From an uncultured Ruminococcus sp. (GTDB lineage Bacteria > Bacillota > Clostridia > Oscillospirales > Ruminococcaceae), in NCBI GenBank assembly GCA_902800795.1, contig CADCFQ010000009.1, positions 124,001 through 188,000 of the forward strand: a stretch of 64,000 bases of DNA, given 5' to 3'. How positions within the stretch are numbered: the first letter of the stretch is position 1; the number at the start of each line of letters is the position of its first letter. This document shows positions 1 through 64,000 of the stretch, piece by piece. The translations under genes were made by a program, and so were the position numbers. The notes under the pieces are model-generated. The model worked only from the letters and a program-made list of their open reading frames with translations, was not told the origin of the DNA and did no database searches.

Positions 1-408
1 TGCCGAAGGCTCTTCGAGACCGTATTTTTTAAGGTCTTGTGCGTCCTTTTCGGCTATCTTCTTGGCTTCAAATCCCTCCAGGTTGTTCACCATGGATTGT
101 TCGGCGGTAAAGTCCTGGGACACCGAAACAAGATCCTCGATGACCCAGTTAGTCTTTCCGGAAGCCGGCTTCTCGACGGTGAATTCACCGTTTGCGTTCT
201 TGACAGCCACAGAGACTATGTCGGAAGCGCTCCTCGGGAGAATGACCACGCTCTCGTCCTTTTCGGCCTTGGATGAAGCCGCCTGTAAGGATGAGGAAGA
301 AGAGCTGCTGTCATCGGCAGGTGCGGTCTTCGAGAGGAAGAGAGCCACTCCGCCGAGGCAGGCCGCACATACTCCGCACACGATTATCCCTTGTATTTTA
401 GAATTCAT
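1..408 (-). CDS. DUF4340-type membrane-anchored protein, 3' end outside window
   Basis: This open frame runs off the left edge, so only its first 136 residues are visible. The start is an ATG at 406-408. A short N-terminal hydrophobic segment (about residues 7-26) is followed by a Ser-rich linker and then a domain with the pattern VVILPRSASDIVSVAVKN...WVIEDL, which resembles DUF4340 proteins. In known gliding-type ABC gene sets a DUF4340 protein often follows the GldG-like auxiliary protein, and that is its position here, 51 bases downstream of that gene. It is probably an extracytoplasmic partner of the transporter. The family assignment rests on motif memory and context; the biochemical role is unknown. 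Confidence 0.7.
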   Translation of the reverse strand, partial: MNSKIQGIIVCGVCAACLGGVALFLSKTAPADDSSSSSSSLQAASSKAEKDESVVILPRSASDIVSVAVKNANGEFTVEKPASGKTNWVIEDLVSVSQDFTAEQSMVNNLEGFEAKKIAEKDAQDLKKYGLEEPSA

Positions 409-459
409 TTTTAAACATCACCATGCTTCTTCTGATGTCAGAAATATCTGCTTTATCTG

Positions 460-2172
460 TTACTTGTTCTTGCGTCTTACCCAGACAACTATACCTATCA
501 CGAGAACGCAGACAGGAACGATGAGACAGAATGTCCATTTGAGCTTTGATTTCTGGCTCTCGTTTATATCGAACACGTTTCCTGTGATGGACTTAGGCTG
601 GATAGTAAGACCCTTGACAGTTGTCTTTCCTGTCATTCCGTTGAGCACGCTCACAAAGTATTCCGAGTTCTGATAGCGGTTATGCTGGAGATAATAATCC
701 GACAGCAGCGCCTCGGAGCCGAGGACCAGAACGTTTGAATAAACGGTGTCGTTGTCGTCTGTAAACTTAGCCTTCGAGCCGACAGCGGCATAGTTGAGCT
801 TGCCCTTTTCTATCTTGTCGCCGATAGCGATCTGACCGGTGGAAGAGTTGACCGACAGCATAGCCGAGTATGCCGAAGATGTGGACGAGAGATAAGCCTC
901 GCAGTAGTTCATGCCCTGCTCCTGGAACTTGACAGTTACAGGTCGGCAAAGGGTCGAAATGATCTTCGGAGAATCGGTGTGCATATCCTGGTCGTAGTTA
1001 TCCGAAACATAGTCGATGATAGTTGTACACGGCTCGTTGTAGTATCTTGCCGCATCGCTCTCGCAGATAACGCCTTCGCCCACTGCAAGACCGTATTCGT
1101 CCAGGAACTCGTCCAGGTTCGGGGTCTCCTGCTGGCCGTAGGATGCAACATAGATCATCTGCTTGCCAAGGTTTCCGTCGTTGTTGAGGAAGTTACTGAG
1201 CTTCTCAACATCCTGGGGAGTATAGTCTGCTCTGGGAGCAGGAACAACGATAACATCCGTTCTTTCGGGGATGTCCTGGGTGGTTATGTCGATAGAGTCA
1301 ACATTGTAGCCGTTTGCTTCCAGCAGAGACTGGAAGTAGGTGAGCTGTGCCAGCTCGCTGCTTCCTGTCAGGAAGGTAACATAGATCGGGTTCGGGTCGG
1401 TAACTGTCATAAGCGCCGATGTGAACGCCTGCTCGGCATTGGAAGACTCAACATAGCTTCCGTAGTAGTAGAGCACGTTCATATCGCCGTACTGTTCGGT
1501 GAGCATCTCGATGCTGTAGCCCGACTCTGACATCTGGGAGAGGAACTCGTCATTGAACTTGACAAGATCCACAAGGCCCACAGACTTTGTTCTCTTTATC
1601 TTCTTGCCGTCAGCCTCGCCCTCTGTCTCGAAATAGATCTCGTAAGCCGAAGGCTTTTCCTCATAATCCTTAGCGATCTCGGGGTTCGAGTCAATATCCA
1701 CAAAACGATAGGTTATGTGGCTGTTGAGCTTGGCATAGTTCTTTATAAGCTCGGATGCCTGTTTGGTATAGGAGTTATAACCCTCAAAAGCTTCCTCGCT
1801 TGCAAACACTGTTATGAGCACATCGGTGTCAACGCTCTTGACATACTTTTCTGTCTTTTCGGTGACAGAATAGATCTTGTCGCTTGTCAGGTCGATAGTT
1901 ATAGGATAGCGGTCAAAGATCATTGTGGTGACCACGTTCAGAAGCACCACAAGTGCCACGAACACACAGGTGAGGATAGTCGCCATTGTGCCGTGCTTGA
2001 GCTTTTTTGCTGTGCCCTTTGCTTCCTTCTTATCCTTTTTCTTCTTTTTATCTTTATTGTCATCCGCTTTGTCTTCAAGCTTCTTCTTCTCGTCCTTCAG
2101 AACATCAGCCAGAAGCTCGGCGCTGGAAGCGGAGACCTTTTCAACGCTTTCGTTATTGTCCATATTGTCCAT
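460..2172 (-). CDS. GldG-like ABC auxiliary protein
   Basis: A 570-residue protein. It has a highly charged Lys/Asp-rich cytoplasmic tail (about 1-60), one membrane helix (about 63-85), a large external domain and a C-terminal helix (about 546-565) followed by a basic RRKNK end. The external part contains the IDLTSDKIYSVTEKT pattern and a later VIVVPAPRADYTPQDVEKLSNFL stretch typical of the GldG / ABC-type uncharacterised transport family. The start is preceded by an AGGAGG on the minus strand. It follows the permease gene by 42 bases and the ATPase gene before that, so the three form one transporter operon. In Bacteroidota, GldAFG is needed for gliding; in Bacillota the substrate is not known. 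Confidence 0.85.
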   Translation of the reverse strand: MDNMDNNESVEKVSASSAELLADVLKDEKKKLEDKADDNKDKKKKKDKKEAKGTAKKLKHGTMATILTCVFVALVVLLNVVTTMIFDRYPITIDLTSDKIYSVTEKTEKYVKSVDTDVLITVFASEEAFEGYNSYTKQASELIKNYAKLNSHITYRFVDIDSNPEIAKDYEEKPSAYEIYFETEGEADGKKIKRTKSVGLVDLVKFNDEFLSQMSESGYSIEMLTEQYGDMNVLYYYGSYVESSNAEQAFTSALMTVTDPNPIYVTFLTGSSELAQLTYFQSLLEANGYNVDSIDITTQDIPERTDVIVVPAPRADYTPQDVEKLSNFLNNDGNLGKQMIYVASYGQQETPNLDEFLDEYGLAVGEGVICESDAARYYNEPCTTIIDYVSDNYDQDMHTDSPKIISTLCRPVTVKFQEQGMNYCEAYLSSTSSAYSAMLSVNSSTGQIAIGDKIEKGKLNYAAVGSKAKFTDDNDTVYSNVLVLGSEALLSDYYLQHNRYQNSEYFVSVLNGMTGKTTVKGLTIQPKSITGNVFDINESQKSKLKWTFCLIVPVCVLVIGIVVWVRRKNK

Positions 2173-2214
2173 AAATTCGCTTCCTCCTTTTTATGAGATA
2201 CCGTCTTTTCACTG

Positions 2215-2919
2215 TTATGCCCAGCGGCGCTTTTCGAGCACCCTGACTGTCAGGAAGAGGAACACTGCCACTGCGCTGACAAAGAACACAACGTTTGAAA
2301 AGTCGAACACTCCATAGGTAAAGGAGTAGTATCTTTCACCGAAGGAGATCCTGTTGCAGGCGGCTTTGAGCCACTCGAAAGGAAGGATGTTGGAGATAGT
2401 GGAAAGGAAGGATACCAGCAGCAGAGCGATAAAGCTTGAGACCGCCGCCACCACCTGGTTCTCGGTAAAGGACGAGCAGAGTATGCCTATCGAGATATAG
2501 GCGCCGCCCACCAGAGCCAGAGCCACCATGTTTCCGACTACCACGTTCCAGTCAGGGCTGCCGTAGGCGGATACCACAACTGCGAACACGCCTGTTATGG
2601 CTGCTGCACAAAGATAGATCACGAAGGCAGCGAGAAACTTTCCCACAACGATAGCGCCCAGCCCCACGGGAGCTGTGAGCAGACACTGATCCGTCTTCGA
2701 GCGCTTTTCCTCGGAGATGGTCCTCATAGTGAGGATGGGTATAAGAACGACTATTATTATCAGAAGAGATCCGAACACCGAGTCAAGCTTTGTATAGCCG
2801 CTTTCAAGACTTGAGTTCGAGAACATTATGCCAGCATAGGCATAGAATGCGGCCAGGAATATGTAGCCTATAGGAGAGGTGAAATAGGATCTCAGCTCTC
2901 TGCGGAAAATTGCGCCCAT
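2215..2919 (-). CDS. ABC-2 type permease (GldF-like)
   Basis: A 234-residue integral membrane protein with about six hydrophobic segments. The N-terminus MGAIFRRELRSYFTSPIGYIF is the usual opening of ABC-2 permeases: an amphipathic helix, then FTSPIGYI. The loop TISEEKRSKTDQCLLTAPV after the second helix is the cytoplasmic coupling segment of this family. Its start codon shares one base with the stop of the ATPase gene (TGATG at 2917-2921), which indicates translational coupling. It should form the membrane channel for the ATPase encoded just upstream. Export rather than import is expected for the ABC-2 family. Confidence 0.9.
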   Translation of the reverse strand: MGAIFRRELRSYFTSPIGYIFLAAFYAYAGIMFSNSSLESGYTKLDSVFGSLLIIIVVLIPILTMRTISEEKRSKTDQCLLTAPVGLGAIVVGKFLAAFVIYLCAAAITGVFAVVVSAYGSPDWNVVVGNMVALALVGGAYISIGILCSSFTENQVVAAVSSFIALLLVSFLSTISNILPFEWLKAACNRISFGERYYSFTYGVFDFSNVVFFVSAVAVFLFLTVRVLEKRRWA

Positions 2920-3893
2920 CAGTCCTCAGCCTCCTCTTCGTCATCGTTGTCGGTAAGGTCGATATCCTCGCCCATAGTAAGGCGCAGGAAGATATCCTCC
3001 AGCGACAGCTCGCTGGTCTTGAGCTCCAGCAGATACCAGCCGTGGCTGGCTATGCGTGTGAAAAGCTCTTTTCTTATGTCTGTTTTCTCGCCGGCCTCGA
3101 TATTATAAGTGCCGACGCCCTTGTGCTCCGAGATACACTCGGCGCTGATGACGCCCTTTATGCCCTTTATCATCCTGAGCACCTTTTCGCTCTCGCCTTC
3201 GATCTTGGCGCTGAGCTTGTTCTCGCCGGTCAGCTTCATCGAGAGGTTTTCCTCGGTGTCGTTGGCAACTATCTTTCCGTCGTTTATAACAACGATCTTG
3301 TCGCACACAGCCTGGACCTCGGAGAGGATGTGGGAGGACAGGATGACAGTGTGGTTCTTGCCCAGTTTTTTGATGAGCGTTCTTATCTCGATGATCTGGT
3401 TAGGGTCAAGACCAACGGTGGGCTCGTCAAGTATCAGGGTCTTGGGGTTGCCCACCAGCGCCTGTGCAAGGCCGACTCTCTGGCGGTAGCCCTTTGAAAG
3501 GTTCTTTATCATCCTGTTATAGACGTGCTCTATCTTTACCAGCTGGCAGATATCTTTAAGGTGGGATATCTTTGGCAGCTTGCACTTTTTAAGGTCATAG
3601 ATAAAGCTAAGGTATTCCTTTACGGTCATATCCACATAAAGGGGCGGTATCTCCGGCAGATAGCCTATCTGCTTCTTCGCCTTTACGGGATCCTCCAGGA
3701 TATCTATACCGTCGATAAGAGCCTTGCCGTCGGTACAGGAGATATATCCTGTGAGTATGTTCATAGTGGTCGATTTGCCGGCGCCGTTGGGGCCCAGAAA
3801 GCCCAGTATCTCGCCGTCCTCGGCCTTGAAAGAGATATTGTTCACGGCCTTTTTGTCGCCGTATCTCTTGGTCAGGTTTACAACTTCTATCAT
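2919..3893 (-). CDS. ABC transporter ATPase (GldA-like)
   Basis: A 324-residue ATPase. The Walker A motif GPNGAGKST lies at about 34-42, the signature LSKGYRQRVGLAQ near the middle, and Walker B is LILDEP followed by TVGLDPNQ; the H-loop is SSHIL. The extra C-terminal 100 residues (LELKTSELSLEDIFLRLT region) are typical of GldA/CcmA-type exporter ATPases. It ends in an acidic tail (DDDEEEEAED). It is the first gene of a four-gene set with the permease, GldG-like and DUF4340 genes. No strong promoter was identified in the 135 bases separating it from gltX, so it may be partly transcribed from the upstream operon. Confidence 0.93.
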   Translation of the reverse strand: MIEVVNLTKRYGDKKAVNNISFKAEDGEILGFLGPNGAGKSTTMNILTGYISCTDGKALIDGIDILEDPVKAKKQIGYLPEIPPLYVDMTVKEYLSFIYDLKKCKLPKISHLKDICQLVKIEHVYNRMIKNLSKGYRQRVGLAQALVGNPKTLILDEPTVGLDPNQIIEIRTLIKKLGKNHTVILSSHILSEVQAVCDKIVVINDGKIVANDTEENLSMKLTGENKLSAKIEGESEKVLRMIKGIKGVISAECISEHKGVGTYNIEAGEKTDIRKELFTRIASHGWYLLELKTSELSLEDIFLRLTMGEDIDLTDNDDEEEAED

Positions 3894-4028
3894 TTGGGTC
3901 GTTCCCTCGGGAACTCCTTCCTCCTTTCAGAGCTGCCGCTTCTGCGGCTCATGCCCTTTCAAAACGGGCACAGCAATATAAAATATACTCTGTTACTGTG
4001 ACAGCCTTGTGACAGAGTGGAAAGCTTA
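3894..4028. other. Intergenic region between gltX and the GldA-type operon
   Basis: This gap holds an imperfect hairpin (GAG...CCGC TTCT GCGG CTC around 3930-3950) and two close copies of CTGTCAC in minus-strand reading (within about 3988-4018). These repeats could be a regulator site for the ABC operon, but no regulator gene lies nearby and no convincing -35/-10 pair was found. Confidence 0.3.
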
Positions 4029-5483
4029 TTATGAAAGCTGAGCTATTCCCTTCTTTACTCTGTCTATCGAGTCCTCTTTTCCCAGCAGGTGAGCAAGCTC
4101 CACAGCTCCGCCGGGGGTCGAGGGCTTGCCCGAAAGGGCAACTCTCAGCGGCCAGAGGATAAGGCCGTTTTTGCATCCCAGCTTTGCTATAAGATCAAAC
4201 AGTGCATCGTGTACGCCGTCCATGCTCCAGTCCTCCAGCTGCTCCAGAACAGGAAGGACAGCCTTCAGGGATTCGAGGGAGTTCTCGGCGTTTGTCTTCA
4301 TCTTCTTGTGGGTATAGAGCTCGTTGTCATAAGCGGGGAGCTCGTCAAAGAAGTCCACCATCTCGGGGATGTCGGTGAACACCTCAGTTCTTGCCTGCAA
4401 AAGTGCGGCTATCTCGTCAAGGTCGATATCTTCACGCTTTATGCTCTGTCTGATATAGGGCTTTGCATACTCTGCGAACTTCTCGGGAGCAAGAGCCTTG
4501 ATATACTTGGCGTTTATAGCTCTCAGCTTCATTGGGTCGAAGATAGCAGGGGACTTTGAAAGTCCGTGGATATCAAACTCCTGTACCAGCTCGTCGAGGG
4601 TGAATATCTCCTGCTCGGACTTCGGTGCCCAGCCCAGCAGAGCTATATAGTTTATAACTGCCTCTTTGAGGTAGCCCTTCTGCATAAGGTCCTGATAGGA
4701 GGCGTCGCCGTCACGCTTTGAAAGCTTGTGCTGCTTGTCCTTCATGATATGCTCAACATGGATGTAGGTAGGCTCGTCCCAGCCGAAAGCCTTGTAGAGC
4801 AGGGTATACTTGGGAGCAGAAGCGAGATACTCGTTTCCTCTTACAACATGGGTTATCCCCATAAGGTGGTCGTCCACAACATTTGCAAAATTATAGGTGG
4901 GCATACCGTCGGTCTTTATAAGTATCTGGTCGTCAAGCTCGGAACAGTCTACGGTTATGTCGCCGTAAAGCTCATCGTGGAAGGTTATCTCGCCCTCGGG
5001 GATAGCCTGTCTGATAACATAAGGCTTGCCCTCGGCAAGGTTCTTTTCTATCTCTTCCTTGGAAAGGTCCCTGCAGTGTCTGTCATACATAGGGGTAACG
5101 CCCTTTGCTTCCTGCTCGGCTCTCACCTTGTCGAGTCTTTCCTTGTCGCAGAAGCAGTAATAAGCCTCGCCCTTTTCCACCAGCTGCAGTGCATACTCCT
5201 TGAACATACCCATTCTCTCGGACTGTACATAGGGTCCAACGGGGCCGCCGATGTCGGGGCCTTCGTCCCAGTTGAGTCCCACGTCCTTGAGCGTGTTGTA
5301 TATAACGTCAACAGCGCCTTCAACATAGCGCTCCTGGTCGGTGTCCTCTATTCTAAGTATAAAATCTCCGCCATGCTTTTTTGCTATCAGATATGCAAAA
5401 AGAGCGGTCCTCAGATTTCCGATGTGCATATATCCCGTCGGAGAGGGAGCAAATCTTGTTCTTACCTTGTTCAAAGCAAACAT
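4029..5483 (-). CDS. gltX: Glutamate--tRNA ligase
   Basis: A 484-residue class I aminoacyl-tRNA synthetase that charges tRNA-Glu with glutamate. In many Bacillota the enzyme also mischarges tRNA-Gln. The HIGH-type motif is visible as [18 protein letters not shown] near the N-terminus and the KMSKS-type loop as [11 protein letters not shown]. The length matches bacterial GltX. The start [17 protein letters not shown] is the standard opening. It lies downstream of ribF and a small membrane-protein gene on the same strand, at the end of the translation operon. Confidence 0.97.
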
Positions 5484-5510
5484 CCTTTCTTTGTCGGTCT
5501 TAAACGGCTG

Positions 5511-5699
5511 TCATTTCCGGAGATACATAAGGTATCCCACAGCAGCAGCCACAGCCGCAGGCGCCAGAACATCACGCCGCAGCACAAAATGATAGGGGCT
5601 GTGAAGAAAAAACCTTGCGTGCATCATCTCATACAGGATCCAGAATCCTGTCATCAGCAGCACGAACAGAGTGAATTTTACCCATTTGTTTTTTATCAT
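5511..5699 (-). CDS. Small two-helix membrane protein, unknown function
   Basis: A 62-residue protein with two hydrophobic segments: about 8-24 (VKFTLFVLLMTGFWILYEMM region) and about 44-58 (LAPAAVAAAVGYLMYL). The short loop between them is basic (HARFFLHSPYHFVLRRD). It starts six bases after the ribF stop and ends 27 bases before gltX, so it is likely co-transcribed with both. The tight placement and lack of an alternative frame support it as a real gene. I do not recognise the family. Confidence 0.6.
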   Translation of the reverse strand: MIKNKWVKFTLFVLLMTGFWILYEMMHARFFLHSPYHFVLRRDVLAPAAVAAAVGYLMYLRK

Positions 5700-5705
5700 T
5701 GTTTC

Positions 5706-6638
5706 CTACCCGTTTTCTTCAAAATATCTCTGAGCCTGCATAGTATTGCGTCTTATCTCGGCTTTCAGCTCGTCGATGCTTTCAAAACGCTTTTCCGGTC
5801 TCAGAAACTCGAAAAGCTCAAGCCTTACGTTCCTGCCGTAAAGGTCGCCCTCATAGCCCAGTATAAAGGTCTCGGCCAGCGGCCTTGTGAGGTCTGCCTC
5901 GACGGTGGGTTTAAGGCCTATATCAGTGACAGCGTTATAGGTCTTGCCCTCAACGCTGACACGGGAGCAGTAAACACCGAATCTTGGCAGCACCCGGCCT
6001 CTCGGTATGGCCTGGTTTATGGTAGGGAAGTTCCAGGTCCTTCCCCTCTGAAAGCCATGCTCGACAGGCAGCTCGAACCCGAACCGATATCCCAGCAGCT
6101 CATTTGCCTTTGCTATCTCGCCCTGTCTTATCAGCTTTCTTATCAGCGTCGAGCTTATGGTCACGCCGTCGGTCGTCAGCGCCCTGGCGACAGTGACCTC
6201 GATGCCATATTTTTCGCCAAGGCGTTTAAGGTCATCCGCCTTGCCTACAGCGCCCCGCCCGAAGGTGAAATCCTCGCCGCACACAGCACCCACGCAGCCC
6301 ATTTTCCCGAGCAGTATATCTCTCACGAAAGCTTCGGGTCTCATCCCTTTAAGGTCCGAGAACTCGGGCGAATAGAGATAGTCTGTCCCTGCCTCAGCGA
6401 TGCGCTCGCTTTTCATATTGTCATCCAGCAGCATCTCGAGCATCCCGTCATGGCCCTTAGAGGTCACGCTGTCGGTCTTGAAGCAGAACACCGCCGAAGA
6501 AGCGCCTATGCTCCGTGCCTTTGATACTGCCGTATCGATTATATATCTGTGACCTCTGTGAACGCCGTCGAAAAGCCCGAGAGCACACACGGTCCGTTCA
6601 TTGCGGGGGATACCGCTGTTATCATCAATTATTATCAA
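5706..6638 (-). CDS. ribF: Bifunctional riboflavin kinase / FAD synthetase
   Basis: It makes FMN and then FAD from riboflavin. The FAD-synthetase nucleotidyltransferase motif is visible as GLFDGVHRGHRYI, and the C-terminal riboflavin kinase domain shows RGRTWNFPTINQ and the later FGVYCSRV. I place the start at a TTG at 6636-6638, giving 310 residues, close to the family's usual length; a GGGGTGAT sequence stands just before it. The alternative is a GTG at 6684-6686 that overlaps the truB stop as GTGA. It would add 16 residues with a CPVC pair not usual for RibF and has no visible ribosome site. It belongs to the rimP-to-gltX operon. Confidence 0.93.
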   Translation of the reverse strand: MIIIDDNSGIPRNERTVCALGLFDGVHRGHRYIIDTAVSKARSIGASSAVFCFKTDSVTSKGHDGMLEMLLDDNMKSERIAEAGTDYLYSPEFSDLKGMRPEAFVRDILLGKMGCVGAVCGEDFTFGRGAVGKADDLKRLGEKYGIEVTVARALTTDGVTISSTLIRKLIRQGEIAKANELLGYRFGFELPVEHGFQRGRTWNFPTINQAIPRGRVLPRFGVYCSRVSVEGKTYNAVTDIGLKPTVEADLTRPLAETFILGYEGDLYGRNVRLELFEFLRPEKRFESIDELKAEIRRNTMQAQRYFEENG

Positions 6639-6682
6639 AACATCACCCCGAAATCCACAGACAGGGCAGACAGCCCTCTCTG

Positions 6683-7591
6683 TCACTGAGTGTCAAAAAA
6701 GTTCTTCAAAGTGCCGAACTGATCTTCATAAAACTTACCGAGCCCCAGAAAGCTTCCGTCTGCGCCGTAGACCCTGAAGGTCTTGCCGCAGGCTTCCGTG
6801 CCTGTCTGTTCTGCTCTTAGTCTTACTCCGTTTTTATAGAGCCAGGTCTCTTTCTCTCCCAGCGTCAGTTCATCATAGACCGCAAAGATCTTGTCCGTCG
6901 GCAGCAGCAGCTCCTCCAGCTGGCGGTCGTTCTGGGCGTCTGTTATCTCGGCCAGAGTATAGCACTCATCCAGAGAAAAGCCGCCCGAATAAGTCCTTTC
7001 AAGGTCTGTCATCAGCCCGACAGTTCCGAGCTGTTCGGCTATATCCCTTATAAGAGCCCTGATATAGGTGCCCTTGCGGCAGTTGACCGCTATCACCGCT
7101 GCCTGTTTTTTTTCGTCAAAGCTTCTAAGCGTTATGCTGTCTACGGTCACAGGTCTTGGCGGAAGATCGAGAGTCTTGCCTTCTCTTGCCAGCTCATAAA
7201 GCCTTCTGCCGCCGACCTTTATAGCGGAATACATAGGCGGCACCTGCATAAGGTCGCCGACAAACTTGTGGAGAACATTCTCGAGCTCCTCCTCGGTCAC
7301 TCTCTTTGTGCTGGTCAGCGTCACCGTTCCGGTAGCGTCCAGCGTGTCCGAGGTCTCACCGAACCGAAGAGCGGCGATATAGCTTTTTCTGTTGTCGGGA
7401 ACTATATCGCAGGCTTTGGCAGCCTTTCCTATAAACAGGGGCAGCACCCCGGAAGCCATGGGGTCCAGTGTTCCGCCGTGGCCGATCTTTTTGATGCCTG
7501 TTATGCTCCTCACCTTGGCCACGATGTCAAAAGACGTCCAGCCTTCAGGCTTATAAACGGGGAGCACTCCGTTAATCCTGTTTTGTTCCAT
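6683..7591 (-). CDS. truB: tRNA pseudouridine(55) synthase
   Basis: A 302-residue enzyme that isomerises U55 in the T-loop of tRNAs. The catalytic motif GGTLDPMASGVLPL with its Asp is near the N-terminus, after the family opening NGVLPVYKPEGWTSFDIV. A C-terminal PUA-like region follows (ENGV.. pattern YKNGVRLRAEQ). The first 20 bases overlap the end of nrnA, so translation of the two is probably coupled. The neighbours rbfA, nrnA and ribF are the usual ones in Bacillota. Confidence 0.97.
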   Translation of the reverse strand: MEQNRINGVLPVYKPEGWTSFDIVAKVRSITGIKKIGHGGTLDPMASGVLPLFIGKAAKACDIVPDNRKSYIAALRFGETSDTLDATGTVTLTSTKRVTEEELENVLHKFVGDLMQVPPMYSAIKVGGRRLYELAREGKTLDLPPRPVTVDSITLRSFDEKKQAAVIAVNCRKGTYIRALIRDIAEQLGTVGLMTDLERTYSGGFSLDECYTLAEITDAQNDRQLEELLLPTDKIFAVYDELTLGEKETWLYKNGVRLRAEQTGTEACGKTFRVYGADGSFLGLGKFYEDQFGTLKNFFDTQ

Positions 7592-8537
7592 TTAACTCCT
7601 TGTCTACCTGCATAAGCAGCATACTCCTGACCTCAGCAAGCGGTGCGTGGATCTCGCAGCCGGCTGCACGGATGTGTCCGCCGCCGCCGAAATTCTTGCA
7701 GAAAGCGGAAGCGTCCACCTCTTCTGTTGTCCTCACCGATATCTTATAAACGTTCTCGTGGCGCTCCTTTACGGTTATGCCGATCTGAACGCCCTCGACG
7801 CTCAGCGGGATGGAAGCGAGTCCCTCAAATTCGGAAGCGTCAACGCCGCTTTCCTCCATTGTTTCCCTCGAGAGGATTATAAGCGAGCACTTGTCGTCGT
7901 AGTAGTACTCCATGTGTCTTGCGACGCCCTGCTCGACACGCATCCTTGCCTTGCTCTTGACATCGAACATCTTGCGGTTGATTATCGCAAAGTTGATATC
8001 GAAGTTTTCCATCAGCTCGGCAGCGATTCGGTGTGTCTCCGGAGTGGTGTTCTCATACTTGAAGCACCCTGTATCCGTAGCGATACCTGTATAGAGAGCT
8101 TCGGCGATATGCTTTGTCACAGGCTTTCCGGACTCCCTCATTATCTTATAAAGGATAAGAGCCGCCGCCGGAGCCTTTGCGTCAACATAGGTGTTCTTTG
8201 CATAGTTCTTGTTGGAGATATGGTGATCTATACAGAGGTCGATAGCGCCCTCTTTTGCATACCTTTCCAGGTTGTGACCGAGAAGCACAGTGTCTGCTAT
8301 ATCCACAGCGATGACATACTTCTCCTCAAAATCCTGCTCATAGTAGCCCTCGTAGATAAAGTCATATCTCTCGGGAAAGCCCTCGGAATTGAGCACATTT
8401 GCTTTCTTGCCCATATTGCGCAGGAATTCGCAGAGCGCAAACCCGCAGCCCAGGGTGTCTCCGTCGGGGCTTTTGTGAGTGAGGATGGTGAAGCAGTTAT
8501 TCTCTTCAAATATGCTGTTTATCTGTTCAAACGTCAT
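7572..8537 (-). CDS. nrnA: DHH/DHHA1 phosphoesterase, oligoribonuclease/pAp phosphatase
   Basis: A DHH-family phosphoesterase of 321 residues that degrades very short RNA and dephosphorylates pAp. Motifs seen are THKSPDGDTLG (metal site), AVDIADT, the DHH motif in IDHHISNKNYA and the DHHA1 glycine motif GGGGHIRAAG. I use the ATG at 8535-8537 (MTFEQINSIFEENN), which has a GAGGGTAGCGGTG ribosome site. An upstream in-frame ATG at 8580-8582 would add 15 residues lying entirely within rbfA. With this start the gene overlaps rbfA by 11 bases. Confidence 0.95.
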   Translation of the reverse strand: MTFEQINSIFEENNCFTILTHKSPDGDTLGCGFALCEFLRNMGKKANVLNSEGFPERYDFIYEGYYEQDFEEKYVIAVDIADTVLLGHNLERYAKEGAIDLCIDHHISNKNYAKNTYVDAKAPAAALILYKIMRESGKPVTKHIAEALYTGIATDTGCFKYENTTPETHRIAAELMENFDINFAIINRKMFDVKSKARMRVEQGVARHMEYYYDDKCSLIILSRETMEESGVDASEFEGLASIPLSVEGVQIGITVKERHENVYKISVRTTEEVDASAFCKNFGGGGHIRAAGCEIHAPLAEVRSMLLMQVDKELNGTKQD

Positions 8538-8913
8538 CTTCACCGCTACCTTCCTCGTCGGGCTCCTCGGGCACAAGCTCACGGAGCCTCTTTGTTATCT
8601 GCGCCGAGTGCTCGATAGAGTCATCGGCAATGAATTTAAGATCGGGGCACTTCTTTACCCCAAGGACATTGGAGATCTCTCTTTTGATATAACCCGAGGC
8701 CGACTCGAAGCCCTTGACAGCCTCTTTTGCTCTGTCAAGACCCTCGAAGCTCGAGATATACACTCTGCAGAACGACCCGTCTCTTGCAACATCGCATCTT
8801 ACCACGGTGAGCATATAGCCGCCTGCTATCCTCGGGTCCTTGAGCTCACGCATCATCCCCGAGATTATCCTTTTTATATCCTCGGACATACGTCCTGCCT
8901 TATGTGAAGCCAT
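8527..8913 (-). CDS. rbfA: 30S ribosome-binding factor A
   Basis: A 128-residue KH-like protein needed for late 30S maturation and 16S rRNA 5'-end processing. The sequence has the family opening (SEDIKRIISGMMRELKDPRI) and the later ISNVLGVKKCPDLKFIADDSIEHS, which carries the conserved P.L.F..D.S.E. pattern. The C-terminus is acidic. The 49-base gap to infB and the overlap with nrnA place it inside the operon. Confidence 0.95.
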   Translation of the reverse strand: MASHKAGRMSEDIKRIISGMMRELKDPRIAGGYMLTVVRCDVARDGSFCRVYISSFEGLDRAKEAVKGFESASGYIKREISNVLGVKKCPDLKFIADDSIEHSAQITKRLRELVPEEPDEEGSGEDDV

Positions 8914-8962
8914 TGTGTACTCCTTCTATGCGATCCGTTCAGTCCCGGATCTGCTGCCGGGA

Positions 8963-11446
8963 TCATTCCCTGTATTCTTCCATTACATAAGCCTCAAAGA
9001 TGTCGCCTTCCTTGATGTCGGTGAACTTCTCCAGCGTGATTCCGCACTCGAAGCCCGAAGCGACCTCCTTGGCATCGTCCTTGAATCTCTTGAGCGAGGA
9101 CATCTTGTCGTCAGCGATGATGATACCGTCACGGACAACTCTGATAAGATCGTTCCTGCCGATCTTTCCGTCAAGCACATAAGCACCTGCAACGGTTCCG
9201 ACATTGGAGATCTTGTATACCTGTCTTACCTCTACTCTTGCGGTATCCACCTCTCTGAACTTGGGAGCCAGCATACCCTTCATAGCGTCGGTTATCTCTT
9301 CTATCGCATCATAGATGATCCTGTAAAGTCTTATATCAACACCGTTCTGCTCGGCATTAGCCTTTGCAACGGGGTCGGGTCTTACGTTGAAGCCAACGAT
9401 TATAGCGTTTGAAGCGTTAGCCAGCATAACATCGCTCTCGGAAACAGCGCCCACGGCACCGTGGATGACCTTGACTCTTACTTCCTCGTTGTAGATCTTC
9501 TCAAGCGACTGTCTTACAGCCTCGACAGAACCCTGAACGTCGGCCTTTACGATGATAGGCAGTTCCTTTACCTCGCCCTCCTCGATCTGGCTGAACAGGT
9601 TATCGAGAGTTACCTTTCTGTGCTGTGCAAAGATCTCTTCCTTTGCTTCCTGCTTTCTCTGCTCAACAAGCTCTCTTGCCAGCTTCTCATCAGCAACAGC
9701 GTTGAAGGTGTCGCCTGCGCTGGGGACCTCGCCGAGACCGGTTATCTCAACAGGAGTGGAAGGACCTGCGTCCTTTATCTTCCTGCCCTTGTCGTTGGTC
9801 ATTGTTCTTACTCTTCCCACAGAGGTTCCTGCGATGAGGATATCGCCGTCGTGGAGAGTTCCGTTCTCAACAAGGAGCGTAGCCACAGGGCCCTTGCCCT
9901 TGTCAAGTCTTGCCTCGATAACAGTACCCTTAGCAAGCCTGTCGGGGTTTGCTTTGAGCTCCTTGACCTCGGAGATGAGCAGAACGTTTTCCAGGAGCTC
10001 GTCTATACCCATACCTGTCTTTGCGGAAACAGGAACAGCGATAACGTCGCCGCCCCACTCCTCGACAACCAGCGACTGCTCGGTGAGCTGCTGCTTTACA
10101 CGGTCGGGGTCAGCGCCTTCCTTATCCATCTTGTTGATAGCAACGATGATGGAAACTCCCGCAGCCTTAGCGTGGTTGATAGACTCGATAGTCTGCGGCA
10201 TGATACCGTCATCGGCCGCAACAACGAGGATAGCGATATCTGTAACGTTTGCTCCTCTTGCACGCATAGAGGTGAATGCCTCGTGTCCGGGGGTATCCAG
10301 GAAGGTTATCTTCTTGCCGTTGTATTCGATCTGATAAGCACCGATGTGCTGGGTGATACCGCCGGCCTCGGTGTCTGTAACGTGAGCGTTTCTTATCCTG
10401 TCGAGGATAGAGGTCTTGCCGTGGTCAACGTGGCCCATAACAACAACGACAGGGCATCTCTCGACCAGCTTATCTTCGGGATCCTTCTCATCCTCGATAA
10501 GTCTTTCTTCGATAGTGATATGAACTTCCTTCTCTACCTTTGCGCCCAGCTCTTCTGCCACCAGCGAAGCGGTATCAAAGTCAACGACCTCGTTGATAGA
10601 AGCCATAACGCCGAGACCCATCAGCTTCTTGATGACCTCGGTAGCTGTTACCTTCAGTCTGCTTGCAAGCTCGGAAACAACGATCTCATCAGGGATCATG
10701 ACCTTGAGCTGCTGCTTTCTTGCTCTCTCAAGCTCCAGGCGACGCAGCTTCTCGTTCTCGGTCTCTCTCTTGTGAGAGAACTGCTGCTTCTTTCTCTGCT
10801 GGCTCTTCTGGGTCAGCTTCTGCTTCTTCTGGAAGTTGTCCTTGCTCTTGTTGTGCTTCGAGTTTGCAAGAGTGTCATACTTCTCGTTATACTTGTCAAG
10901 CTCTACATAGCTTCCTCTCAGGTCGATAGTCTTCGATCCGGAGTCGCTCTCGGAGTCAGAGGAAAGGGTATAGCCCTCGCCGGACTCTTTCTTCTGCTCA
11001 AAGCCGCCCAGCTTGAGCTTTGTGCCGTGCTCTTTCTTCTTAGCAGGCTTCTTCTCTTCCTTCTTCTTTCTTGCCTCGGCCTTTTTCTTCTCGGCCTCAG
11101 CCTTTGCAGCCTCAGCGGCAGCCTTTTCCTCGGCAGCCTTCTTTTCGGCAGCAGCCTTCTCCTCTGCGGCTTTCTTCTCGGCCTCAGCCTTGGCTTTTGC
11201 CTCTGCTTCCTTCTTTAAGATATCCTCGGGCTTCTGGTTGTCAGCGAAAAACTCGTTGAAATTCTCCACCTGATTTTTCTGTGTAAAGTATTCCAGAACA
11301 TAAGATACCTCATCTGTGGAAAGAGCAGTCTGGGACTTTTTGGGCTCCTCCGAAAGCTGCTGAAGGCAGCTTATGATATCGTTGTTCGTCATACCAAGAT
11401 CCTTAGCCAGTTCACCCAGCTTATATTTATTAGCTTTGATAGCCAT
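8963..11446 (-). CDS. infB: Translation initiation factor IF-2
   Basis: An 827-residue GTPase that brings initiator tRNA to the 30S subunit. The first 55 residues form an IF2-N domain ([20 protein letters not shown]). A long Lys/Ala/Glu-rich linker (about 70-240) follows, then a second IF2-N-like domain and the G domain with [17 protein letters not shown] and [11 protein letters not shown]-terminal domains end in the expected [17 protein letters not shown] region. The linker is strongly repetitive (repeats of [11 protein letters not shown] type) and produces long spurious open frames on the other strand. It starts 17 bases after ylxQ. Confidence 0.98.
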
Positions 11447-11463
11447 AGGCGATCTTTACCTCC

Positions 11464-11793
11464 TTAAATTTCAAATTCGTCAATGTCGGTCACTATCTCT
11501 TCAAGTCCTTTGGCTCCTGCCTTTGCAAAGCCTGCGTCCGTCACGGCAAGTATCCCCGTGCGCTTGCCCAGCCCTGCTGCCAGGTCGTCCATGGTCAGTC
11601 CCAGCGCATAGCATTTTACGCCGTATCTTGCGCAGAAATATCTGACCTCCTTGAGTGACTTTTCCGATATATCGTCTGCTGTGAAAACGGCCTTTGCGTT
11701 GCCGTTTTTGCAGGCGTCCTTCATCATGTCCATTCCCATGCTGAGCTTGCCTGCCCTGGCGCACATGGACAGAAGTCCTGTTTTACTCTTCAT
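11464..11793 (-). CDS. ylxQ: L7Ae-family putative RNA-binding protein YlxQ
   Basis: A 109-residue protein of the L7Ae/L30e/S12e RNA-binding fold. The pattern GLLSMCARAGKLSMGMDMMKDACKNGNAKAVFTADDISEKS shows the family's early glycine and lysine residues. In other bacteria these proteins bind kink-turn RNA; the target of YlxQ is not established. The chosen ATG (11791-11793) sits inside the end of rnpM with an 11-base overlap (ATGAAGAGTAA). A start nine codons upstream would lie fully within rnpM and is less likely. Confidence 0.9.
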   Translation of the reverse strand: MKSKTGLLSMCARAGKLSMGMDMMKDACKNGNAKAVFTADDISEKSLKEVRYFCARYGVKCYALGLTMDDLAAGLGKRTGILAVTDAGFAKAGAKGLEEIVTDIDEFEI

Positions 11794-12052
11794 TGCCAAG
11801 CTGCGCCTCCAGACTTTCATACACGCTGTCCTCTATCTTGCAGGAAAAGCTTTTCTCGAACCGTCTTGCTTTTCTTGCTGCCTGAAAGCAGGTGACGTTT
11901 CTGCATATATATGCGCCTCTGCCTGATTTCTTGCCGGTAAGGTCGAGAGATATCTCTCCCTCTTTGCTCTTGACAACTCTCACGAGCTCCTTTTTCGGCT
12001 TCATCTCATTGCACCCGAGGCACATCCTCAGCGGTGTTTTCTGGCTTTTCAT
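11783..12052 (-). CDS. rnpM: RNase P modulator RnpM (YlxR)
   Basis: An 89-residue YlxR-family protein. The family signature is clear: PLRMCLGCNEMKPKKELVRVV, then SGRGAYICRNVTCFQAARK. The paired cysteines (C11, C14 and two further on) may hold a structural metal or be vestigial. YlxR of Bacillus has been reported to bind RNase P RNA, hence the newer name RnpM. The start codon overlaps the nusA stop as ATGA (12049-12052), and the 3' end overlaps ylxQ. Confidence 0.93.
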   Translation of the reverse strand: MKSQKTPLRMCLGCNEMKPKKELVRVVKSKEGEISLDLTGKKSGRGAYICRNVTCFQAARKARRFEKSFSCKIEDSVYESLEAQLGNEE

Positions 12053-13215
12053 TCTTCGCCTTCCTCAGAGATGATATCCTCTGCTGTCTCCTCCTCGGGA
12101 AGCTCCTCTTCCTCGGGCTCGGGGATAGGCTCCTTGTCGGATACGATGTCTATCTTGAAGCCTGTGAGCCCTGCCGCAAGCTTTGCGTTCTGGCCCTTGT
12201 TTCCTATAGCCAGCGAAAGCTGATCGTCGGGAACTGTGACACGGCATACCCTTGCTTCCTCATCGTTCTGGAGGATATCCACTTTCAGGACATTAGCGGG
12301 TGCCAGCGCCTTTGCGATGAACTCGGCCTCGTCCTCGACCCAGGAGATAACGTCTATCTTCTCGCCGTTGAGCTCGTTCACAACAGAGCTTATCCTCGAC
12401 TTTCTGGGTCCTATGCAGGCGCCCACAGCATCAACGTTCTCGTCCTTGGACCATACAGCTATCTTGCTTCTTGCTCCTGCAACTCTCGAGATAGCCTTTA
12501 CCTCGACAGTGCCGTCAGCTATCTCGGGCACCTCGATCTCGAACAGTCTCTTGACCAGCTCTCTGTGAGTTCTCGAGATCTTGATAGAGGGCTTTCTCTC
12601 GGCATTGACTATGCCTACCACATAGACCTTTATAATATCGCCTGCTCTTAGCTCCTCGCCGGGTATCTGCTCGTTTCTCACGAGATATACCTCGTTCTTG
12701 TCGATAGTCAGCACAGCGTTGAGAGTGGAAGGCTCCACCTTCTGAACAGTTGCCGAAACACACTCGTGTTCCTTGTCGTGATACTGTGCTATGAGCTTTT
12801 CTCTCTCAAAGTCCTTGATGTCGTGCTTTATCGACTGCTTTGCGTTCTGCGCCGCAACTCTTCCGAACCTTGCGGGGTCAAGGGGTATCTCCACCATATC
12901 GCCCACCTTTACGTTGGGGTCATAGGTCTTTGCCTCGTCAAGGAAGATCTCGTTATCGGGGTCATCAACGAACATAACGTCCATTACTTCCTTGAGCAGC
13001 TTCATCTCAAACTTGTTGTTGTCGGGGTCGATAGTTATGTTTATATGCTCGCTGTAGGGATAATCCTTCTTTATTGCCTTCTCTATTCCCGACTTGATCT
13101 TTTCGATCAGCGTATCTCTATCGATATGACTTTCTGCCGAGAGAGCATCGAGAGCCATGAAAAAGCGCTGCTCGAAGGAGATCTCCTCTTTCTTGTTTTT
13201 TCTTGCCTTAGCCAT
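12049..13215 (-). CDS. nusA: Transcription termination/antitermination factor NusA
   Basis: NusA binds RNA polymerase and modulates pausing and termination. The protein has the N-terminal domain (EISFEQRFFMALDALSAE), an S1 domain, and KH domains with EVPEIADGTVEVKAISRVAGARSKIAV and the GPRKSRI motif. An acidic tail rich in Glu ends it. The chosen ATG (MAKARKNKKEE) has AAAGGAATGG upstream and gives 388 residues. Upstream in-frame starts at 13248 and 13227 are also possible. There is no AR repeat extension, as usual for Gram-positive NusA. Confidence 0.96.
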   Translation of the reverse strand: MAKARKNKKEEISFEQRFFMALDALSAESHIDRDTLIEKIKSGIEKAIKKDYPYSEHINITIDPDNNKFEMKLLKEVMDVMFVDDPDNEIFLDEAKTYDPNVKVGDMVEIPLDPARFGRVAAQNAKQSIKHDIKDFEREKLIAQYHDKEHECVSATVQKVEPSTLNAVLTIDKNEVYLVRNEQIPGEELRAGDIIKVYVVGIVNAERKPSIKISRTHRELVKRLFEIEVPEIADGTVEVKAISRVAGARSKIAVWSKDENVDAVGACIGPRKSRISSVVNELNGEKIDVISWVEDEAEFIAKALAPANVLKVDILQNDEEARVCRVTVPDDQLSLAIGNKGQNAKLAAGLTGFKIDIVSDKEPIPEPEEEELPEEETAEDIISEEGEE

Positions 13216-13302
13216 TTTTCTTACCATTCCTTTCGATATATTGATCACAATTTTTTTCAGTTTTGAACATTTCCTGTGTAAAGCTCTGCCGAGCGGCCGG
13301 CA

Positions 13303-13797
13303 CTAAAACAGGTCTGCATCGTCATTGAGCTTTACATAAGCGCAGTCCGAGAGGTCGAAGGTGATATCGCCGGTGCTGTTGCCGTCATCATCCAGCGTGC
13401 AGCACAGTATCTTTCCCTTCTCATATCCTGCAAGTCCCACAACAAACTCACGGTTGCCGTCCTTGTCGGGCCTTATCAGCCTTACCCTTATCACGTCGCC
13501 TATGCACACTTCAAAGTGTTCGGGGCGTCTTAATTCTCTCCCGAGTCCCGGGCTCCCGCATTCGAGCACATAGCTCTGGCTTATGGGGTCCGCCTCATCG
13601 AGTATCTTGTTGAACGGTCTTGTGAACGCTTCGCAGTCGTCCATATCTATGCCGCCGTCCTTGTCGATGAGCACCTTCAGATACCAGGTAGCTCCCTCTT
13701 TTTCAAAGCGGACATCCCAAAGGAAAAATCCAAGCTCATCTGCCAGCGGCTGAGCAAGCTCCCTCACGGTCTGGACCGTGTTTTTCTTTTCTGCCAT
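13303..13797 (-). CDS. rimP: Ribosome maturation factor RimP
   Basis: A 164-residue protein needed for 30S assembly. The family pattern is visible in LADELGFFLWDVRFEKEGATWYLKVLIDKDGGIDMDDCEAFTRP, including the DCE motif, and in YVLECGSPGLGRELRRPEHF, the SPG.ERPL-type motif. It is the first gene of the translation operon, read from a promoter at 13921-13949 through a structured leader. The start has GGGAGG upstream on the minus strand. Confidence 0.96.
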   Translation of the reverse strand: MAEKKNTVQTVRELAQPLADELGFFLWDVRFEKEGATWYLKVLIDKDGGIDMDDCEAFTRPFNKILDEADPISQSYVLECGSPGLGRELRRPEHFEVCIGDVIRVRLIRPDKDGNREFVVGLAGYEKGKILCCTLDDDGNSTGDITFDLSDCAYVKLNDDADLF

Positions 13798-13845
13798 TCT
13801 TACCTCCCTGATGTTTCATATCTCCTTAAAAAAGCCGGAGGATAC

Positions 13846-13914
13846 TTCGGGGGAAACCCCCATACAAAACCAAAAGACCGGAAGTCAAGTTCCAGTCTTT
13901 TAGTAAAGCCTATT
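13846..13914 (-). promoter_or_regulatory. Structured leader of the rimP-nusA operon (possible attenuator)
   Basis: The untranslated leader between the promoter and rimP contains a 12-bp hairpin at 13872-13901 (AAAAGACTGGAA / TTCCGGTCTTTT in minus-strand reading, loop CTTGAC). It is followed by TTTTGGTTTTG, then a second GGGGG/CCCCC element near 13850-13865. One pair in the first stem is a U-G wobble in the minus-strand RNA but would be a C-A mismatch in plus-strand RNA, which supports the minus reading. A leader of rimP operons has been described in other bacteria as a putative attenuator; a match to that family was not tested. Confidence 0.6.
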
Positions 13915-13920
13915 GCATAT

Positions 13921-13949
13921 ATTATAACACACCGCACCGCCGTTTTCAA
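13921..13949 (-). promoter_or_regulatory. Promoter of the rimP operon
   Basis: In minus-strand reading, the -35 box is TTGAAA (13944-13949) and the -10 box TATAAT (13921-13926), with a 17-base spacer. It lies between the PII-like gene and rimP and points at rimP. Confidence 0.8.
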
Positions 13950-14012
13950 GGGGTTTTGTCTTGCAAATTGCGATTTTTATGAATAATATGCCAACAGGCT
14001 GTAAATATTCTG

Positions 14013-14375
14013 TTATTCTTCGGGCGGTTTCACCGCTCTGGGCTTCTTTACCGTTCCCTCCACAAAGTCGATAGGTATTGTGAAAAGGATACCCGTGTTC
14101 GGCTGGGAGAGGTCTCCCACTGTGTTATAAACGACCTTTCTTGCCGAGTCGAGCTGGTTGTTCTTGATAACGGAGATTATGGTTTTGTTTTCCTCATCAC
14201 CGCTGAACAGCGCCCTCAGAGATGCGCTTATCATCGAGCTGCCCAGCTTGGAAAGTGTCTCCGCCATACCCGAGGAGTCTATTATTGTGGCACCTCTTAT
14301 TCCCGATGCCGACAGACCCTCGAGAAGATATTCCAGAGCATCCGTCTTGTTAAGGATTATGACCATTAACTTCAT
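14013..14375 (-). CDS. PII-like (nitrogen regulator fold) protein
   Basis: A 120-residue protein that resembles the trimeric PII fold. It opens with MKLMVIILNKTDALEYLLEGLSASGIRGATIIDSSGM, the beta-alpha-beta start of PII-type proteins, and ends with PNTGILFTIPIDFVEGT, like the GKIFV.P.E end of GlnB. The canonical T-loop tyrosine is not evident, so it is probably one of the PII-like proteins with another ligand rather than classical GlnB. No ammonium transporter gene is adjacent. It follows the LCP-like gene by 29 bases on the same strand, so the two may share an mRNA. Confidence 0.65.
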   Translation of the reverse strand: MKLMVIILNKTDALEYLLEGLSASGIRGATIIDSSGMAETLSKLGSSMISASLRALFSGDEENKTIISVIKNNQLDSARKVVYNTVGDLSQPNTGILFTIPIDFVEGTVKKPRAVKPPEE

Positions 14376-14404
14376 TTATTGTTCCTCTCTGTTTACGTTT
14401 GATA

Positions 14405-15337
14405 TCACGAGTCCTGCGAAGATGTCTCCACCACAGAGCCTGCGGTCTCGGAAAGCATCTTCTCTACGCTCTTGAAATAATCATCGCTTATCTTGAAATG
14501 TGTCTCGTCTGTCCACTCGCCCTCCGGCACAAGAGCCTCGGCAGGAGTCATGTGGATGTCCAGCATATCTCTTATCTTCATCTTTTCCTCTATCCACTGC
14601 TCCTTGGTCCAGTCGGTGGAGCTGTTTGAAACGATGAGATTATAAATGTTGTCAAGGTTGTCCTTGGTCAGTGTGCTCTGCTGGAATGCGTTGTTTATAA
14701 GCGAGCTTACCGCTGTTCCGAGGAACTTCATATTTCCGCCCCTGCCTTCCTTGAAAACGGGATACTGGCAGATGAGCCTTATCTGTCTGCCCGAGAGCTG
14801 TGACAGCTCGCCGGCAGGGAGCGATATGTCGTTCTCGTCGTTGTCCTGGGAGAGGTAGTAGAGCTCCTCATCCGGCGCATAGGATATACCGCCGATAATG
14901 TCGCAGATGGTCTCGAAGGAAGTGTTGCTCACCGTCGCATAGTTTGTGAATTTCATGCCGAACATTTTTTCAACGGTGGTCTCAACGCTCTTTATGCCCT
15001 TTGCCTCATACACTTCTCTGAGCGTCTGGCCGCTGTCGTTTACAGTGAATGCCGAAACAGGTATAACAACTATCTTCTGTGCATCGGGAGCGACTCTTAC
15101 TATCGTCATCTCCACCAGGACGTTCTTGCTGTTCACCCTGGCCAGGAACGTGTTATAGGTAGGGTTTTCCGAAACGGCCTTGTTCTTGTCATCGTCTCCG
15201 AAAAGCACGCCTGTCTTTTTGAGCATATAGAAGGACACAAGTCCGATTATCACGAGAAAGATTATCATCGTGATAAAGTAAACCAGCGCTATGGGCGCCT
15301 GTGATCTTCTTTTTTTCTTCTTCTTTGTCTGAGCCAT
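14405..15337 (-). CDS. Divergent LytR-CpsA-Psr (LCP)-like membrane protein
   Basis: A 310-residue protein with a poly-basic N-terminus (KKKKKRRSQ), one membrane helix at about 17-39 and an external domain. The domain carries LCP-like features: FETICDIIGGISYAPDEEL and LSQLSGRQIRLICQYPVFKEGRGGNMKFLGTAVSSLINNAF, which parallels the usual L.G..AL.Y.R.R...D..R..RQ..ll.a. element. Several Arg/Asp residues used by active LCP phosphotransferases are not obvious, so it may be catalytically altered. LCP enzymes attach polymers to peptidoglycan. The ribosome site AAGGAG stands before the ATG. Confidence 0.65.
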   Translation of the reverse strand: MAQTKKKKKRRSQAPIALVYFITMIIFLVIIGLVSFYMLKKTGVLFGDDDKNKAVSENPTYNTFLARVNSKNVLVEMTIVRVAPDAQKIVVIPVSAFTVNDSGQTLREVYEAKGIKSVETTVEKMFGMKFTNYATVSNTSFETICDIIGGISYAPDEELYYLSQDNDENDISLPAGELSQLSGRQIRLICQYPVFKEGRGGNMKFLGTAVSSLINNAFQQSTLTKDNLDNIYNLIVSNSSTDWTKEQWIEEKMKIRDMLDIHMTPAEALVPEGEWTDETHFKISDDYFKSVEKMLSETAGSVVETSSQDS

Positions 15338-15418
15338 ACTGTACGTTCTCCTTAATCGTATTGTCGAATTTGAGAAATTTTCGCAAAACTATTGAAAAAT
15401 CCTCTCAAAGGGTGTAAA

Positions 15419-16018
15419 CTATTCAGTGGGGTCTTTTTCGGGCTTGAAATAAAGGCTTCGGTAGGGCTCGCTGTCAAGATCGAATATCCTGGTCTCAAGG
15501 CTGCGGTCTCTGGCCATTTTTATGGTCATGCCTGTGCCCGAGGCAGGCTTTAGCGATCTGACCACGCCGATAAGACGTGACGAGTGCTCCACCATAAAAA
15601 GGTTGCGCTCTCTGTAGCAGCCGCCGTGAAAAGCTTTGCTGACCACCACCGCCGCATCGGACTGTGAAAGGATCCTTACATAAAGAGCCTTCTGGTCGTC
15701 TGTTTTGAGCTCCTCTATCTGCATAGGATAGGGAACGGCGCAGACAAGCGATACGTCCCCGGCTCCTGCCGACTTTCTGAGAGCCAGTATCTCCTCTGCT
15801 CCGAGAAGGTCTATGCCGCCCGCCATCCCGCTGATAAAGGTGCGGTAGCCGTCATCGAAGGCTTCCTGAACTGTCAGCCTCAGCCAGCTTTTGAGATCCT
15901 TCATCGGTCTTGAACCGGGATCTCCGCCCAGAGGGAGAGTCTTGGCTCTGTGCCCCGTAAAGCAGCAGGTGGAGGCTTTGTCGGATGAAAACCGGTCGGG
16001 TGTGATGATCTGTGTCAT
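15419..16018 (-). CDS. YpsA-like SLOG-family protein (DUF1273)
   Basis: A 199-residue protein with a Rossmann-like SLOG fold. The sequence TCCFTGHRAKTLP near the start and TFISGMAGGIDLLGAEEILALR in the middle are the characteristic glycine-rich motifs; SDAAVVVSKAFHGGCYRERNLFMVEHSSRLIGV forms the later ligand-binding strand and helix. In Bacillus, YpsA overexpression affects cell division, but its ligand is unknown. It is read from a good promoter at 16057-16085, divergent from alr. Confidence 0.8.
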   Translation of the reverse strand: MTQIITPDRFSSDKASTCCFTGHRAKTLPLGGDPGSRPMKDLKSWLRLTVQEAFDDGYRTFISGMAGGIDLLGAEEILALRKSAGAGDVSLVCAVPYPMQIEELKTDDQKALYVRILSQSDAAVVVSKAFHGGCYRERNLFMVEHSSRLIGVVRSLKPASGTGMTIKMARDRSLETRIFDLDSEPYRSLYFKPEKDPTE

Positions 16019-16056
16019 AAGTCATATTCCAACCCTTAAAAAATTTATCGATACAT

Positions 16057-16085
16057 ATTATAACACATAGATCTTACTTTTTCAA
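16057..16085 (-). promoter_or_regulatory. Promoter of the ypsA-like gene
   Basis: Minus-strand TTGAAA (16080-16085), a 17-base spacer and TATAAT (16057-16062). It lies in the divergent region with alr. Confidence 0.75.
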
Positions 16086-16156
16086 TAGGTTTTGCCATTA
16101 AAACACAAAAAATGTTGCAGTATGCGACTACATATATACACAAAGGAATGAGTAAA

Positions 16157-17299
16157 ATGGAATTTCTCAAAAGATGCAGGGCTGAGATAAGCCTTGACAG
16201 CATCAGGTACAACGCACAGCAGTATAAAAAGTTTTTAGGTCCCAAGACGGAGCTTCTGTGTGTGGTAAAGGCCAACTGTTACGGCCACAGCGATAAGATA
16301 ATCGTGCCCTTTCTCGAAAAGGAGCTGGGCGTTTCGTGGTTCGCTGTTGCAAATCTGACCGAGGCGGTAAGGCTAAGGGAAGAAGGGATCAAGGGGAACA
16401 TCCTTATTCTTGGCATGACTCCCTGCGAGTATGCAGACGAGCTGGTAAAGTACGATATCATCCAGGCCTGCACCGAGCTTTCCTATGCGGAGGATCTCTG
16501 CCGCTGCGAGACATCGGGCAGGGTAAGGCTCCACTGTGCGATAGACACAGGTATGACAAGGATAGGCCTGACGGGAACACCCGAGGAAAACGCAGAGCAG
16601 CTTCTTGCGATATCAAAGCTTGAGGGCGTCAAGCTCGAGGGCATCTTTACCCACTATGCCTGTGCGGACACACCGGACGAAGAGAGCTGTGCCTATACCG
16701 CTATGCAGACCGGGCGCATCAAAGAGACTGCAAGGCTTGCAAGGGAAAAGGGAGTCGAGCTTTCCCAGGTGCATTTTCTCAATTCCGCCGGCGGCATCCA
16801 CCACTATGACTCCGAGAGCACGCTGGCAAGATTGGGGATAATCCTTTACGGTCTCTATCCCGATGCGGATACTCCGCTGCCATTTGTGCCGGAGCCTGTC
16901 ATGACCTTTGTGGGGATGATATCCCAGGTCAAGACCATAATGCCGGGGACTTCCGTAAGCTACGGAAGGACATTCTCGGCGCAAAAGGAAATGAAGCTTG
17001 CGACTGTCTGTGTGGGCTATGCGGACGGCTATCCGAGAGCCCTCTCGAACAAGGGCGAGGTGCTTATAAACGGGCACAGATGCCGGATAACAGGGCGTGT
17101 GTGCATGGACCAGTTCATGTGCGATGTTACCGACGCCGGCGAGGTGAAGCCCGGGGATGAGGCCGTTCTTATCGGCAGGCAGGGAAGCGAGCAGATAACC
17201 GCTGACGACATAGCAAAGCTCACCGGGACCATAGGCTATGAGATAGTGTGCGGCATATCCCAGAGAGTGCCCAGGGTGTGTGCTTCGCAAACGTTTTAG
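16157..17299 (+). CDS. alr: Alanine racemase
   Basis: A PLP enzyme that interconverts L- and D-alanine to supply D-Ala for peptidoglycan. The PLP lysine is in VVKANCYGH (K38). The C-terminal domain has the catalytic tyrosine region SYGRTFSAQKEMKLATVCVGYADGYPR and the substrate-site motif VCMDQFMCDV. I chose the ATG at 16157 (MEFLKRCRAEISL) because AAAGGA ends seven bases before it. The ATG at 16148 is too close to that site, and the frame is open up to 16112. The length of 380 residues is normal. Confidence 0.94.
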   Translation: MEFLKRCRAEISLDSIRYNAQQYKKFLGPKTELLCVVKANCYGHSDKIIVPFLEKELGVSWFAVANLTEAVRLREEGIKGNILILGMTPCEYADELVKYDIIQACTELSYAEDLCRCETSGRVRLHCAIDTGMTRIGLTGTPEENAEQLLAISKLEGVKLEGIFTHYACADTPDEESCAYTAMQTGRIKETARLAREKGVELSQVHFLNSAGGIHHYDSESTLARLGIILYGLYPDADTPLPFVPEPVMTFVGMISQVKTIMPGTSVSYGRTFSAQKEMKLATVCVGYADGYPRALSNKGEVLINGHRCRITGRVCMDQFMCDVTDAGEVKPGDEAVLIGRQGSEQITADDIAKLTGTIGYEIVCGISQRVPRVCASQTF

Positions 17300-17339
17300 A
17301 TAAGGGAAAAACAATTGTTATTTTAATTGTAAAAAACTA

Positions 17340-17368
17340 TTGACAAAAAGTGAAATATGGTTTAATAT
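17340..17368 (+). promoter_or_regulatory. Promoter of the first zinc-ribbon gene
   Basis: TTGACA (17340-17345), a 17-base spacer and TAATAT (17363-17368), about 110 bases before the gene at 17478. Confidence 0.75.
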
Positions 17369-17477
17369 ATAGAAAGGTAGTTTACCTGAAAAACCATCAA
17401 TGAGCCGTTTTTAAGCTTTTGTTATGTGAATGCTTGAGACGGCTAGATCATGATTTAAGGAAATGGGGAAATGTAAC

Positions 17478-18308
17478 ATGGCAAAATTCTGTGAGAAATG
17501 CGGAGCACAGCTGGAAGACAACGCAACGTTCTGCACAGCTTGCGGTGCAACTCAGGGACAGCCTGCACAGGCAGCACCACAGCAGGCAGCTCCTGCACAG
17601 GGAGGCGCAGCTCAGGGCTTTGTGGCTAATATGCCGAAGGTCTCTGCAAACGACATCAAGGAAGCAATGAATCTTGAGACTATCAAGAATCTTCCTAAGA
17701 CAAAGGACAAGAAGACTATCGCCATCCTCGGATGTGCAGCACTTCTTGTTATCATCGTACTTATCATTCTGTTCTCGCTCATCTTCGGCGGCGGATACAA
17801 GTCACCTCTGGATGACTTCTGCAAGGGCTTCAACAAGAGCAACTCGAAGCTGATGCTGAAGGCTACTATGCCGGATGATGTTTTCGATGCTTATGTAGAC
17901 GAGAACGATCCTGACTGGGACGATATGGATGATTCTCTTGATTCTATGAAGAAGCTTGTAGGCATCAAGTACGGCGATGATGTTGAGATCTCTTACAAGG
18001 TAACAGACAAGAGCGAGATATCCAAGTCCAAGCTCAAGAAGCAGTATAAGAGCCAGGCTAAGGCTTGGGCAAAGGCTGCTGACGGTTCCACATCTGATTA
18101 CTATCCTACAGCAGGATACGAGCTCGAGGTAGAGTTCACTATCGAGGGTGACGATGATGAGGATACCGAGGAGACCACAGTTAAGGTCGGCAAGGTAGAC
18201 GGCGATTGGATCATTCTTGACGGCGGCGCATTTGATTCGCTGACATCCGGCTCTTCCAGCCTCGGTCTTGATGATCTTGACGATATCGATATTGATGATT
18301 ATCTTTGA
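17478..18308 (+). CDS. Zinc-ribbon, single-helix membrane protein
   Basis: A 276-residue protein. It begins with a zinc ribbon, FCEKCGAQLEDNATFCTACG, followed by an Ala/Gln/Pro-rich linker and one strong membrane helix (about residues 88-110, TIAILGCAALLVIIVLIILFSLIF). The external domain begins SPLDDFCKGFNKSNSKLMLKATMPDD and has an Asp-rich tail (DDLDDIDIDDYL). The external part has the length and helix-then-strand look of DUF4878/NTF2-like domains, but this is uncertain. The start MAKFCEKCG is preferred to one five codons earlier. It has its own promoter and terminator; the function is unknown. Confidence 0.75.
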   Translation: MAKFCEKCGAQLEDNATFCTACGATQGQPAQAAPQQAAPAQGGAAQGFVANMPKVSANDIKEAMNLETIKNLPKTKDKKTIAILGCAALLVIIVLIILFSLIFGGGYKSPLDDFCKGFNKSNSKLMLKATMPDDVFDAYVDENDPDWDDMDDSLDSMKKLVGIKYGDDVEISYKVTDKSEISKSKLKKQYKSQAKAWAKAADGSTSDYYPTAGYELEVEFTIEGDDDEDTEETTVKVGKVDGDWIILDGGAFDSLTSGSSSLGLDDLDDIDIDDYL

Positions 18309-18328
18309 TCTGAAAACCGAATAAAAAT

Positions 18329-18354
18329 AAATGGGGGCGCTTTTGCCCCCATTT
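18329..18354 (+). terminator. Intrinsic terminator
   Basis: A 10-bp GC-rich stem AAATGGGGGC / GCCCCCATTT with loop GCTTTT, followed by T residues, 20 bases after the zinc-ribbon gene stop. Confidence 0.85.
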
Positions 18355-18390
18355 TTAAAAAACAAGATTTAGAAAGTGAGTTGAGATATC

Positions 18391-19170
18391 ATGGCAAATT
18401 GTCCGAATTGCGGAAATGAGCTTTCAGAGGGCGTAAAGTTCTGTGCTGCTTGCGGAACAAGGATACAGAACCTCGTTCAGACCGGGATGTGTGCTGTCTG
18501 CGGGAATACACTGGCAACAGGCGCAAAGTTCTGTCCTGTGTGCGGAACAAAGACTGCGGAAGCAGATGTTCCCGAGCAGGCTGCTGCTGAGGAGATCGAC
18601 CGCAACCCCACTATGGACACTGTTGAGGTCCCCGAGATCGATTATTCCGACGACGATATTCAGCCCGATGTAAGTGATATACCAAAGCATACAGATGATA
18701 TGCCCACAATGGAGAGCGTTTATCTGCCCGGCCAGGAGCCTTATCAGGCACCTGCTCAGCAGCAGGCACCGACACCTGCACAGGCAGCTCCCCAGGCAGC
18801 GGTCATCCCGCCTCCGGCACCGGCACCCCAGCCGACACCTGTGCCCCAGCCGGCACAGCAGCCTGCTTATCAGCAGCCTGTTTCTCAGGGTCCTGTGCCT
18901 CAGCCTCAGTATCAGCAGCCTATGCCTGACTATCAGCAGCCCCAGGCTCCGATAGCACAGCAGCCGGCACAGAGCGGCGTTACTCCCGGAAAGGGCGCAG
19001 GCGCACTGATACCTGTCATCCTGATAATACTTATCCTGGCAGTCATCATCGTTGACGTGTTCGTACTGTTCAGAAAGCAGATATTCGGAGAAGACGATTC
19101 GTCCTCAAAGAAGGCAGCTTCGGTGGTAACTATCGCCGAGGAAGAGACCTATCCCTATTTCACGGAATAG
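18391..19170 (+). CDS. Double zinc-ribbon, Pro/Gln-rich membrane protein
   Basis: A 259-residue protein with two N-terminal zinc ribbons: CPNCGNELSEGVKFCAACG and CAVCGNTLATGAKFCPVCG. An acidic segment follows, then a long Pro/Gln/Ala-rich region (about 115-200), one membrane helix (about 211-230, LIPVILIILILAVIIVDVFVLF) and a short external tail. The proline-rich stretch suggests a flexible spacer or a protein-binding surface. It follows a terminator, so it may depend on readthrough or an unseen promoter. Such zinc-ribbon membrane proteins are common in this bacterial family; no role is established. Confidence 0.75.
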   Translation: MANCPNCGNELSEGVKFCAACGTRIQNLVQTGMCAVCGNTLATGAKFCPVCGTKTAEADVPEQAAAEEIDRNPTMDTVEVPEIDYSDDDIQPDVSDIPKHTDDMPTMESVYLPGQEPYQAPAQQQAPTPAQAAPQAAVIPPPAPAPQPTPVPQPAQQPAYQQPVSQGPVPQPQYQQPMPDYQQPQAPIAQQPAQSGVTPGKGAGALIPVILIILILAVIIVDVFVLFRKQIFGEDDSSSKKAASVVTIAEEETYPYFTE

Positions 19171-19215
19171 AGGAAGCGCAGGCGGAAACGCAGGCGCATT
19201 AAAGAAGCATTATTT

Positions 19216-19255
19216 AAGGCACTTTTGTCGGGAGACCGGCAAAAGTGCCTTTTTG
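19216..19255 (+). terminator. Intrinsic terminator
   Basis: The stem AAGGCACTTTTGtCGG / CCGgCAAAAGTGCCTT with a GAGA loop is followed by TTTT. It ends transcription of the double zinc-ribbon gene. Confidence 0.85.
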
Positions 19256-19279
19256 TTTGCTTTGTGCAGCGCCTGCTCA

Positions 19280-19450
19280 GTGAATAGTGAAGAGTGAATA
19301 ATGAATAATGAATAATTAAGGTATCGCCTTCAGCGATGTTTTTTTATTAGCACGCACAAAGCAATCCCCCTCCCCTCCGGGGAGGGTAGGGGGATCTATT
19401 AGCTTACACAAAACCCTGATGGGTGGGGGCATTAGCCGTGCGGCGAGCAC
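19280..19450 (-). repeat. Intergenic repeat copy E (type 2)
   Basis: Read on the minus strand, this copy begins with GTGCTCGCCGCACGGCT (19434-19450) and continues TAATGCCCCCACCC, then CCCTCCCCGGAGGGGAGGGG, as in the copy at 56471-56669. Its other end is a run of TGAATAATGAATAATGAATAA (about 19293-19315). It fills the gap between the convergent zinc-ribbon and NatB-like genes. No gene is seen in it. Confidence 0.65.
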
Positions 19451-19453
19451 GCA

Positions 19454-20770
19454 CTAGGCTTTCTTTTTCTTTTTGTCCTTTTTGCCGCCGATGGACATTG
19501 TGAAGATCTTGTCGCTCATAAATATCGAAAGTGCGATCTTTATACATACGGCAAGGAACACTGCCTGATAGATAAGACCGCCGATATATACTGCGGTGTT
19601 CTGGAACATTGCGTTCTCAGTAGCCATAAACGTGTGAGAGAACGGTATAGCGTAAACCACAGCCCTCAGTGCGATAGGCAGCGCGGAGATATCGGATACC
19701 ATCGAAAGGCAATAGGGTATCATTGTCGAAATGGTTATCGGCATAAGGAGAGTCTGTGCAGACTTTGCGTCCTTTGCAAGAACTCCCAGTATCATTGCGA
19801 TAGACAATGCGATGAGTATCGACAGGAACATCTGTACACCCACAAGCACATACTGGCCTGCCGAAAGGGAAAGACCCAGGTTTTTAAGTGCCTGGTCAAA
19901 CTTATCGGAGTCAACACCGATACCGGAGGTCATTCCGCTCATCATCCTGCTGGAGCCGAACATAAAGCACGCAGCCTGGAGCAGAGCCACAACAGCGGCG
20001 GAAAGCGTCTTTGCGGCAAGAACGGTCATCCTTGAGATAGGCGCCGAGAGCAGAGTCTCGAGGGTCTTGTCGATCTTCTCGGTGGAGATAGCGTTGAGTA
20101 TCATCTGGGATGCGAACATTATCAGAACGAACAGGATTATCGGAACGATCATATTCTGTGTTGCACAGATAGACATGATAACGGAGCTGCTTATCTCTTC
20201 CTGCTTGTTGCCCACAACGGTTATCTCTTCAAGCTCAACAGGGTCCTCCAGCTGCTTGACCTCCTCGGGGGTCATCTTGTCCTCGGCCAGCTTGTCCTGA
20301 TAGATAGTGTTCTTCACAGCGTTCTTGAAGGTCTCGAAGGCCGTGGACGAGCCGGTATTGAGGTTTGACATCATCGCAAGAGAGGTCATCCGCTGAACGA
20401 ACCTTATCTTTGCGGTCTGATGCTTTTCCTTGGCCAGCTCGGTAAAGCCCTTGGGGATGATGAGCACCTGCTTCTGGTCTATCCTTTTGAGCTCCTTAGC
20501 GTAGTCCTCAGACTTTATCTCGACCTCCTCAAGAGAACCGTCATTAGCTTCACAGTCCTCCTTGAGAGCCTTGATGACAGACTTTGTAAAGTCCGTACCG
20601 TCCATATCGCAGATAACAATATCTCCGCTCTTCTTTGCGCTCTCGCTTATGGAGTCGGAGAAGATGTTTCCGATTATCACCAGCATAGCCACGATGCCCA
20701 CCATAGTAAGTATGGTCTGGGCGTTGAGCATATCTCTCAGCTCTTTTTTGAAAAGACTAAAGAACTTCAC
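19454..20770 (-). CDS. ABC-2 permease (NatB-like exporter)
   Basis: A 438-residue permease with a first helix at about 18-38, a large external domain (about 45-205) and five or six C-terminal helices. The motif STEKIDKTLETLLSAPISRMTVLAAKTL is the cytoplasmic coupling element of NatB-type ABC-2 permeases. The start is a GTG (20768-20770) overlapping the last 14 bases of the ATPase gene, which shows coupling. The C-terminus is very basic (KKDKKKKKA). NatAB of Bacillus exports sodium; here the substrate cannot be inferred. Confidence 0.85.
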   Translation of the reverse strand: MKFFSLFKKELRDMLNAQTILTMVGIVAMLVIIGNIFSDSISESAKKSGDIVICDMDGTDFTKSVIKALKEDCEANDGSLEEVEIKSEDYAKELKRIDQKQVLIIPKGFTELAKEKHQTAKIRFVQRMTSLAMMSNLNTGSSTAFETFKNAVKNTIYQDKLAEDKMTPEEVKQLEDPVELEEITVVGNKQEEISSSVIMSICATQNMIVPIILFVLIMFASQMILNAISTEKIDKTLETLLSAPISRMTVLAAKTLSAAVVALLQAACFMFGSSRMMSGMTSGIGVDSDKFDQALKNLGLSLSAGQYVLVGVQMFLSILIALSIAMILGVLAKDAKSAQTLLMPITISTMIPYCLSMVSDISALPIALRAVVYAIPFSHTFMATENAMFQNTAVYIGGLIYQAVFLAVCIKIALSIFMSDKIFTMSIGGKKDKKKKKA

Positions 20771-21497
20771 GGATCTTCACCACCTTTTCAAATACTTCCT
20801 CAAGATTTCTCGCTTCATATTTAGCCACCAGCTCCTCGGGCGTCCCTGTCTCCAGGAGCATACCCTTTGCTATGATGCCCACTCTGTCGGAAACGAACTC
20901 AATCTCCAGCATATTGTGGGAAGACAGCAGAAAGCTCATGCCGTCGGCCGCAAGCTTTTTGATAGTGCGCCTTATCTCGAGAGCGTTGAGTATATCAAGT
21001 CCCGATGTAGGCTCGTCAAGGATCGCAAGATCGGGCTTCGGCATTATCGCACGGGCAAGCAGCAGCTTTCTTGTCATACCCCTTGAATAGCTGGATATCT
21101 TGTCGTTGAGCCTTTCTCCCAGCTCGCAGATCTCAACGCCCCTGTTCACATAGTCGATGACATCCTGTCCGTCCTTGGCATAGATAGAAGCCATAAATTC
21201 AAGATATGCTCTTCCTGTCATATTCTTGTAAGCGCCTGCCTCATCCGGCAGATAGGTTATGCACTCTCTTACCTTTTCGGGCTCGGTAAGTATGCTGTGG
21301 CCGCTGACAAGAGCGTCTCCCTCAGTGGTCTTGAGCAGGGTAGCGATCGTTCTGATCGTAGTGGTCTTTCCGGCGCCGTTGGGGCCGATAAGCGCAAAGA
21401 TCTCGCCCTTTTTGATGTCAAAGGTAACGTCCCTGGAAGCATATACGCCCTTGACGTACTGCTTTCCGAGGCCTTTGACCTCCAGAACCTTTTCCAT
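20757..21497 (-). CDS. ABC transporter ATPase (NatA-like)
   Basis: A 246-residue ATPase with Walker A GPNGAGKTT, signature SYSRGMTRKLLLARAI, Walker B LAILDEP followed by TSGLD, and H-loop SSHNML. I place the start at MEKVLEVKGLGKQY because AAAGGGAGG precedes it; the frame extends 17 codons further without a ribosome site. It pairs with the overlapping permease gene. The promoter at 21539-21567 lies 42 bases upstream. Confidence 0.93.
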   Translation of the reverse strand: MEKVLEVKGLGKQYVKGVYASRDVTFDIKKGEIFALIGPNGAGKTTTIRTIATLLKTTEGDALVSGHSILTEPEKVRECITYLPDEAGAYKNMTGRAYLEFMASIYAKDGQDVIDYVNRGVEICELGERLNDKISSYSRGMTRKLLLARAIMPKPDLAILDEPTSGLDILNALEIRRTIKKLAADGMSFLLSSHNMLEIEFVSDRVGIIAKGMLLETGTPEELVAKYEARNLEEVFEKVVKIREVL

Positions 21498-21538
21498 ATT
21501 ATACCTCCCTTTTGTGTTTGAAAGTTTCACACAGTGAT

Positions 21539-21567
21539 AGTATAACACAGGCGGTATGATATGTCAA
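21539..21567 (-). promoter_or_regulatory. Promoter of the NatAB-like operon
   Basis: Minus-strand TTGACA (21562-21567), a 17-base spacer and TATACT (21539-21544). Confidence 0.8.
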
Positions 21568-22111
21568 CAAGTCCTGTGATTATTTGAAACAAGCCAGAAA
21601 GCGCCTATCTGCGCCGTTTTGGGGCTGTCGGTCATGGTTACAATTTGGTTACAAGACTATGGTGAGCCCTCGGATGATGCGTGCTTAGTGTACGATTCAG
21701 GGGACATAAACATTTTCTGCCATCTCGCTCAGGGAAGGCGTTGTGTTTCAAAAAATGGACTGTTGTTGAAACTTTAGCGCATGATAAAGGTGAGATGCGT
21801 TGAAAATCACCTAGTTTTTAACACTTTCAACAGAGTTTTCAACATTTTTGAAGATCGTCCTGTTTGAAAGCTAACTGTCCAATTATTTTCCTGTTACCGT
21901 TTTTTAATTTTTTGCCCTCCTCTTCTCTCTTTTCCGACAGTCTTCAGGTTAAAATCTCCCTTGTGCATTATCGCTAAACGGGCAGCGAAAAATTCGTGAA
22001 AAATACTCCTATTAAAAGGAGTGGGATATATGGTAGACTATTTATATATGCAGGCGGCAAAGATGCCGCTTCTGAAAACAGGAAGGAGGTTCGCTTTTTT
22101 AAGCGAAAAAT
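21568..22111 (+). promoter_or_regulatory. Long upstream region of the GH5 gene
   Basis: This 544-base stretch has no credible gene. It holds two GTTGAAA copies (near 21774 and 21799) and two inverted TTTCAAC copies (near 21825 and 21837), which could be operator half-sites. Further on come the hairpins ACTCCTATTAAAAGGAGT (about 22005-22022) and GCGGCA AAGA TGCCGC (about 22052-22067), then the ribosome-site hairpin described separately. A clear promoter was not found. Confidence 0.45.
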
Positions 22112-22114
22112 ATG
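22083..22114 (+). promoter_or_regulatory. Ribosome site and start codon separated by a hairpin
   Basis: The strong ribosome site AAGGAGG (22083-22089) is 22 bases from the GH5 ATG at 22112, too far for normal use. The bases between form a perfect 7-bp hairpin TTCGCTT / AAGCGAA (22090-22107). When folded, it brings the site to within four unpaired bases of the ATG. This could set or regulate translation. Confidence 0.55.
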
Positions 22115-23728
22115 GGTATTCTATCAAAACTCAAAAGACCCCTCACGGTTGCGCTGGCAGCTGCGGCAGTGTTTGCGGCAGGTTCGTCGCTCCCGGACAG
22201 GGCAGGCAGCAGCGGCGGGCTCATTACCGCATCGGCTGCATCGGTAAGTGTCCCCACAGTTACGGGGCTGAAGTCAACAACATTAGGAACAGACAAAGTC
22301 AAGCTCACCTGGAACAAGGTCAGCGGCGCATCGGGGTATCAGGTTTTCATGCAGAAAAACGGCGTTTATACTAGGCTTATCTCAATTTATTCAAACACCA
22401 ACACCTACACGGTAACAGGTCTCCCTGCTGCGAGGATAACGAATCTCAAGGTAAGAGCCTGGAAAACGGTGAACGGCACCAACTATTTCGGTGCGCTCTC
22501 TGCTGCAAGAGAGACGGCCACCAATCCGGCCAAGCCTACGGGAATCACCTCAACTGTCGGTGTCAATACAGTGAAGCTCACCTGCAAAAAGCAGACCTGC
22601 ACCTATTACAGGGCTTATGCTATGCAGAGTGACGGAAAGTGGAAGGGTCTTGCTAATTCCACTTCCAACACCATAACTATCTCGGGCCTTAATGCAAGCA
22701 CTTCCTATAAGTTCTGCGTAAGGGCATGGCAGAGAGACTGGTCGGGAGATGACCACGGCAGTGCTCTTTCGGACACTGTGACGATAAAGACCAAAGCGGC
22801 CGCTACTCCCGTTGCGGCAAACGGCAGGCTTTCCGTCAAGGGCGCAAATATCGTAAACTCCAAGGGAAATGTGTTCAAGATAAAGGGTATGTCCACCCAC
22901 GGCATCATGTGGGAGGATTTCAGGAACATCCTGTCGGTAGCTTCTCTTAAAGTTCTTCGTGACGACTGGAAGGTAAACACTATCAGAGTTGCGATGTATA
23001 CTGCTGAATGGGGCGGCTATACCACAGGCTCCACCTATGCGGCCACCGCAAAGGCAAGAGTGAAGGCTGCTGTTGAGAACGCAAAGAGCCTGGGAATGTA
23101 TGTCATCATCGACTGGCATATCTTAAGCGACGGCGACCCCAGGACCCACCAGAGCGAGGCAGTGGCATTCTTCAAGGAAATGGCCAACACCTATAAGGGC
23201 TACAACAACGTTCTCTATGAGATCTGCAACGAGCCTAACGGCGGCGTGACCTGGACCGGCGGCATCAAGTCCTACTGTCAGACCGTTGTGAACACGATAA
23301 GACAGTATGACAAGAACGCAATAATCATCTGCGGCACAGGCACATGGAGCCAGGATATCGACCAGGTGCTCGGAAACAGGCTTTCCGATTCCAACTGCGT
23401 TTATGCGCTCCACTTCTATGCAAACACCCACACAGATTGGTTAAGAAACAGGCTCCAGACCTGTTACAGCAAGGGCCTGCCTGTTCTGGTCTCCGAGTTC
23501 GGCACCTGTGATGCCAGCGGAAACGGCGGCTTTAACAAGAGCCAGACCCAGACCTGGCTGACCCTTCTTGACAAGCTGAAGGTGGGCTACATCAACTGGT
23601 CCGCTTCCAACAAGAACGAAACGGCTTCGGCCTTTGTTCCGGGAACGAACCTGAAGGCTATAAGCGCAGGCACCTCTCAGCTTACCGAAAGCGGCAAGCT
23701 CGTCAGAGACTGGTACAGAAACCACTGA
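22112..23728 (+). CDS. Secreted GH5 family endoglucanase/mannanase with two FnIII domains
   Basis: A 538-residue secreted glycoside hydrolase. It has a signal peptide (about 1-43, cleavage after SASA or nearby), two FnIII domains (about 48-136 and 138-228) and a GH5 catalytic domain (about 238-535). The acid/base is E374 in YEICNEPNG and the nucleophile is E462 in VLVSEFGT; a catalytic-site histidine lies in IIDWH. The catalytic part looks most like cellulases of GH5 subfamily 2, so beta-1,4-glucan is the likely substrate, with mannan possible. There is no dockerin or carbohydrate-binding module, so it is probably a free enzyme. Both FnIII domains precede the catalytic domain. It is monocistronic, with a terminator after it. 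Confidence 0.92.
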   Translation: MGILSKLKRPLTVALAAAAVFAAGSSLPDRAGSSGGLITASAASVSVPTVTGLKSTTLGTDKVKLTWNKVSGASGYQVFMQKNGVYTRLISIYSNTNTYTVTGLPAARITNLKVRAWKTVNGTNYFGALSAARETATNPAKPTGITSTVGVNTVKLTCKKQTCTYYRAYAMQSDGKWKGLANSTSNTITISGLNASTSYKFCVRAWQRDWSGDDHGSALSDTVTIKTKAAATPVAANGRLSVKGANIVNSKGNVFKIKGMSTHGIMWEDFRNILSVASLKVLRDDWKVNTIRVAMYTAEWGGYTTGSTYAATAKARVKAAVENAKSLGMYVIIDWHILSDGDPRTHQSEAVAFFKEMANTYKGYNNVLYEICNEPNGGVTWTGGIKSYCQTVVNTIRQYDKNAIIICGTGTWSQDIDQVLGNRLSDSNCVYALHFYANTHTDWLRNRLQTCYSKGLPVLVSEFGTCDASGNGGFNKSQTQTWLTLLDKLKVGYINWSASNKNETASAFVPGTNLKAISAGTSQLTESGKLVRDWYRNH

Positions 23729-23755
23729 TAAAAAATATAACAAAGATGATTTATG

Positions 23756-23783
23756 GGCAGACCTCTTTTTTGTGAGGTCTGCC
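23756..23783 (+). terminator. Intrinsic terminator of the GH5 gene
   Basis: The 10-bp stem GGCAGACCTC / GAGGTCTGCC with loop TTTTTTGT is followed by a T-rich stretch. Confidence 0.8.
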
Positions 23784-23811
23784 TTAATTGCTTTTCGGGA
23801 AAGTTTTTTTG

Positions 23812-23840
23812 TTGACAACTATATGAATATGTGATAGAAT
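23812..23840 (+). promoter_or_regulatory. Promoter of the ABC exporter pair at 23871
   Basis: TTGACA (23812-23817), a 17-base spacer and TAGAAT (23835-23840). The ribosome site GGGAGG is just before the ATG at 23871. Confidence 0.85.
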
Positions 23841-23870
23841 TTGAACATATTGTTATGGGAGGAAATTCGT

Positions 23871-24785
23871 ATGAGTGAGCTGGTTTTAGAAACTGCTCAG
23901 CTGACCAAGACCTTCGGCAAAAAGAAGGCCGTAAATGGGGTCAGCCTTCATGTCGAGAAGGGCTCGGTATATGGCTTTATCGGCAAGAACGGAGCAGGCA
24001 AAACGACCTTTATGAAAATGGTCTGCGGGCTTTCCGCACCGACCTCCGGGAGCATGACTATCTTTGGTCAGACGGGAGCAGGCATCAAGAACATAAGACA
24101 CAAGATAGGCTGTCTTATCGAGGACCCCGGCATTTTCCCGAAGCTTTCGGCTTTTGAAAATCTCAGACTCAAGTGTCTTGCTATGGGCTGCTATGACAAG
24201 GACTATATAAACGGTCTGCTTGAAAAGGTGGGTCTTGGGGACACCGGCAAAAAGCACGCCGGAAGGTTCTCTCTCGGAATGAGACAGAGACTCGGCATAG
24301 CTATGGCCCTTGTGGGCGAGCCGGAGCTTCTGGTCCTGGACGAGCCGATAAACGGCCTTGACCCCCAGGGAATAGCCGAGGTCAGAGAGACCATACATTC
24401 TCTGAGCGAGGGAAGCGGTATAACTATCCTTATCTCGAGCCACATCCTTGACGAGCTTGCTAAGATAGCCACACATTACGGTATTATAAATGAGGGCGTT
24501 CTTATAAAGGAGATGTCTGCCGAGGAGATGCTCGAGGCCAGAACAGACGGTATCGACATCAGGATTGACAACTTCGGAAAGGCAAGCGAGGTCCTTGGCA
24601 ATATGGGTCTTAGCTTCCGCCTGCTGGAGCCCTTCCATATCTCGGTGGATGCTGACAAGCAGAGAGCTGCCGAGATAAACCGTGCTCTTGTCACGGGAGG
24701 AGTCGAGGTATCCGAGCTTGTTATCCACAGCGAGGATCTTGAGTCCTACTATCTCAAGCTGACAGGAGGTGTGCAGAATGCTTAA
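23871..24785 (+). CDS. ABC transporter ATPase (BcrA-type)
   Basis: A 304-residue ATPase of the kind found in bacitracin/lantibiotic immunity exporters. Walker A is GKNGAGKTT, the signature FSLGMRQRLGIAMAL, Walker B LLVLDEPINGLDPQG and the H-loop SSHIL. The PINGLDPQG form and the C-terminal extension (EVSELVIHSEDLESYYLKLTGG) are typical of BcrA/NukF-like proteins. MSELVLETAQ is chosen as start because of the GGGAGG ribosome site; the frame is open ten codons further. It overlaps the permease gene by eight bases. Confidence 0.92.
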   Translation: MSELVLETAQLTKTFGKKKAVNGVSLHVEKGSVYGFIGKNGAGKTTFMKMVCGLSAPTSGSMTIFGQTGAGIKNIRHKIGCLIEDPGIFPKLSAFENLRLKCLAMGCYDKDYINGLLEKVGLGDTGKKHAGRFSLGMRQRLGIAMALVGEPELLVLDEPINGLDPQGIAEVRETIHSLSEGSGITILISSHILDELAKIATHYGIINEGVLIKEMSAEEMLEARTDGIDIRIDNFGKASEVLGNMGLSFRLLEPFHISVDADKQRAAEINRALVTGGVEVSELVIHSEDLESYYLKLTGGVQNA

Positions 24786-25572
24786 ACTTTTAAGAATGGA
24801 TATGCACAGGCTCCCCAAGGGACTGGCTTTCAAGATAATTCTGATCCTGCTGCTGGGAGAGTTCACGCTGACAGCCTTTGCTTTCAGCTTTATGATGAGC
24901 AGAGCAGATGATATGGGCGAGCTTTTCCAGATGATGGGCATAACCGGCACGACTATGACAGCGCCGATGTTCCTTAAACTCACTCTCGGCCAGCTGGGAG
25001 ACTTTGCTATGTATATGGCTATCTATGTGGTGCTCTTCTCGAACGGAGACTTTCACTCGGGCTTTATAAAGTCCGTTGCCGGCCAGGTAAGGACAAGGAG
25101 TATGCTTGGCGTATCGAAGTTTATAACAGTTGCGGTCTACACGGTGTTCTATTTCTTTGTTTCTATCCTTATCAGCGTTATCGAGCTTGCGATCTTCTTT
25201 GACGGTCCCAAGGATATCGGCACCGGAGAGTTCTGGCAGTATGCGCTTTTGCTTCTGTTTATGTATCTGGCTATGTCTGTCTCAATTGCAGCTGTAGCAC
25301 AGTTTTTCAGGAGCAACCTTATCGGCATCATCAGCGGAGTTGCGATCTCTATCGGTCTTATCTCCTCTATACTCAGCCTTGTGAATGTCCTGATAAAGAA
25401 GCTCGGCTTTGAGGTCGACCTTGCGGAATACACCATCACCGGCAGCATAAAGTCGCTGGGTCTGGAAGGGTCTCTTGGTGACTACTCACAGCATATCATC
25501 GTCTGCACCGTATATATGATAGTTGCGGTGGCGGCAGCGCTTATCTCCTATAACAAGAGAGATATCGCATAA
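24778..25572 (+). CDS. ABC-2 family permease of the BcrA-type exporter
   Basis: A 264-residue membrane protein with about six hydrophobic segments, beginning MLKLLRMDMHRLPKGLAFKI, the usual basic amphipathic start of BcrB-like permeases. The ATG at 24778 has AGGAGG eight bases upstream and overlaps the ATPase stop as ATGCTTAA. The pair may protect against a peptide antibiotic, but no sensor kinase or regulator gene is adjacent, so this is only a possibility. Confidence 0.82.
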   Translation: MLKLLRMDMHRLPKGLAFKIILILLLGEFTLTAFAFSFMMSRADDMGELFQMMGITGTTMTAPMFLKLTLGQLGDFAMYMAIYVVLFSNGDFHSGFIKSVAGQVRTRSMLGVSKFITVAVYTVFYFFVSILISVIELAIFFDGPKDIGTGEFWQYALLLLFMYLAMSVSIAAVAQFFRSNLIGIISGVAISIGLISSILSLVNVLIKKLGFEVDLAEYTITGSIKSLGLEGSLGDYSQHIIVCTVYMIVAVAAALISYNKRDIA

Positions 25573-25587
25573 AGCGCAAAACAATAA

Positions 25588-25618
25588 CGGTATGTCCGGA
25601 TCATGTCCGGGCATACCG
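25588..25618. terminator. Bidirectional terminator between convergent genes
   Basis: CGGTATG(T)CCGGA / TCCGG(G)CATACCG forms a strong hairpin followed by CTTTTTT on the plus strand. It lies between the permease gene and the converging zinc-ribbon gene. Confidence 0.75.
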
Positions 25619-25626
25619 CTTTTTTA

Positions 25627-26400
25627 TTATTCGGTTGTTTCTGCTTCGTCCCTGCTGTCAAGGAGCATACCGCTGTCCTCGGTCATACCGAAGATCTTCC
25701 AGCTGGGTCCCATTCTTCCCACATAGATGTAAAGCTTTGCTTCCTGGGTGTCCTTGGTGCCGCTGAAGGTGACATTTACCACCAGCTCATAGGCTTCGGA
25801 GATATTCGGCTTTCTGCCGTAGGCTTTCTTATACTCTTCAAGGTCGTAGTCGTCCTTTTCAAGCTTGGTCTCCTTGCCGAACTTTACCGAGATAGTGTAG
25901 CCCTCGCCGTACTGCTCGATGAAGCTTGAATAGAGTACCTTTTTCATAACGTCCTCTTTCGAGTAGCCGCCCTCTTTTCGCTGCTGCTCATATTCATCTT
26001 TCATATCCGAGGGGAAGCAGTCGATGAATTTGTCAAAATCGCTGTTCTGGATAGAAGCGAAATACTGCTTGACCACATCACGCTTATCGCTTTTGAAGAT
26101 AACGCCGCTTCGCCACAAAACCACGACAACCACAGCCACGAACACGACAGCTGTGATAACGAGGGTCTTGATGCCTGCGTTCTTATCGAAGTTGCGGCGC
26201 TGTTTTCTGGCTTCACGCCTTTCCTTCTCCCATTTTGCATAGACGGCCTTATCATCCTCCGAGCGGAAGCGCTCGGGCTTTGTTGCCTTTTTATATTTTA
26301 CTGCTGCTTTGGAGTTTTTCAGCTTGGGGTCACCGTAACCGCATTTGTCACAGTATTTTCCGCTGTACATCTCGCCGCAGGACTTACATACCTTTGCCAT
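25627..26400 (-). CDS. Zinc-ribbon membrane protein with NTF2-like external domain
   Basis: A 257-residue protein. It opens with a zinc ribbon (CKSCGEMYSGKYCDKCGYG), then a very basic segment, one helix (about 90-112, TLVITAVVFVAVVVVVLWRSGV) and an external domain beginning KRDVVKQYFASIQNSDFDKFIDCFPSDMKDEY. That pattern, a helix before a cone-shaped strand set ending MGPSWKIFGMTED, is typical of DUF4878/NTF2-like domains. The acidic end is DSRDEAETTE. Its promoter appears to borrow the edge of a repeat element (26457-26462). Function unknown. Confidence 0.75.
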   Translation of the reverse strand: MAKVCKSCGEMYSGKYCDKCGYGDPKLKNSKAAVKYKKATKPERFRSEDDKAVYAKWEKERREARKQRRNFDKNAGIKTLVITAVVFVAVVVVVLWRSGVIFKSDKRDVVKQYFASIQNSDFDKFIDCFPSDMKDEYEQQRKEGGYSKEDVMKKVLYSSFIEQYGEGYTISVKFGKETKLEKDDYDLEEYKKAYGRKPNISEAYELVVNVTFSGTKDTQEAKLYIYVGRMGPSWKIFGMTEDSGMLLDSRDEAETTE

Positions 26401-26433
26401 AGAATTTTCCTTTCCTGTTTCACATTATAATAA

Positions 26434-26462
26434 ATAATACAACTTTTCTCCCCCTTTGTCAA
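26434..26462 (-). promoter_or_regulatory. Promoter of the zinc-ribbon gene, -35 at repeat edge
   Basis: Minus-strand TTGACA (26457-26462), a 17-base spacer and TATTAT (26434-26439). The -35 box lies in the sequence TGTCAAGGCAGG, which is shared with the other type 1 repeat at 45810. Confidence 0.65.
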
Positions 26463-26726
26463 GGCAGGTGCTCGCCGCACGGCTTTGCCTCTGGCGGAAT
26501 ACGCAACAAAGCTGAAAAACACAAAAGAGTTATAATACGCAAAAAGCTATAATAATCCGCCAGAGGATCAAAAGTTTGGGTCGAGCCTTTTCAAAGGCTC
26601 GCAGGGATCCAAGGGGCGGCGCCCCTGGTCGCAGCCCGCAGGCTGCGAAACACCCCTTTGCCCGGAGGCGCTCGAAAGGGGTGAATTCAAAAACAGTCCA
26701 CCGGACTGTTTTTGAAGAGGGGAAGC
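26457..26726. repeat. Structured intergenic repeat copy A (type 1)
   Basis: This 270-base element matches 45810-46046 along its whole length. It opens TGTCAAGGCAGG and then the 17-bp motif GTGCTCGCCGCACGGCT (26468-26484). Next are a CTGGCGGA...TCCGCCAG inverted pair, GAGCCTTT/AAAGGCTC, AGGGGC/GCCCCT, TCGCAGCC/GGCTGCGA (loop CGCA) and a 14-bp perfect hairpin at 26686-26716. Relative to copy B it has about 30 extra bases from an imperfect internal duplication of AATACGCAA..AGCT. It lies between a zinc-ribbon gene and the htrA terminator. Confidence 0.85.
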
Positions 26727-26812
26727 ACGGCAGGAGCTTTCCTCAAGCCGCTTGCGGCTTGACGGCCGGTGCTGTCCGTCAAACCGTTTGTCCTGTACCT
26801 TTATAAAAAAGC
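26727..26812. other. Intergenic remainder with one hairpin
   Basis: Between the repeat and the protease terminator is a hairpin AAGCCG CTTG CGGCTT (near 26745-26760). No gene or promoter is seen. Confidence 0.4.
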
Positions 26813-26844
26813 AAGAGCCGGCCGATGATGATCGGTCAGCTCTT
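26813..26844 (-). terminator. Terminator of the HtrA-type protease gene
   Basis: Minus-strand reading gives AAGAGCTGACCGAT / ATCGGCCGGCTCTT with loop CATC, followed by GCTTTTTT. One U-G wobble and one mismatch interrupt the 14-position stem. Confidence 0.8.
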
Positions 26845-26897
26845 ACCGGAAGTATAGAATATGAAAAATTGAAACTGCTTTTTAAACCGAACAACGA

Positions 26898-28364
26898 TCA
26901 AAATCCGGGGAAGCCGTAGAAGTCGTTGAAGCCGTCGAGACCGTCGCCGCCGTAATACTGCTCATATCCCGGCTGCTGCTGTTGCTGCTGCTGGTCATCT
27001 GTCTCGGTCTCCTGGGTGGTGATTTCGCCGGTAGCCTCTCCAAGGACAACGTCAACGCTTATCTTCTTGCCGTTTCTGTATATGGTGAGGTTTACTGTGT
27101 CGCCCACATTATATTTGTTCTTTACCTCGTTGAGCTCGCTGATAGATGTTATGAACTCATCCTCGATACCGATAACAATATCGTTCTCCTGGATACCTGC
27201 TGCCTCGGCACCGCTGCCCTCTGTTACCTTCTTGACAAGGAAGCCCTGGGGGATGCCGTAGTATGAAGCATAAGCGCTGGAAACATCAGTTCCCGAAATT
27301 CCAAGGCTTGGTCTGCCGGTTACATAGCCGTTTTCCATAAGGTCTTTGACGATAGGAAGAGCGTCATCTATCGGGATAGCAAAGCACAGGCTGTCTGCAA
27401 CGGAAGCGTCAACTCTAGCCGAAGCTATGCCGATCACCTGGCCGTAAGCGTTTATCAGCGGTCCGCCGGAGTTTCCGCCGTTGATAGCCGCATCTGTCTG
27501 GATGTAGTTTATAGTCCTGTCCTCGATGGTGAGCGTCCTGTCTGTTGCCGAGATGATACCTGCGGTAACAGAGTTTGCAAGGGACATACTTACAGGGTTT
27601 CCTATAACTATCGCAGCTTCACCGATCTGAAGGTCAGAAGATGTTCCGAACTCAGCGGCGGTAAGGCCCTCGGCCTTTATCTTGAGCACCGCAATGTCTG
27701 TCTGGTTGTCGGCGCCCACAAGCTCAGCCGTATAGGTAAGGTTGTCCTCGCTTTCATCCGAGCTCTTGGTGTCGCCGGAATCAGAGGTCTCGCTTGTGTT
27801 GGAGTAGTTGCTGGGGAGAACGACATTTATCTCCTGGGCACCCTCAACAACGTGAGCGTTCGTAAGGATGTAGCCGTCCTCGCTCATAATTATGCCCGAG
27901 CCGGTAGCCATACCGTTCTGGAGCACACAGGAGATGCCGACAACGGAGGGCGAGACTTTCTCGACTATTTCAGGGATAGTGAGAGCATCCTTCGGTGTGG
28001 AGAGCTGCTGGATGGTCGGCAGGTTGTCACGGTCTACCGTGCTCTTTGTCTTGGCTGATGTCAGCTGGGACTTTTTGCTGCTGGACTCCGAATCGGAGCT
28101 CTGGATAACATTGTTTCCTGTGATAAGGGTGTAGCCCACAATAGATGTGGTGCCGATAGCGGCAACGCAGAGCACTGCGATGATGCCGGTGAGTATCTTT
28201 TTGCTTGCAGGGGTCTTTTTCTTTGGCTTAAAGGTATATTCGCCGGAAGCTCCTCTTGAATATGCGTCGAACTGTGCCTGGCCGTAAAGCTGCTGGGGCG
28301 CCTGCTCTCTTGCGTCATATTCTGTGCTGTAGCGGTTGTTCGGATCATTTCTGTAATCGTTCAT
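26898..28364 (-). CDS. htrA: Membrane-anchored HtrA/DegP-type serine protease with PDZ domain
   Basis: A 488-residue protein quality-control protease. A cytoplasmic tail (1-55) is followed by one membrane helix (about 56-82), a Ser/Lys linker, a trypsin-like domain and a PDZ domain (about 365-450). The catalytic triad is H171 (LTNAHVV), D223 (NQTDIAVLK) and S299 (GGNSGGPL). A Ser/Asp/Glu-rich insertion (about 187-208) sits between the His and Asp strands. The C-terminus is unusual: a Gln run, then a Gly/Tyr/Phe-rich end (YYGGDGLDGFNDFYGFPGF). I start at MNDYRNDPNN because ATCAGGAGG precedes it; the open frame extends 25 codons upstream. Confidence 0.93.
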   Translation of the reverse strand: MNDYRNDPNNRYSTEYDAREQAPQQLYGQAQFDAYSRGASGEYTFKPKKKTPASKKILTGIIAVLCVAAIGTTSIVGYTLITGNNVIQSSDSESSSKKSQLTSAKTKSTVDRDNLPTIQQLSTPKDALTIPEIVEKVSPSVVGISCVLQNGMATGSGIIMSEDGYILTNAHVVEGAQEINVVLPSNYSNTSETSDSGDTKSSDESEDNLTYTAELVGADNQTDIAVLKIKAEGLTAAEFGTSSDLQIGEAAIVIGNPVSMSLANSVTAGIISATDRTLTIEDRTINYIQTDAAINGGNSGGPLINAYGQVIGIASARVDASVADSLCFAIPIDDALPIVKDLMENGYVTGRPSLGISGTDVSSAYASYYGIPQGFLVKKVTEGSGAEAAGIQENDIVIGIEDEFITSISELNEVKNKYNVGDTVNLTIYRNGKKISVDVVLGEATGEITTQETETDDQQQQQQQPGYEQYYGGDGLDGFNDFYGFPGF

Positions 28365-28754
28365 GTTAATGCCTCCTGATATGTAATGGAGCGGGATATC
28401 GTCCCGTCCTGTCTGACTATAACTTATTATATACCGCAATGTGATAATTAAATGATAGTTTTAACAATTTTTTATGTTTTTTAGCGTCTGCGAATGTGAA
28501 AAACACGTTGATAAAGTGAAAATGTCTGCAAAGGTGACTCTCCGAAAATGAGCCAGCGAAAATGAAGCTGTATTTTTATAATAAATGCAAAAAAATTGTT
28601 AATTGGTGTTTTAGACGGCGAATATTTGAAACTATGAAAATGTATTATTGTTCCGGGTCTATGATGTGCACAAAAAGTTTTGTTATTCTTTGTTAAAATT
28701 GCCGAATTTGGATAATTCAATAAAAAAAGGACTTTCGTAAACGATTAACCTTGC
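28365..28754. other. AT-rich divergent intergenic region
   Basis: These 390 bases separate htrA from the promoter of the large ABC operon. A TATAAT lies near 28430 in minus-strand reading and is likely part of the htrA promoter, but its -35 box is unclear. I see no gene, terminator or recognised RNA here. Confidence 0.4.
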
Positions 28755-28783
28755 TTGACAATTATAACTGGTTTTGGTATAAT
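28755..28783 (+). promoter_or_regulatory. Promoter of the large carbohydrate ABC operon
   Basis: A perfect TTGACA (28755-28760), a 17-base spacer and a perfect TATAAT (28778-28783). It leaves a leader of about 200 bases before the first gene, which may carry regulation; no known riboswitch was recognised in it. Confidence 0.88.
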
Positions 28784-28991
28784 TATGATTAGCATAATGA
28801 CCCCTTATGTGCATTTTCTGTGTATTATTGTGACTATTGAATATCGCAGGAACGCCCTTTTTGAGCATATTGTACATAACACCAGGGCTTGAAAAGATTT
28901 TCAGAGGGTCTTATGAAATTTGTCTGTTTTGCACAAGCGGCCGCCCAAAACAGGGGGCGGAGAGCTTGGTTTGTCCTGAGAGGAAACGTTT

Positions 28992-29669
28992 ATGAGCGTG
29001 ATACTGTCTACGAGAGGTGTTTGCCGGGACTTCAAGATCGGCGACGGGAGCATAGTCTCCGCACTTAAAAACATCAATATTGAGATAGAACAGGGCAAGC
29101 TCACGGTCCTGAGAGGCAGATCCGGAAGCGGAAAGACCACTCTGATAAACATCCTTGGAGCGCTGGATAAGCCGACCAAAGGAAATGTGTTTTTCGGGGA
29201 GCGTGATATCACCAGGCTTTCAGAGAGAGCAAGGGACGATATCAGGCGCTATGAAATGGCTTTCGTTTTCCAGTCGGTAGCTCTGATGTCGGGGATGACG
29301 GCCTATGAGAACGTTGAGTTCGGGCTCAGGCTTGCAAAGTTCCCGTATGACCAGAGGGCAAAGCGGACAAAGGAGTGTCTGAGAAACGTAGGGCTTGAAA
29401 AGAGAATGGTCCACCGTCCGGGCGAGATGTCCGGAGGTGAGCAGCAGAGAGTTGCTATCGCCAGGGCCATAGCGCACAAGCCGAAGATCGTTTTTGCTGA
29501 CGAGCCTACGGCGGAGCTTGATACAAATACTGCTCTGCACATCGTGAAGCTTTTTAAAGAGCTTGTAGCGAACGAAGGTATGACTATCGTTATGACGACG
29601 CATGACCCGAGCATGATGGATGTTGCCGACAGGGTCTATACGCTGGAGGACGGTGAGGTCGTTGAGTGA
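28992..29669 (+). CDS. ABC ATPase, LolD/MacB/FtsE type (first of pair)
   Basis: A 225-residue ATPase. Walker A is GRSGSGKTT (42-50), the Q-loop VFQS, the signature MSGGEQQRV (146-154), Walker B IVFADEPTAELD and the H-loop TTHD. The compact length and the motif forms are those of LolD/MacB/FtsE ATPases, not of the MalK/MsmX family that normally drives sugar importers, which carry a C-terminal TOBE domain. No FtsX-type permease is encoded nearby. It heads an operon with MalF/MalG-type permeases, so it and its partner may energise them. GAGG precedes the ATG. Confidence 0.92.
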   Translation: MSVILSTRGVCRDFKIGDGSIVSALKNINIEIEQGKLTVLRGRSGSGKTTLINILGALDKPTKGNVFFGERDITRLSERARDDIRRYEMAFVFQSVALMSGMTAYENVEFGLRLAKFPYDQRAKRTKECLRNVGLEKRMVHRPGEMSGGEQQRVAIARAIAHKPKIVFADEPTAELDTNTALHIVKLFKELVANEGMTIVMTTHDPSMMDVADRVYTLEDGEVVE

Positions 29670-29709
29670 AGCTGTTGATACTATTATAACCGCCGATGAT
29701 GACGAATAT

Positions 29710-30609
29710 ATGATCAGGTGTGAAAACCTGGTGAAGATATACAAAACTTCTGATGTTGAAGTTGTGGCGCTCCAGGGGCTTGACCTTGATGTCAAAAAGG
29801 GCGAGCTGATGGCTATCGTCGGAAACTCGGGAAGCGGCAAGTCCACGCTGCTGAATATGCTGGGAGGGCTGGATAAGCCTTCGGCGGGAAGCCTTTATGT
29901 GGACGGCAAAAATCTTCTTAAATTTACTGACAGAGACTATATGGAATATAAGCGCAGGACTGTCGGATTTGTCTGGCAGAACAATGCGAGAAATCTGGTG
30001 CCTTATCTGACTGCGGTGCAGAATGTTGAGCTTCCGATGCTTTTGGGCGGGGCTCACAAGAAGCGGCAGAAGGCGCTGGAGCTCCTGGATCGGGTCGGGC
30101 TTCTGAAAAGAAAAAATTCGAGGCTGGATCAGATGTCGGGAGGCGAGCAGCAGAGAGTGGCGATAGCCATAGCGATGGCAAATGACCCGAGGCTGCTGCT
30201 GGCAGACGAGCCTACAGGCTCGGTGGATACGAAGACTTCCAAGATGATACTCGATATCTTCAAGGATCTTAATAAAAGCGAAGGCGTTACGGTCGTGATA
30301 GTTACGCATGATGTGAAGCTTGCGGACCATATCGACAGGGTCGTCGCTATAAGAGACGGCAGGACAAGTTCCGAGATCGTTAGAAAGCGCTCCTATGTGG
30401 AGGAGCTGAACGAGATGGGAGACATAGTTCTTGTCGAGGAGCAGCAGGAGGAGCCTGTTCATGAGGAGTTTCTGGTGCTCGACCGCTCCGGACGTGTTCA
30501 GCTGCCGAAGGAGTTTCTGGAGTCGCTGGGGATAAAAGGCGGCGAAAAGATAAAGGCTGAGCTCGATGCAGAGAATGACAGGGTCGTTCTTTTCCGATCG
30601 GGCAGTTAA
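29710..30609 (+). CDS. ABC ATPase, LolD/MacB type, with C-terminal AbrB-like domain
   Basis: A 299-residue protein. The ATPase part has Walker A GNSGSGKST (38-46), signature MSGGEQQRV, Walker B LLLADEPTGSVD and H-loop VTHD. After an acidic linker (about 230-250) the last 48 residues read FLVLDRSGRVQLPKEFLESLGIKGG...DRVVLF, the swapped-hairpin pattern of AbrB/MazE/SpoVT domains. Such domains usually bind DNA or form dimers, so this may be a regulatory dimerisation module. The start is uncertain: the ATG at 29710 has a weak ribosome site, and a TTG at 29662, overlapping the first ATPase gene by eight bases, is the alternative and would add 16 residues. Confidence 0.88.
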   Translation: MIRCENLVKIYKTSDVEVVALQGLDLDVKKGELMAIVGNSGSGKSTLLNMLGGLDKPSAGSLYVDGKNLLKFTDRDYMEYKRRTVGFVWQNNARNLVPYLTAVQNVELPMLLGGAHKKRQKALELLDRVGLLKRKNSRLDQMSGGEQQRVAIAIAMANDPRLLLADEPTGSVDTKTSKMILDIFKDLNKSEGVTVVIVTHDVKLADHIDRVVAIRDGRTSSEIVRKRSYVEELNEMGDIVLVEEQQEEPVHEEFLVLDRSGRVQLPKEFLESLGIKGGEKIKAELDAENDRVVLFRSGS

Positions 30610-30655
30610 AAAGGTTAAAACCCGGAAGGGTCTTAATAAAGGGATCTGTGTACTA

Positions 30656-30723
30656 TTTATAATGTATATATAAGTAGGTTTGATTCTCGCAAAATGATCA
30701 TTTTGAGAAAGGTGGATTCACAA
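30656..30723 (+). promoter_or_regulatory. Palindrome and ribosome site before the solute-binding protein gene
   Basis: A perfect 16-base palindrome CAAAATGATCATTTTG spans about 30690-30705, directly before AGAAAGGTGG (30706-30715) and the GTG start at 30724. A TATAAT lies near 30657. The palindrome could be an operator or affect translation; it also contains a decoy ATG at 30694. Confidence 0.4.
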
Positions 30724-33654
30724 GTGAAGGACACAAGGTTCAGACGTGTCATATCATCGGCGCTTGCGCTGGCTCTGTGCTGCTCGTGCGGCATAGGCGC
30801 TTTTGCGTCGGATAATAATGACTCGTCAGACACGACTGATTCTGCGGCAAAGGTTACCGGAACCGATTCTCTCAGACAGACTTCCTACACTAACTATGTA
30901 GACAAGTATGCCGACGAGGCAAGGCCTGACAAGGAAGTTCAGGTCATGGGTAAGGATTACGATCCCGGTTCGGTAGAAGGAGCAGAGATATCGGTCACAA
31001 CAGTTGACGGAAAAAGCGACGTTATGCAGTGGGCCAATCAGGAGGGCTCGGTGTCATACAAGGTACAGGTGCCGGAGACGGGCGTTTATAACATCAGGAT
31101 GAGTTATGAGGCTCTTGAAAGCAATACCAACGACGTCGAGTTTGCACTTTTGATAGACGGCCAGACACCGTACTCTACGGCAGGAAGAATAACTCTGCCG
31201 AAGAGATGGATGAATGAAACGGAAATAAAACAGGATTCGAGACAGAATGATATCCGTCCCGGACAGGTCTCTGTGCCCTGTTGGCAGGAGATGGCCTTCG
31301 AGGATATCGACGGTCTTTATAACGAGCCTCTCGAGTTTTACCTCGAGAAGGGTGAGCACACATTCACCTTTGAGTCTGAAAAGGCAGAGTTTGCTATAGA
31401 GTACTTCACTCTCTATCAGTATAAATTGCCTGATGCTTATGTTGCACCCACATCGGATCAGCTTTCCTTAGCCAGCGGACAGCTTATCAAGCTTGAGGGC
31501 GAAACAGCAGCCTACAAATCAGCGAGAACACTTTATCCTACTTCTGATAAGAGCTCATATATAACCTCTTGCGAGAACGGTTCGAGCCCTACAAAGACCA
31601 GATACAACACCATCGGTTCGGGAAGCTGGACACAGGCTACCCAGACTGTTACCTGGGAGGTCAATGTAAAGAAGGCCGGCTTCTACAAGATCGGTATCAG
31701 AGCAAGACAGGACCAGATGAGAGGTATGTATTCCAACAGAAGGCTCCTCATAAACGGTGAGGTACCCTGCAAGGAAGCAGACCAGATCAAGTTCTACTAT
31801 GATTCCGACTGGAATGTCACTGTTCCGACAGCAGAATCCGGTGACGAGATGTACTTTGAGCTCAAGGCGGGAGTAAACTATATCTCGCTTGAGGCTGTTC
31901 CCGGAGAGATAGGCGAGATAATGGGCCGTCTCGATGAGACAGTTTACAACATCAACAGCTATTACCGTCAGATCCGTCAGATCACAGGTCCGGATCCTGA
32001 TGAGTATAACAATTATATGATCGACCAGGCTATCCCTTCGATCATCCCTGATTTCAAGAGCTATGCAAAGCAGCTCAGAAGCCAGAAGAAGCAGATCGAG
32101 GATCTTTCCGGTTCAGGCGGAACCGAGGCTGAGACCCTCGAGAAGATGGCTATCGTTCTTGACAAGTGTATCAAGAAGCCTGACCTTATCCCCGAGATGA
32201 TGTCTCAGATCAAGGATAACGTTACAGCCCTTTCTTCCTTCATCAATCAGTACCGTGAGCAGCCGCTCGAGGTCGATATGATCGAGCTTGCAACTTCTGA
32301 CAAGGAGTTTACTTCTGTAGATTCTTCGTTCTTCGGCTCTCTCAGCTATGGCTTCCAGGCATTCATGGGATCCTTCTGGGAGGACTACAACTCGCTTTCC
32401 GAGGATGAGGACGGCGAGACAATGGAGTGCTGGGTATCCCTCGGACGTGATAACGCAGAGGCTGTTCAGCAGATCATTTCCAGTGATTACAACCCCGATG
32501 CAAAGACAAAGATAAACCTCAAGCTCGTTCAGGGCGGTATCGTCGAGGCAACATTCGCAGGCAAGGGTCCTGACCTTGCGCTGTTCATGGGCGGCGACTT
32601 CCCGATCCAGCTTGCAGCAAGAGGAGTTCTGACAGACCTCACGCAGTATGATGACTATGAGGAGGTCACACAAAGGTTCTCCAAGGACGCTATGGTGCTC
32701 TACACCTATAACGACGGCGTTTACGGACTTCCTGTCAGCCAGACCTTCCCGATGCTGTTCTACCGCTCGGACGTACTTAGTGAATATGAGATCGATCCTA
32801 AGACCGATCTTGCTACATGGGACGGACTTCTTAACTGTCTGCCGACTCTCCAGAGAAACTACCTCGAGGTCGGACTTATCCTTCCCGCAATGCAGAGCGT
32901 CGGCGGTACCACTTACGTTTCGGCTATCACCGAGCCCGGAAACACCTTCGCAATGCTGCTGCTCCAGCAGGGACTCAACTACTACAATGAGGACCAGACA
33001 GCAACTACCTTCGATTCTCAGGAAGCTATCAATGCTTTTGATACATGGACCAAGTTCTATACAACTTACAGCTTCCAGCAGACATACGATGCATTCTCAC
33101 GTTTCAGAATGGGAGATATGCCTGTAGTTATCCAGAACTATACCTTCTTCAACCAGCTCTCAGTTGCAGCTCCCGAGATCAAGGGATGCTGGGGCTTCCA
33201 GCCGGTTCCCGGAACAGTTCAGGCTGACGGAACAATAAACCATGCCGCTAACTCCAACGGCTCGGGTGCTATCATCTTCACCAAGGCTCCCGATCAGGAA
33301 GGCGCTTGGGACTTCATCAAGTGGTTCACATCCACCGAAACTCAGGTCAAGTACGGAAACAACATCGAGTCTATCCTCGGCACAATGGGACGTTTCGACA
33401 CAGCAAATGTTGAAGCACTCTCTCAGCTGTCATGGACTACCTCTGAGGTAAGCAACCTTTATGAGCAGCTCAACTCTCAGGTAGAGATCCCGATCATCCC
33501 TGCTTCCTACGGTGTGACAAGAAACGTTATGAACGCATTCAGAACTGTTGTAAACAGCTATGAGAATGCAAGAGACACATTATTCTGGTACAACAAGGAC
33601 ATCAACGACGAGATCAAGCGTAAGCTCGATGACCTTGGATTGTATGATGATTAA
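30724..33654 (+). CDS. Large extracellular solute-binding protein with N-terminal carbohydrate-binding-like domains
   Basis: A 976-residue secreted protein. It has a signal peptide (to about GAFA/SD, residue 28) and two beta-rich domains (roughly 80-240 and 250-400). These carry the patterns YNIRMSYEALE...FALLIDGQ and FYKIGIRARQDQ...RLLINGE...AGVNYISLEAVPGE, resembling CBM6/35-like modules. A helical segment follows, then a family 1 solute-binding domain (about 540-970, with VEATFAGKGPDLALFMGGDFPIQLAARGVLTDL). Ordinary solute-binding proteins are near 400-550 residues, so more than half is extra. The GTG at 30724 is chosen because AAAGGTGG stands eight bases before it; an ATG ten codons upstream lies in a palindrome. 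Three Cys in the signal make a lipoprotein form possible, but no clean lipobox is present. Confidence 0.85.
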   Translation: MKDTRFRRVISSALALALCCSCGIGAFASDNNDSSDTTDSAAKVTGTDSLRQTSYTNYVDKYADEARPDKEVQVMGKDYDPGSVEGAEISVTTVDGKSDVMQWANQEGSVSYKVQVPETGVYNIRMSYEALESNTNDVEFALLIDGQTPYSTAGRITLPKRWMNETEIKQDSRQNDIRPGQVSVPCWQEMAFEDIDGLYNEPLEFYLEKGEHTFTFESEKAEFAIEYFTLYQYKLPDAYVAPTSDQLSLASGQLIKLEGETAAYKSARTLYPTSDKSSYITSCENGSSPTKTRYNTIGSGSWTQATQTVTWEVNVKKAGFYKIGIRARQDQMRGMYSNRRLLINGEVPCKEADQIKFYYDSDWNVTVPTAESGDEMYFELKAGVNYISLEAVPGEIGEIMGRLDETVYNINSYYRQIRQITGPDPDEYNNYMIDQAIPSIIPDFKSYAKQLRSQKKQIEDLSGSGGTEAETLEKMAIVLDKCIKKPDLIPEMMSQIKDNVTALSSFINQYREQPLEVDMIELATSDKEFTSVDSSFFGSLSYGFQAFMGSFWEDYNSLSEDEDGETMECWVSLGRDNAEAVQQIISSDYNPDAKTKINLKLVQGGIVEATFAGKGPDLALFMGGDFPIQLAARGVLTDLTQYDDYEEVTQRFSKDAMVLYTYNDGVYGLPVSQTFPMLFYRSDVLSEYEIDPKTDLATWDGLLNCLPTLQRNYLEVGLILPAMQSVGGTTYVSAITEPGNTFAMLLLQQGLNYYNEDQTATTFDSQEAINAFDTWTKFYTTYSFQQTYDAFSRFRMGDMPVVIQNYTFFNQLSVAAPEIKGCWGFQPVPGTVQADGTINHAANSNGSGAIIFTKAPDQEGAWDFIKWFTSTETQVKYGNNIESILGTMGRFDTANVEALSQLSWTTSEVSNLYEQLNSQVEIPIIPASYGVTRNVMNAFRTVVNSYENARDTLFWYNKDINDEIKRKLDDLGLYDD

Positions 33655-33673
33655 GAAAGGGGAGTAGTGATAT

Positions 33674-34609
33674 ATGGCCAATAATAATGATCAGCCGATC
33701 ATCAGACAGGGCAAGTGGAAATATACCTGGCATATGATGAAGACCAACAAGTCATGCTACCTTATGCTGCTTCCCTTTATGCTCTTCTTTACTATCTTTA
33801 CGATAGCGCCCGTTGTAATGAGCCTGCCTATAGGCTTTACCAACTTCAACATGATCGAGACCCCGAAGTTTGTAGGACTTTCAAACTTCTACACATTGTT
33901 CCTCAACGATGACGTTTTCCTTATCGCAGTAAGAAACACTCTTATCTTTGCGATATTCACAGGACCGTTCTCCTATGTGCTCAGCTTCCTTATCGCTTGG
34001 CTGATAAACGAGATGAGCAACTTCTGGAAAACCTTCTTCACCTTTGTTTACTACGCACCTTCAATGGTAACCTCGGTTTACGTTACCTGGCAGCTGATCC
34101 TGTCGGGTGACTCCTACGGTTATCTCAACGCTATCCTTATGGATGTGGGAATACTCAACTCACCGGCTCAGTGGCTGACAGATACAAGCTACATCCTTAC
34201 AGTAGTTATCATCGTCCAGCTGTGGATGTCGATGGGTGCAGGCTTCCTTGCTATCCGTGCAGGCTTCCAGAACATCGACAAATCGATGTATGAGGCAGGC
34301 GCTATCGAGGGTATCAAGAACAGGTGGCAGGAGCTGTTTATGATAACAATCCCTTCAATGGGTCCTCAGCTTCTGTTCGCAGCCGTTATCCAGATCTCGG
34401 CTTCGTTCACCGTAGGTATCGTAGGACAGAACCTTGTAGGTCTTCCTTCGACCGACTATGCAGCCCACACGATCATGAACCACGCAACAGACTACGGCTC
34501 CATCAGATATGAGATGGGTTATGCGTCCGCTATCTGCTTCGTTCTGTTCGCTGCGATGCTCCTGGCTAATAAGGGCATCAACTGGCTGCTGGGCAAATAT
34601 CTTGACTAG
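33674..34609 (+). CDS. Sugar ABC permease, MalF/LplB type (pair 1)
   Basis: A 311-residue permease with six helices. The EAA loop that docks to the ATPase is YEAGAIEGIKNRWQELFMITIPSMGP. The N-terminus is cytoplasmic (KWKYTWHMMKTNKSCYLMLLPFMLFF), the usual start of LplB/UgpA-type components. A GGGGAGTAG ribosome site precedes the ATG. It is followed after 16 bases by its MalG-type partner. The substrate is probably an oligosaccharide delivered by the large binding protein encoded just upstream. Confidence 0.92.
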   Translation: MANNNDQPIIRQGKWKYTWHMMKTNKSCYLMLLPFMLFFTIFTIAPVVMSLPIGFTNFNMIETPKFVGLSNFYTLFLNDDVFLIAVRNTLIFAIFTGPFSYVLSFLIAWLINEMSNFWKTFFTFVYYAPSMVTSVYVTWQLILSGDSYGYLNAILMDVGILNSPAQWLTDTSYILTVVIIVQLWMSMGAGFLAIRAGFQNIDKSMYEAGAIEGIKNRWQELFMITIPSMGPQLLFAAVIQISASFTVGIVGQNLVGLPSTDYAAHTIMNHATDYGSIRYEMGYASAICFVLFAAMLLANKGINWLLGKYLD

Positions 34610-34625
34610 AAGGGGGGAGACATAA

Positions 34626-35531
34626 ATGGCAAGAAAAAGAAGAAAAAAGCAGCAATCCATCGAAAAGCTGAAGGTCAGCGAAAAGAAGAAGAGAGTCAAC
34701 GGCTCCCTCGGCGGAGACATTGCGATCTTCGTGTTCCTGTGTTTGCTGGGTATGTTTATGGTCTTCCCTCTGTATTATTCGATAATACAGTCGCTGAAGC
34801 CTGTCGAGGAGCTGTTCGTGTTCCCGCCTAAGCTTTACGTTATAAATCCTACCACAAATAACTTCTCCGATATGTTCAAGGTCGCTGCAAGCTCGTGGCA
34901 GGTTCCGCTGTCGAGATACATCTTCAACAGCGTATTCATCACGATAGTTATCTGCGCTGCAAACCTGTTCGTTTGCTGCTGTGCCGCATTTGTTCTTTCA
35001 AAGTGCAAGTTCCCGGGCAGCAAAGCGATAAACCAGATCATCGTTATCGCCCTTCTGTTCTCCTCGAACGCAACATGGATCATGTCCTTCCTCGTTATGT
35101 CGAAGCTCCACATGATCGATACATACTGGGCTCTTATCCTGCCCAGCGTTTCCACAGCCATGGGTCTCTACCTCATGCGTCAGAGCATGACAACGATCCA
35201 CGACTCGATGGTCGAGGCGGCAAAGGTGGACGGTGCCGGACTTTTCAGGATATGCTGGCAGATCGTCGTTCCTAACTCCAAGCCTGCGCTGATGACACTT
35301 ATCATCTTCGCTTTCCAGGGCGCCTGGAACATCCAGGGCGGAGCTCTTATCTACTCTGAGGAGCTCAAAACACTACCTACAGTTGTACAGCAGATCACGC
35401 TTGCCGGTCTCGCTCGTCAGGGCGTAACCTTTGCGGCTGCGGTCGTACTTCTGATACCACCACTCGTTGTATTCCTTATAGCACAGGGTAATGTCATGGA
35501 GACCATGGCTAACTCCGGTATGAAGGATTGA
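34626..35531 (+). CDS. Sugar ABC permease, MalG/YtcP type (pair 1)
   Basis: A 301-residue permease. It has a very basic start (ARKRRKKQQSIEKL...SEKKKRV), six helices and the EAA loop VEAAKVDGAGLFRICWQIVVPNSKPAL. The external segment before helix 2 (EELFVFPPKLYVINPTTNNFSDMF) is typical of YtcP/AraQ-like MalG proteins. It is coupled to the preceding permease and precedes the beta-propeller gene by 38 bases. Confidence 0.92.
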   Translation: MARKRRKKQQSIEKLKVSEKKKRVNGSLGGDIAIFVFLCLLGMFMVFPLYYSIIQSLKPVEELFVFPPKLYVINPTTNNFSDMFKVAASSWQVPLSRYIFNSVFITIVICAANLFVCCCAAFVLSKCKFPGSKAINQIIVIALLFSSNATWIMSFLVMSKLHMIDTYWALILPSVSTAMGLYLMRQSMTTIHDSMVEAAKVDGAGLFRICWQIVVPNSKPALMTLIIFAFQGAWNIQGGALIYSEELKTLPTVVQQITLAGLARQGVTFAAAVVLLIPPLVVFLIAQGNVMETMANSGMKD

Positions 35532-35569
35532 TGATGAACTTAAATTTAAAAGGAAACAGGTGATAAGTA

Positions 35570-37183
35570 GTGTTGAGTTATAAAAATTCTCTTAAAAGAA
35601 TAATAACGTCGGCAATGGCAGCTGCGCTGGCTCTCACAATGACCACCGCCGCCTTCGCTGACGAACCGTACACCGCTTACAACTATGATTACTGGGAGTC
35701 TGCGATACCTTCGCAGAGTGCCTACAGAGTAAAAGTAGCGGTAACGGGTGCGGATATGGGTCTTCCAAGACTTTCTGACCCATCTGATCCTCTCTTTGTA
35801 AATGAAGAGGCTCCTTCATCCCTGAAGGACGCTAAGGATCTCTATTATGATGATGACAACCAGACTTTCTGGATCTGCGATACGGGCAATGACCGTATAC
35901 TCAGGCTCGACCGTGACCTCAAGGTCACAGGATGCTTTGAGGGCGTCAAGGGTGATACTGAGATCGCCGTGAGAGAAGACGGTATATCGACCTTCGACGG
36001 ACCTTCGGGAATATATGTCAAGGACAGCATCATCGACGGCAATCTCTATGTTTATATAGCTGATGCCGACAATTCAAGAGCACTCAAGTGCAAGGTCACA
36101 TCCGATACGGAGCTTGAGCTCGTTCAGGAGTATTTGAAGCCTGATACAAAGCTTTATGACTCGAAGGTGTTCAACCCTTCAAAGATCCTTGCAGACGCAG
36201 CCGAAAATGTTTACTGCGTATGTAAGTCGATCACCTCGGGTGCCGTTCAGTTCTCTTCCGAAGGTGAGTTCCAGGGATTCTACGGTGCGAACCGAGTTGA
36301 GGTAACGGCAGCCGTTATCGCTCAGCAGCTCTGGAGAAAGATCGCTTCAAACGAGCAGATCCAGGGAATGAAGAGAAACGTTCCTGTCGAGTATGCAAAC
36401 TTCGATATCGACAACGACGGCTTCGTTTATACAGTTACCGAGGCTGCTAATGCTCAGACAGACGCAGTTAAAAAGCTCAATCCTGCGGGATACAATATCT
36501 GGGACAACGCAGTGGGCGACGAGTATAAGTTCGGCGACCTCACAACAGAGTATGACGCTACCCAGAACAAGAGCTACAAGTGCAGACTTACCGATATCGT
36601 TGTTTCAAACAACGGTACGATAAACGTTCTCGATTTCGAGAACGGACGTGTGTTCCAGTATGACAAGCTGTGTAACCTGCTTTGCATCTTCGGAACAAAG
36701 AACTCCACTTCCGACCAGGAAGGAAGCTTCACCAGCCCTAACGCTATCGAGGCTGTGGACAACGAGGTGTTCATCCTCGACGGTTCAAAGAACGACATCA
36801 CGATCTACACAGAGACCACCTTTGGCCACTATGTTCATTCGGCAGTCGCTCTTTACGACGAGGGAAGATATGTAGACGCCAAGCCCGAATGGGAAGAGGT
36901 AGTCAAGAGAGACGGCGGTTATGCTCTGGCATACACGGGTCTCGGCAAGGCTGCTCTGACAGAGGGCGAGTACAGCAAGGCTCTTGATTATTTCAAGACC
37001 TCATACGACAGGGACGACTATGATAAGGCGTTCAAGTATGCAAGAGAGGAATTCCTCAGAAAACACTTCACGGTTATAATGATCATCATTATCGGACTGA
37101 TTGTTGTTCTGATAATTGTGAAGATCCTTAAAAAGCGTGGAGTAAGGATGTTCCTGAGAACTATTATTAAGGGGGGAGACTAG
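35570..37183 (+). CDS. Secreted, membrane-anchored NHL-like propeller/TPR protein
   Basis: A 537-residue protein. The signal peptide (to about AAFA/DE, residue 31) is followed by a repeated beta-propeller-like region with NHL-type blades (FWICDTGNDRILRLDRDLKVTG; GNLYVYIADADNSRALK; INVLDFENGRVFQYDKLCN). Next come two TPR-like helical pairs (AVALYDEGRYVDAKPEWEEVVKRD and GLGKAALTEGEYSKALDYFKTSY), one C-terminal membrane helix (about 501-521) and a basic tail. The start is a GTG with AGGTGA seven bases before. It could be an external scaffold or sugar sensor for the transporter. This gene sits between the permease pair and the YIP1 gene, one base from the latter. Confidence 0.75.
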   Translation: MLSYKNSLKRIITSAMAAALALTMTTAAFADEPYTAYNYDYWESAIPSQSAYRVKVAVTGADMGLPRLSDPSDPLFVNEEAPSSLKDAKDLYYDDDNQTFWICDTGNDRILRLDRDLKVTGCFEGVKGDTEIAVREDGISTFDGPSGIYVKDSIIDGNLYVYIADADNSRALKCKVTSDTELELVQEYLKPDTKLYDSKVFNPSKILADAAENVYCVCKSITSGAVQFSSEGEFQGFYGANRVEVTAAVIAQQLWRKIASNEQIQGMKRNVPVEYANFDIDNDGFVYTVTEAANAQTDAVKKLNPAGYNIWDNAVGDEYKFGDLTTEYDATQNKSYKCRLTDIVVSNNGTINVLDFENGRVFQYDKLCNLLCIFGTKNSTSDQEGSFTSPNAIEAVDNEVFILDGSKNDITIYTETTFGHYVHSAVALYDEGRYVDAKPEWEEVVKRDGGYALAYTGLGKAALTEGEYSKALDYFKTSYDRDDYDKAFKYAREEFLRKHFTVIMIIIIGLIVVLIIVKILKKRGVRMFLRTIIKGGD

Positions 37184-37184
37184 T

Positions 37185-37814
37185 ATGTATGAATTTTCGC
37201 CGCTGGGCTGGCTCAAGCATTGTGTCTTTCACCCCGTAGAGGGCTTTGAGGACCTCAGATGGAAAAAGCAGGGTTCGGTAAAGATCGCACTTTTTATAGT
37301 CTTCCTGCTTTTCGTCGCTATGGTAGTTGACAGACAGCTGACAGGCTTCCAGTTCAATGAGAACTATGTAAAGGTATTCAATGTAGTGCCTCTGCTCGTT
37401 CAGTCAGTAGTTTACTTCTTTACATGGGTTATAGGAAACTGGGCTATATGCACGCTTCTTGACGGTGAGGGTACTCTTAAAAGGATCCTCGTCTATTCGG
37501 CATATTCTCTCGTTCCTTACATTGCCTGCACATTTATCGCAGTTATCTTCTCCAACGTTCTCGTTCAGGAGGAGGCGATCTGGATATATGCTATAACCTA
37601 TCTCGGTGCCGGCTGGTCCGTAGTCCTGATGATCCAGGCTATGAGAGCCGCTCACCAGTATTCATTCGGAAAGACCCTTGCTTCGATCGTGGGCACACTT
37701 ATCGCAATGCTTCTTATACTGTTCCTTGCGATCCTGCTCCTTTCGCTGTTCCAGCAGGTCTATGTATTCGGATATTCGATCTATACCGAGATCGCATACA
37801 GGATCAGAGGCTAG
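37185..37814 (+). CDS. YIP1-family membrane protein
   Basis: A 209-residue protein with five or six hydrophobic segments, opening FSPLGWLKHCVFHPVEGFEDLRWKK, the short cytoplasmic start typical of bacterial YIP1-domain proteins, with membrane segments such as FFTWVIGNWAICTLLDGEG and ILVYSAYSLVPYIA. It starts one base after the propeller gene's stop with GGGGGGAG as ribosome site. Bacterial YIP1 proteins have no settled function; here it may assemble or anchor the transporter. Confidence 0.82.
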   Translation: MYEFSPLGWLKHCVFHPVEGFEDLRWKKQGSVKIALFIVFLLFVAMVVDRQLTGFQFNENYVKVFNVVPLLVQSVVYFFTWVIGNWAICTLLDGEGTLKRILVYSAYSLVPYIACTFIAVIFSNVLVQEEAIWIYAITYLGAGWSVVLMIQAMRAAHQYSFGKTLASIVGTLIAMLLILFLAILLLSLFQQVYVFGYSIYTEIAYRIRG

Positions 37815-37834
37815 GAGAAAGGGTGGTGTAAAAA

Positions 37835-40369
37835 ATGCAGAAGAATTATAAGAAAGCAATAGTTTTTGCCCTTTGTCTTACAATGCTGACGCCGCTCGGT
37901 TCGATGGCTGTATCCTCGACCTCGGATGAGGTATCGAGCGCAGCTGCGGATTCCTCCGCTGCCGAGACGACAGACAGCACAGCCGCTGATGAGACAGCAG
38001 ACAGTGATGCAGCAGTTGACAGCTCCGCTGATCCCTCAGCTGACAGCACAGCTGATTCAGATTCCGCAGCTGAGGGAGACTCCTCTGAGGTGACCTCTGA
38101 GGCTGACGACAGCGCCGCTGAAACTGACAGTGCGGCGGAGGACGTAAAGGAAGAAGAGGAAGAAGAGCAGCCCATCACTGATGATGAGGCGCTGGCAATG
38201 GCAGAGAAGGCTCTTTCAAACGACAAGCTTGAGGTTTATCTCGATGAGAAGAACGAGAGACTTGCCGTTAAGGTGAAGAACTCGGGCTCTGTATGGTGGT
38301 CTTCGCCTATCAATGTAGGTGTCGATACAACGATACTTGACGCAGACAAGGGAAGAGACATGGCTTCCGCACAGCGTAAGCAGGTTGCTTCCACTTCGGG
38401 CTTTAAGATAGGTGACGTCGGCGAGACAAACAGAGGTGAGTCCTCTGTTACCTACACCAACAAGTGTACGGTGAAGTTTGACGTTCAGGGCGACAAGATA
38501 GTTGAGACTGTACAGTACAGGATCAAGAATTCAAAGAACAAGTACGATATAGCTTATAAGATCAACTATGAGCTGGGTGACGATTACCTCTATGCTTATG
38601 TTGATAAGAGCGATATCGAAGAGGTGAACACCTCTTCACTGGACGGTCATATCCTTACAAAGATCGAGATCATGCCTTACTTTGCTGCGGCTGATTCTCA
38701 GACCGACGGATATATGATAATCCCCGACGGTACAGGCGCTGTTATCAATTATAATAATGGCAAGCAGAACTATCAGGATTACTCCCAGCAGGTATACGGC
38801 AGAGATTATACTGCTGTACCGCTCAACGCTCCCCGTATAACACAGCAGGCTTACCTGCCTGTTATGGCGACGGTTTCAGGAAATAAGGGCGTTGTAATGG
38901 TAGCATCCGACGGTGACGCTAACGTTTATGCTCACGCTCAGGTCTGCGGACAGGAGAAGCAGGCATATAACAACTGCTACTTCGAGTTCGAGCTCAAGAG
39001 CACCGACTCATTCTTTATGAGCGGTGACAGCTCGACAAGACTTACGGTGTTCGAGAAGGGCAAGATAAAGACCGACCGCTTCGGCGTGAAGTATTATCCT
39101 ATCGACAGCGAGAGCGGCGACCTGAACTACGCTGACTGTGCAGAGGTATACAGAAACTATCTGATAAACGAGAAGGGTCTCGAGAAGAAGGCAACAGCCA
39201 ACAACAACGACCTGTATCTCGACCTGTACGGCGGCGTAATGAAGGATACCTCGATACTCGGTATCCCCTTCAACCTCAAGACCGAGATCACAGGCTTCAA
39301 TCAGGCCAAGGAGCTTATCAACGGCTTCAAGGACGACGGCGTTTCCTCGATGACAGTCAACTACAATGACTGGACCGACGACGCTATCAAGAAGAAGATC
39401 GCTACTGAAGCAGATCCTTCCGGCACACTGGGCGGAAGCGGTGACTTCGAGGACCTGATAGGTCTTGATGAGAATGTGGAGATCGTTCCTTCGCTGAACA
39501 ACTTTACGATGTCTTCAAGCTCATGGGGCTATATGACCCTTACAAGCACAGCAATAAGAGTTTCAAACGCTTATTCGAGACAGAGCTCCTACAGCCCTGC
39601 TTTCGGCGTTGCAGAAAAGGGAGTTGCTCCCGCACTGCTGACACCTAACAAGTATTCAAACGTATTCTCCGAGATGCTCGAGAGCTATGCGGATGAAAAG
39701 CTTGATGCAGTAGGCTTCGGCTACTATTCGACAAGACTCGTTTCGGACTTCACAAACAGTGAGCCTTCGAGCAGATCGAATACGATGAAGAAGCTCCTTG
39801 AAGGCTATGAAAAGGCCAAGGGTCAGGAAAAGACAGTTTACGCTTCCGGCGCAAACGCTTATGTACTGCCTTATGTAAACAAGGTCTCCAACATCCCTGT
39901 TTACTCGAGCAGCTTCAATATCACAGATTATGATATCCCGTTCTATCAGATGGTCATCCACGGCTACCTTGATTATGCAGGCACATCGGTAAACAAGAGC
40001 TCGAACACAGACGAGGTATTCTACCTGTCGCTGGCTTCCGGCTCACAGATCCATTACGATCTTACCTATGTGGATGCTGACACTCTCCAGGATACCGATT
40101 ATGATGAGCTGTATTACACTCATTATGAAGGCTGGACAGATATGGCTGCAAAGCAGTATAAGGCAGCTCAGGAGATCCTCGCAGGCGTTTCCGATTATAC
40201 TATAACAAAGTATGAGAGAAACGAGGACGGTACAGAGTTCACAACAACATATTCAAAGGACGGTCAGCCCGATGTTGTTATCAAGGTGAACACAGAGCTC
40301 AGCCAGGCTGAGGTCGACGGAAAGATAATTCCGCTTGAAGATTGTGTTGAAGGAGGTATTGCAGAATGA
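37835..40369 (+). CDS. Secreted DUF5696 protein with acidic Ser/Ala linker
   Basis: An 844-residue protein. The signal peptide (about 1-27) is followed by a low-complexity Ser/Ala/Asp/Thr/Glu region (about 28-115) and a long globular domain with the DUF5696 patterns YMIIPDGTGAVINYNNGKQNYQDY, VYGRDYTAVPLNAPRITQQAYLPV and VPSLNNFTMSSSSWGYMTLTS. The second half resembles a TIM-barrel-like fold (DGVSSMTVNYNDWTDDAIKKKI), so a glycoside-hydrolase-type or sugar-binding function is possible but unproven. It overlaps the next permease gene by four bases (ATGA), tying it to the second permease pair. Confidence 0.83.
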   Translation: MQKNYKKAIVFALCLTMLTPLGSMAVSSTSDEVSSAAADSSAAETTDSTAADETADSDAAVDSSADPSADSTADSDSAAEGDSSEVTSEADDSAAETDSAAEDVKEEEEEEQPITDDEALAMAEKALSNDKLEVYLDEKNERLAVKVKNSGSVWWSSPINVGVDTTILDADKGRDMASAQRKQVASTSGFKIGDVGETNRGESSVTYTNKCTVKFDVQGDKIVETVQYRIKNSKNKYDIAYKINYELGDDYLYAYVDKSDIEEVNTSSLDGHILTKIEIMPYFAAADSQTDGYMIIPDGTGAVINYNNGKQNYQDYSQQVYGRDYTAVPLNAPRITQQAYLPVMATVSGNKGVVMVASDGDANVYAHAQVCGQEKQAYNNCYFEFELKSTDSFFMSGDSSTRLTVFEKGKIKTDRFGVKYYPIDSESGDLNYADCAEVYRNYLINEKGLEKKATANNNDLYLDLYGGVMKDTSILGIPFNLKTEITGFNQAKELINGFKDDGVSSMTVNYNDWTDDAIKKKIATEADPSGTLGGSGDFEDLIGLDENVEIVPSLNNFTMSSSSWGYMTLTSTAIRVSNAYSRQSSYSPAFGVAEKGVAPALLTPNKYSNVFSEMLESYADEKLDAVGFGYYSTRLVSDFTNSEPSSRSNTMKKLLEGYEKAKGQEKTVYASGANAYVLPYVNKVSNIPVYSSSFNITDYDIPFYQMVIHGYLDYAGTSVNKSSNTDEVFYLSLASGSQIHYDLTYVDADTLQDTDYDELYYTHYEGWTDMAAKQYKAAQEILAGVSDYTITKYERNEDGTEFTTTYSKDGQPDVVIKVNTELSQAEVDGKIIPLEDCVEGGIAE

Positions 40370-41517
40370 GTGAAGAGATCATGAACACTCCGTTAGACCC
40401 GGAGGAAGTAAATACCGAGATCAACGAAGCTGAAAGCGAAGCAGCAGAAACAGCAGAGGAGACAGCAGAGGCAACTGTCCAGGAGGCCGCTGAGGAGGCT
40501 GAAGAGACAGCTCAAGACGCCGCTGACGCTTCCAAGGAAGCATTTGAGGCAGAGAGCGAAGCGATCGCAGAGGAGACCGCTGCCGAAGCTGCAGCTGCAA
40601 ACAAGAAGCCCGAGAAAAAGCACAGACTCTCCTATGAGAGAAGAAAGGGCCTTTACGGCTACGGCTTTATAGCTATCTGGGCGCTGGGCACGATCTACTT
40701 CTTCATCCTTCCCTTTATCGAGTCCCTGATCTACTCGTTCAACAAGACCGAGGTAAACCAGGGCGGTATGAAGATGGAGTGGATCGGCCTCAAGAACTAC
40801 CGTAACGCATTCAGAAAAGACCAGGATTACTCGAAGGCTCTCGTAGAGATGCTCCAGAGCACAGTTTTAAGAACACCGCTCATCCTCATCTTTGCGATAT
40901 TCATCGCAGTTATCCTGAACCAGAAATTCAAGGGAAGAACATTCGCAAGAGCGGTATTCTTCCTCCCCGTTATCATCGCTACGGGTCCTGTTATCGACAT
41001 CATCAACGGTAACATGGATCAGGGCGGCTTCTCGGGCGGCGCAGAGCAGTTCAGCACAATGTTCGAGGCAAACCTCGTTGACCAGCTGCTCAACTTCCTG
41101 GGAGTGTATAACATAAGTGACACCCTTACAGAAACACTCAACACGCTGATAACCGACATCTTCGACCTTGTGTGGAACTCCGGTATCCAGATCCTTCTGA
41201 TCCTTTCCGCACTCCAGGGCATCCCGGTTTCCTCTAAGGAAGCTGCCCAGATCGAGGGTGCAACAGCCTGGGAGTTCTTCTGGAAGGTCACAATACCTTA
41301 TATCAGCCCGATGATCCTCGCAAGCGTTGTTTACACAATAGTAGACTCCTTCGTGGATCCTCAGAACAGCGTAATGTCTATCGTACTTAATAAAGCGAGC
41401 AACTGGGAACACGGTTACTCAGCAGCGATGGCATGGGCATACTTTGCGATCGTCGCAGTATTCCTTGCTATAGTTGTAGCCTTTATCAATAAGTTCGTAT
41501 ACTATGAAGTAGAGTAA
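40366..41517 (+). CDS. Sugar ABC permease, MalF/LplB type (pair 2), with long acidic N-terminus
   Basis: A 383-residue permease. The first 85 residues are almost only Glu, Ala, Thr, Asp and Ser (NEAESEAAETAEETAEAT style). They are followed by a basic patch (KKPEKKHRLSYERRKG) and six helices. The EAA loop is KEAAQIEGATAWEFFWKVTIPYISP. The acidic tail, predicted to be cytoplasmic, is absent from the first-pair MalF and may bind a partner. The ATG overlaps the DUF5696 stop. Confidence 0.9.
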   Translation: MSEEIMNTPLDPEEVNTEINEAESEAAETAEETAEATVQEAAEEAEETAQDAADASKEAFEAESEAIAEETAAEAAAANKKPEKKHRLSYERRKGLYGYGFIAIWALGTIYFFILPFIESLIYSFNKTEVNQGGMKMEWIGLKNYRNAFRKDQDYSKALVEMLQSTVLRTPLILIFAIFIAVILNQKFKGRTFARAVFFLPVIIATGPVIDIINGNMDQGGFSGGAEQFSTMFEANLVDQLLNFLGVYNISDTLTETLNTLITDIFDLVWNSGIQILLILSALQGIPVSSKEAAQIEGATAWEFFWKVTIPYISPMILASVVYTIVDSFVDPQNSVMSIVLNKASNWEHGYSAAMAWAYFAIVAVFLAIVVAFINKFVYYEVE

Positions 41518-41529
41518 GGGGGGATATAA

Positions 41530-42576
41530 GTGGCAACTAAAAAAGAAGAAAAACAGTTTGAAAAAGAACGCAAGGCTGCCCAGAAAGCCCGCTACAAGCG
41601 AATGAAAGAGGTAGGGCTTGATAAATATCTGACTCCCGAACAGATAGCTTATAACAGGAGAAGAAAATGGATCGGTGCTGTATGGCCGTTTTTCAGATTC
41701 GTTATCCTGTTCGGACTCTGCTTTGTAATCCTTTATCCTCTCATCTTTATGCTCTCGACAGCATTCAGACCAAACGAGCAGATGAATGACCCGTCGGTAG
41801 TTTGGCTGCCAAAGAGCTTCACGATGCAGAACATTTACGATGTCTGGGACGTTATGTCCTTTGACAAGACGGTCGTAAACACGGTCATCCTCAACATTGT
41901 AGCTTCGATCCTTCAGGTCATCACTTGCTCGATAACAGGCTATGGCTTTGCAAGATTCAAGTTCAAGGGAAAGAGCATCCTGTTTGCTATCGTTGTTCTC
42001 CAGATCATCGTTCCTCCGCAGATCACAACTATCCCGCTGTATCTCCAGTATGCTTACTTCAAGCCTGAATTCCTGGCTAAGCTGCTGACAAACGGCGAGA
42101 CCTCGCTCATCAACTCAGGCTGGACAATGTATCTGCCTGCGCTGTTTGCAAACGGTCTGCGTGCCGGTCTGTTCATCTTCATCTTCCGTCAGTTCTTCAG
42201 AGGACTGCCCAAGGAGCTTGAGGATGCGGCATACCTCGACGGATGCAGCCCTCTTTACACCTTTGTAAAGATCATGTGTCCTAACGCTAAGTCATCATTC
42301 CTGACAGTATTCCTGTTCTCGATTGTTTGGTACTGGAACGACTATTATGTTTCCTCGTCCTTCTTCACAAAGAACGATACTGTTGCGCTGATGCTTAAAA
42401 ACCTTAACACAAACCTGGCTCAGACGCTGTTCGACGGTCAGCAGGTATCTGTCCGACAGATCATCGTTTGGCTCGAAGCCGGATGCTTGCTGTCAATAAC
42501 GCCGATACTGATAATGTATATATTCCTGCAAAGGTACTTCATCGAAGGTATCGAGCGTTCGGGTCTTGCAAACTAA
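41530..42576 (+). CDS. Sugar ABC permease, MalG type (pair 2)
   Basis: A 348-residue permease beginning with GTG (41530-41532) and a Lys/Glu-rich cytoplasmic tail of about 60 residues. It has six helices; the EAA loop is LEDAAYLDGCSPLYTFVKIMCPNAKSSFL. The tail is longer than in most MalG proteins, matching the extended tail of its MalF partner. It is the last gene of the operon before the terminator. Confidence 0.9.
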   Translation: MATKKEEKQFEKERKAAQKARYKRMKEVGLDKYLTPEQIAYNRRRKWIGAVWPFFRFVILFGLCFVILYPLIFMLSTAFRPNEQMNDPSVVWLPKSFTMQNIYDVWDVMSFDKTVVNTVILNIVASILQVITCSITGYGFARFKFKGKSILFAIVVLQIIVPPQITTIPLYLQYAYFKPEFLAKLLTNGETSLINSGWTMYLPALFANGLRAGLFIFIFRQFFRGLPKELEDAAYLDGCSPLYTFVKIMCPNAKSSFLTVFLFSIVWYWNDYYVSSSFFTKNDTVALMLKNLNTNLAQTLFDGQQVSVRQIIVWLEAGCLLSITPILIMYIFLQRYFIEGIERSGLAN

Positions 42577-42621
42577 GGTTTTGCTTATGTCCCGGGGGAC
42601 AGCTCAATAACAGAAAACTTG

Positions 42622-42647
42622 CCCGGAGAGACTATGGTCTTTCCGGG
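42622..42647 (+). terminator. Terminator of the large ABC operon
   Basis: An 11-bp stem (CCCGGAGAGAC / GTCTTTCCGGG, one wobble pair) with loop TATG, followed by ATTGTTTTT. Confidence 0.8.
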
Positions 42648-42771
42648 TATTGTTTTTGGATCATGAATTTGGTATTGTAATGGCTGACGGAATATGTTAT
42701 TATAGAAGAAAGAAAATGCGGCCAAAACGCCGCAGGCGGCGATTTGGAGGAGAAAAACAGGAGGCACTGTT

Positions 42772-43593
42772 ATGGACAATTTAAAAGATCTGATAACCGA
42801 GATACCCGGCGAGGGCTATGACAAGGAGCGAGCATGGACGGTTTACCCAAAGTTTGAGACCTTCACTTATTTTTCAAGTACTGCCGGACGTGACACAAAG
42901 GTCAGCGTTATGCTGCCAACAGACTATAACGAGAGCAGGCAGTACCCCGTGCTCTATGTGCTCCACGGGTTTTACGATGACGGCTCCTGGATGACAAGAC
43001 AAGAGGTAAAGCTGGGAGTTATGCTGAAAAATCTCCAGCTTGACGGCAAAGCTAGTGAAATGATAGTAGTTGCTCCCTATATCTTTTGCAGCAAGGAGAT
43101 GCCTGTGTGTACCGGCATGGACCTTGAAAACTGCTATGCCTATGACAACTTCATAAACGACCTGACCACAGACCTTATGCCTTTTATCGAGGACAGGTTC
43201 AGTGTTAAAAAGGGCAGGGAGAACACAGCCATCACCGGCTTTTCAATGGGCGGCAGAGAGGCGCTGTTCATAGGCTTCAAAAGACCCGACCTTTTCGGAT
43301 ATATAGGTGCTGTGTGTCCGGCTCCGGGTCTGGTGGAGATACCCGGCTCGCCTATGCACCCCGGCCAGCTGACCGAGAACGAAATGCGCTTTGATAAGGG
43401 GAACGAGCCCTTTGCTATGCTGGTCAGCTACTCCCTTGCGGATGAGGTGGTGCTCCATGAGCCCGAGCATTATCACAGGATACTTGAAAACAACAAAGTG
43501 ACCTGTCTCTTTCAAGTGATGAAAGAAACAGGCCACGAACACACAAGCGTTAAGCCGCATTTGTATAACTTTTTGCGTCTGCTTTTCAGATGA
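42772..43593 (+). CDS. Cytoplasmic alpha/beta-hydrolase esterase (CE1-like)
   Basis: A 273-residue esterase without a signal peptide. The nucleophile is S158 in ITGFSMGGREALF; the oxyanion-hole region is LYVLHGFYDD, and the histidine is in ETGHEHTSVKPHLYNF. The fold matches esterase D / feruloyl or acetyl xylan esterase proteins of CE1. It probably deacylates sugars or oligosaccharides after import. AGGAGG precedes the ATG. It follows the terminator of the ABC operon, so it is a separate unit, possibly functionally linked. Confidence 0.85.
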   Translation: MDNLKDLITEIPGEGYDKERAWTVYPKFETFTYFSSTAGRDTKVSVMLPTDYNESRQYPVLYVLHGFYDDGSWMTRQEVKLGVMLKNLQLDGKASEMIVVAPYIFCSKEMPVCTGMDLENCYAYDNFINDLTTDLMPFIEDRFSVKKGRENTAITGFSMGGREALFIGFKRPDLFGYIGAVCPAPGLVEIPGSPMHPGQLTENEMRFDKGNEPFAMLVSYSLADEVVLHEPEHYHRILENNKVTCLFQVMKETGHEHTSVKPHLYNFLRLLFR

Positions 43594-45744
43594 TCACTGC
43601 TTGACGCCCTTCATAGTCAGCGAGATGCGGCTTTTCTGAAGGTCAACAGACAGGACCTTCACCTTGACTATCTGACCCACCTTAACAACATCCAGCGGGT
43701 GCTTGACAAACTTGTCGGCCAGCTGGGAGATGTGGACCAGGCCGTCCTCGTGGACGCCGATGTCTACAAAGGCGCCGAAGTCGATAACGTTTCTCACTGT
43801 TCCCACAAGCTCCATGCCCTCTTTGAGATCCTTGAGCTCCATAACGTCCGCACTTCTCATAAGCGGGGGCGGAAGCTCGTCACGGGGGTCACGGCCGGGC
43901 TTTACAAGCTCATTTATAATATCTTCAAGAGTCGGGATCCCGGCGCCTGTCTTTTCGGACAGCGCTTTGAGCCCGACTTTTTTTGCCTTTACAGGCAGAT
44001 CGGTCAGGCTGCCCATATTGGTCAGCGAGTAGCCGCAGCTCTCGAGAAGCCCCTTTGCGGCATCGTAGCTCTCGGGGTGAACACCGGTATTGTCAAGAGG
44101 GTTCTTTCCGTCACGAACACGCAGAAAGCCTGCGCACTGCTCATAGGCTTTGGGTCCCAGCTTTGCGACCTTCAGAAGCTGTTTTCTATCAGTGAAGGAG
44201 CCGTTCTCCTCACGGTAGGCAACGATGTTTTTAGCAACGCTCTTGCTGATGCCTGCGATATAGGACAGCAGTGAATAGGAAGCCGTATTAAGATCGACAC
44301 CGACGGAGTTTACGCAGTCCTCCACAACGCCTGACAGCGCCTCGTCCATTCTGGCTTTGGGCATATCGTGCTGATACTGACCCACACCGATAGCCTTTGG
44401 GTCTATCTTTACAAGCTCAGCCAGAGGATCCTGCAAACGTCTTGCGATGGAGACAGCCGACCTTAGCGAAACATCATACTCGGGGAACTCCTCGGCCGCA
44501 AGCTTTGAAGCGGAGTAGACCGAAGCGCCTGCCTCGGAGACCACCATATAGGAAACACCGCCGCCTATCTTCTTGATAAGCGCTGCAGCAAACTGCTCGG
44601 TCTCTCTGGACGCAGTTCCGTTTCCGATAGCGATAGCCGTTACACCGTGTCTCTTTATCATAGTGCTTATGATCTGCTCGGCTTTCTCTGTGTTCTTCCT
44701 CGGGGGCGTTATATAGATTATCGCTGTGTCCAGCACCTTTCCGGTGTCATCCACCACAGCGCATTTGCAGCCGTGGGCATATCCGGGGTCAAGCCCCAGT
44801 GTCACCTTGCCTTTTATAGGCGGCTGCATTAGCAGCTGACGCAGGTTTGAAGAGAACACCTTTATAGCGCCCTCCTGGGCTTTCAGGCTGAGGTCGTTTC
44901 TTATCTCACGCTCAAGAGAAGGGTAGATAAGTCTCTTCCAGCTGTCAAGAGCTGCCGCTTCAACAAGCTCAGAGCAGCGGTTCTTCCCCTTTACAAAGCG
45001 CTTTGTCAGAGCTCTCTCTGCGGCGCCCTCGGGAAGTGTGACGCTGACTTTAAGAAAGCCCTCCTTCTCTCCTCTGTCGATAGCCAGTATCCTGTGGCCT
45101 GCCACCTTTGAGACGCTCTCCGAGAACTCATAATAGTTCTCATAAACGCTTTTGGCGTTCTCATCGGCCGCCGCCGAAACAAGGTGTCCGATGTCGGAAA
45201 ACATCTGCCTGAGATACTTTCTCATCTCTGCGCTGTCCGAGATATCCTCGGCTATTATGTCCATAGCACCTGCTATGCAGGCGTCCTTGTCTGCAAGCTC
45301 CTTTTCTTCGTCTTTGTAGTTCTCTGCCTCGTCATCGATATCGGTGCCGTCGGCCTGCTCCATTATAAGCTCGGCAAGGGGCTCCAGACCTTTTTCTCTG
45401 GCAACGGAAGCCCTTGTCTTTCTCTTCTGCTTATAGGGCAGATAAATGTCTTCCACCTCAACGAGAGTGACTGCTTTTTCGATAGCGGCCATAAGCTCGT
45501 CGGTCATCTTCTCCTGTGCGGTGATAGAGGCTATTATTTCCTCCTTGCGTTTTTCCAGGTTCCTGAGATATGTCAGCCTGTCCGAGAGGTCTCTGAGGGC
45601 TGTGTCATCCAAAGAGCCTGTCAGCTCCTTGCGGTATCTGGCGATAAAGGGTATGGTCATACCCTCGTCGATAAGCGCCACCGCATTATCGACCTGCTCC
45701 TGTTTCAAGCCCAGTTCCCGGGCGATCATCTTGTTTATTTCCAT
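43594..45744 (-). CDS. tex: Tex-family S1 RNA-binding protein
   Basis: A 716-residue nucleic-acid-binding protein related to eukaryotic Spt6. Features in order: Tex N-terminal helices (LGLKQEQVDNAVALIDEGMTIPFIARYRKE), the YqgF-like domain with LGLDPGYAHGCKCAVVD, the helix-hairpin-helix segment (VDLNTASYSLLSYIAGISKSVAKNIVAYREENG) and the C-terminal S1 domain (GMELVGTVRNVIDFGAFVDIGVHEDGLVHISQLADKF). The length is typical. It has a promoter at 45787-45815 whose -35 box is shared with a repeat element. Confidence 0.96.
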   Translation of the reverse strand: MEINKMIARELGLKQEQVDNAVALIDEGMTIPFIARYRKELTGSLDDTALRDLSDRLTYLRNLEKRKEEIIASITAQEKMTDELMAAIEKAVTLVEVEDIYLPYKQKRKTRASVAREKGLEPLAELIMEQADGTDIDDEAENYKDEEKELADKDACIAGAMDIIAEDISDSAEMRKYLRQMFSDIGHLVSAAADENAKSVYENYYEFSESVSKVAGHRILAIDRGEKEGFLKVSVTLPEGAAERALTKRFVKGKNRCSELVEAAALDSWKRLIYPSLEREIRNDLSLKAQEGAIKVFSSNLRQLLMQPPIKGKVTLGLDPGYAHGCKCAVVDDTGKVLDTAIIYITPPRKNTEKAEQIISTMIKRHGVTAIAIGNGTASRETEQFAAALIKKIGGGVSYMVVSEAGASVYSASKLAAEEFPEYDVSLRSAVSIARRLQDPLAELVKIDPKAIGVGQYQHDMPKARMDEALSGVVEDCVNSVGVDLNTASYSLLSYIAGISKSVAKNIVAYREENGSFTDRKQLLKVAKLGPKAYEQCAGFLRVRDGKNPLDNTGVHPESYDAAKGLLESCGYSLTNMGSLTDLPVKAKKVGLKALSEKTGAGIPTLEDIINELVKPGRDPRDELPPPLMRSADVMELKDLKEGMELVGTVRNVIDFGAFVDIGVHEDGLVHISQLADKFVKHPLDVVKVGQIVKVKVLSVDLQKSRISLTMKGVKQ

Positions 45745-45786
45745 AAGCTTTCTCCTTTTCGGGATAGTATATTCACTCCCTTATAT

Positions 45787-45815
45787 ATTTTACCAAACTC
45801 CCACCCCAATGTCAA
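45787..45815 (-). promoter_or_regulatory. Promoter of tex, -35 at repeat edge
   Basis: Minus-strand TTGACA (45810-45815), a 17-base spacer and TAAAAT (45787-45792). The -35 is part of TGTCAAGGCAGG, the shared start of the type 1 repeat. Confidence 0.7.
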
Positions 45816-46046
45816 GGCAGGCGTGGTGCTCGCCGCACGGCTTTGCCTCTGGCGTAATACACAGCAAAGCTGTAATAATCCGCCAGGGGATCAAAAGTTT
45901 GGGTCGAGCCTTTTCAAAGGCTCGCAGGGTCCAGGGGCAGCGCCCCTCGGTCGCCCTCCGCAGAGGGCGAAATCCCCTGCATACGGAGGCGCTCGAAAGG
46001 GGTGAATTCAAAAACAGTCCGGTGGACTGTTTTTGAAGAGGGGAAG
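45810..46046. repeat. Structured intergenic repeat copy B (type 1)
   Basis: This is the second copy of the element at 26457-26726. It keeps the same order of hairpins but with changed bases that preserve pairing: TCGCCCTC/GAGGGCGA replaces TCGCAGCC/GGCTGCGA around the same CGCA loop. The 14-bp hairpin at 46007-46037 has loop GGT where copy A has ACC. It is followed at 46061-46091 by an extra copy of the first 31 bases after the 17-bp start (GTGCTCGCC...GGCGTA). Confidence 0.85.
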
Positions 46047-46060
46047 CCCTGCAAGAGGGG

Positions 46061-46091
46061 GTGCTCGCCGCACGGCTTTGCCTCTGGCGTA
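46061..46091 (+). repeat. Partial repeat copy C
   Basis: This 31-base stretch is identical to 45826-45856 and in the same orientation, so copy B is flanked by direct repeats. Confidence 0.8.
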
Positions 46092-46141
46092 GATTATAAC
46101 TTAGCTGCTTTCCTATAAGCTTTTATCGTATAGTATTGCTT

Positions 46142-46205
46142 TCGTGCGAAAAGTGGTGTCGGCTGACGCCGACTCGTGCGAAAAGTGGTGTCGGCTGACG
46201 CCGAC
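46142..46205 (+). repeat. Perfect tandem duplication of a 32-bp unit
   Basis: Two identical head-to-tail 32-bp units (46142-46173 and 46174-46205), beginning TCGTGCGAAAAGTGG. Each ends with the hairpin GTCGGC TGAC GCCGAC. No spacer separates them. No gene overlaps. Confidence 0.85.
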
Positions 46206-46382
46206 GATTTTGAATGAGGGCTTTCCCAGCGTAAGCGCTAGCTTATGCGTGCTCCCATACCCCTTCGGATGGACACCCCCAACCCCTTTGGGGCGCCCCC
46301 TGAGTCCTGCGAGTAAATTACACAAATAATCACAACTTCTTTTGTGAAGCCCTACAAAACGCAGGAAAGCCCTTTGGTCTGA
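46206..46382. other. Noncoding stretch upstream of the symporter gene
   Basis: This stretch contains CCCC/GGGG hairpins near 46275-46300 (AACCCCTTTGGGG) and no credible frame. It continues the noncoding island that begins at 45816. Confidence 0.4.
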
Positions 46383-46411
46383 TTGCAAAACCCTGTCAAA
46401 CGTGCTATAAT
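46383..46411 (+). promoter_or_regulatory. Promoter of the SDF symporter gene
   Basis: TTGCAA (46383-46388), a 17-base spacer and TATAAT (46406-46411), 32 bases before the ATG. Confidence 0.82.
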
Positions 46412-46443
46412 AATAAAAATATCACAAGCTGTGGGAGGTCGCT

Positions 46444-48102
46444 ATGCTTGGCAAGAAGATAATCAGAATAAACAAGACCTTTGCTTCAAACGGACCCGTG
46501 GTCATAAACGAAGCAAAGGCATTTATACTTGAAACATTGAAGGGTCTGAAAATAGGCCGCAAGCTGGTCATGAAGACCGAGCTTTTGTGCGAGGAAGCGA
46601 TAATAGATCTGATGAGGTTCTCTGCCGAGGGGGCTTCTCTGAATGTTAGGATAAGGCGCTTTTTCGGAGACCTCAGCGTTGTCCTTTCTATGGACGGCGA
46701 GGAGTATGACCCCTTTGCCGAGGCGGCAGGCGATGAGGAGGACGATATCTCCGAGGAGACTATCCGTGCTATCCTGTTCAAGTCCTGCGGCGAGTCCTTC
46801 AAATATGCACACAAGAACCGCCGCAACACCGTCAGGATCCTGACAGGCCAGGCGGAGCAGAAAACCCTGAGACTCACCTTCGGGGCGCTGGCTCTTGGGC
46901 TGGCGTTCGGGTTTCTTGCAAAGTTTTTCCTGCCGGAGCGCTTTGTCGAGTTCACAGGCAGCAATGTTCTGGAGCCTGCAAAGACGATGTTTATGAACGC
47001 ACTGAGGATAATCATAGCACCTGTGGTGTTCTTTTCGATAGTCAGCTGTATATCTCAGTTCAACAGTATTGCGGAGCTGGGGCGGCTGGGATTGAAGATA
47101 GTAGGGATGTATCTTTTGACCACCGTGATAGCGGTATTGCTGGGTATAGGTATGTTTTCAATGATCAAGCCCGGAGAATGGGGCTTTGCGGCCTCGACCC
47201 TTGTGGAGAGCCGGGACGTTTCGGACCTGGCAGATGAAAAGCTGTCTATCAGGGAAACGGTGGAGAACATAGTCCCGTCAAATTTCTTAGAGCCGTTTCT
47301 TAAATCTGATACGATGCAGATAATCTTCCTTGCGGTGCTGTGCGGTCTGGCTGTGGGGATGACGGGCGAGTATTCGCAGAAGCTCAGAGGTCTCTTTGAA
47401 GCCTGCAATTCGCTGTTTCTTACGGTAACGACGCTGATATCAAAATTCATCCCCGTTGCGGTGTTCTGCTCGGTGTCCCTGCTGATAGTCCGTATGAGCG
47501 GCAGAGATATACTCCAGGTGCTGGGCGGTGTGGGTGTCCAGACGGGCACTATATTTATAATGATGTGTGTTTACGGGCTGCTGATACTTATCATAGCAAG
47601 GATAAATCCGCTGAAATTCTATAAAAAGGCAAGAGAGGGTATGATAACCAGCTTCACCCTTTCGTCAAGCTCTGCGGCTATGCCGACAAATCTCAGGGTG
47701 TGTACCGAAAAGCTGGGTATCTCTCCGAAGGTAGCCAATTTCTCCATTCCTCTCGGAGCCACGCTTAATATGGACGGAGCCTGCATATATTTCTGTGTTA
47801 TAGGGCTCTTCCTCGCAAGGGCTTATGCGGTCACTGTTCCTATGTCCACTCTGGTAACTATGGGTATAACGGTAGTGCTGCTGTCTCTTGGGGCGCCCGG
47901 AGTTCCGGGAGCAGCCTTTGTTTGTCTGGGAATAGTTCTGAACACCCTGAATGTCCCTATCGAGGCTATAGGCCTGATAATTGCGGTCAACCCGATAATG
48001 GATATGTTTGATACCATGTCCAACTGCACGGGAGATATGGCGGCGGCGCTGATAGTGTCCAAAAAAGAAAAGCTCCTGGATGAAAAGGTTTATAACAGTT
48101 AA
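46444..48102 (+). CDS. SDF-type dicarboxylate/amino-acid symporter with extra N-terminal domain
   Basis: A 552-residue cation-coupled symporter (DAACS/SDF family, GltP-like). The transport core (about 145-540) has the hairpin motif SFTLSSSSAAMPTNLR, the NMDGACIYF motif and the late NPIMDMFDTMSN. Ordinary SDF proteins have about 400-450 residues. The first 130 here form an extra cytoplasmic domain with TELLCEEAIIDLMRFSAEGASLNVRIRRFFGDLSVVLSMDGEEYDPF. It faintly resembles a GHKL ATPase (SpoIIAB/RsbW-like) but has Asp where the metal-binding Asn is expected. It may be a degenerate sensor domain. The gene has its own promoter and terminator. Confidence 0.88.
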   Translation: MLGKKIIRINKTFASNGPVVINEAKAFILETLKGLKIGRKLVMKTELLCEEAIIDLMRFSAEGASLNVRIRRFFGDLSVVLSMDGEEYDPFAEAAGDEEDDISEETIRAILFKSCGESFKYAHKNRRNTVRILTGQAEQKTLRLTFGALALGLAFGFLAKFFLPERFVEFTGSNVLEPAKTMFMNALRIIIAPVVFFSIVSCISQFNSIAELGRLGLKIVGMYLLTTVIAVLLGIGMFSMIKPGEWGFAASTLVESRDVSDLADEKLSIRETVENIVPSNFLEPFLKSDTMQIIFLAVLCGLAVGMTGEYSQKLRGLFEACNSLFLTVTTLISKFIPVAVFCSVSLLIVRMSGRDILQVLGGVGVQTGTIFIMMCVYGLLILIIARINPLKFYKKAREGMITSFTLSSSSAAMPTNLRVCTEKLGISPKVANFSIPLGATLNMDGACIYFCVIGLFLARAYAVTVPMSTLVTMGITVVLLSLGAPGVPGAAFVCLGIVLNTLNVPIEAIGLIIAVNPIMDMFDTMSNCTGDMAAALIVSKKEKLLDEKVYNS

Positions 48103-48132
48103 AAAAGGCTGCCGGACGAACAGCCTTAGGCG

Positions 48133-48172
48133 AAAAAGGTACCTCGCCCCGAAGGGGGTGAGGTACCTTTTT
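48133..48172. terminator. Strong bidirectional terminator
   Basis: An 18-bp stem beginning AAAAAGGTACCTC, with a GAAG loop. Its symmetric A-run and T-run serve both the symporter gene and the converging HPr gene. Confidence 0.9.
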
Positions 48173-48210
48173 CTGAAAAACAAGCTGCGGCGCAGTGCTC
48201 TTTTTGTTCG

Positions 48211-48480
48211 TCAGCCTCTTCCAAAGTCTGTTTCTATCATCGTGCAGAGCTCGTCAAGAACGGCCTGCTCGTCGCCGCCGTCTACGGCTATCTCGATCTC
48301 ACAGCCCTTGTTTATCCCTGCCAGCATAATGTTCATCACGGATTTGGCGTTTATCTCGCTGCCCTTGAACCTTACCGTTATCTCACATTCGCTGTGAGCC
48401 TTTGCCGCCTTTGAAAAAAGCCCTGCCGGGCGCATATGCAGCCCCTCGTTACTTATTACAGTTACCTTTCGTGTTGCCAT
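48211..48480 (-). CDS. HPr-family phosphocarrier protein
   Basis: An 89-residue HPr-fold protein. The phosphorylatable His is H15 in EGLHMRPAG, and the regulatory Ser region is INAKSVMNIM (S47), so both regulatory and catalytic sites are kept. Methionine replaces the usual alanine after His. In Bacillota, HPr carries phosphate in the sugar PTS and, when Ser-phosphorylated, acts with CcpA. No enzyme I or enzyme II gene is in the window. It follows the PfkB kinase gene by 14 bases and is surely in the same operon. Confidence 0.9.
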   Translation of the reverse strand: MATRKVTVISNEGLHMRPAGLFSKAAKAHSECEITVRFKGSEINAKSVMNIMLAGINKGCEIEIAVDGGDEQAVLDELCTMIETDFGRG

Positions 48481-48494
48481 ATCTGTCGTCTCCT

Positions 48495-49421
48495 TTAAAG
48501 CGTTTTAAACAGCTCGTCTATTTTCTGTTTTTCGGCAAGCCCGTCCGAAAAGGCGGTTGCGCCCCCGGCGGCAGTTGCGAGCCTCAGGGCAAAGCCGTAG
48601 TCCGGCTGCTGTGTGTCATCCCAATCCTCCTGCATCAGCACGCCTGCGATAAACCCTGCGACCATAGAATCACCTGCTCCTACGGAGTTTCTTACCTCTC
48701 CCTTGCAGACGCCCTGCCTGATGACAGCTCCGTTCTCGTCTATCAGCATCGAGCCGTCACCTGCCATGGACACAAGGACGTTCTTAGCGCCAAGCTCCCT
48801 TAGCTTGTTTGCATAGGTCTCTATCTGTTCGTCGCTCTCTATGGTCACGCCGAACATCTCGCCAAGCTCGAAGTTGTTTGGTTTTATTAGGAATGGCTCA
48901 TATTTCAGCACCCGCATAAGCAGCTCCCCGGTTGCATCCACAACGGCCTTGATGTTTCTGCCTTGCAGCCTTTCTAGGATTCGCTCGTAGATATCCGAGG
49001 GCAGGGAAGCAGGTATGCTCCCCGCAAGCACAAGTATGTCGCCGCCTTCAAGCCGCTCCAGCTTTTCAAAAAGCTCCTCGACAGCCGTGTCGCTTATGTC
49101 AGGCCCCTGACCGTTTATCTCGGTCTCCTCGCCGGCTTTTATCTTTACGTTTATCCGTGAGTTGCCCTCTGCAAGCTTTACAAAGTCTGTCTCTATCCCC
49201 ATAGCGCCAAGGCCGCTCTCAATAGCCTCGCCCGTGAACCCTGCCACAAAGCCCAGCGCCTTTGAGGGGATCCCCAGCTCCTTTAAAACGACGGACACGT
49301 TTATCCCTTTGCCGCCGTAGTATATCTGCTCGCTCTTTGTGCGGTTCACGCTGCCCGGAGCCATTTTACCCATGCGGACAACATAGTCGATAGCCGGGTT
49401 GAATGTAACTGTATAGACCAT
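48495..49421 (-). CDS. PfkB-family sugar kinase (1-phosphofructokinase-like)
   Basis: A 308-residue kinase. The opening MVYTVTFNPAIDYVVRM and the motif VSVVLKELGIPSKALGFVAGFTGE are those of 1-phosphofructokinase/tagatose-6-phosphate kinase (FruK/LacC). The catalytic base is in NSVGAGDSMVAGFIAG. It probably phosphorylates fructose 1-phosphate to the 1,6-bisphosphate, but LacC-type activity cannot be excluded. The start at 49421 has AAAGGAGG upstream; the frame runs 12 codons further without a ribosome site. Confidence 0.9.
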   Translation of the reverse strand: MVYTVTFNPAIDYVVRMGKMAPGSVNRTKSEQIYYGGKGINVSVVLKELGIPSKALGFVAGFTGEAIESGLGAMGIETDFVKLAEGNSRINVKIKAGEETEINGQGPDISDTAVEELFEKLERLEGGDILVLAGSIPASLPSDIYERILERLQGRNIKAVVDATGELLMRVLKYEPFLIKPNNFELGEMFGVTIESDEQIETYANKLRELGAKNVLVSMAGDGSMLIDENGAVIRQGVCKGEVRNSVGAGDSMVAGFIAGVLMQEDWDDTQQPDYGFALRLATAAGGATAFSDGLAEKQKIDELFKTL

Positions 49422-49449
49422 TTTGATCCTCCTTTTCCGGCGGCAGTAA

Positions 49450-49489
49450 AGCGGCATATCCGCCCTTTACAGTGGAAAGATATGCCGCT
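49450..49489 (-). other. Hairpin between the beta-helix gene and the PfkB gene
   Basis: A perfect 10-bp stem AGCGGCATAT / ATATGCCGCT with a 20-base loop. It lacks a following T-run, so it could be an mRNA processing or stability element rather than a terminator. Confidence 0.5.
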
Positions 49490-49496
49490 GCCAGAT

Positions 49497-52088
49497 CTAT
49501 TTTGCGGTGGTTTTTGTTGTGGTAGTTGTCTTGGTTGCAGCAGTCTTTTTTGCCGCAGCCTTTATCTTGACCGACTTGGTATCAAAGGCTCCGCCCAGGA
49601 TAGTACCCTCATAGTTGCGGAAGGCCTTGACTGTGAAATAGCAGGTAGCTCCCTCTTTAAGACCGGTCTTTGTAAAGGTGGTGGTCTTGTTGTTGACAGT
49701 GGCTATCTTCTGCCATGCGGCAGTGGCCGACGGCTTATAGTATACAGCATAGCTGGTTGCGCCGGTGACCTTTTTCCAGCTGAGGTCTGCGGTCTGCTCC
49801 TTGGTGGAGGTCACGGTGAAGCTCACCTTTGCCGGTTTTGTCGAGGTCTTGAAATGCTCGAAGTTCGGTGAAAGGATAGTGGTGCTTCCTGCCTTGCCGA
49901 TAGCCCTTACCGTGAAAGCGTAGGTCTCGCCGGCATTGAGCTGGTTCACCGCAAGATCAGTTTTGGTTGTGTTCCCGAAGCGCTCCCACTTTTTGAGCGA
50001 TTTATTATAGACATAAACGGCGTAGGCCGAAGCGCCGGGCACCTTTTTCCAGCTAAGGTCCACAGCGTTTGCAGTAGTGCCGAGGGCCTTCATTCCGCTG
50101 ACGTCTTTAAGGGTCATAGTCTGTGTGTAGTTGTCTTCAAAAGCCTTTCTGCAGTAATCACAGCTGTGGGTGGTCTTTCCGCCGTCAAGATAGCTGGCGC
50201 CGACCACGTTGTCATTGAAGCTGTGCATTACGGGGTCAGATATCTCGCCGGTGATCTTGAGCCCGCAGTCGTCACAAACGATGACGCTGCTTCCGGCCTT
50301 GTCGCAGGACGCCGGATCCTCGGCTGAAAGCCTCCAGCTGTGATTATGGACAGCGCTCTCTCCCATAAAGCCGACAGTGCTTGTCTCGTCGGTCTTAGTC
50401 TGAGCCTTATCGGAAATGTTGCTGGAAAAATCCTCGATCTGTGAACCGTCCGAGACGCTCAGGTCAAGACCTTCGTTCTCCGAGATGCGGTTTTGCTTTA
50501 TCTCGTCTACCTGTGAACCGCTGATGCTCAGAGCATCCGAGGCGCAGCCGACGATAGTGTTTGAGCTGATGGCAGAGGCACCGCTCACGGAAAGCTTTAT
50601 GCCCTCCTCTGCCGAGCCTGAGACGGTGTTGTTTGAAACGTCGGCATCCTCGCAGGAGTCGATCTCCACTGCTGCGCTGCTGCCGTCATTACAGCAGACA
50701 GTGTTATCAGTGATCACAGCCTGACCGCAGCCAACTGCGGTTATAGCGCTGCCGCCCACAGAGCGGACGGTGTTCGAGCCTGCGGAGCAGCTTTCGCAGC
50801 CGTTGAAATATACAGGGTCATAGCAGCCGGTAACTGTGTTGCCGGTCACAGTCATCTGCGAGCTGTCTCCGTATATGCCTCTGTAGGGAGCGCCGACGAT
50901 GATGTTCGAGCGGACAGAAGCCTTGGAGTAGTTCGTTACCTTGACAGCGCATATCCTGTCAAGGAACGGATCGGTATAGGAGCCGACATAGAGAGCGTTG
51001 TTATAAACAGCCACATCAGAGCTGTTGAGCATAACTATCTCGCCGGTCTCTTTATCGACTTTGTTTGATATCGAAACAGCAGGCATCGCAGCCAGGTCTG
51101 CTGTTTTCGGGCCGAAGCCGTAGATATCCTGTAAAGTTTTCTGATCCGGCTTATAGCTGCTGTTGTCAGTGAAGTTATCGTGGACAGCGCCCTTGACGTT
51201 CTCAATATGGACAAGCGAAGGCGTGTCCTTTGCGAAGTTTTCAAAAAACTCGAACCCCTGAAAATTCGTGGCGTTGCAGCCGCAGTAATAGCAGTTTTCA
51301 AAGGAGTTCTGATAGATCTTGATATTCTCTCCGAGATACCCTTCGATAACGTGGTGTGTTCCCACTCCGGAAGGGCAGTTCCTGAATGTGCAGTTTTTGA
51401 CCACGACATCTCTCATCGAGCGCCCGGAAAGGAAATTGAAGTCGATATGCAGAGCCTCTGCCGCCCAGTAGGATGTGGCGCTTGTCTGGTTGGTGTATTC
51501 CTCGGGAGTATCCGCAAAGGGCTTGAAGCCTGAGAAGGTGCATCTGTTCACAGTCAGGCTGGTAGCGCCGTCTATTATCACAGCGTGTGTGCCGCAGAAG
51601 TTCTGGAAGTTCACATCCTCGATTGTAAGCCCGTCTATGTCCCGAAGAGACATTATCGCTCTGGCGGTCATTCTGTTAGTGGGGTTGCCGTCAAAGGTGC
51701 CGCCCTTTATTGCGATATTCTGATATCCTGCCATTGAGATGATGTAGGTCGAGGGTGCCTGTCTTGAGCGCACCATAACAGCGCCCTCTTCAAGCTCCAG
51801 CGTCGTGTTTGAATATATCCTCAGAGCCCTTTTTGTATCGCTGTCGGGAGAGCCTATGAAGTATACGCCCTTGGGCACGACTACCTTCACCGGAACATCG
51901 CTGTTCAGTGCGGTGTTGAGCGCTCTTTGTATAGCTATGGTGTCATCGAGAGTATCGTTCCCGTTTGCTCCGTAGTTTATTACATTTACAGTTGTGACAC
52001 CGGCGGCATCGACCGCAGGCGCTGAAAAGACCAGTGCCTGTGCCAGCGTGAGAGCCGAAAGTATCACGGCTGCTGCTTTTTTTAGCAT
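49497..52088 (-). CDS. Secreted right-handed beta-helix protein with Cys module and two FnIII domains
   Basis: An 863-residue secreted protein. The signal peptide ends near VDAA (about 29). A pectate-lyase-like parallel beta-helix follows (about 30-560), starting VNVINYGANGNDTLDDTIAIQRALN, the classical entry of GH28/Pectate_lyase_3 folds, with many repeated turns (N..NTVSGSAEEGI type). Next comes a Cys-containing module with CDDCG and CDYC pairs (about 590-660), then two FnIII domains (about 665-840) and a Thr/Lys-rich tail. The substrate is probably pectin or another acidic polysaccharide, but GH28 catalytic Asp pairs were not identified, so it may be a lyase, epimerase or binder. The FnIII pair resembles that of the GH5 enzyme. 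Confidence 0.8.
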   Translation of the reverse strand: MLKKAAAVILSALTLAQALVFSAPAVDAAGVTTVNVINYGANGNDTLDDTIAIQRALNTALNSDVPVKVVVPKGVYFIGSPDSDTKRALRIYSNTTLELEEGAVMVRSRQAPSTYIISMAGYQNIAIKGGTFDGNPTNRMTARAIMSLRDIDGLTIEDVNFQNFCGTHAVIIDGATSLTVNRCTFSGFKPFADTPEEYTNQTSATSYWAAEALHIDFNFLSGRSMRDVVVKNCTFRNCPSGVGTHHVIEGYLGENIKIYQNSFENCYYCGCNATNFQGFEFFENFAKDTPSLVHIENVKGAVHDNFTDNSSYKPDQKTLQDIYGFGPKTADLAAMPAVSISNKVDKETGEIVMLNSSDVAVYNNALYVGSYTDPFLDRICAVKVTNYSKASVRSNIIVGAPYRGIYGDSSQMTVTGNTVTGCYDPVYFNGCESCSAGSNTVRSVGGSAITAVGCGQAVITDNTVCCNDGSSAAVEIDSCEDADVSNNTVSGSAEEGIKLSVSGASAISSNTIVGCASDALSISGSQVDEIKQNRISENEGLDLSVSDGSQIEDFSSNISDKAQTKTDETSTVGFMGESAVHNHSWRLSAEDPASCDKAGSSVIVCDDCGLKITGEISDPVMHSFNDNVVGASYLDGGKTTHSCDYCRKAFEDNYTQTMTLKDVSGMKALGTTANAVDLSWKKVPGASAYAVYVYNKSLKKWERFGNTTKTDLAVNQLNAGETYAFTVRAIGKAGSTTILSPNFEHFKTSTKPAKVSFTVTSTKEQTADLSWKKVTGATSYAVYYKPSATAAWQKIATVNNKTTTFTKTGLKEGATCYFTVKAFRNYEGTILGGAFDTKSVKIKAAAKKTAATKTTTTTKTTAK

Positions 52089-52118
52089 GGGTGTATTCTC
52101 CTTTTGGTGTGTTTGTTA

Positions 52119-53612
52119 TCAGAATGTCACGGACAGGAGCCTCAGCTCCTGCTCTGTTTTGAATTTAAGATACAGTGCGCCTTTTCCCTTGGGGAAGTCA
52201 AGGCTTGCGCTGAAACTCTCAAAGCCGTTTGTGGGGCTTATCTCTATCTCGCCGATAGGAGAAGCGTCGATAGCTGTGGACACTTCCACTCTGGCAGGCG
52301 CCTTTGCGTCTATCGCAAGAGTCAGGGTGTCGTTTCCCTTGAAGTCGAAATACTTGAAGCCCACCAGTGTGCCGTCGCCTATCTCGTCGATATAGCGCTC
52401 TGTAACGCCGTTATATTCGCCGTGGCTGACATTGGGGAAATGCTCCTCGAGCCTTTTGTTCGTTCCGTGAGGCATATGCCCGTTCGTTATATTGCAGGCG
52501 ATAACAGCAGGATAAGTTCCCTCTGCTCTGAGGGGGCCGCCGTTGAGTCCGCAGGATGTTATCTCCACCTGCTTTATCGAGCCGTCGGGAGCTATCTCTA
52601 TCCTTTCGGCACAGCCTTGTCTGCTGTAGTCGGACTTGTGGGTAAGACGGTGATAGAAAACATACCACTGGCCGTTTATCTGCTCGATGCTTCCGTGGGT
52701 GGTGCCTGTCATATTCAGCCTGTCCTTGTTCGTTCTGCCGTTAAGACCCACATCGCCGTTTGAAACGATGGTCCCGCCGAAAACAAAGTCACGGTCGGGC
52801 TTGTCGCTGGTGGCATAGCAAAGCTCGTGGTTCTGCTGGGATGAGTAGATAAAGTAATACTTCTCTCCAACTTTTCTGATAGAGCTTGCCTCGAAGAAGG
52901 GGTGCTCCTCAAATGCTGTGCCCTTTACCTTATAGGGGATAACGTGTCTGGGCTTGTCCTTAATGGTAAGCATATCGTCCTCGAGACATACCGTTGCAGG
53001 ACCCATAGCGCTGTCCTTCTCGCACATCTCAAGTATATATTCGGGTTTCTTTCCGAACATCGAGCACTCGGTCTCAACGAACCATTTGCTCTCCATAGCG
53101 CCGTCACGCTCTTCAAAGTCATACTGTGTGCCGTAATAAAGCCTGATCGTCCCGTTGTCATTTATAACGCCCGGGTCAAAGCACACATAGTCCTGCATAG
53201 GTGTGCCGTCGGGGTTTCTCACATACCCAAGATATTCAAATTTTCCTGCCGGCTCATCACACACAGCCACGCTTATGGGTCCGTAATATCCGCCCACGCC
53301 GTCCTTGCCGGACATGGCATAGTAAAGATAATACTTTCCGTCATTTCCCCTTACACAGTCGGGAGCATACATAAAAGCTCTGTTCTTATAGTCGGGATCC
53401 TGCTCGGCTCTGTAAATGGTGCCCTCGCATCTCCAGTCGGAGAGGTCATCCACAGGCGCCGAATAAACAACATAGTCCAGCATACAGAAGGTCTCGCCGC
53501 CTTCTTTGTCGTGCGAACCGTAAATATAAACTCTGTCGCCGAAAACATGGGGCTCTCCGTCGGGGATGTATTCGCTTATCGGCAGATATGGATTGAAAGC
53601 TTGTTTTTTCAT
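52119..53612 (-). CDS. GH43 family beta-xylosidase/arabinofuranosidase
   Basis: A 497-residue five-bladed propeller glycosidase with no signal peptide, so it acts inside the cell on imported oligosaccharides. The three GH43 acid residues are visible: the base in YIPDGEPHVFG (D18), the pKa modulator in MYAPDCVRG and the general acid in FFEASSIRK. A C-terminal beta-sandwich (about 360-497) follows the propeller. Xylo- or arabino-oligosaccharides are the expected substrates; the exact one is not determined by sequence. It sits 30 bases upstream of the beta-helix gene and 19 bases after the zinc-ribbon gene, apparently in one transcript with lexA. Confidence 0.88.
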   Translation of the reverse strand: MKKQAFNPYLPISEYIPDGEPHVFGDRVYIYGSHDKEGGETFCMLDYVVYSAPVDDLSDWRCEGTIYRAEQDPDYKNRAFMYAPDCVRGNDGKYYLYYAMSGKDGVGGYYGPISVAVCDEPAGKFEYLGYVRNPDGTPMQDYVCFDPGVINDNGTIRLYYGTQYDFEERDGAMESKWFVETECSMFGKKPEYILEMCEKDSAMGPATVCLEDDMLTIKDKPRHVIPYKVKGTAFEEHPFFEASSIRKVGEKYYFIYSSQQNHELCYATSDKPDRDFVFGGTIVSNGDVGLNGRTNKDRLNMTGTTHGSIEQINGQWYVFYHRLTHKSDYSRQGCAERIEIAPDGSIKQVEITSCGLNGGPLRAEGTYPAVIACNITNGHMPHGTNKRLEEHFPNVSHGEYNGVTERYIDEIGDGTLVGFKYFDFKGNDTLTLAIDAKAPARVEVSTAIDASPIGEIEISPTNGFESFSASLDFPKGKGALYLKFKTEQELRLLSVTF

Positions 53613-53631
53613 AACGACACTCCTATTATTT

Positions 53632-54324
53632 TTATTTATCGGTCTTTATCTCGACCGAGTTGAACATTCCCATAACATACAGGGGCATGATATCTTTCTT
53701 GCTTATCTTCTTGCCGTTCACTCTCATCTCGGTGACGACCACCTGTCCCTTTTCACGGCCGAACTTCATCTCATAGTCCTTGCCGTTGTTGGCCTTACCC
53801 TCATAGGACACGGTGAAGGTAAACAGGTTGAAGCTCCAGCTTCCTTCCTTGAAGTAAACATCTATCGCATCGCCGTAGTTGTCCTGCTCCAGCTCCATTG
53901 ACAGGCCGAAGTCATAGCTTGCACGCTTTATGAGAGATATATTCACAAAAGCGAGAGCCGCATAGATCGCTCCGACAATGATGCCCGCCAGCAAAAGCTT
54001 TTTAACGATGCTCCAGATAATATGCTTGCTCTTTTTCTTCTTTGCGGTCTCCTGGAGCCTTGGGTCAGCCTGGGGCTGTCTGCGGCGCTGGGGCTCCTGA
54101 ACGGGCGCAGGCCTTTGCTGGGGTCTTGCTGCCTGCTGCTGGGCAGCCGCCTGGCGGCGCTGGGCCCTTACAGGGTGTTCGTATACTCTTCTCGGCGGCT
54201 GCGCCTGTCTTGTGGCAGGGCGCTTCGGCGCTGCGCTCTCAATGCCTGTGAGCCTGCCGCATTCGGGGCAGAGCTTGACTCCCTCGTCAAGCTGCGAGCC
54301 GCAGTATGTACATCTGTTTGCCAT
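53632..54324 (-). CDS. Zinc-ribbon membrane protein
   Basis: A 230-residue protein. An N-terminal zinc ribbon (CTYCGSQLDEGVKLCPECG) precedes an Arg/Gln/Pro-rich region (about 30-95), a basic stretch KKKKSKH, one membrane helix (about 103-125) and an external domain rich in strands (YDFGLSMELEQDNYGDAIDVYFKEGSWSFNLF). It starts 12 bases after lexA. It is the fourth zinc-ribbon/single-helix protein in this window and the most Arg-rich. No function is recognised. Confidence 0.72.
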   Translation of the reverse strand: MANRCTYCGSQLDEGVKLCPECGRLTGIESAAPKRPATRQAQPPRRVYEHPVRAQRRQAAAQQQAARPQQRPAPVQEPQRRRQPQADPRLQETAKKKKSKHIIWSIVKKLLLAGIIVGAIYAALAFVNISLIKRASYDFGLSMELEQDNYGDAIDVYFKEGSWSFNLFTFTVSYEGKANNGKDYEMKFGREKGQVVVTEMRVNGKKISKKDIMPLYVMGMFNSVEIKTDK

Positions 54325-54336
54325 TTTTATCTGTCC

Positions 54337-54927
54337 TTAATCATCCAAATATCTCATAACAGCCACTACCTTGCCAAGTATCACTACCTCATCGACGATG
54401 ATAGGCTCCATAGTGTCGTTCTCGGGCTGAAGACGGTAATGTCCGTCCTCTTTATAGAAAGTCTTTATCGTTGCCGACTCGTTATCCACCAGAGCACAGA
54501 CGATATCGCCGTCAGTGGCGACCCTGCCCTGTTCGATGATAACGGTGTCACCGTCAAGGATAGCCGCATTTATCATCGACTCGCCCTTAACTTTCAGCGC
54601 AAACAGCTGACCCTGATAATGCTTGTTGGGCTGAAAGCTGATGTAGTCGGTTATATCCTCAAAGGCGGTTATAGGCGTTCCCGCAGCAACAGTCCCCACA
54701 AGAGGGACCTTTATGCCGTTGCCGCCGTTGAGCTTTATAGCACGGTTCTGGTTTGCGCCCTTTTCAAGCAGGCCTTTGTCGGCCAGCTGGTTTATATACC
54801 TGTGGGCGGTAGAAGTGGACTTGAATCCGAATTTGGCACATATCTCCCTCACTGTGGGAGGATAGCCTTCTTCGAGCTGCTGCTTTATAAATTCAAAGAC
54901 CATTCTTTCCTTTTCGCTAAGCTTCAT
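54337..54927 (-). CDS. lexA: SOS repressor LexA
   Basis: A 196-residue repressor-protease. The helix-turn-helix is in EEGYPPTVREICAKFGFKSTSTAHRYINQL; the self-cleavage site is Ala-Gly in GTVAAGTPI, the catalytic Ser in VKGESMIN and the Lys in DNESATIKTF. I use the ATG at 54925-54927 with AAAGGA seven bases before. An ATG three codons earlier overlaps the murC stop as ATGA and is also plausible. No obvious LexA operator was found near murC, so autoregulation through the shared promoter is unproven. It is unusual to find it directly after murC. Confidence 0.95.
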   Translation of the reverse strand: MKLSEKERMVFEFIKQQLEEGYPPTVREICAKFGFKSTSTAHRYINQLADKGLLEKGANQNRAIKLNGGNGIKVPLVGTVAAGTPITAFEDITDYISFQPNKHYQGQLFALKVKGESMINAAILDGDTVIIEQGRVATDGDIVCALVDNESATIKTFYKEDGHYRLQPENDTMEPIIVDEVVILGKVVAVMRYLDD

Positions 54928-54932
54928 CAGGC

Positions 54933-56369
54933 TCATCCTTTCTCTTTGTCATGAAGCTTACCGGCAAGTATCCTTGCCAGCTTATAAACATCTCCGCAGC
55001 CTGTGGTTATGACTATATCGCCGGGCTTTGCGTTCTCGGCAATGTAGCCTGCGCACTGGTTGAAATTAAACTCCTTCTGCTGTGCTGTCTGCTCATCCAC
55101 AACATCGTGCTCGGTGAAAAACCACTTTGCGTTCTTTGTTTTCTCGCCCAGCATCTCGGTATAGATGTGGTCTGTGTTCTTCTCACGGCTTCCCATTATA
55201 TCGGTTATCACAGCGATGTCGGCTATCTCCAGCGCCCTTGCAAAGTCGTCCATAAGAAGCTTGGTCCTTGAATAGGTAAAGGGCTGGAACACTGCCCACA
55301 CCCTGTTGAAGTCAAGGCTCTTTGCGGCTTTGAGAGTACACTCTATCTCCTTGGGGTGGTGGCCGTAGTCATCGACTATCGTTATGCCGCCGACCTCGTC
55401 TATCTTCTGAAAACGCCTTATAGCGCCGAAGAAGTTATCAAGCCCCTTTTCGATAGGCTCCCAGTCAACGCCTGAATATCTTGCTGCGGCAACGGCCGCA
55501 AGGGCATTGAGCACATTGTGGTCGCCGGGAACGTGGATCCTGAGCGTTGTAACGTGTTCATTCTTGTAGAACACATCAAAGGTGGTCACAAGACCCTTTT
55601 TGCTGATGATCTTTGCATAGTAGTCGTTCTTCTCATCAAAGCCGAAGCTTATCATCGCCTTGTCCTTGGGGTCTGATCTCTTTACGGCCGTGCAGGTGTT
55701 TGCATCGTCGCCGTTATAGATAACAGCGCTCGAAGCCATATCAGCAAACTTTGTAAAGGACTTTATGATATTGTCGAGATTTTTGAAATACTCCAGGTGG
55801 TCTGCGTCCACATTGAGGATTATAGCCGCATCAGGGAAGAGCTTTAAGAAGTGATCCTCAAACTCGCAGGCCTCACAAACCATAGTCTCGCCTGCACCTG
55901 CAAGGCCGGAGCCGTTGATGCTCGGGAGCTTTCCGCCGATAACGCAGGAGATATCCCTGCCCTCGCTTACGAATATCTGTGTGAGCATGGAAGAGGCGGT
56001 GGTCTTTCCGTGGGTGCCGCAAACGCAGAGAGCGTTTTCATACCAGCTGGTAACAAGCCCCAGTATCTCTGCTCTCTCGCAGCAGATAGCGCCGCTTGCC
56101 TTTGCGGCGATAAGCTCGGGGTTGTCGGCCATGATAGCGGCAGTGTAGATGATAAGGTCTGCGTCCCCGATATTCTCGGCACGCTGACCGAGGAAAACCT
56201 CTATCCCCATATTCCTTACAGCCTGGAGAGTGTCGGTCTCGTTATTGTCGGAGCCGGTTATATAAAAACCTTTTGAGTGGAATATCTGAGCTATGGGATA
56301 CATCCCGGAGCCGCCTATTCCGATAAAGTGAACGTGCTTTATGTTTTTGAGTTCTTCGTTTGTCAGCAA
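54933..56369 (-). CDS. murC: UDP-N-acetylmuramate--L-alanine ligase
   Basis: A 478-residue ATP-dependent ligase that adds L-alanine to UDP-MurNAc in peptidoglycan synthesis. Visible motifs are HFIGIGGSGMYPIAQI (dinucleotide-like site), CGTHGKTTASSML (ATP loop), VDADHLEYFKNL and DDYGHHPKEIECTL. The start is a TTG (56367-56369) with AAAGGA upstream. It is read from the promoter at 56414-56442 and is probably co-transcribed with lexA, the zinc-ribbon gene, GH43 and the beta-helix gene. Confidence 0.96.
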   Translation of the reverse strand: MLTNEELKNIKHVHFIGIGGSGMYPIAQIFHSKGFYITGSDNNETDTLQAVRNMGIEVFLGQRAENIGDADLIIYTAAIMADNPELIAAKASGAICCERAEILGLVTSWYENALCVCGTHGKTTASSMLTQIFVSEGRDISCVIGGKLPSINGSGLAGAGETMVCEACEFEDHFLKLFPDAAIILNVDADHLEYFKNLDNIIKSFTKFADMASSAVIYNGDDANTCTAVKRSDPKDKAMISFGFDEKNDYYAKIISKKGLVTTFDVFYKNEHVTTLRIHVPGDHNVLNALAAVAAARYSGVDWEPIEKGLDNFFGAIRRFQKIDEVGGITIVDDYGHHPKEIECTLKAAKSLDFNRVWAVFQPFTYSRTKLLMDDFARALEIADIAVITDIMGSREKNTDHIYTEMLGEKTKNAKWFFTEHDVVDEQTAQQKEFNFNQCAGYIAENAKPGDIVITTGCGDVYKLARILAGKLHDKEKG

Positions 56370-56413
56370 AACGGGTCTTCCTTTCTGTTTTTATAATATA
56401 GTATACCCAATTT

Positions 56414-56442
56414 ATTATAACATAAAAAACCGAGATTGTAAA
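56414..56442 (-). promoter_or_regulatory. Promoter of the murC-lexA operon
   Basis: Minus-strand TTTACA (56437-56442), a 17-base spacer and TATAAT (56414-56419). It lies 29 bases from the edge of repeat copy D. Confidence 0.78.
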
Positions 56443-56470
56443 GAACAAATTATAGTGCTCCACGGCAGGC

Positions 56471-56669
56471 GTGCTCGCCGCACGGCTAATGCCCCCACCC
56501 CGCCCGGGAGCGTGCAGGCTAACAAAGAGCAGCCGCCCTCCCCGGAGGGGAGGGGTTAGCTTTGTGGGGGCTTTTCAATTGCACACTGCGTGAACCTTGG
56601 TAAATAGTGAAATGCCCGTTACATAGCAGAGTCGTTAAATTCGCCAGGGATATAGCCGTGCGGCGAGCA
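56471..56669. repeat. Intergenic repeat copy D (type 2), bounded by inverted repeats
   Basis: The 17-bp sequence GTGCTCGCCGCACGGCT (56471-56487) and its exact reverse complement (56653-56669) bound a 199-base element with no gene. It contains CCCTCCCC GGAGGGGAGGG and matches copy E near 19434 in its first 30 or so bases and in the C/G-rich core. Terminal inverted repeats of this kind are typical of non-autonomous mobile elements; no clear target duplication was seen. Confidence 0.75.
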
Positions 56670-56765
56670 CCCAGGGGCACACGCCTGGCTGAGTGAATAA
56701 TTATCTGAAAACAGGGCATTATCATAATGAACGATTTAAAACCAACCTGAAAGGAGACAGCATAA

Positions 56766-57050
56766 ATGACAGTGACGGAGATAAAGGTGAGGAGGCTTTT
56801 TGACGAGCCGAGACTAAAGGGCATTGTGAGCGTGACCTTTGACGGGATGTTTGCGGTCCACGATATCAAGATAGTCAAGGGCACCGACAGGCTGTTCGTT
56901 GCTATGCCCAGCCGCCGGGACGACAGCGGGATGTTTAGGGACATTGTCCACCCCATGACCAGGGAGTTCAGGCAGGAGCTCGAAGAGGACATCCTTGATG
57001 CCTATAACAAGGAGATAGACCGCCGTGAAGCAGAAACGGCCCTTTCATAA
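56766..57050 (+). CDS. spoVG: Septation protein SpoVG
   Basis: A 94-residue SpoVG-family nucleic-acid-binding regulator. The family pattern is MTVTEIKVRRLF...LKGIVSVTFDGMFAVHDIKIVKG..RLFVAMPSRRD, followed by DIVHPMTREFRQELEEDILDAY. In Bacillus and Staphylococcus it influences division, virulence and post-transcriptional regulation. AAAGGAG precedes the ATG and a strong terminator follows. It is monocistronic. Confidence 0.95.
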   Translation: MTVTEIKVRRLFDEPRLKGIVSVTFDGMFAVHDIKIVKGTDRLFVAMPSRRDDSGMFRDIVHPMTREFRQELEEDILDAYNKEIDRREAETALS

Positions 57051-57054
57051 CAAA

Positions 57055-57088
57055 AAACAGCACGCTGTAAAATTACAGCGTGCTGTTT
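57055..57088. terminator. Bidirectional terminator spoVG / cellobiose phosphorylase
   Basis: A perfect 16-bp inverted repeat AAACAGCACGCTGTAA / TTACAGCGTGCTGTTT with AA between the arms lies between the two converging genes. Confidence 0.88.
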
Positions 57089-57102
57089 GCAGTTTTATAA
57101 GC

Positions 57103-59556
57103 TTAGCCCATTACTACCTCAACAGTGTGCTCGGTTCCTGCATCAAATACAGGGAGAACGTTGCCGTTTACCTTTACACCGTCGCAGACTACCGACTTGA
57201 TACCCTTGGATACGTGGTCGGGGTTCTTGATAGTGATGTTGTAGGTGTTGCCTCTGAACAGTCTCTTGAGCTTGAAGCCGTCCCATGCCTCGGGGATCGA
57301 AGGATCGATCTTCAGTCCGTCGTAGTCAGGGATACAGCCCAGGATGTACTGGGAGATAGCCACGAAGTTCCAGGAAGCTGTTCCTGTCAGCCAGCTGTTC
57401 TTAGCCTCGCCGTGACGCTTAGCGTCCTTTCCTGCGATCATCTGGGCATATACATAAGGCTCAGTTCTGTGGAGGTCTGAGATGTCCTCAAGATATGCGG
57501 GAGCGATCTTGGAATAGTACTCAAATGCCTGGTCTCCTCTGCCGATAGCAGCCTCTGCACAGATTATCCATGCGTTGTTGTGGCAGAAGATACCTGCGTT
57601 CTCCTTGTATCCGCCGGGATAAGTGGAGATCTCGCCGTACTCTTTATAATATCTTGTGAATGCAGGGTTGTTAAGAACAAGGCCATACTTTGTATCGAGA
57701 TACTTCTTTACGCTGTTCATGGTGAGGATATCCTTGCCCGACTCCTTGCCGAGACCTGCCATAACTGCAAAGCCCTGAGGCTCGATGAAGATCTTGCCCT
57801 CTTCGCACTCCTTGGAGCCCATCTTCTTGCCGAAGTCATCATAAGCTCTCAGGAACCACTCGCCGTCGAAAGCGTGCTCCATGGTGTTCTTGTTCATCTT
57901 GTCGATCTCAGCCTGAGCCTTTTCAGCTTCGTCATCAAGTCCCTGATGCTTGCACAGTGCAACATACTCAGGACCAACGAAAGCCATCATCGTGGCAACG
58001 AGAACGGATTCAGCAACACGGCTGAACTTCTGATCGCCGTACTTAGGCGAAGTGTAGGTCTGGAAGCTCTCGCCGGGTATGTCGGAATGGCAGCTGAGGT
58101 TGATGCAGTCGTTCCAGTCAGCTCTCATTGCGAGAGGCAGTCCGTGAGGACCAACGTTCTCGGCAACGTGCCAGAAGCTCATCTTCAGGTGGTGCATCAT
58201 CGACTGAGCCTTGCTCTCGTCGTTGTCATAAGGAACCTGCTCGTCAAGGATCGAGTAGTCGCCTGTCTCCTTGATATACTGAGCGGTAGAAAGGATCATC
58301 CACAGCGGATCGTCGGAGAAGTCTCCGCCGATAGCGTCGTTGCCCTTCTTTGTAAGGGGCTGATACTGGTGATAGCAGCCGCCGTCCTCAAACTGGGTAG
58401 CAGCAAGGTCGAGAATTCTCTGTCTTGCTCTGTCAGGAATCTGGTGAACGAAGCCGAGCAGATCCTGGTTTGAATCACGGAAGCCCATTCCTCTGCCGAT
58501 GCCGCTTTCAAAATACGAAGCAGATCTTGACATATTGAATGTTACCATGCACTGATACTGGTTCCAGATGTTTACCATCCTGTTGAGCTTCTCATCAGAG
58601 GTCTCAACGTGATACTGAGAAAGCAGAGCGTTCCACGAAGCCTTCAGCTCCTCGAGAGCCTTGTCAGCCTTTTCGGCAGTGTTCATAGCCTCGATCATCT
58701 CATAAGCCTTCGACTTGTTCATAGAGCCGTCAGCGTTCCACTTGTTCTCGCCGTTCTCAACATATCCGAGAACGAACACGAGCACTTTTTCTTCGCCTGC
58801 TGCAAGAGTGATATCTACGCAGTGAGAAGCCACAGGCGACCAGCCGTCAGCAACAGAGTTTGAGGGCTTGCCCTCGAAAACAGTGCCGGGGTTTGCAAAG
58901 CCGTTATATACGCTGCCCATAAAGCTCTCTCTGTCGGTGTCAAAGCCGGCAAGATCAGCATTTACGGTATAGAATGCAAAGTGGTCTCTTCTTTCCTTAT
59001 ACTCGGTCTTGTGGAAGATGGTAGAACCCTCGATCTCCACCTCACCGGTGTTGAAGTTTCTCTGGAAGTTCTCACCGTCGTCCTGAGCGTTCCACAGGCA
59101 CCACTCGAGGAAGGAGAACAGCTTGAAGCTCTTGGGTTTGTCCGAGGTGTTCTTGAGGACTACCTTCTGGACTTCGCCGTTATAGTTCTGAGGAACGAAG
59201 AACGATACCTCAGCCTCAAGGCCGTTCTTGGCGCCCTTGATAATGGTGTAGCCCATACCGTGGCGGCAGGAATAGCTGTCGAGCTCGGTCTTTACAGGGC
59301 TCCAGCCGGGGTTCCATACGGTGCCCTCGTCATTGATATAGAAATATCTTCCGCCCATATCAACGGGGACATTGTTGTAACGGTATCTTGTTATTCTTCT
59401 GAGTCTTGCGTCCTTAAAGAAGCTGTAACCGCCCGCTGTGTTGGAGATCAGCGAGAAAAACTCCTGAGTTCCGAGATAGTTGATCCACGGATAGGGAGTT
59501 CTGGGGTTTGTGATGACATATTCCTTGTTTACGTCATCAAAGAAACCAAATTTCAT
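57103..59556 (-). CDS. GH94 cellobiose phosphorylase
   Basis: An 817-residue cytoplasmic phosphorylase that cleaves cellobiose with phosphate to glucose 1-phosphate and glucose. The N-terminal super-sandwich begins [18 protein letters not shown], as in known cellobiose phosphorylases. The (alpha/alpha)6 barrel contains the catalytic Asp in [11 protein letters not shown] (about 479-486) and the surrounding [20 protein letters not shown]. The length is normal (810-830). It saves ATP when growing on cellulose products taken up as cellobiose. It forms a minus-strand operon with a small membrane-protein gene and an epimerase-like gene upstream. Confidence 0.94.
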
Positions 59557-59608
59557 AATTGTTTTCCACCTTTCGATATTATGTATAAAAATTTATTTCC
59601 ATAAATTA

Positions 59609-60274
59609 TTACCGTTTCAGTTTGGCGCTTATATATATCACCGAATATTGATAATAGGTCATCTTCGCATCCGAGCGGTAAAAGGTCACGTTCTGATAGC
59701 CGCTGCCCTCTTCCGAAAGCTCGTTATAAGCAAAGCCCGAGCCTCTTTCAAAGGATTCTCCCTCAGAAAGCTCGTCAAACGCTTCATCGGGTATCTGCAA
59801 AAGCACACCGCCGCTGCTGTCATCAAAGGCCGCATAGTAATTGCCCGATGAGTCGGCACACAGCGTATAGCTGCTCACATCCATTGTTTTCGGGCTTTTG
59901 AGCTCTTTTCCGATGTTTACCAGTGCGCCGAGCGCCATCACCGCAAAGATCACCAGCACAGCGCCGCCGCCCAGAGTGAACACCAGCTGCTCGATCGAAC
60001 TTGCTCTGCCCTTCCATGTCTTTGTAAAAACGAACACAAAAGCCGCTATTGCCGCAAGCAGGACCACGAACTTTATCAGGTTGCCGATAAAAAACGTTTC
60101 GACCGTCTGCTTGCCTCCAAGGTTGTCGGCATTGCGCACGATCAGCTCCTTTATCCCGGAAGCCACCAGCCCCAGCACGAACGCTCCGAGAAGTATGGGC
60201 TTCCATTTGAACTCCTCCGACTTGTGATACCGGTAGTTCTGGATCTGTTTGTCAAAGCTGCTGTTAAAGTCCAT
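59609..60274 (-). CDS. Membrane protein of unknown function
   Basis: A 221-residue protein with four hydrophobic segments at about 27-45, 62-85, 97-118 and possibly near the end. The N-terminus FNSSFDKQIQNYRYHKSEEFKWKP is cytoplasmic in prediction. The C-terminal half after about 125 is soluble and strand-rich (YTLCADSSGNYYAAFDDSSGGVLLQIPDEAFDELSEGESFERGSG). It lies three bases after the epimerase-like gene and 52 bases before the phosphorylase. I do not recognise the family; a role in cellobiose uptake is only suggested by position. Confidence 0.6.
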   Translation of the reverse strand: MDFNSSFDKQIQNYRYHKSEEFKWKPILLGAFVLGLVASGIKELIVRNADNLGGKQTVETFFIGNLIKFVVLLAAIAAFVFVFTKTWKGRASSIEQLVFTLGGGAVLVIFAVMALGALVNIGKELKSPKTMDVSSYTLCADSSGNYYAAFDDSSGGVLLQIPDEAFDELSEGESFERGSGFAYNELSEEGSGYQNVTFYRSDAKMTYYQYSVIYISAKLKR

Positions 60275-60277
60275 CCG

Positions 60278-61291
60278 TCAGTCTTTCTTTGTGAAGAACC
60301 TCTGCCAGCACTTGAAGGTCTGGCCTCTGAGAAGTTCACAATAGCCCGAAGTTTCATGGTCGAGAGAAAGGTTCGGAGAATTTATCATAGCGGTCATAGG
60401 CTCGGGGCAGAAATAGCCATTGAAGCCTCTGTCGTTCCACATATTCCAGAATTTGAACTCCTTCGACACCTCATTGCATATTTTTATCCCCGTGTCAAGG
60501 TCTGTTACATAAGCACCGTAGAAATCCTCGCCGTCAAGCTTGTTCATAACGGCGGTATACATATCGTTGGAAATGTCATTGAGCGTGGGCATCTTTGTGC
60601 CATTCTTATATTCAAGGTCCTTGTCCGAGAGCGGCAGGAGCCTCTCTGTGGGCAGGCACCTGTCATCGAGCTCGCATTTTTCTCCTATCGGCACGCACAG
60701 TCTCATGGACTCCTCCTGTCCGCCGTCGCACATAGGCGCATTAAGGCAGGTGTGGGTGCATATGGAAACGGGCAGAGCTCTGTCGCTGTTGCTGGTCAGG
60801 TATATCTCCTGTGTCAATCCGTCCCTGTCGGAAAGGGTAAAGGTGTAGCTTATCTTGAAGTCCACCGGGAAATACTTATACATCTCGTCCTTCTCGTCAT
60901 AGGTGTAGGACGTCACCAGCACGCATTTGCCGTCCTCTGTGGAATAGCACTCCACCTCATGTGGTCTCTTGTGTACCCAGCCGTGGATAAAGTTTCCGAG
61001 GGCTTTTTCATTGATTGGCAGCTGATACACAGCGTCCGATGTTTTGAGCACACCGTTTTCAAATCTGTTGGGCAGGTAAAGAGTGGGCAGTCCCCATATC
61101 TCTCTTGCCTCGTTAATCATATCTATCGTGCAGTCATCCTTGTAGCGGAAGATCTCGACGCCGTTCTGCTCATCCCTTAGCCTTAAAACAGCCGAGCCCA
61201 TAGTGTTCGCCACAACGCATATATATCTGCCGGACTGCATCTTAACACAGTTCTCACCTTTAAAGTCAAATCCAAGTTCGATCTTGTTCAA
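60278..61291 (-). CDS. Aldose 1-epimerase-like protein
   Basis: A 337-residue galactose-mutarotase-like beta-sandwich protein. Visible elements are LPNRFENG, GNFIHGWVHKRPHEVE with the conserved HGW histidine, and FKFWNMWNDRGFNGYFCPEPMTAMINSPN, with the family's W.....G.Y.CIEP-type motif. It probably interconverts anomers of glucose or cellobiose, helping the GH94 phosphorylase, which needs a defined anomer. It is the first gene of the operon, 69 bases from the promoter -10 box. Confidence 0.82.
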   Translation of the reverse strand: MNKIELGFDFKGENCVKMQSGRYICVVANTMGSAVLRLRDEQNGVEIFRYKDDCTIDMINEAREIWGLPTLYLPNRFENGVLKTSDAVYQLPINEKALGNFIHGWVHKRPHEVECYSTEDGKCVLVTSYTYDEKDEMYKYFPVDFKISYTFTLSDRDGLTQEIYLTSNSDRALPVSICTHTCLNAPMCDGGQEESMRLCVPIGEKCELDDRCLPTERLLPLSDKDLEYKNGTKMPTLNDISNDMYTAVMNKLDGEDFYGAYVTDLDTGIKICNEVSKEFKFWNMWNDRGFNGYFCPEPMTAMINSPNLSLDHETSGYCELLRGQTFKCWQRFFTKKD

Positions 61292-61359
61292 CCATCTTCA
61301 CCGCCATACTTACTTAATCGTTTAAGGTGCTATAAGAAAACCAATTTGCCACATAAACC

Positions 61360-61388
61360 ATTATAACATATCGCAGGAGTTTTGTCTA
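61360..61388 (-). promoter_or_regulatory. Promoter of the cellobiose phosphorylase operon
   Basis: Minus-strand TAGACA (61383-61388), a 17-base spacer and TATAAT (61360-61365). Confidence 0.72.
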
Positions 61389-61545
61389 TAAGATTTTTTT
61401 GCCCGGCATATAGAATTTTTAATAACATTTTGTGTAGTTTTTACCAAAACCTCGATGAATAAACCGCAGCCAAGCTGTCAATACTAAGCTTGCAACGCCG
61501 TAAGGCTTGATATAAAGCTATTCAAACGCAAAGGAGGTAATCTTG

Positions 61546-61749
61546 ATGCTGGACAGGATAGCACTTGTGCTCCTCATCATCGGGGGGCTGAACTGGGGTC
61601 TGCTGGGTCTTTTCGGCTTTGACCTTGTCGCCTTTATCTTCGGCGGCCAGGGAGCCGTCATCAGCAGGCTGGTATACACACTGGTCGCAGTTTCGGCTGT
61701 GTGGTGTATCTCGCTGTTCTTCAAGGACAGGGAGCTGATCCCCGGATAG
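61546..61749 (+). CDS. DUF378 (YuzA-like) small membrane protein
   Basis: A 67-residue protein with two helices. It has the DUF378 pattern LDRIALVLLIIGGLNWGLLGLFGFDLVAFIFG followed by ISRLVYTLVAVSAVWCISLFF. The function of the family is unknown. I choose the ATG at 61546 over a TTG one codon earlier; AAAGGAGG (61530-61537) is at good distance. It stands alone, followed by a series of hairpins. Confidence 0.85.
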   Translation: MLDRIALVLLIIGGLNWGLLGLFGFDLVAFIFGGQGAVISRLVYTLVAVSAVWCISLFFKDRELIPG

Positions 61750-61767
61750 GGATATCTACCGGAAGGG

Positions 61768-61906
61768 GGCCTGTTTTCGTAAGACAGGCCACAGGCGACG
61801 GGTTTGCACAGGTCTGCCGGAGAAAACAGACCTTCTTCCGATAGACGGAAGATCCCTTCAGAGGAGAGTGCGGACGGGCGGAGTACTGCCTGTCTGCACT
61901 CTTTTT
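61768..61906 (+). ncRNA. Cluster of four hairpins ending in a terminator
   Basis: Four hairpins follow the DUF378 gene: GGCCTGT/ACAGGCC (61768-61790), GGTCTG/CAGACC (61811-61832), TCTTCCG/CGGAAGA (61834-61852) and AGAGTGC...GCACTCT (61865-61902) followed by TTTTT. The last has about 15 pairs including G-U wobbles and is a convincing terminator. The first three are too regular to be chance and could belong to a 3' UTR RNA or a small RNA. No known class was recognised. Confidence 0.5.
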
Positions 61907-62001
61907 GCCTTTCGTCGGAAGCCCGCTGATAAAAAGGGGACAGCGAAAATTGTGCAAATTAACGAAATTAAACGAAATTTGTCATAAAACGGAAATTTCG
62001 C

Positions 62002-62030
62002 TTGACAGTTTTTTCGTTTGCGGTTATAAT
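62002..62030 (+). promoter_or_regulatory. Promoter of the GH25 lipoprotein gene
   Basis: TTGACA (62002-62007), a 17-base spacer and TATAAT (62025-62030). A leader of about 145 bases follows. Confidence 0.85.
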
Positions 62031-62181
62031 GCTTATGGTGTTAAATGAATGTTTAACATCCGTTTTGTTGTCTCCTTTCTTTTGTTCTACACATAATTAT
62101 TTTATTTCATCTCGAGCAGGGCACCGTTGTCCTGCTATTTTTCTGCCCGGGGGCAGAGACTATACCAAGGAGGTGGTCTGC

Positions 62182-63465
62182 ATGAAAAGAATAATACCCT
62201 TAGCGGCTTGTGCGGCGCTTCTATGCGGCTGCGGCGGTGAGATAGGCAAAGCAAAGCCTGTCAAGGTGACAGTGCAGCAGAGCTCATCTGTGGCCGAGAC
62301 CACAACGACCGCTGCGACGACAACAGCTGTGACCTCTTCGGCGCAGACGACGACCACCGGGAAAAAGACAGAGAAGAAAGCTCCCGAGATAGAGCTTGAG
62401 TATACCAATGAGTTTGAAGTGTATGAGGATGTCAGGCTTTCGGATATGGTGAAAAAAACAGATGCCGAGCTTTTAGAGCCTGACACGAGGATCGATACCG
62501 AAACTACCGGCAAGCATACTGTGAAGGCAAAGCTGATAGCGGACGGCACAGAGGTGGAAAAGGAGCTTACATATACTGTTAATGACACAACCGCTCCCGT
62601 TTTGCTCGGCGGAGATTATTTTTCCACACAGGTGGGCAACGACTGTGATATCAGCTCTCTTGGCTTTGTAGCCGATAATTATGACACCGAGTCCACGATA
62701 ACAGTGGACGGCTATGTGGACACCGATACCATAGGGGTATACAGCGTGACAGCGACGCTTACTGACAGCTCCGGAAACACCTCGGTCAGGGAGATGACCG
62801 TTGAGGTGGCGGACTTTGCTTCGTCCTATCTTGTGCCGGACAACGGCGAGATGACCTTTGCCGATTATCTTGACAGATATCAGGGCGGCTCTGCCGATGT
62901 GGGCATAGACGTTTCTGCCTGGCAGGGGAATATCGACTTTGATGCTGTGGCTTCCGAGGGCTGCAATTTCGTTATGGTCAGGGCTGGCTATTCTTCGGGC
63001 AGCGTGACGGCCGATGACTATTTTTTGCAGAATGTGGATAACGCACAGGCAGCAGGCCTTGACTGCGGAGTATATTTCTACAGTGCCGACAGCGACCCCG
63101 AGGTGGTCAGACAGCACGCAAGGTGGCTTGTAAACGCTCTCGGCGGAAGACAGCTTTCTATGCCCATAGCCTTTGATTGGGAGGACTTTGCGAATTTCAG
63201 GAGCTATAAGATGAACCTTCACACCCTCAATCAGATGTACAAGGTGTTCAAGGAGGAGCTGGAGAGTGCCGGCTACAGGGCTATGCTTTACGGCAGCAAA
63301 AATTTTCTGTCCAGCGCCTGGGAGATAGAGGGCGAGGATATATGGCTTGCTCATTATGTGGATCAGACCGACTATCCGGGAAGCTTTTCGCTGTGGCAGA
63401 CAGGCGTCGGCACCATAAGCGGCATCGACGGACAGGTAGACCTGGATGTAAGATACTCTCGCTGA
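62182..63465 (+). CDS. GH25 lysozyme-like lipoprotein
   Basis: A 427-residue lipoprotein. The signal MKRIIPLAACAALLCGCGG has a lipobox LCGC with C17 as the lipidated residue. A Thr/Ser/Ala-rich linker (about 30-65) and two Ig-like segments (including TAPVLLGGDYFSTQVGNDCD, HYR/Big-like) precede the GH25 domain (about 240-425). That domain begins VGIDVSAWQGNIDFDAV and has the catalytic pair region IAFDWEDF. It cleaves peptidoglycan glycan strands and probably acts in wall turnover. I use ATG 62182 with AAGGAGG upstream; the frame runs open to 62002, through the promoter. Confidence 0.92.
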   Translation: MKRIIPLAACAALLCGCGGEIGKAKPVKVTVQQSSSVAETTTTAATTTAVTSSAQTTTTGKKTEKKAPEIELEYTNEFEVYEDVRLSDMVKKTDAELLEPDTRIDTETTGKHTVKAKLIADGTEVEKELTYTVNDTTAPVLLGGDYFSTQVGNDCDISSLGFVADNYDTESTITVDGYVDTDTIGVYSVTATLTDSSGNTSVREMTVEVADFASSYLVPDNGEMTFADYLDRYQGGSADVGIDVSAWQGNIDFDAVASEGCNFVMVRAGYSSGSVTADDYFLQNVDNAQAAGLDCGVYFYSADSDPEVVRQHARWLVNALGGRQLSMPIAFDWEDFANFRSYKMNLHTLNQMYKVFKEELESAGYRAMLYGSKNFLSSAWEIEGEDIWLAHYVDQTDYPGSFSLWQTGVGTISGIDGQVDLDVRYSR

Positions 63466-63506
63466 CGGGGTTTACGAAAAATTTACAAATTCAGAGGCCC
63501 GTGCCC

Positions 63507-63535
63507 TTGACAAGAGGGTGCGGGTCTGTTATAAT
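63507..63535 (+). promoter_or_regulatory. Promoter of the rplJ operon
   Basis: TTGACA (63507-63512), a 17-base spacer and TATAAT (63530-63535). The boxes lie inside a CCCGTGCCCT...AGGGTGCGGG inverted repeat (about 63498-63525) that may also terminate the GH25 gene. Confidence 0.85.
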
Positions 63536-63539
63536 ATTA

Positions 63540-63700
63540 AGGCATTCGTATCTAAAGACAGCAGGCGGTGTGATGAACACGGAAGCCCTGCCGAGGAGGA
63601 ATAGCAAGGTTTTATATGAACTTTGTGCCCTTTTGTCTTTGACGAAAGGGTCTTTCTTATTTAGTGACGTTTTGCTATCTTGATTTTGAGAGAGGTGAAA
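63540..63700 (+). promoter_or_regulatory. Ribosomal protein L10 leader
   Basis: The leader contains AAAGACAGCAGGCGGTG...GCCCTGCCGAGGAGGA, which matches the conserved core of the L10(L12) autoregulatory leader. It is followed by a CCCTTTTGTC..GACGAAAGGG hairpin with T residues that may act as an attenuator. L10 bound to this RNA represses its own operon. Confidence 0.8.
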
Positions 63701-63706
63701 TGACAA

Positions 63707-64000
63707 ATGGCAAGTGAAAAGGTTTTAAGCGCAAAGAAGGCAAGAGTTCAGGAACTCGCAGAGATGATCAAGAACTCTGAGGCAGGCGTGCTCGTTGATT
63801 ACAAGGGCATCACTGTTGAGGAGGACACCAAGCTTCGTAAGGAGCTGAGAGAGGCTGACATCAACTACTTTGTTGAGAAGAACACCATCCTGAGATTCGC
63901 TCTCAAGGAGGCAGGTCTCGAGTCTATGTGCGATGTTCTCGAGGGAACAACTGCTATCGCTATCTCTAACGGCGACCAGACCGCTCCTGCAAGAATTCTC
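63707..64000 (+). CDS. rplJ: 50S ribosomal protein L10, 3' end outside window
   Basis: The visible 98 residues begin ASEKVLSAKKARVQELAEMIKNSEAGVLVDYKGITVEEDTKLRKELREA, an unmistakable L10 N-terminus. L10 forms the base of the ribosomal stalk and binds L7/L12. GAGAGGTG precedes the ATG. The frame is open to the window edge, and rplL probably follows beyond it. Confidence 0.97.
   Translation, partial: MASEKVLSAKKARVQELAEMIKNSEAGVLVDYKGITVEEDTKLRKELREADINYFVEKNTILRFALKEAGLESMCDVLEGTTAIAISNGDQTAPARIL

Follow-up and report, generated by a model that had tools for sequence, protein, structure and literature searches.

Copies A (26468-26762) and B (45826-46060) of the 64-kb window, i.e. the whole stretch of 64,000 nucleotides analysed here, are members of a large intergenic repeat family of gut and rumen bacteria. 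The family has many intergenic copies, some of which are present in one species and absent from its sister. The hairpin loops and the pairing of the stems are conserved, the stem sequence is not, and hairpin cassettes have been exchanged between copies. We consider that A and B probably belong to a palindromic DNA repeat of the Oscillospirales that is non-autonomous, interspersed and mosaic and has hairpins recognised by their loops.

The repeat had 29 matches in the 2.5-Mb host genome, which to judge by its relatives is apparently from Ruminococcus or a genus close to it, and a covariance model (R1, built on hairpins H2 to H6) placed at least 22 copies there; the copies were analysed as extracted stretches of sequence. 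Model R1 found the repeat in 39 of the 148 genomes of the host's taxonomic family and in 72 of the 295 genomes sampled from the order (Oscillospirales). The distribution was patchy, with many copies in some genera, and the carriers included Butyricicoccus pullicaecorum, Pseudoflavonifractor capillosus, Pseudoruminococcus massiliensis and Ruminococcus sp. FC2018. Phage and plasmid collections gave no match to the repeat, and only five viral contigs carried the H3 pattern described below. An Rfam search with copy A returned nothing relevant at the gathering threshold and nothing beyond chance up to E = 10. No published description of the repeat was found in a targeted literature search, with most subscription journals outside its coverage.

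The family core spans approximately 165 nt and consists of six hairpins in a fixed order: H1 (TTCA loop), H2 (triloop), H3 (CGCA), H4, which is followed by a TGAATT linker, H5 (GGT), and H6 (GCAAGAG). The order of the hairpins and the linkers (GCGAAAT and GGGGTGAATT) were retained across genera, and the loops were constant across genomes and genera while the stem sequences varied. In the host genome, the core is fused to further repeat modules, namely the end module GTGCTCGCCGCACGG, a long 5′ stem, and a hairpin H7. The end module stood 5′ of most host copies, and only locus C4 and its orthologue had a reverse end module nearby on the 3′ side. We also observed an unrelated hairpin (e.g. TTCCGCGC-AAA-GCGCGGAA) in the H5 position of some copies of genome G143 (L161 and L166); here, the entire hairpin is replaced and its position is kept.

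Copy A lies on the forward strand and begins with the end module GTGCTCGCCGCACGG (26468-26482), a short repeat module that occurs in both orientations. The long 5′ stem (26488-26566) is formed by CCTCTGGCGG (26488-26497) and CCGCCAGAGG (26557-26566), and this module was observed only in the host species and its sister. It is followed by H1 (26582-26601, loop TTCA), H2 (26612-26626, triloop), H3 (26629-26648, loop CGCA, AGCC/GGCT allele), H4 (26651-26683, CACCCC paired with GGGGTG, then the conserved TGAATT), H5 (26686-26716), a degenerate H6 (26719-26744), and H7 (TCAAGCCGCTTGCGGCTTGA, 26743-26762). Copy B, on the same strand, comprises the end module GTGCTCGCCGCACGG (45826-45840), a 5′ stem of CCTCTGGCG and CGCCAGGGG (45846-45889), H1 (45905-45924), H2 (45933-45947), H3 (45951-45970, CCTC/GAGG allele), H4 (45974-46002), H5 (46007-46037, loop GGT), and H6 (46040-46060), the right arm of which is shortened by a further end module at 46061-46075. 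An earlier note on this DNA had described two copies with identically ordered hairpins. Both copies are located where it placed them, and the identical order was confirmed by the family-wide model. The limits of A had to be amended, as A extends beyond 26726 to the degenerate H6 and H7, and TGTCAA at 26457-26462 falls outside it. This hexamer is the TTGACA −35 box, on the reverse strand, of the native promoter of the gene at 25627-26400 (reverse strand; promoter scan TTGACA-17-TATTAT), and it abuts the left edge of A. TTGACA was ruled out as a part of copy A because the sister species has the box at its empty site too. Near the left edge of B, another TTGACA −35 box (45810-45815, reverse strand) belongs to the gene at 43594-45744 (reverse strand).

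The H3 stem reads TCGCAGCC-CGCA-GGCTGCGA in A and TCGCCCTC-CGCA-GAGGGCGA in B. As the earlier note had pointed out, three of its eight pairs are changed, all of them are Watson-Crick, and the CGCA loop is common to both copies. Folded as RNA and compared with shuffled sequence, A and B gave z-scores of −6.2 and −5.3, respectively, and the reverse strand of A gave −7.8. The check proposed in the note, i.e. gathering the copies, building a covariance model, and testing for covariation, was strongly positive. Among 19 diverse copies, 16 of 40 pairs were altered on both sides, and covariation was above 500 of 500 shuffles on every measure and above every slid control. H3 was also tested independently in public genomes, using a DNA pattern with the outer stem and the loop fixed and three positions per arm free, with no pairing required of the free positions. 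The pattern yielded 135 sites with more than 20 arm versions, and 128 of them were complementary at all three free positions, compared to 11.9 expected in shuffles. The distinct stems numbered 28 for H3, 42 for H5, and 28 for H6. Since covariation was found, the statement that this is not a passive repeat holds to the extent that different genera share the loops and the pairing. The note had left the choice between a folded RNA and a structured DNA substrate; the latter is better supported, with neither proven. We must also note that such covariation can arise from template switching even if the stems are not under selection (PMC8794818).

The difference between A and B in H3 is best explained by the exchange of a cassette between copies and not by three independent compensations. 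In the host genome, H3 occurs in two alleles only (CCTC arms and AGCC arms), H5 also in two, and H1 in three. All four allele combinations were found among the host copies for H1/H3, for H1/H5, and for H3/H5. Moreover, at one orthologous site in the host and the sister species G025, the same H3 change is swapped as a block together with H5 and H6, and the adjoining H1 and H2 are identical between the two species. Two shuffled H3 alleles and a block swap at an orthologous site therefore speak for cassette exchange. The A/B difference in H3 does not testify to stepwise compensation, and the note's reading of compensatory changes in the two stems needed correction in this respect.

The pairs themselves bear on the choice between DNA and RNA. 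At the free positions of the 135 H3 sites, 397 of 405 pairs were Watson-Crick, with 4 G-U and 1 A-C. Counted within copies, H3, H5 and H6 together had 1,397 Watson-Crick pairs out of 1,464, with 24 G-U and 7 A-C. The tRNAs from the same loci had 18 G-U pairs out of 323 and a single A-C (G-U:A-C of 18:1), which places G-U at 1-1.6% in the repeat stems versus 5.6% in the tRNAs. The counts based on anchors only, taken over all collected loci for H1, H3 and H6 and including chance sites, gave 25 G-U versus 20 A-C and, in consequence, no strong strand preference; H5 was omitted from them because its anchor is palindromic. The G-U excess over A-C within copies was small (24:7) and came mostly from H6. 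It would fit the folding of one strand and leaves the RNA reading open. In A, the H5 loop is inverted (ACC for GGT) and the rest of the palindrome is identical. Template switching in DNA leaves such inversions as its footprint (PMC8794818). DNA-level processes are thus indicated, since G-U is nearly absent and the H5 loop of A is inverted, and these two features fit DNA-level palindromes better than an RNA folded from one strand.

The sister species G025 shares 94-95% protein identity with the host and has no copy A. The window segments 25618-26465 and 26806-29000 align adjacently there, and the stretch 26466-26805 is absent. Copy A and two other sites differ in presence between the host and G025, three sites are common to both, and a further relative, G026, carries no copies. 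The differences between host and sister likely reflect gain rather than loss. Three empty sites showed no target-site duplication, with the ends blurred by composite inserts; at two of these sites, the sister holds short unrelated DNA (18 and 100 bp). Site B was uninformative as an empty site, as the sister lacks 2.4 kb there, a symporter gene included. The segment missing at the orthologous place in G025 corresponds to window 45765-48199, contains the sodium:dicarboxylate symporter gene (46444-48102), and has the repeat at one edge.

The copies are intergenic and enriched in convergent gaps (odds ratio 2.7-2.9, p ≈ 0.004, with simple open frames as gene calls). The orientation bias of copies in tandem gaps was not significant (21:12 or 21:18). 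Close pairs of copies were arranged tail-to-tail in 18 cases, in the same direction in three, and never head-to-head. In genome G115, tail-to-tail pairs approximately 180-370 bp apart, with a TTGTCAAGAAA-like motif at the 5′ ends, were observed at L101, L104, L114 and L120; in that genus, it may be such a pair that moves as a unit. A and B each adjoin the −35 box of the gene on their left side and lie upstream of the promoters of oppositely running genes; neither is in a convergent gap. Their position beside the −35 boxes would be expected if insertions survive where the promoter is spared. The scans found no promoter pattern inside the core of A and no terminator in the core of A or B. A comparison of Y1_Tnp presence with copy presence linked no transposase or recombinase to the repeat. 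A Y1 transposase was rejected as the driver, as the presence of Y1_Tnp does not track that of the repeat. PF01797 had no match in the copy-carrying genomes G003, G006, G011, G017, G025, G033 and G035, of which several are incomplete assemblies and G003, G017 and G033 are 98-100% complete.

According to the DNA repeat reading that we prefer, the copies would spread as DNA, and the hairpins would act as DNA hairpins, either in a single strand or as cruciforms, recognised mainly via their loops by a putative enzyme supplied in trans. Pairing in the stems would stay perfect since the two arms are overwritten jointly, through gene conversion from one copy to another and through template switching or hairpin inversion, with a further contribution from selection for pairing. 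A side effect may be that strand-symmetric hairpins are best tolerated in the gaps of convergent gene pairs, where they may halt transcription arriving from either direction. A more far-reaching version, in which an order-wide mobile element uses six loop-addressed single-strand DNA hairpins, with stems free as long as they pair, cassette exchange, and a putative enzyme that is not of the Y1/RAYT type, is in our opinion rather speculative.

The conserved loops could equally serve an RNA. In that case, the repeat would be a structured RNA family, such as a small RNA or an untranslated-region element, selected for folding of one strand. The strong covariation over the helices, the folding z-scores of −5 to −8, the small plus-strand excess of G-U over A-C within copies, and the loops conserved across genera all suit such a family. 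However, G-U pairs are scarcer than in the tRNAs of the same loci by a factor of 3 to 6, the orientation relative to flanking genes is not significantly biased, the core of A contains neither a promoter nor a terminator pattern, and Rfam offers no relative even when E is raised to 10. An RNA gene would also not usually have some 20 mosaic copies, several of them present in only one of two sister species. We regard this explanation as the main rival of the DNA reading, but as unlikely.

It is also conceivable that mutation alone, by template switching and gene conversion, makes the covariation and that the hairpins are functionless. Template switching has been shown to generate and maintain hairpins and to produce inverted loops (PMC8794818), and both the inverted H5 loop in A and the cassettes swapped at one locus agree with it. 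The loops, however, are conserved across genomes while the stems vary, which counts against pure mutation because the loops should then drift at least as fast as the stems; the hairpin order and the linkers are likewise kept across genera. Neutral palindromes seem to us quite doubtful for these reasons. The missing G-U pairs would be explained as well if the hairpins were bidirectional terminators or insulators kept between genes and selected to fold in the transcripts of both strands. BIMEs are bidirectional terminators (PMC2965389), H5 has A-tract/T-tract symmetry, and convergent gaps are enriched in copies. Nevertheless, the scan found no terminator in the core of A or B, the two copies lie upstream of oppositely directed promoters and outside convergent gaps, and the same gap does without copy A in the sister species. 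Such a role is very improbable.

In its build, the DNA repeat resembles known interspersed elements. The BOX elements of Streptococcus pneumoniae are, in the sections of PMC3049150 on which this comparison draws, also modular, interspersed and intergenic, with strong secondary structure; they are inserted into one another, and some copies are common to strains and others are not. The same sections assign BOX terminal inverted repeats and target-site duplications, neither of which was seen for the repeat core. BOX is streptococcal, and covariation with constant loops and free stems is not described for it in those sections. REP/BIME/REPIN sequences with RAYT are likewise many-copy intergenic palindromes that form inverted doublets and mosaics (PMC3733652, PMC6006769). 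REP units, however, are 20-40 bp long, carry GTAG or GTGG at the stem base, and are linked to a Y1 transposase (PMC3733652, PMC6006769), whereas our repeat has six ordered hairpins and occurs in copy-rich genomes that have no Y1 transposase match. The inverted doublets were found (18 tail-to-tail pairs), but inspection of the family consensus revealed no GTAG/GTGG tag at the stem base, with GTGG only across the H5 loop. MITEs share with the repeat their short, non-autonomous, highly base-paired nature and their presence or absence between relatives; such polymorphism at orthologous sites, a mark of both MITEs and BOX, was observed. Unlike a MITE, the repeat core has no terminal inverted repeats and no visible target duplication, and almost no copy in the host genome has the end module on both sides. 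In integron attC sites, which act as folded single-strand DNA, stem complementarity is conserved and the stem sequence varies. The repeat differs from attC in that no gene cassettes and no array were seen and in that the loops are the conserved parts. Thus, it resembles BOX or BIMEs in build and lacks the defining marks of REP, i.e. the tag and the Y1 transposase.

Covariation is usually taken as proof of a functional RNA; in this family it is very strong, and both the chemistry of the pairs and the mosaic history indicate DNA. The family is therefore a test case for telling DNA covariation from RNA covariation, and it probably gives rise to false RNA predictions in gut bacteria. Should the hairpins be a recombination substrate, a new mobilising system would operate throughout a major order of bacteria from gut and rumen.

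Three other features of the window were recorded. An intergenic element of 200 bp (56471-56670), bounded by the inverted ends GTGCTCGCCGCACGG/CCGTGCGGCGAGCAC, looks like a MITE, and its end module also occurs in A and B. The segment 63534-63665 matched the ribosomal protein L10 leader (RF00557), with a score just above the gathering threshold. At 46142-46205, a 32-bp unit (TCGTGCGAAAAGTGGTGTCGGCTGACGCCGAC) is present in two exact tandem copies, each with a small palindrome.
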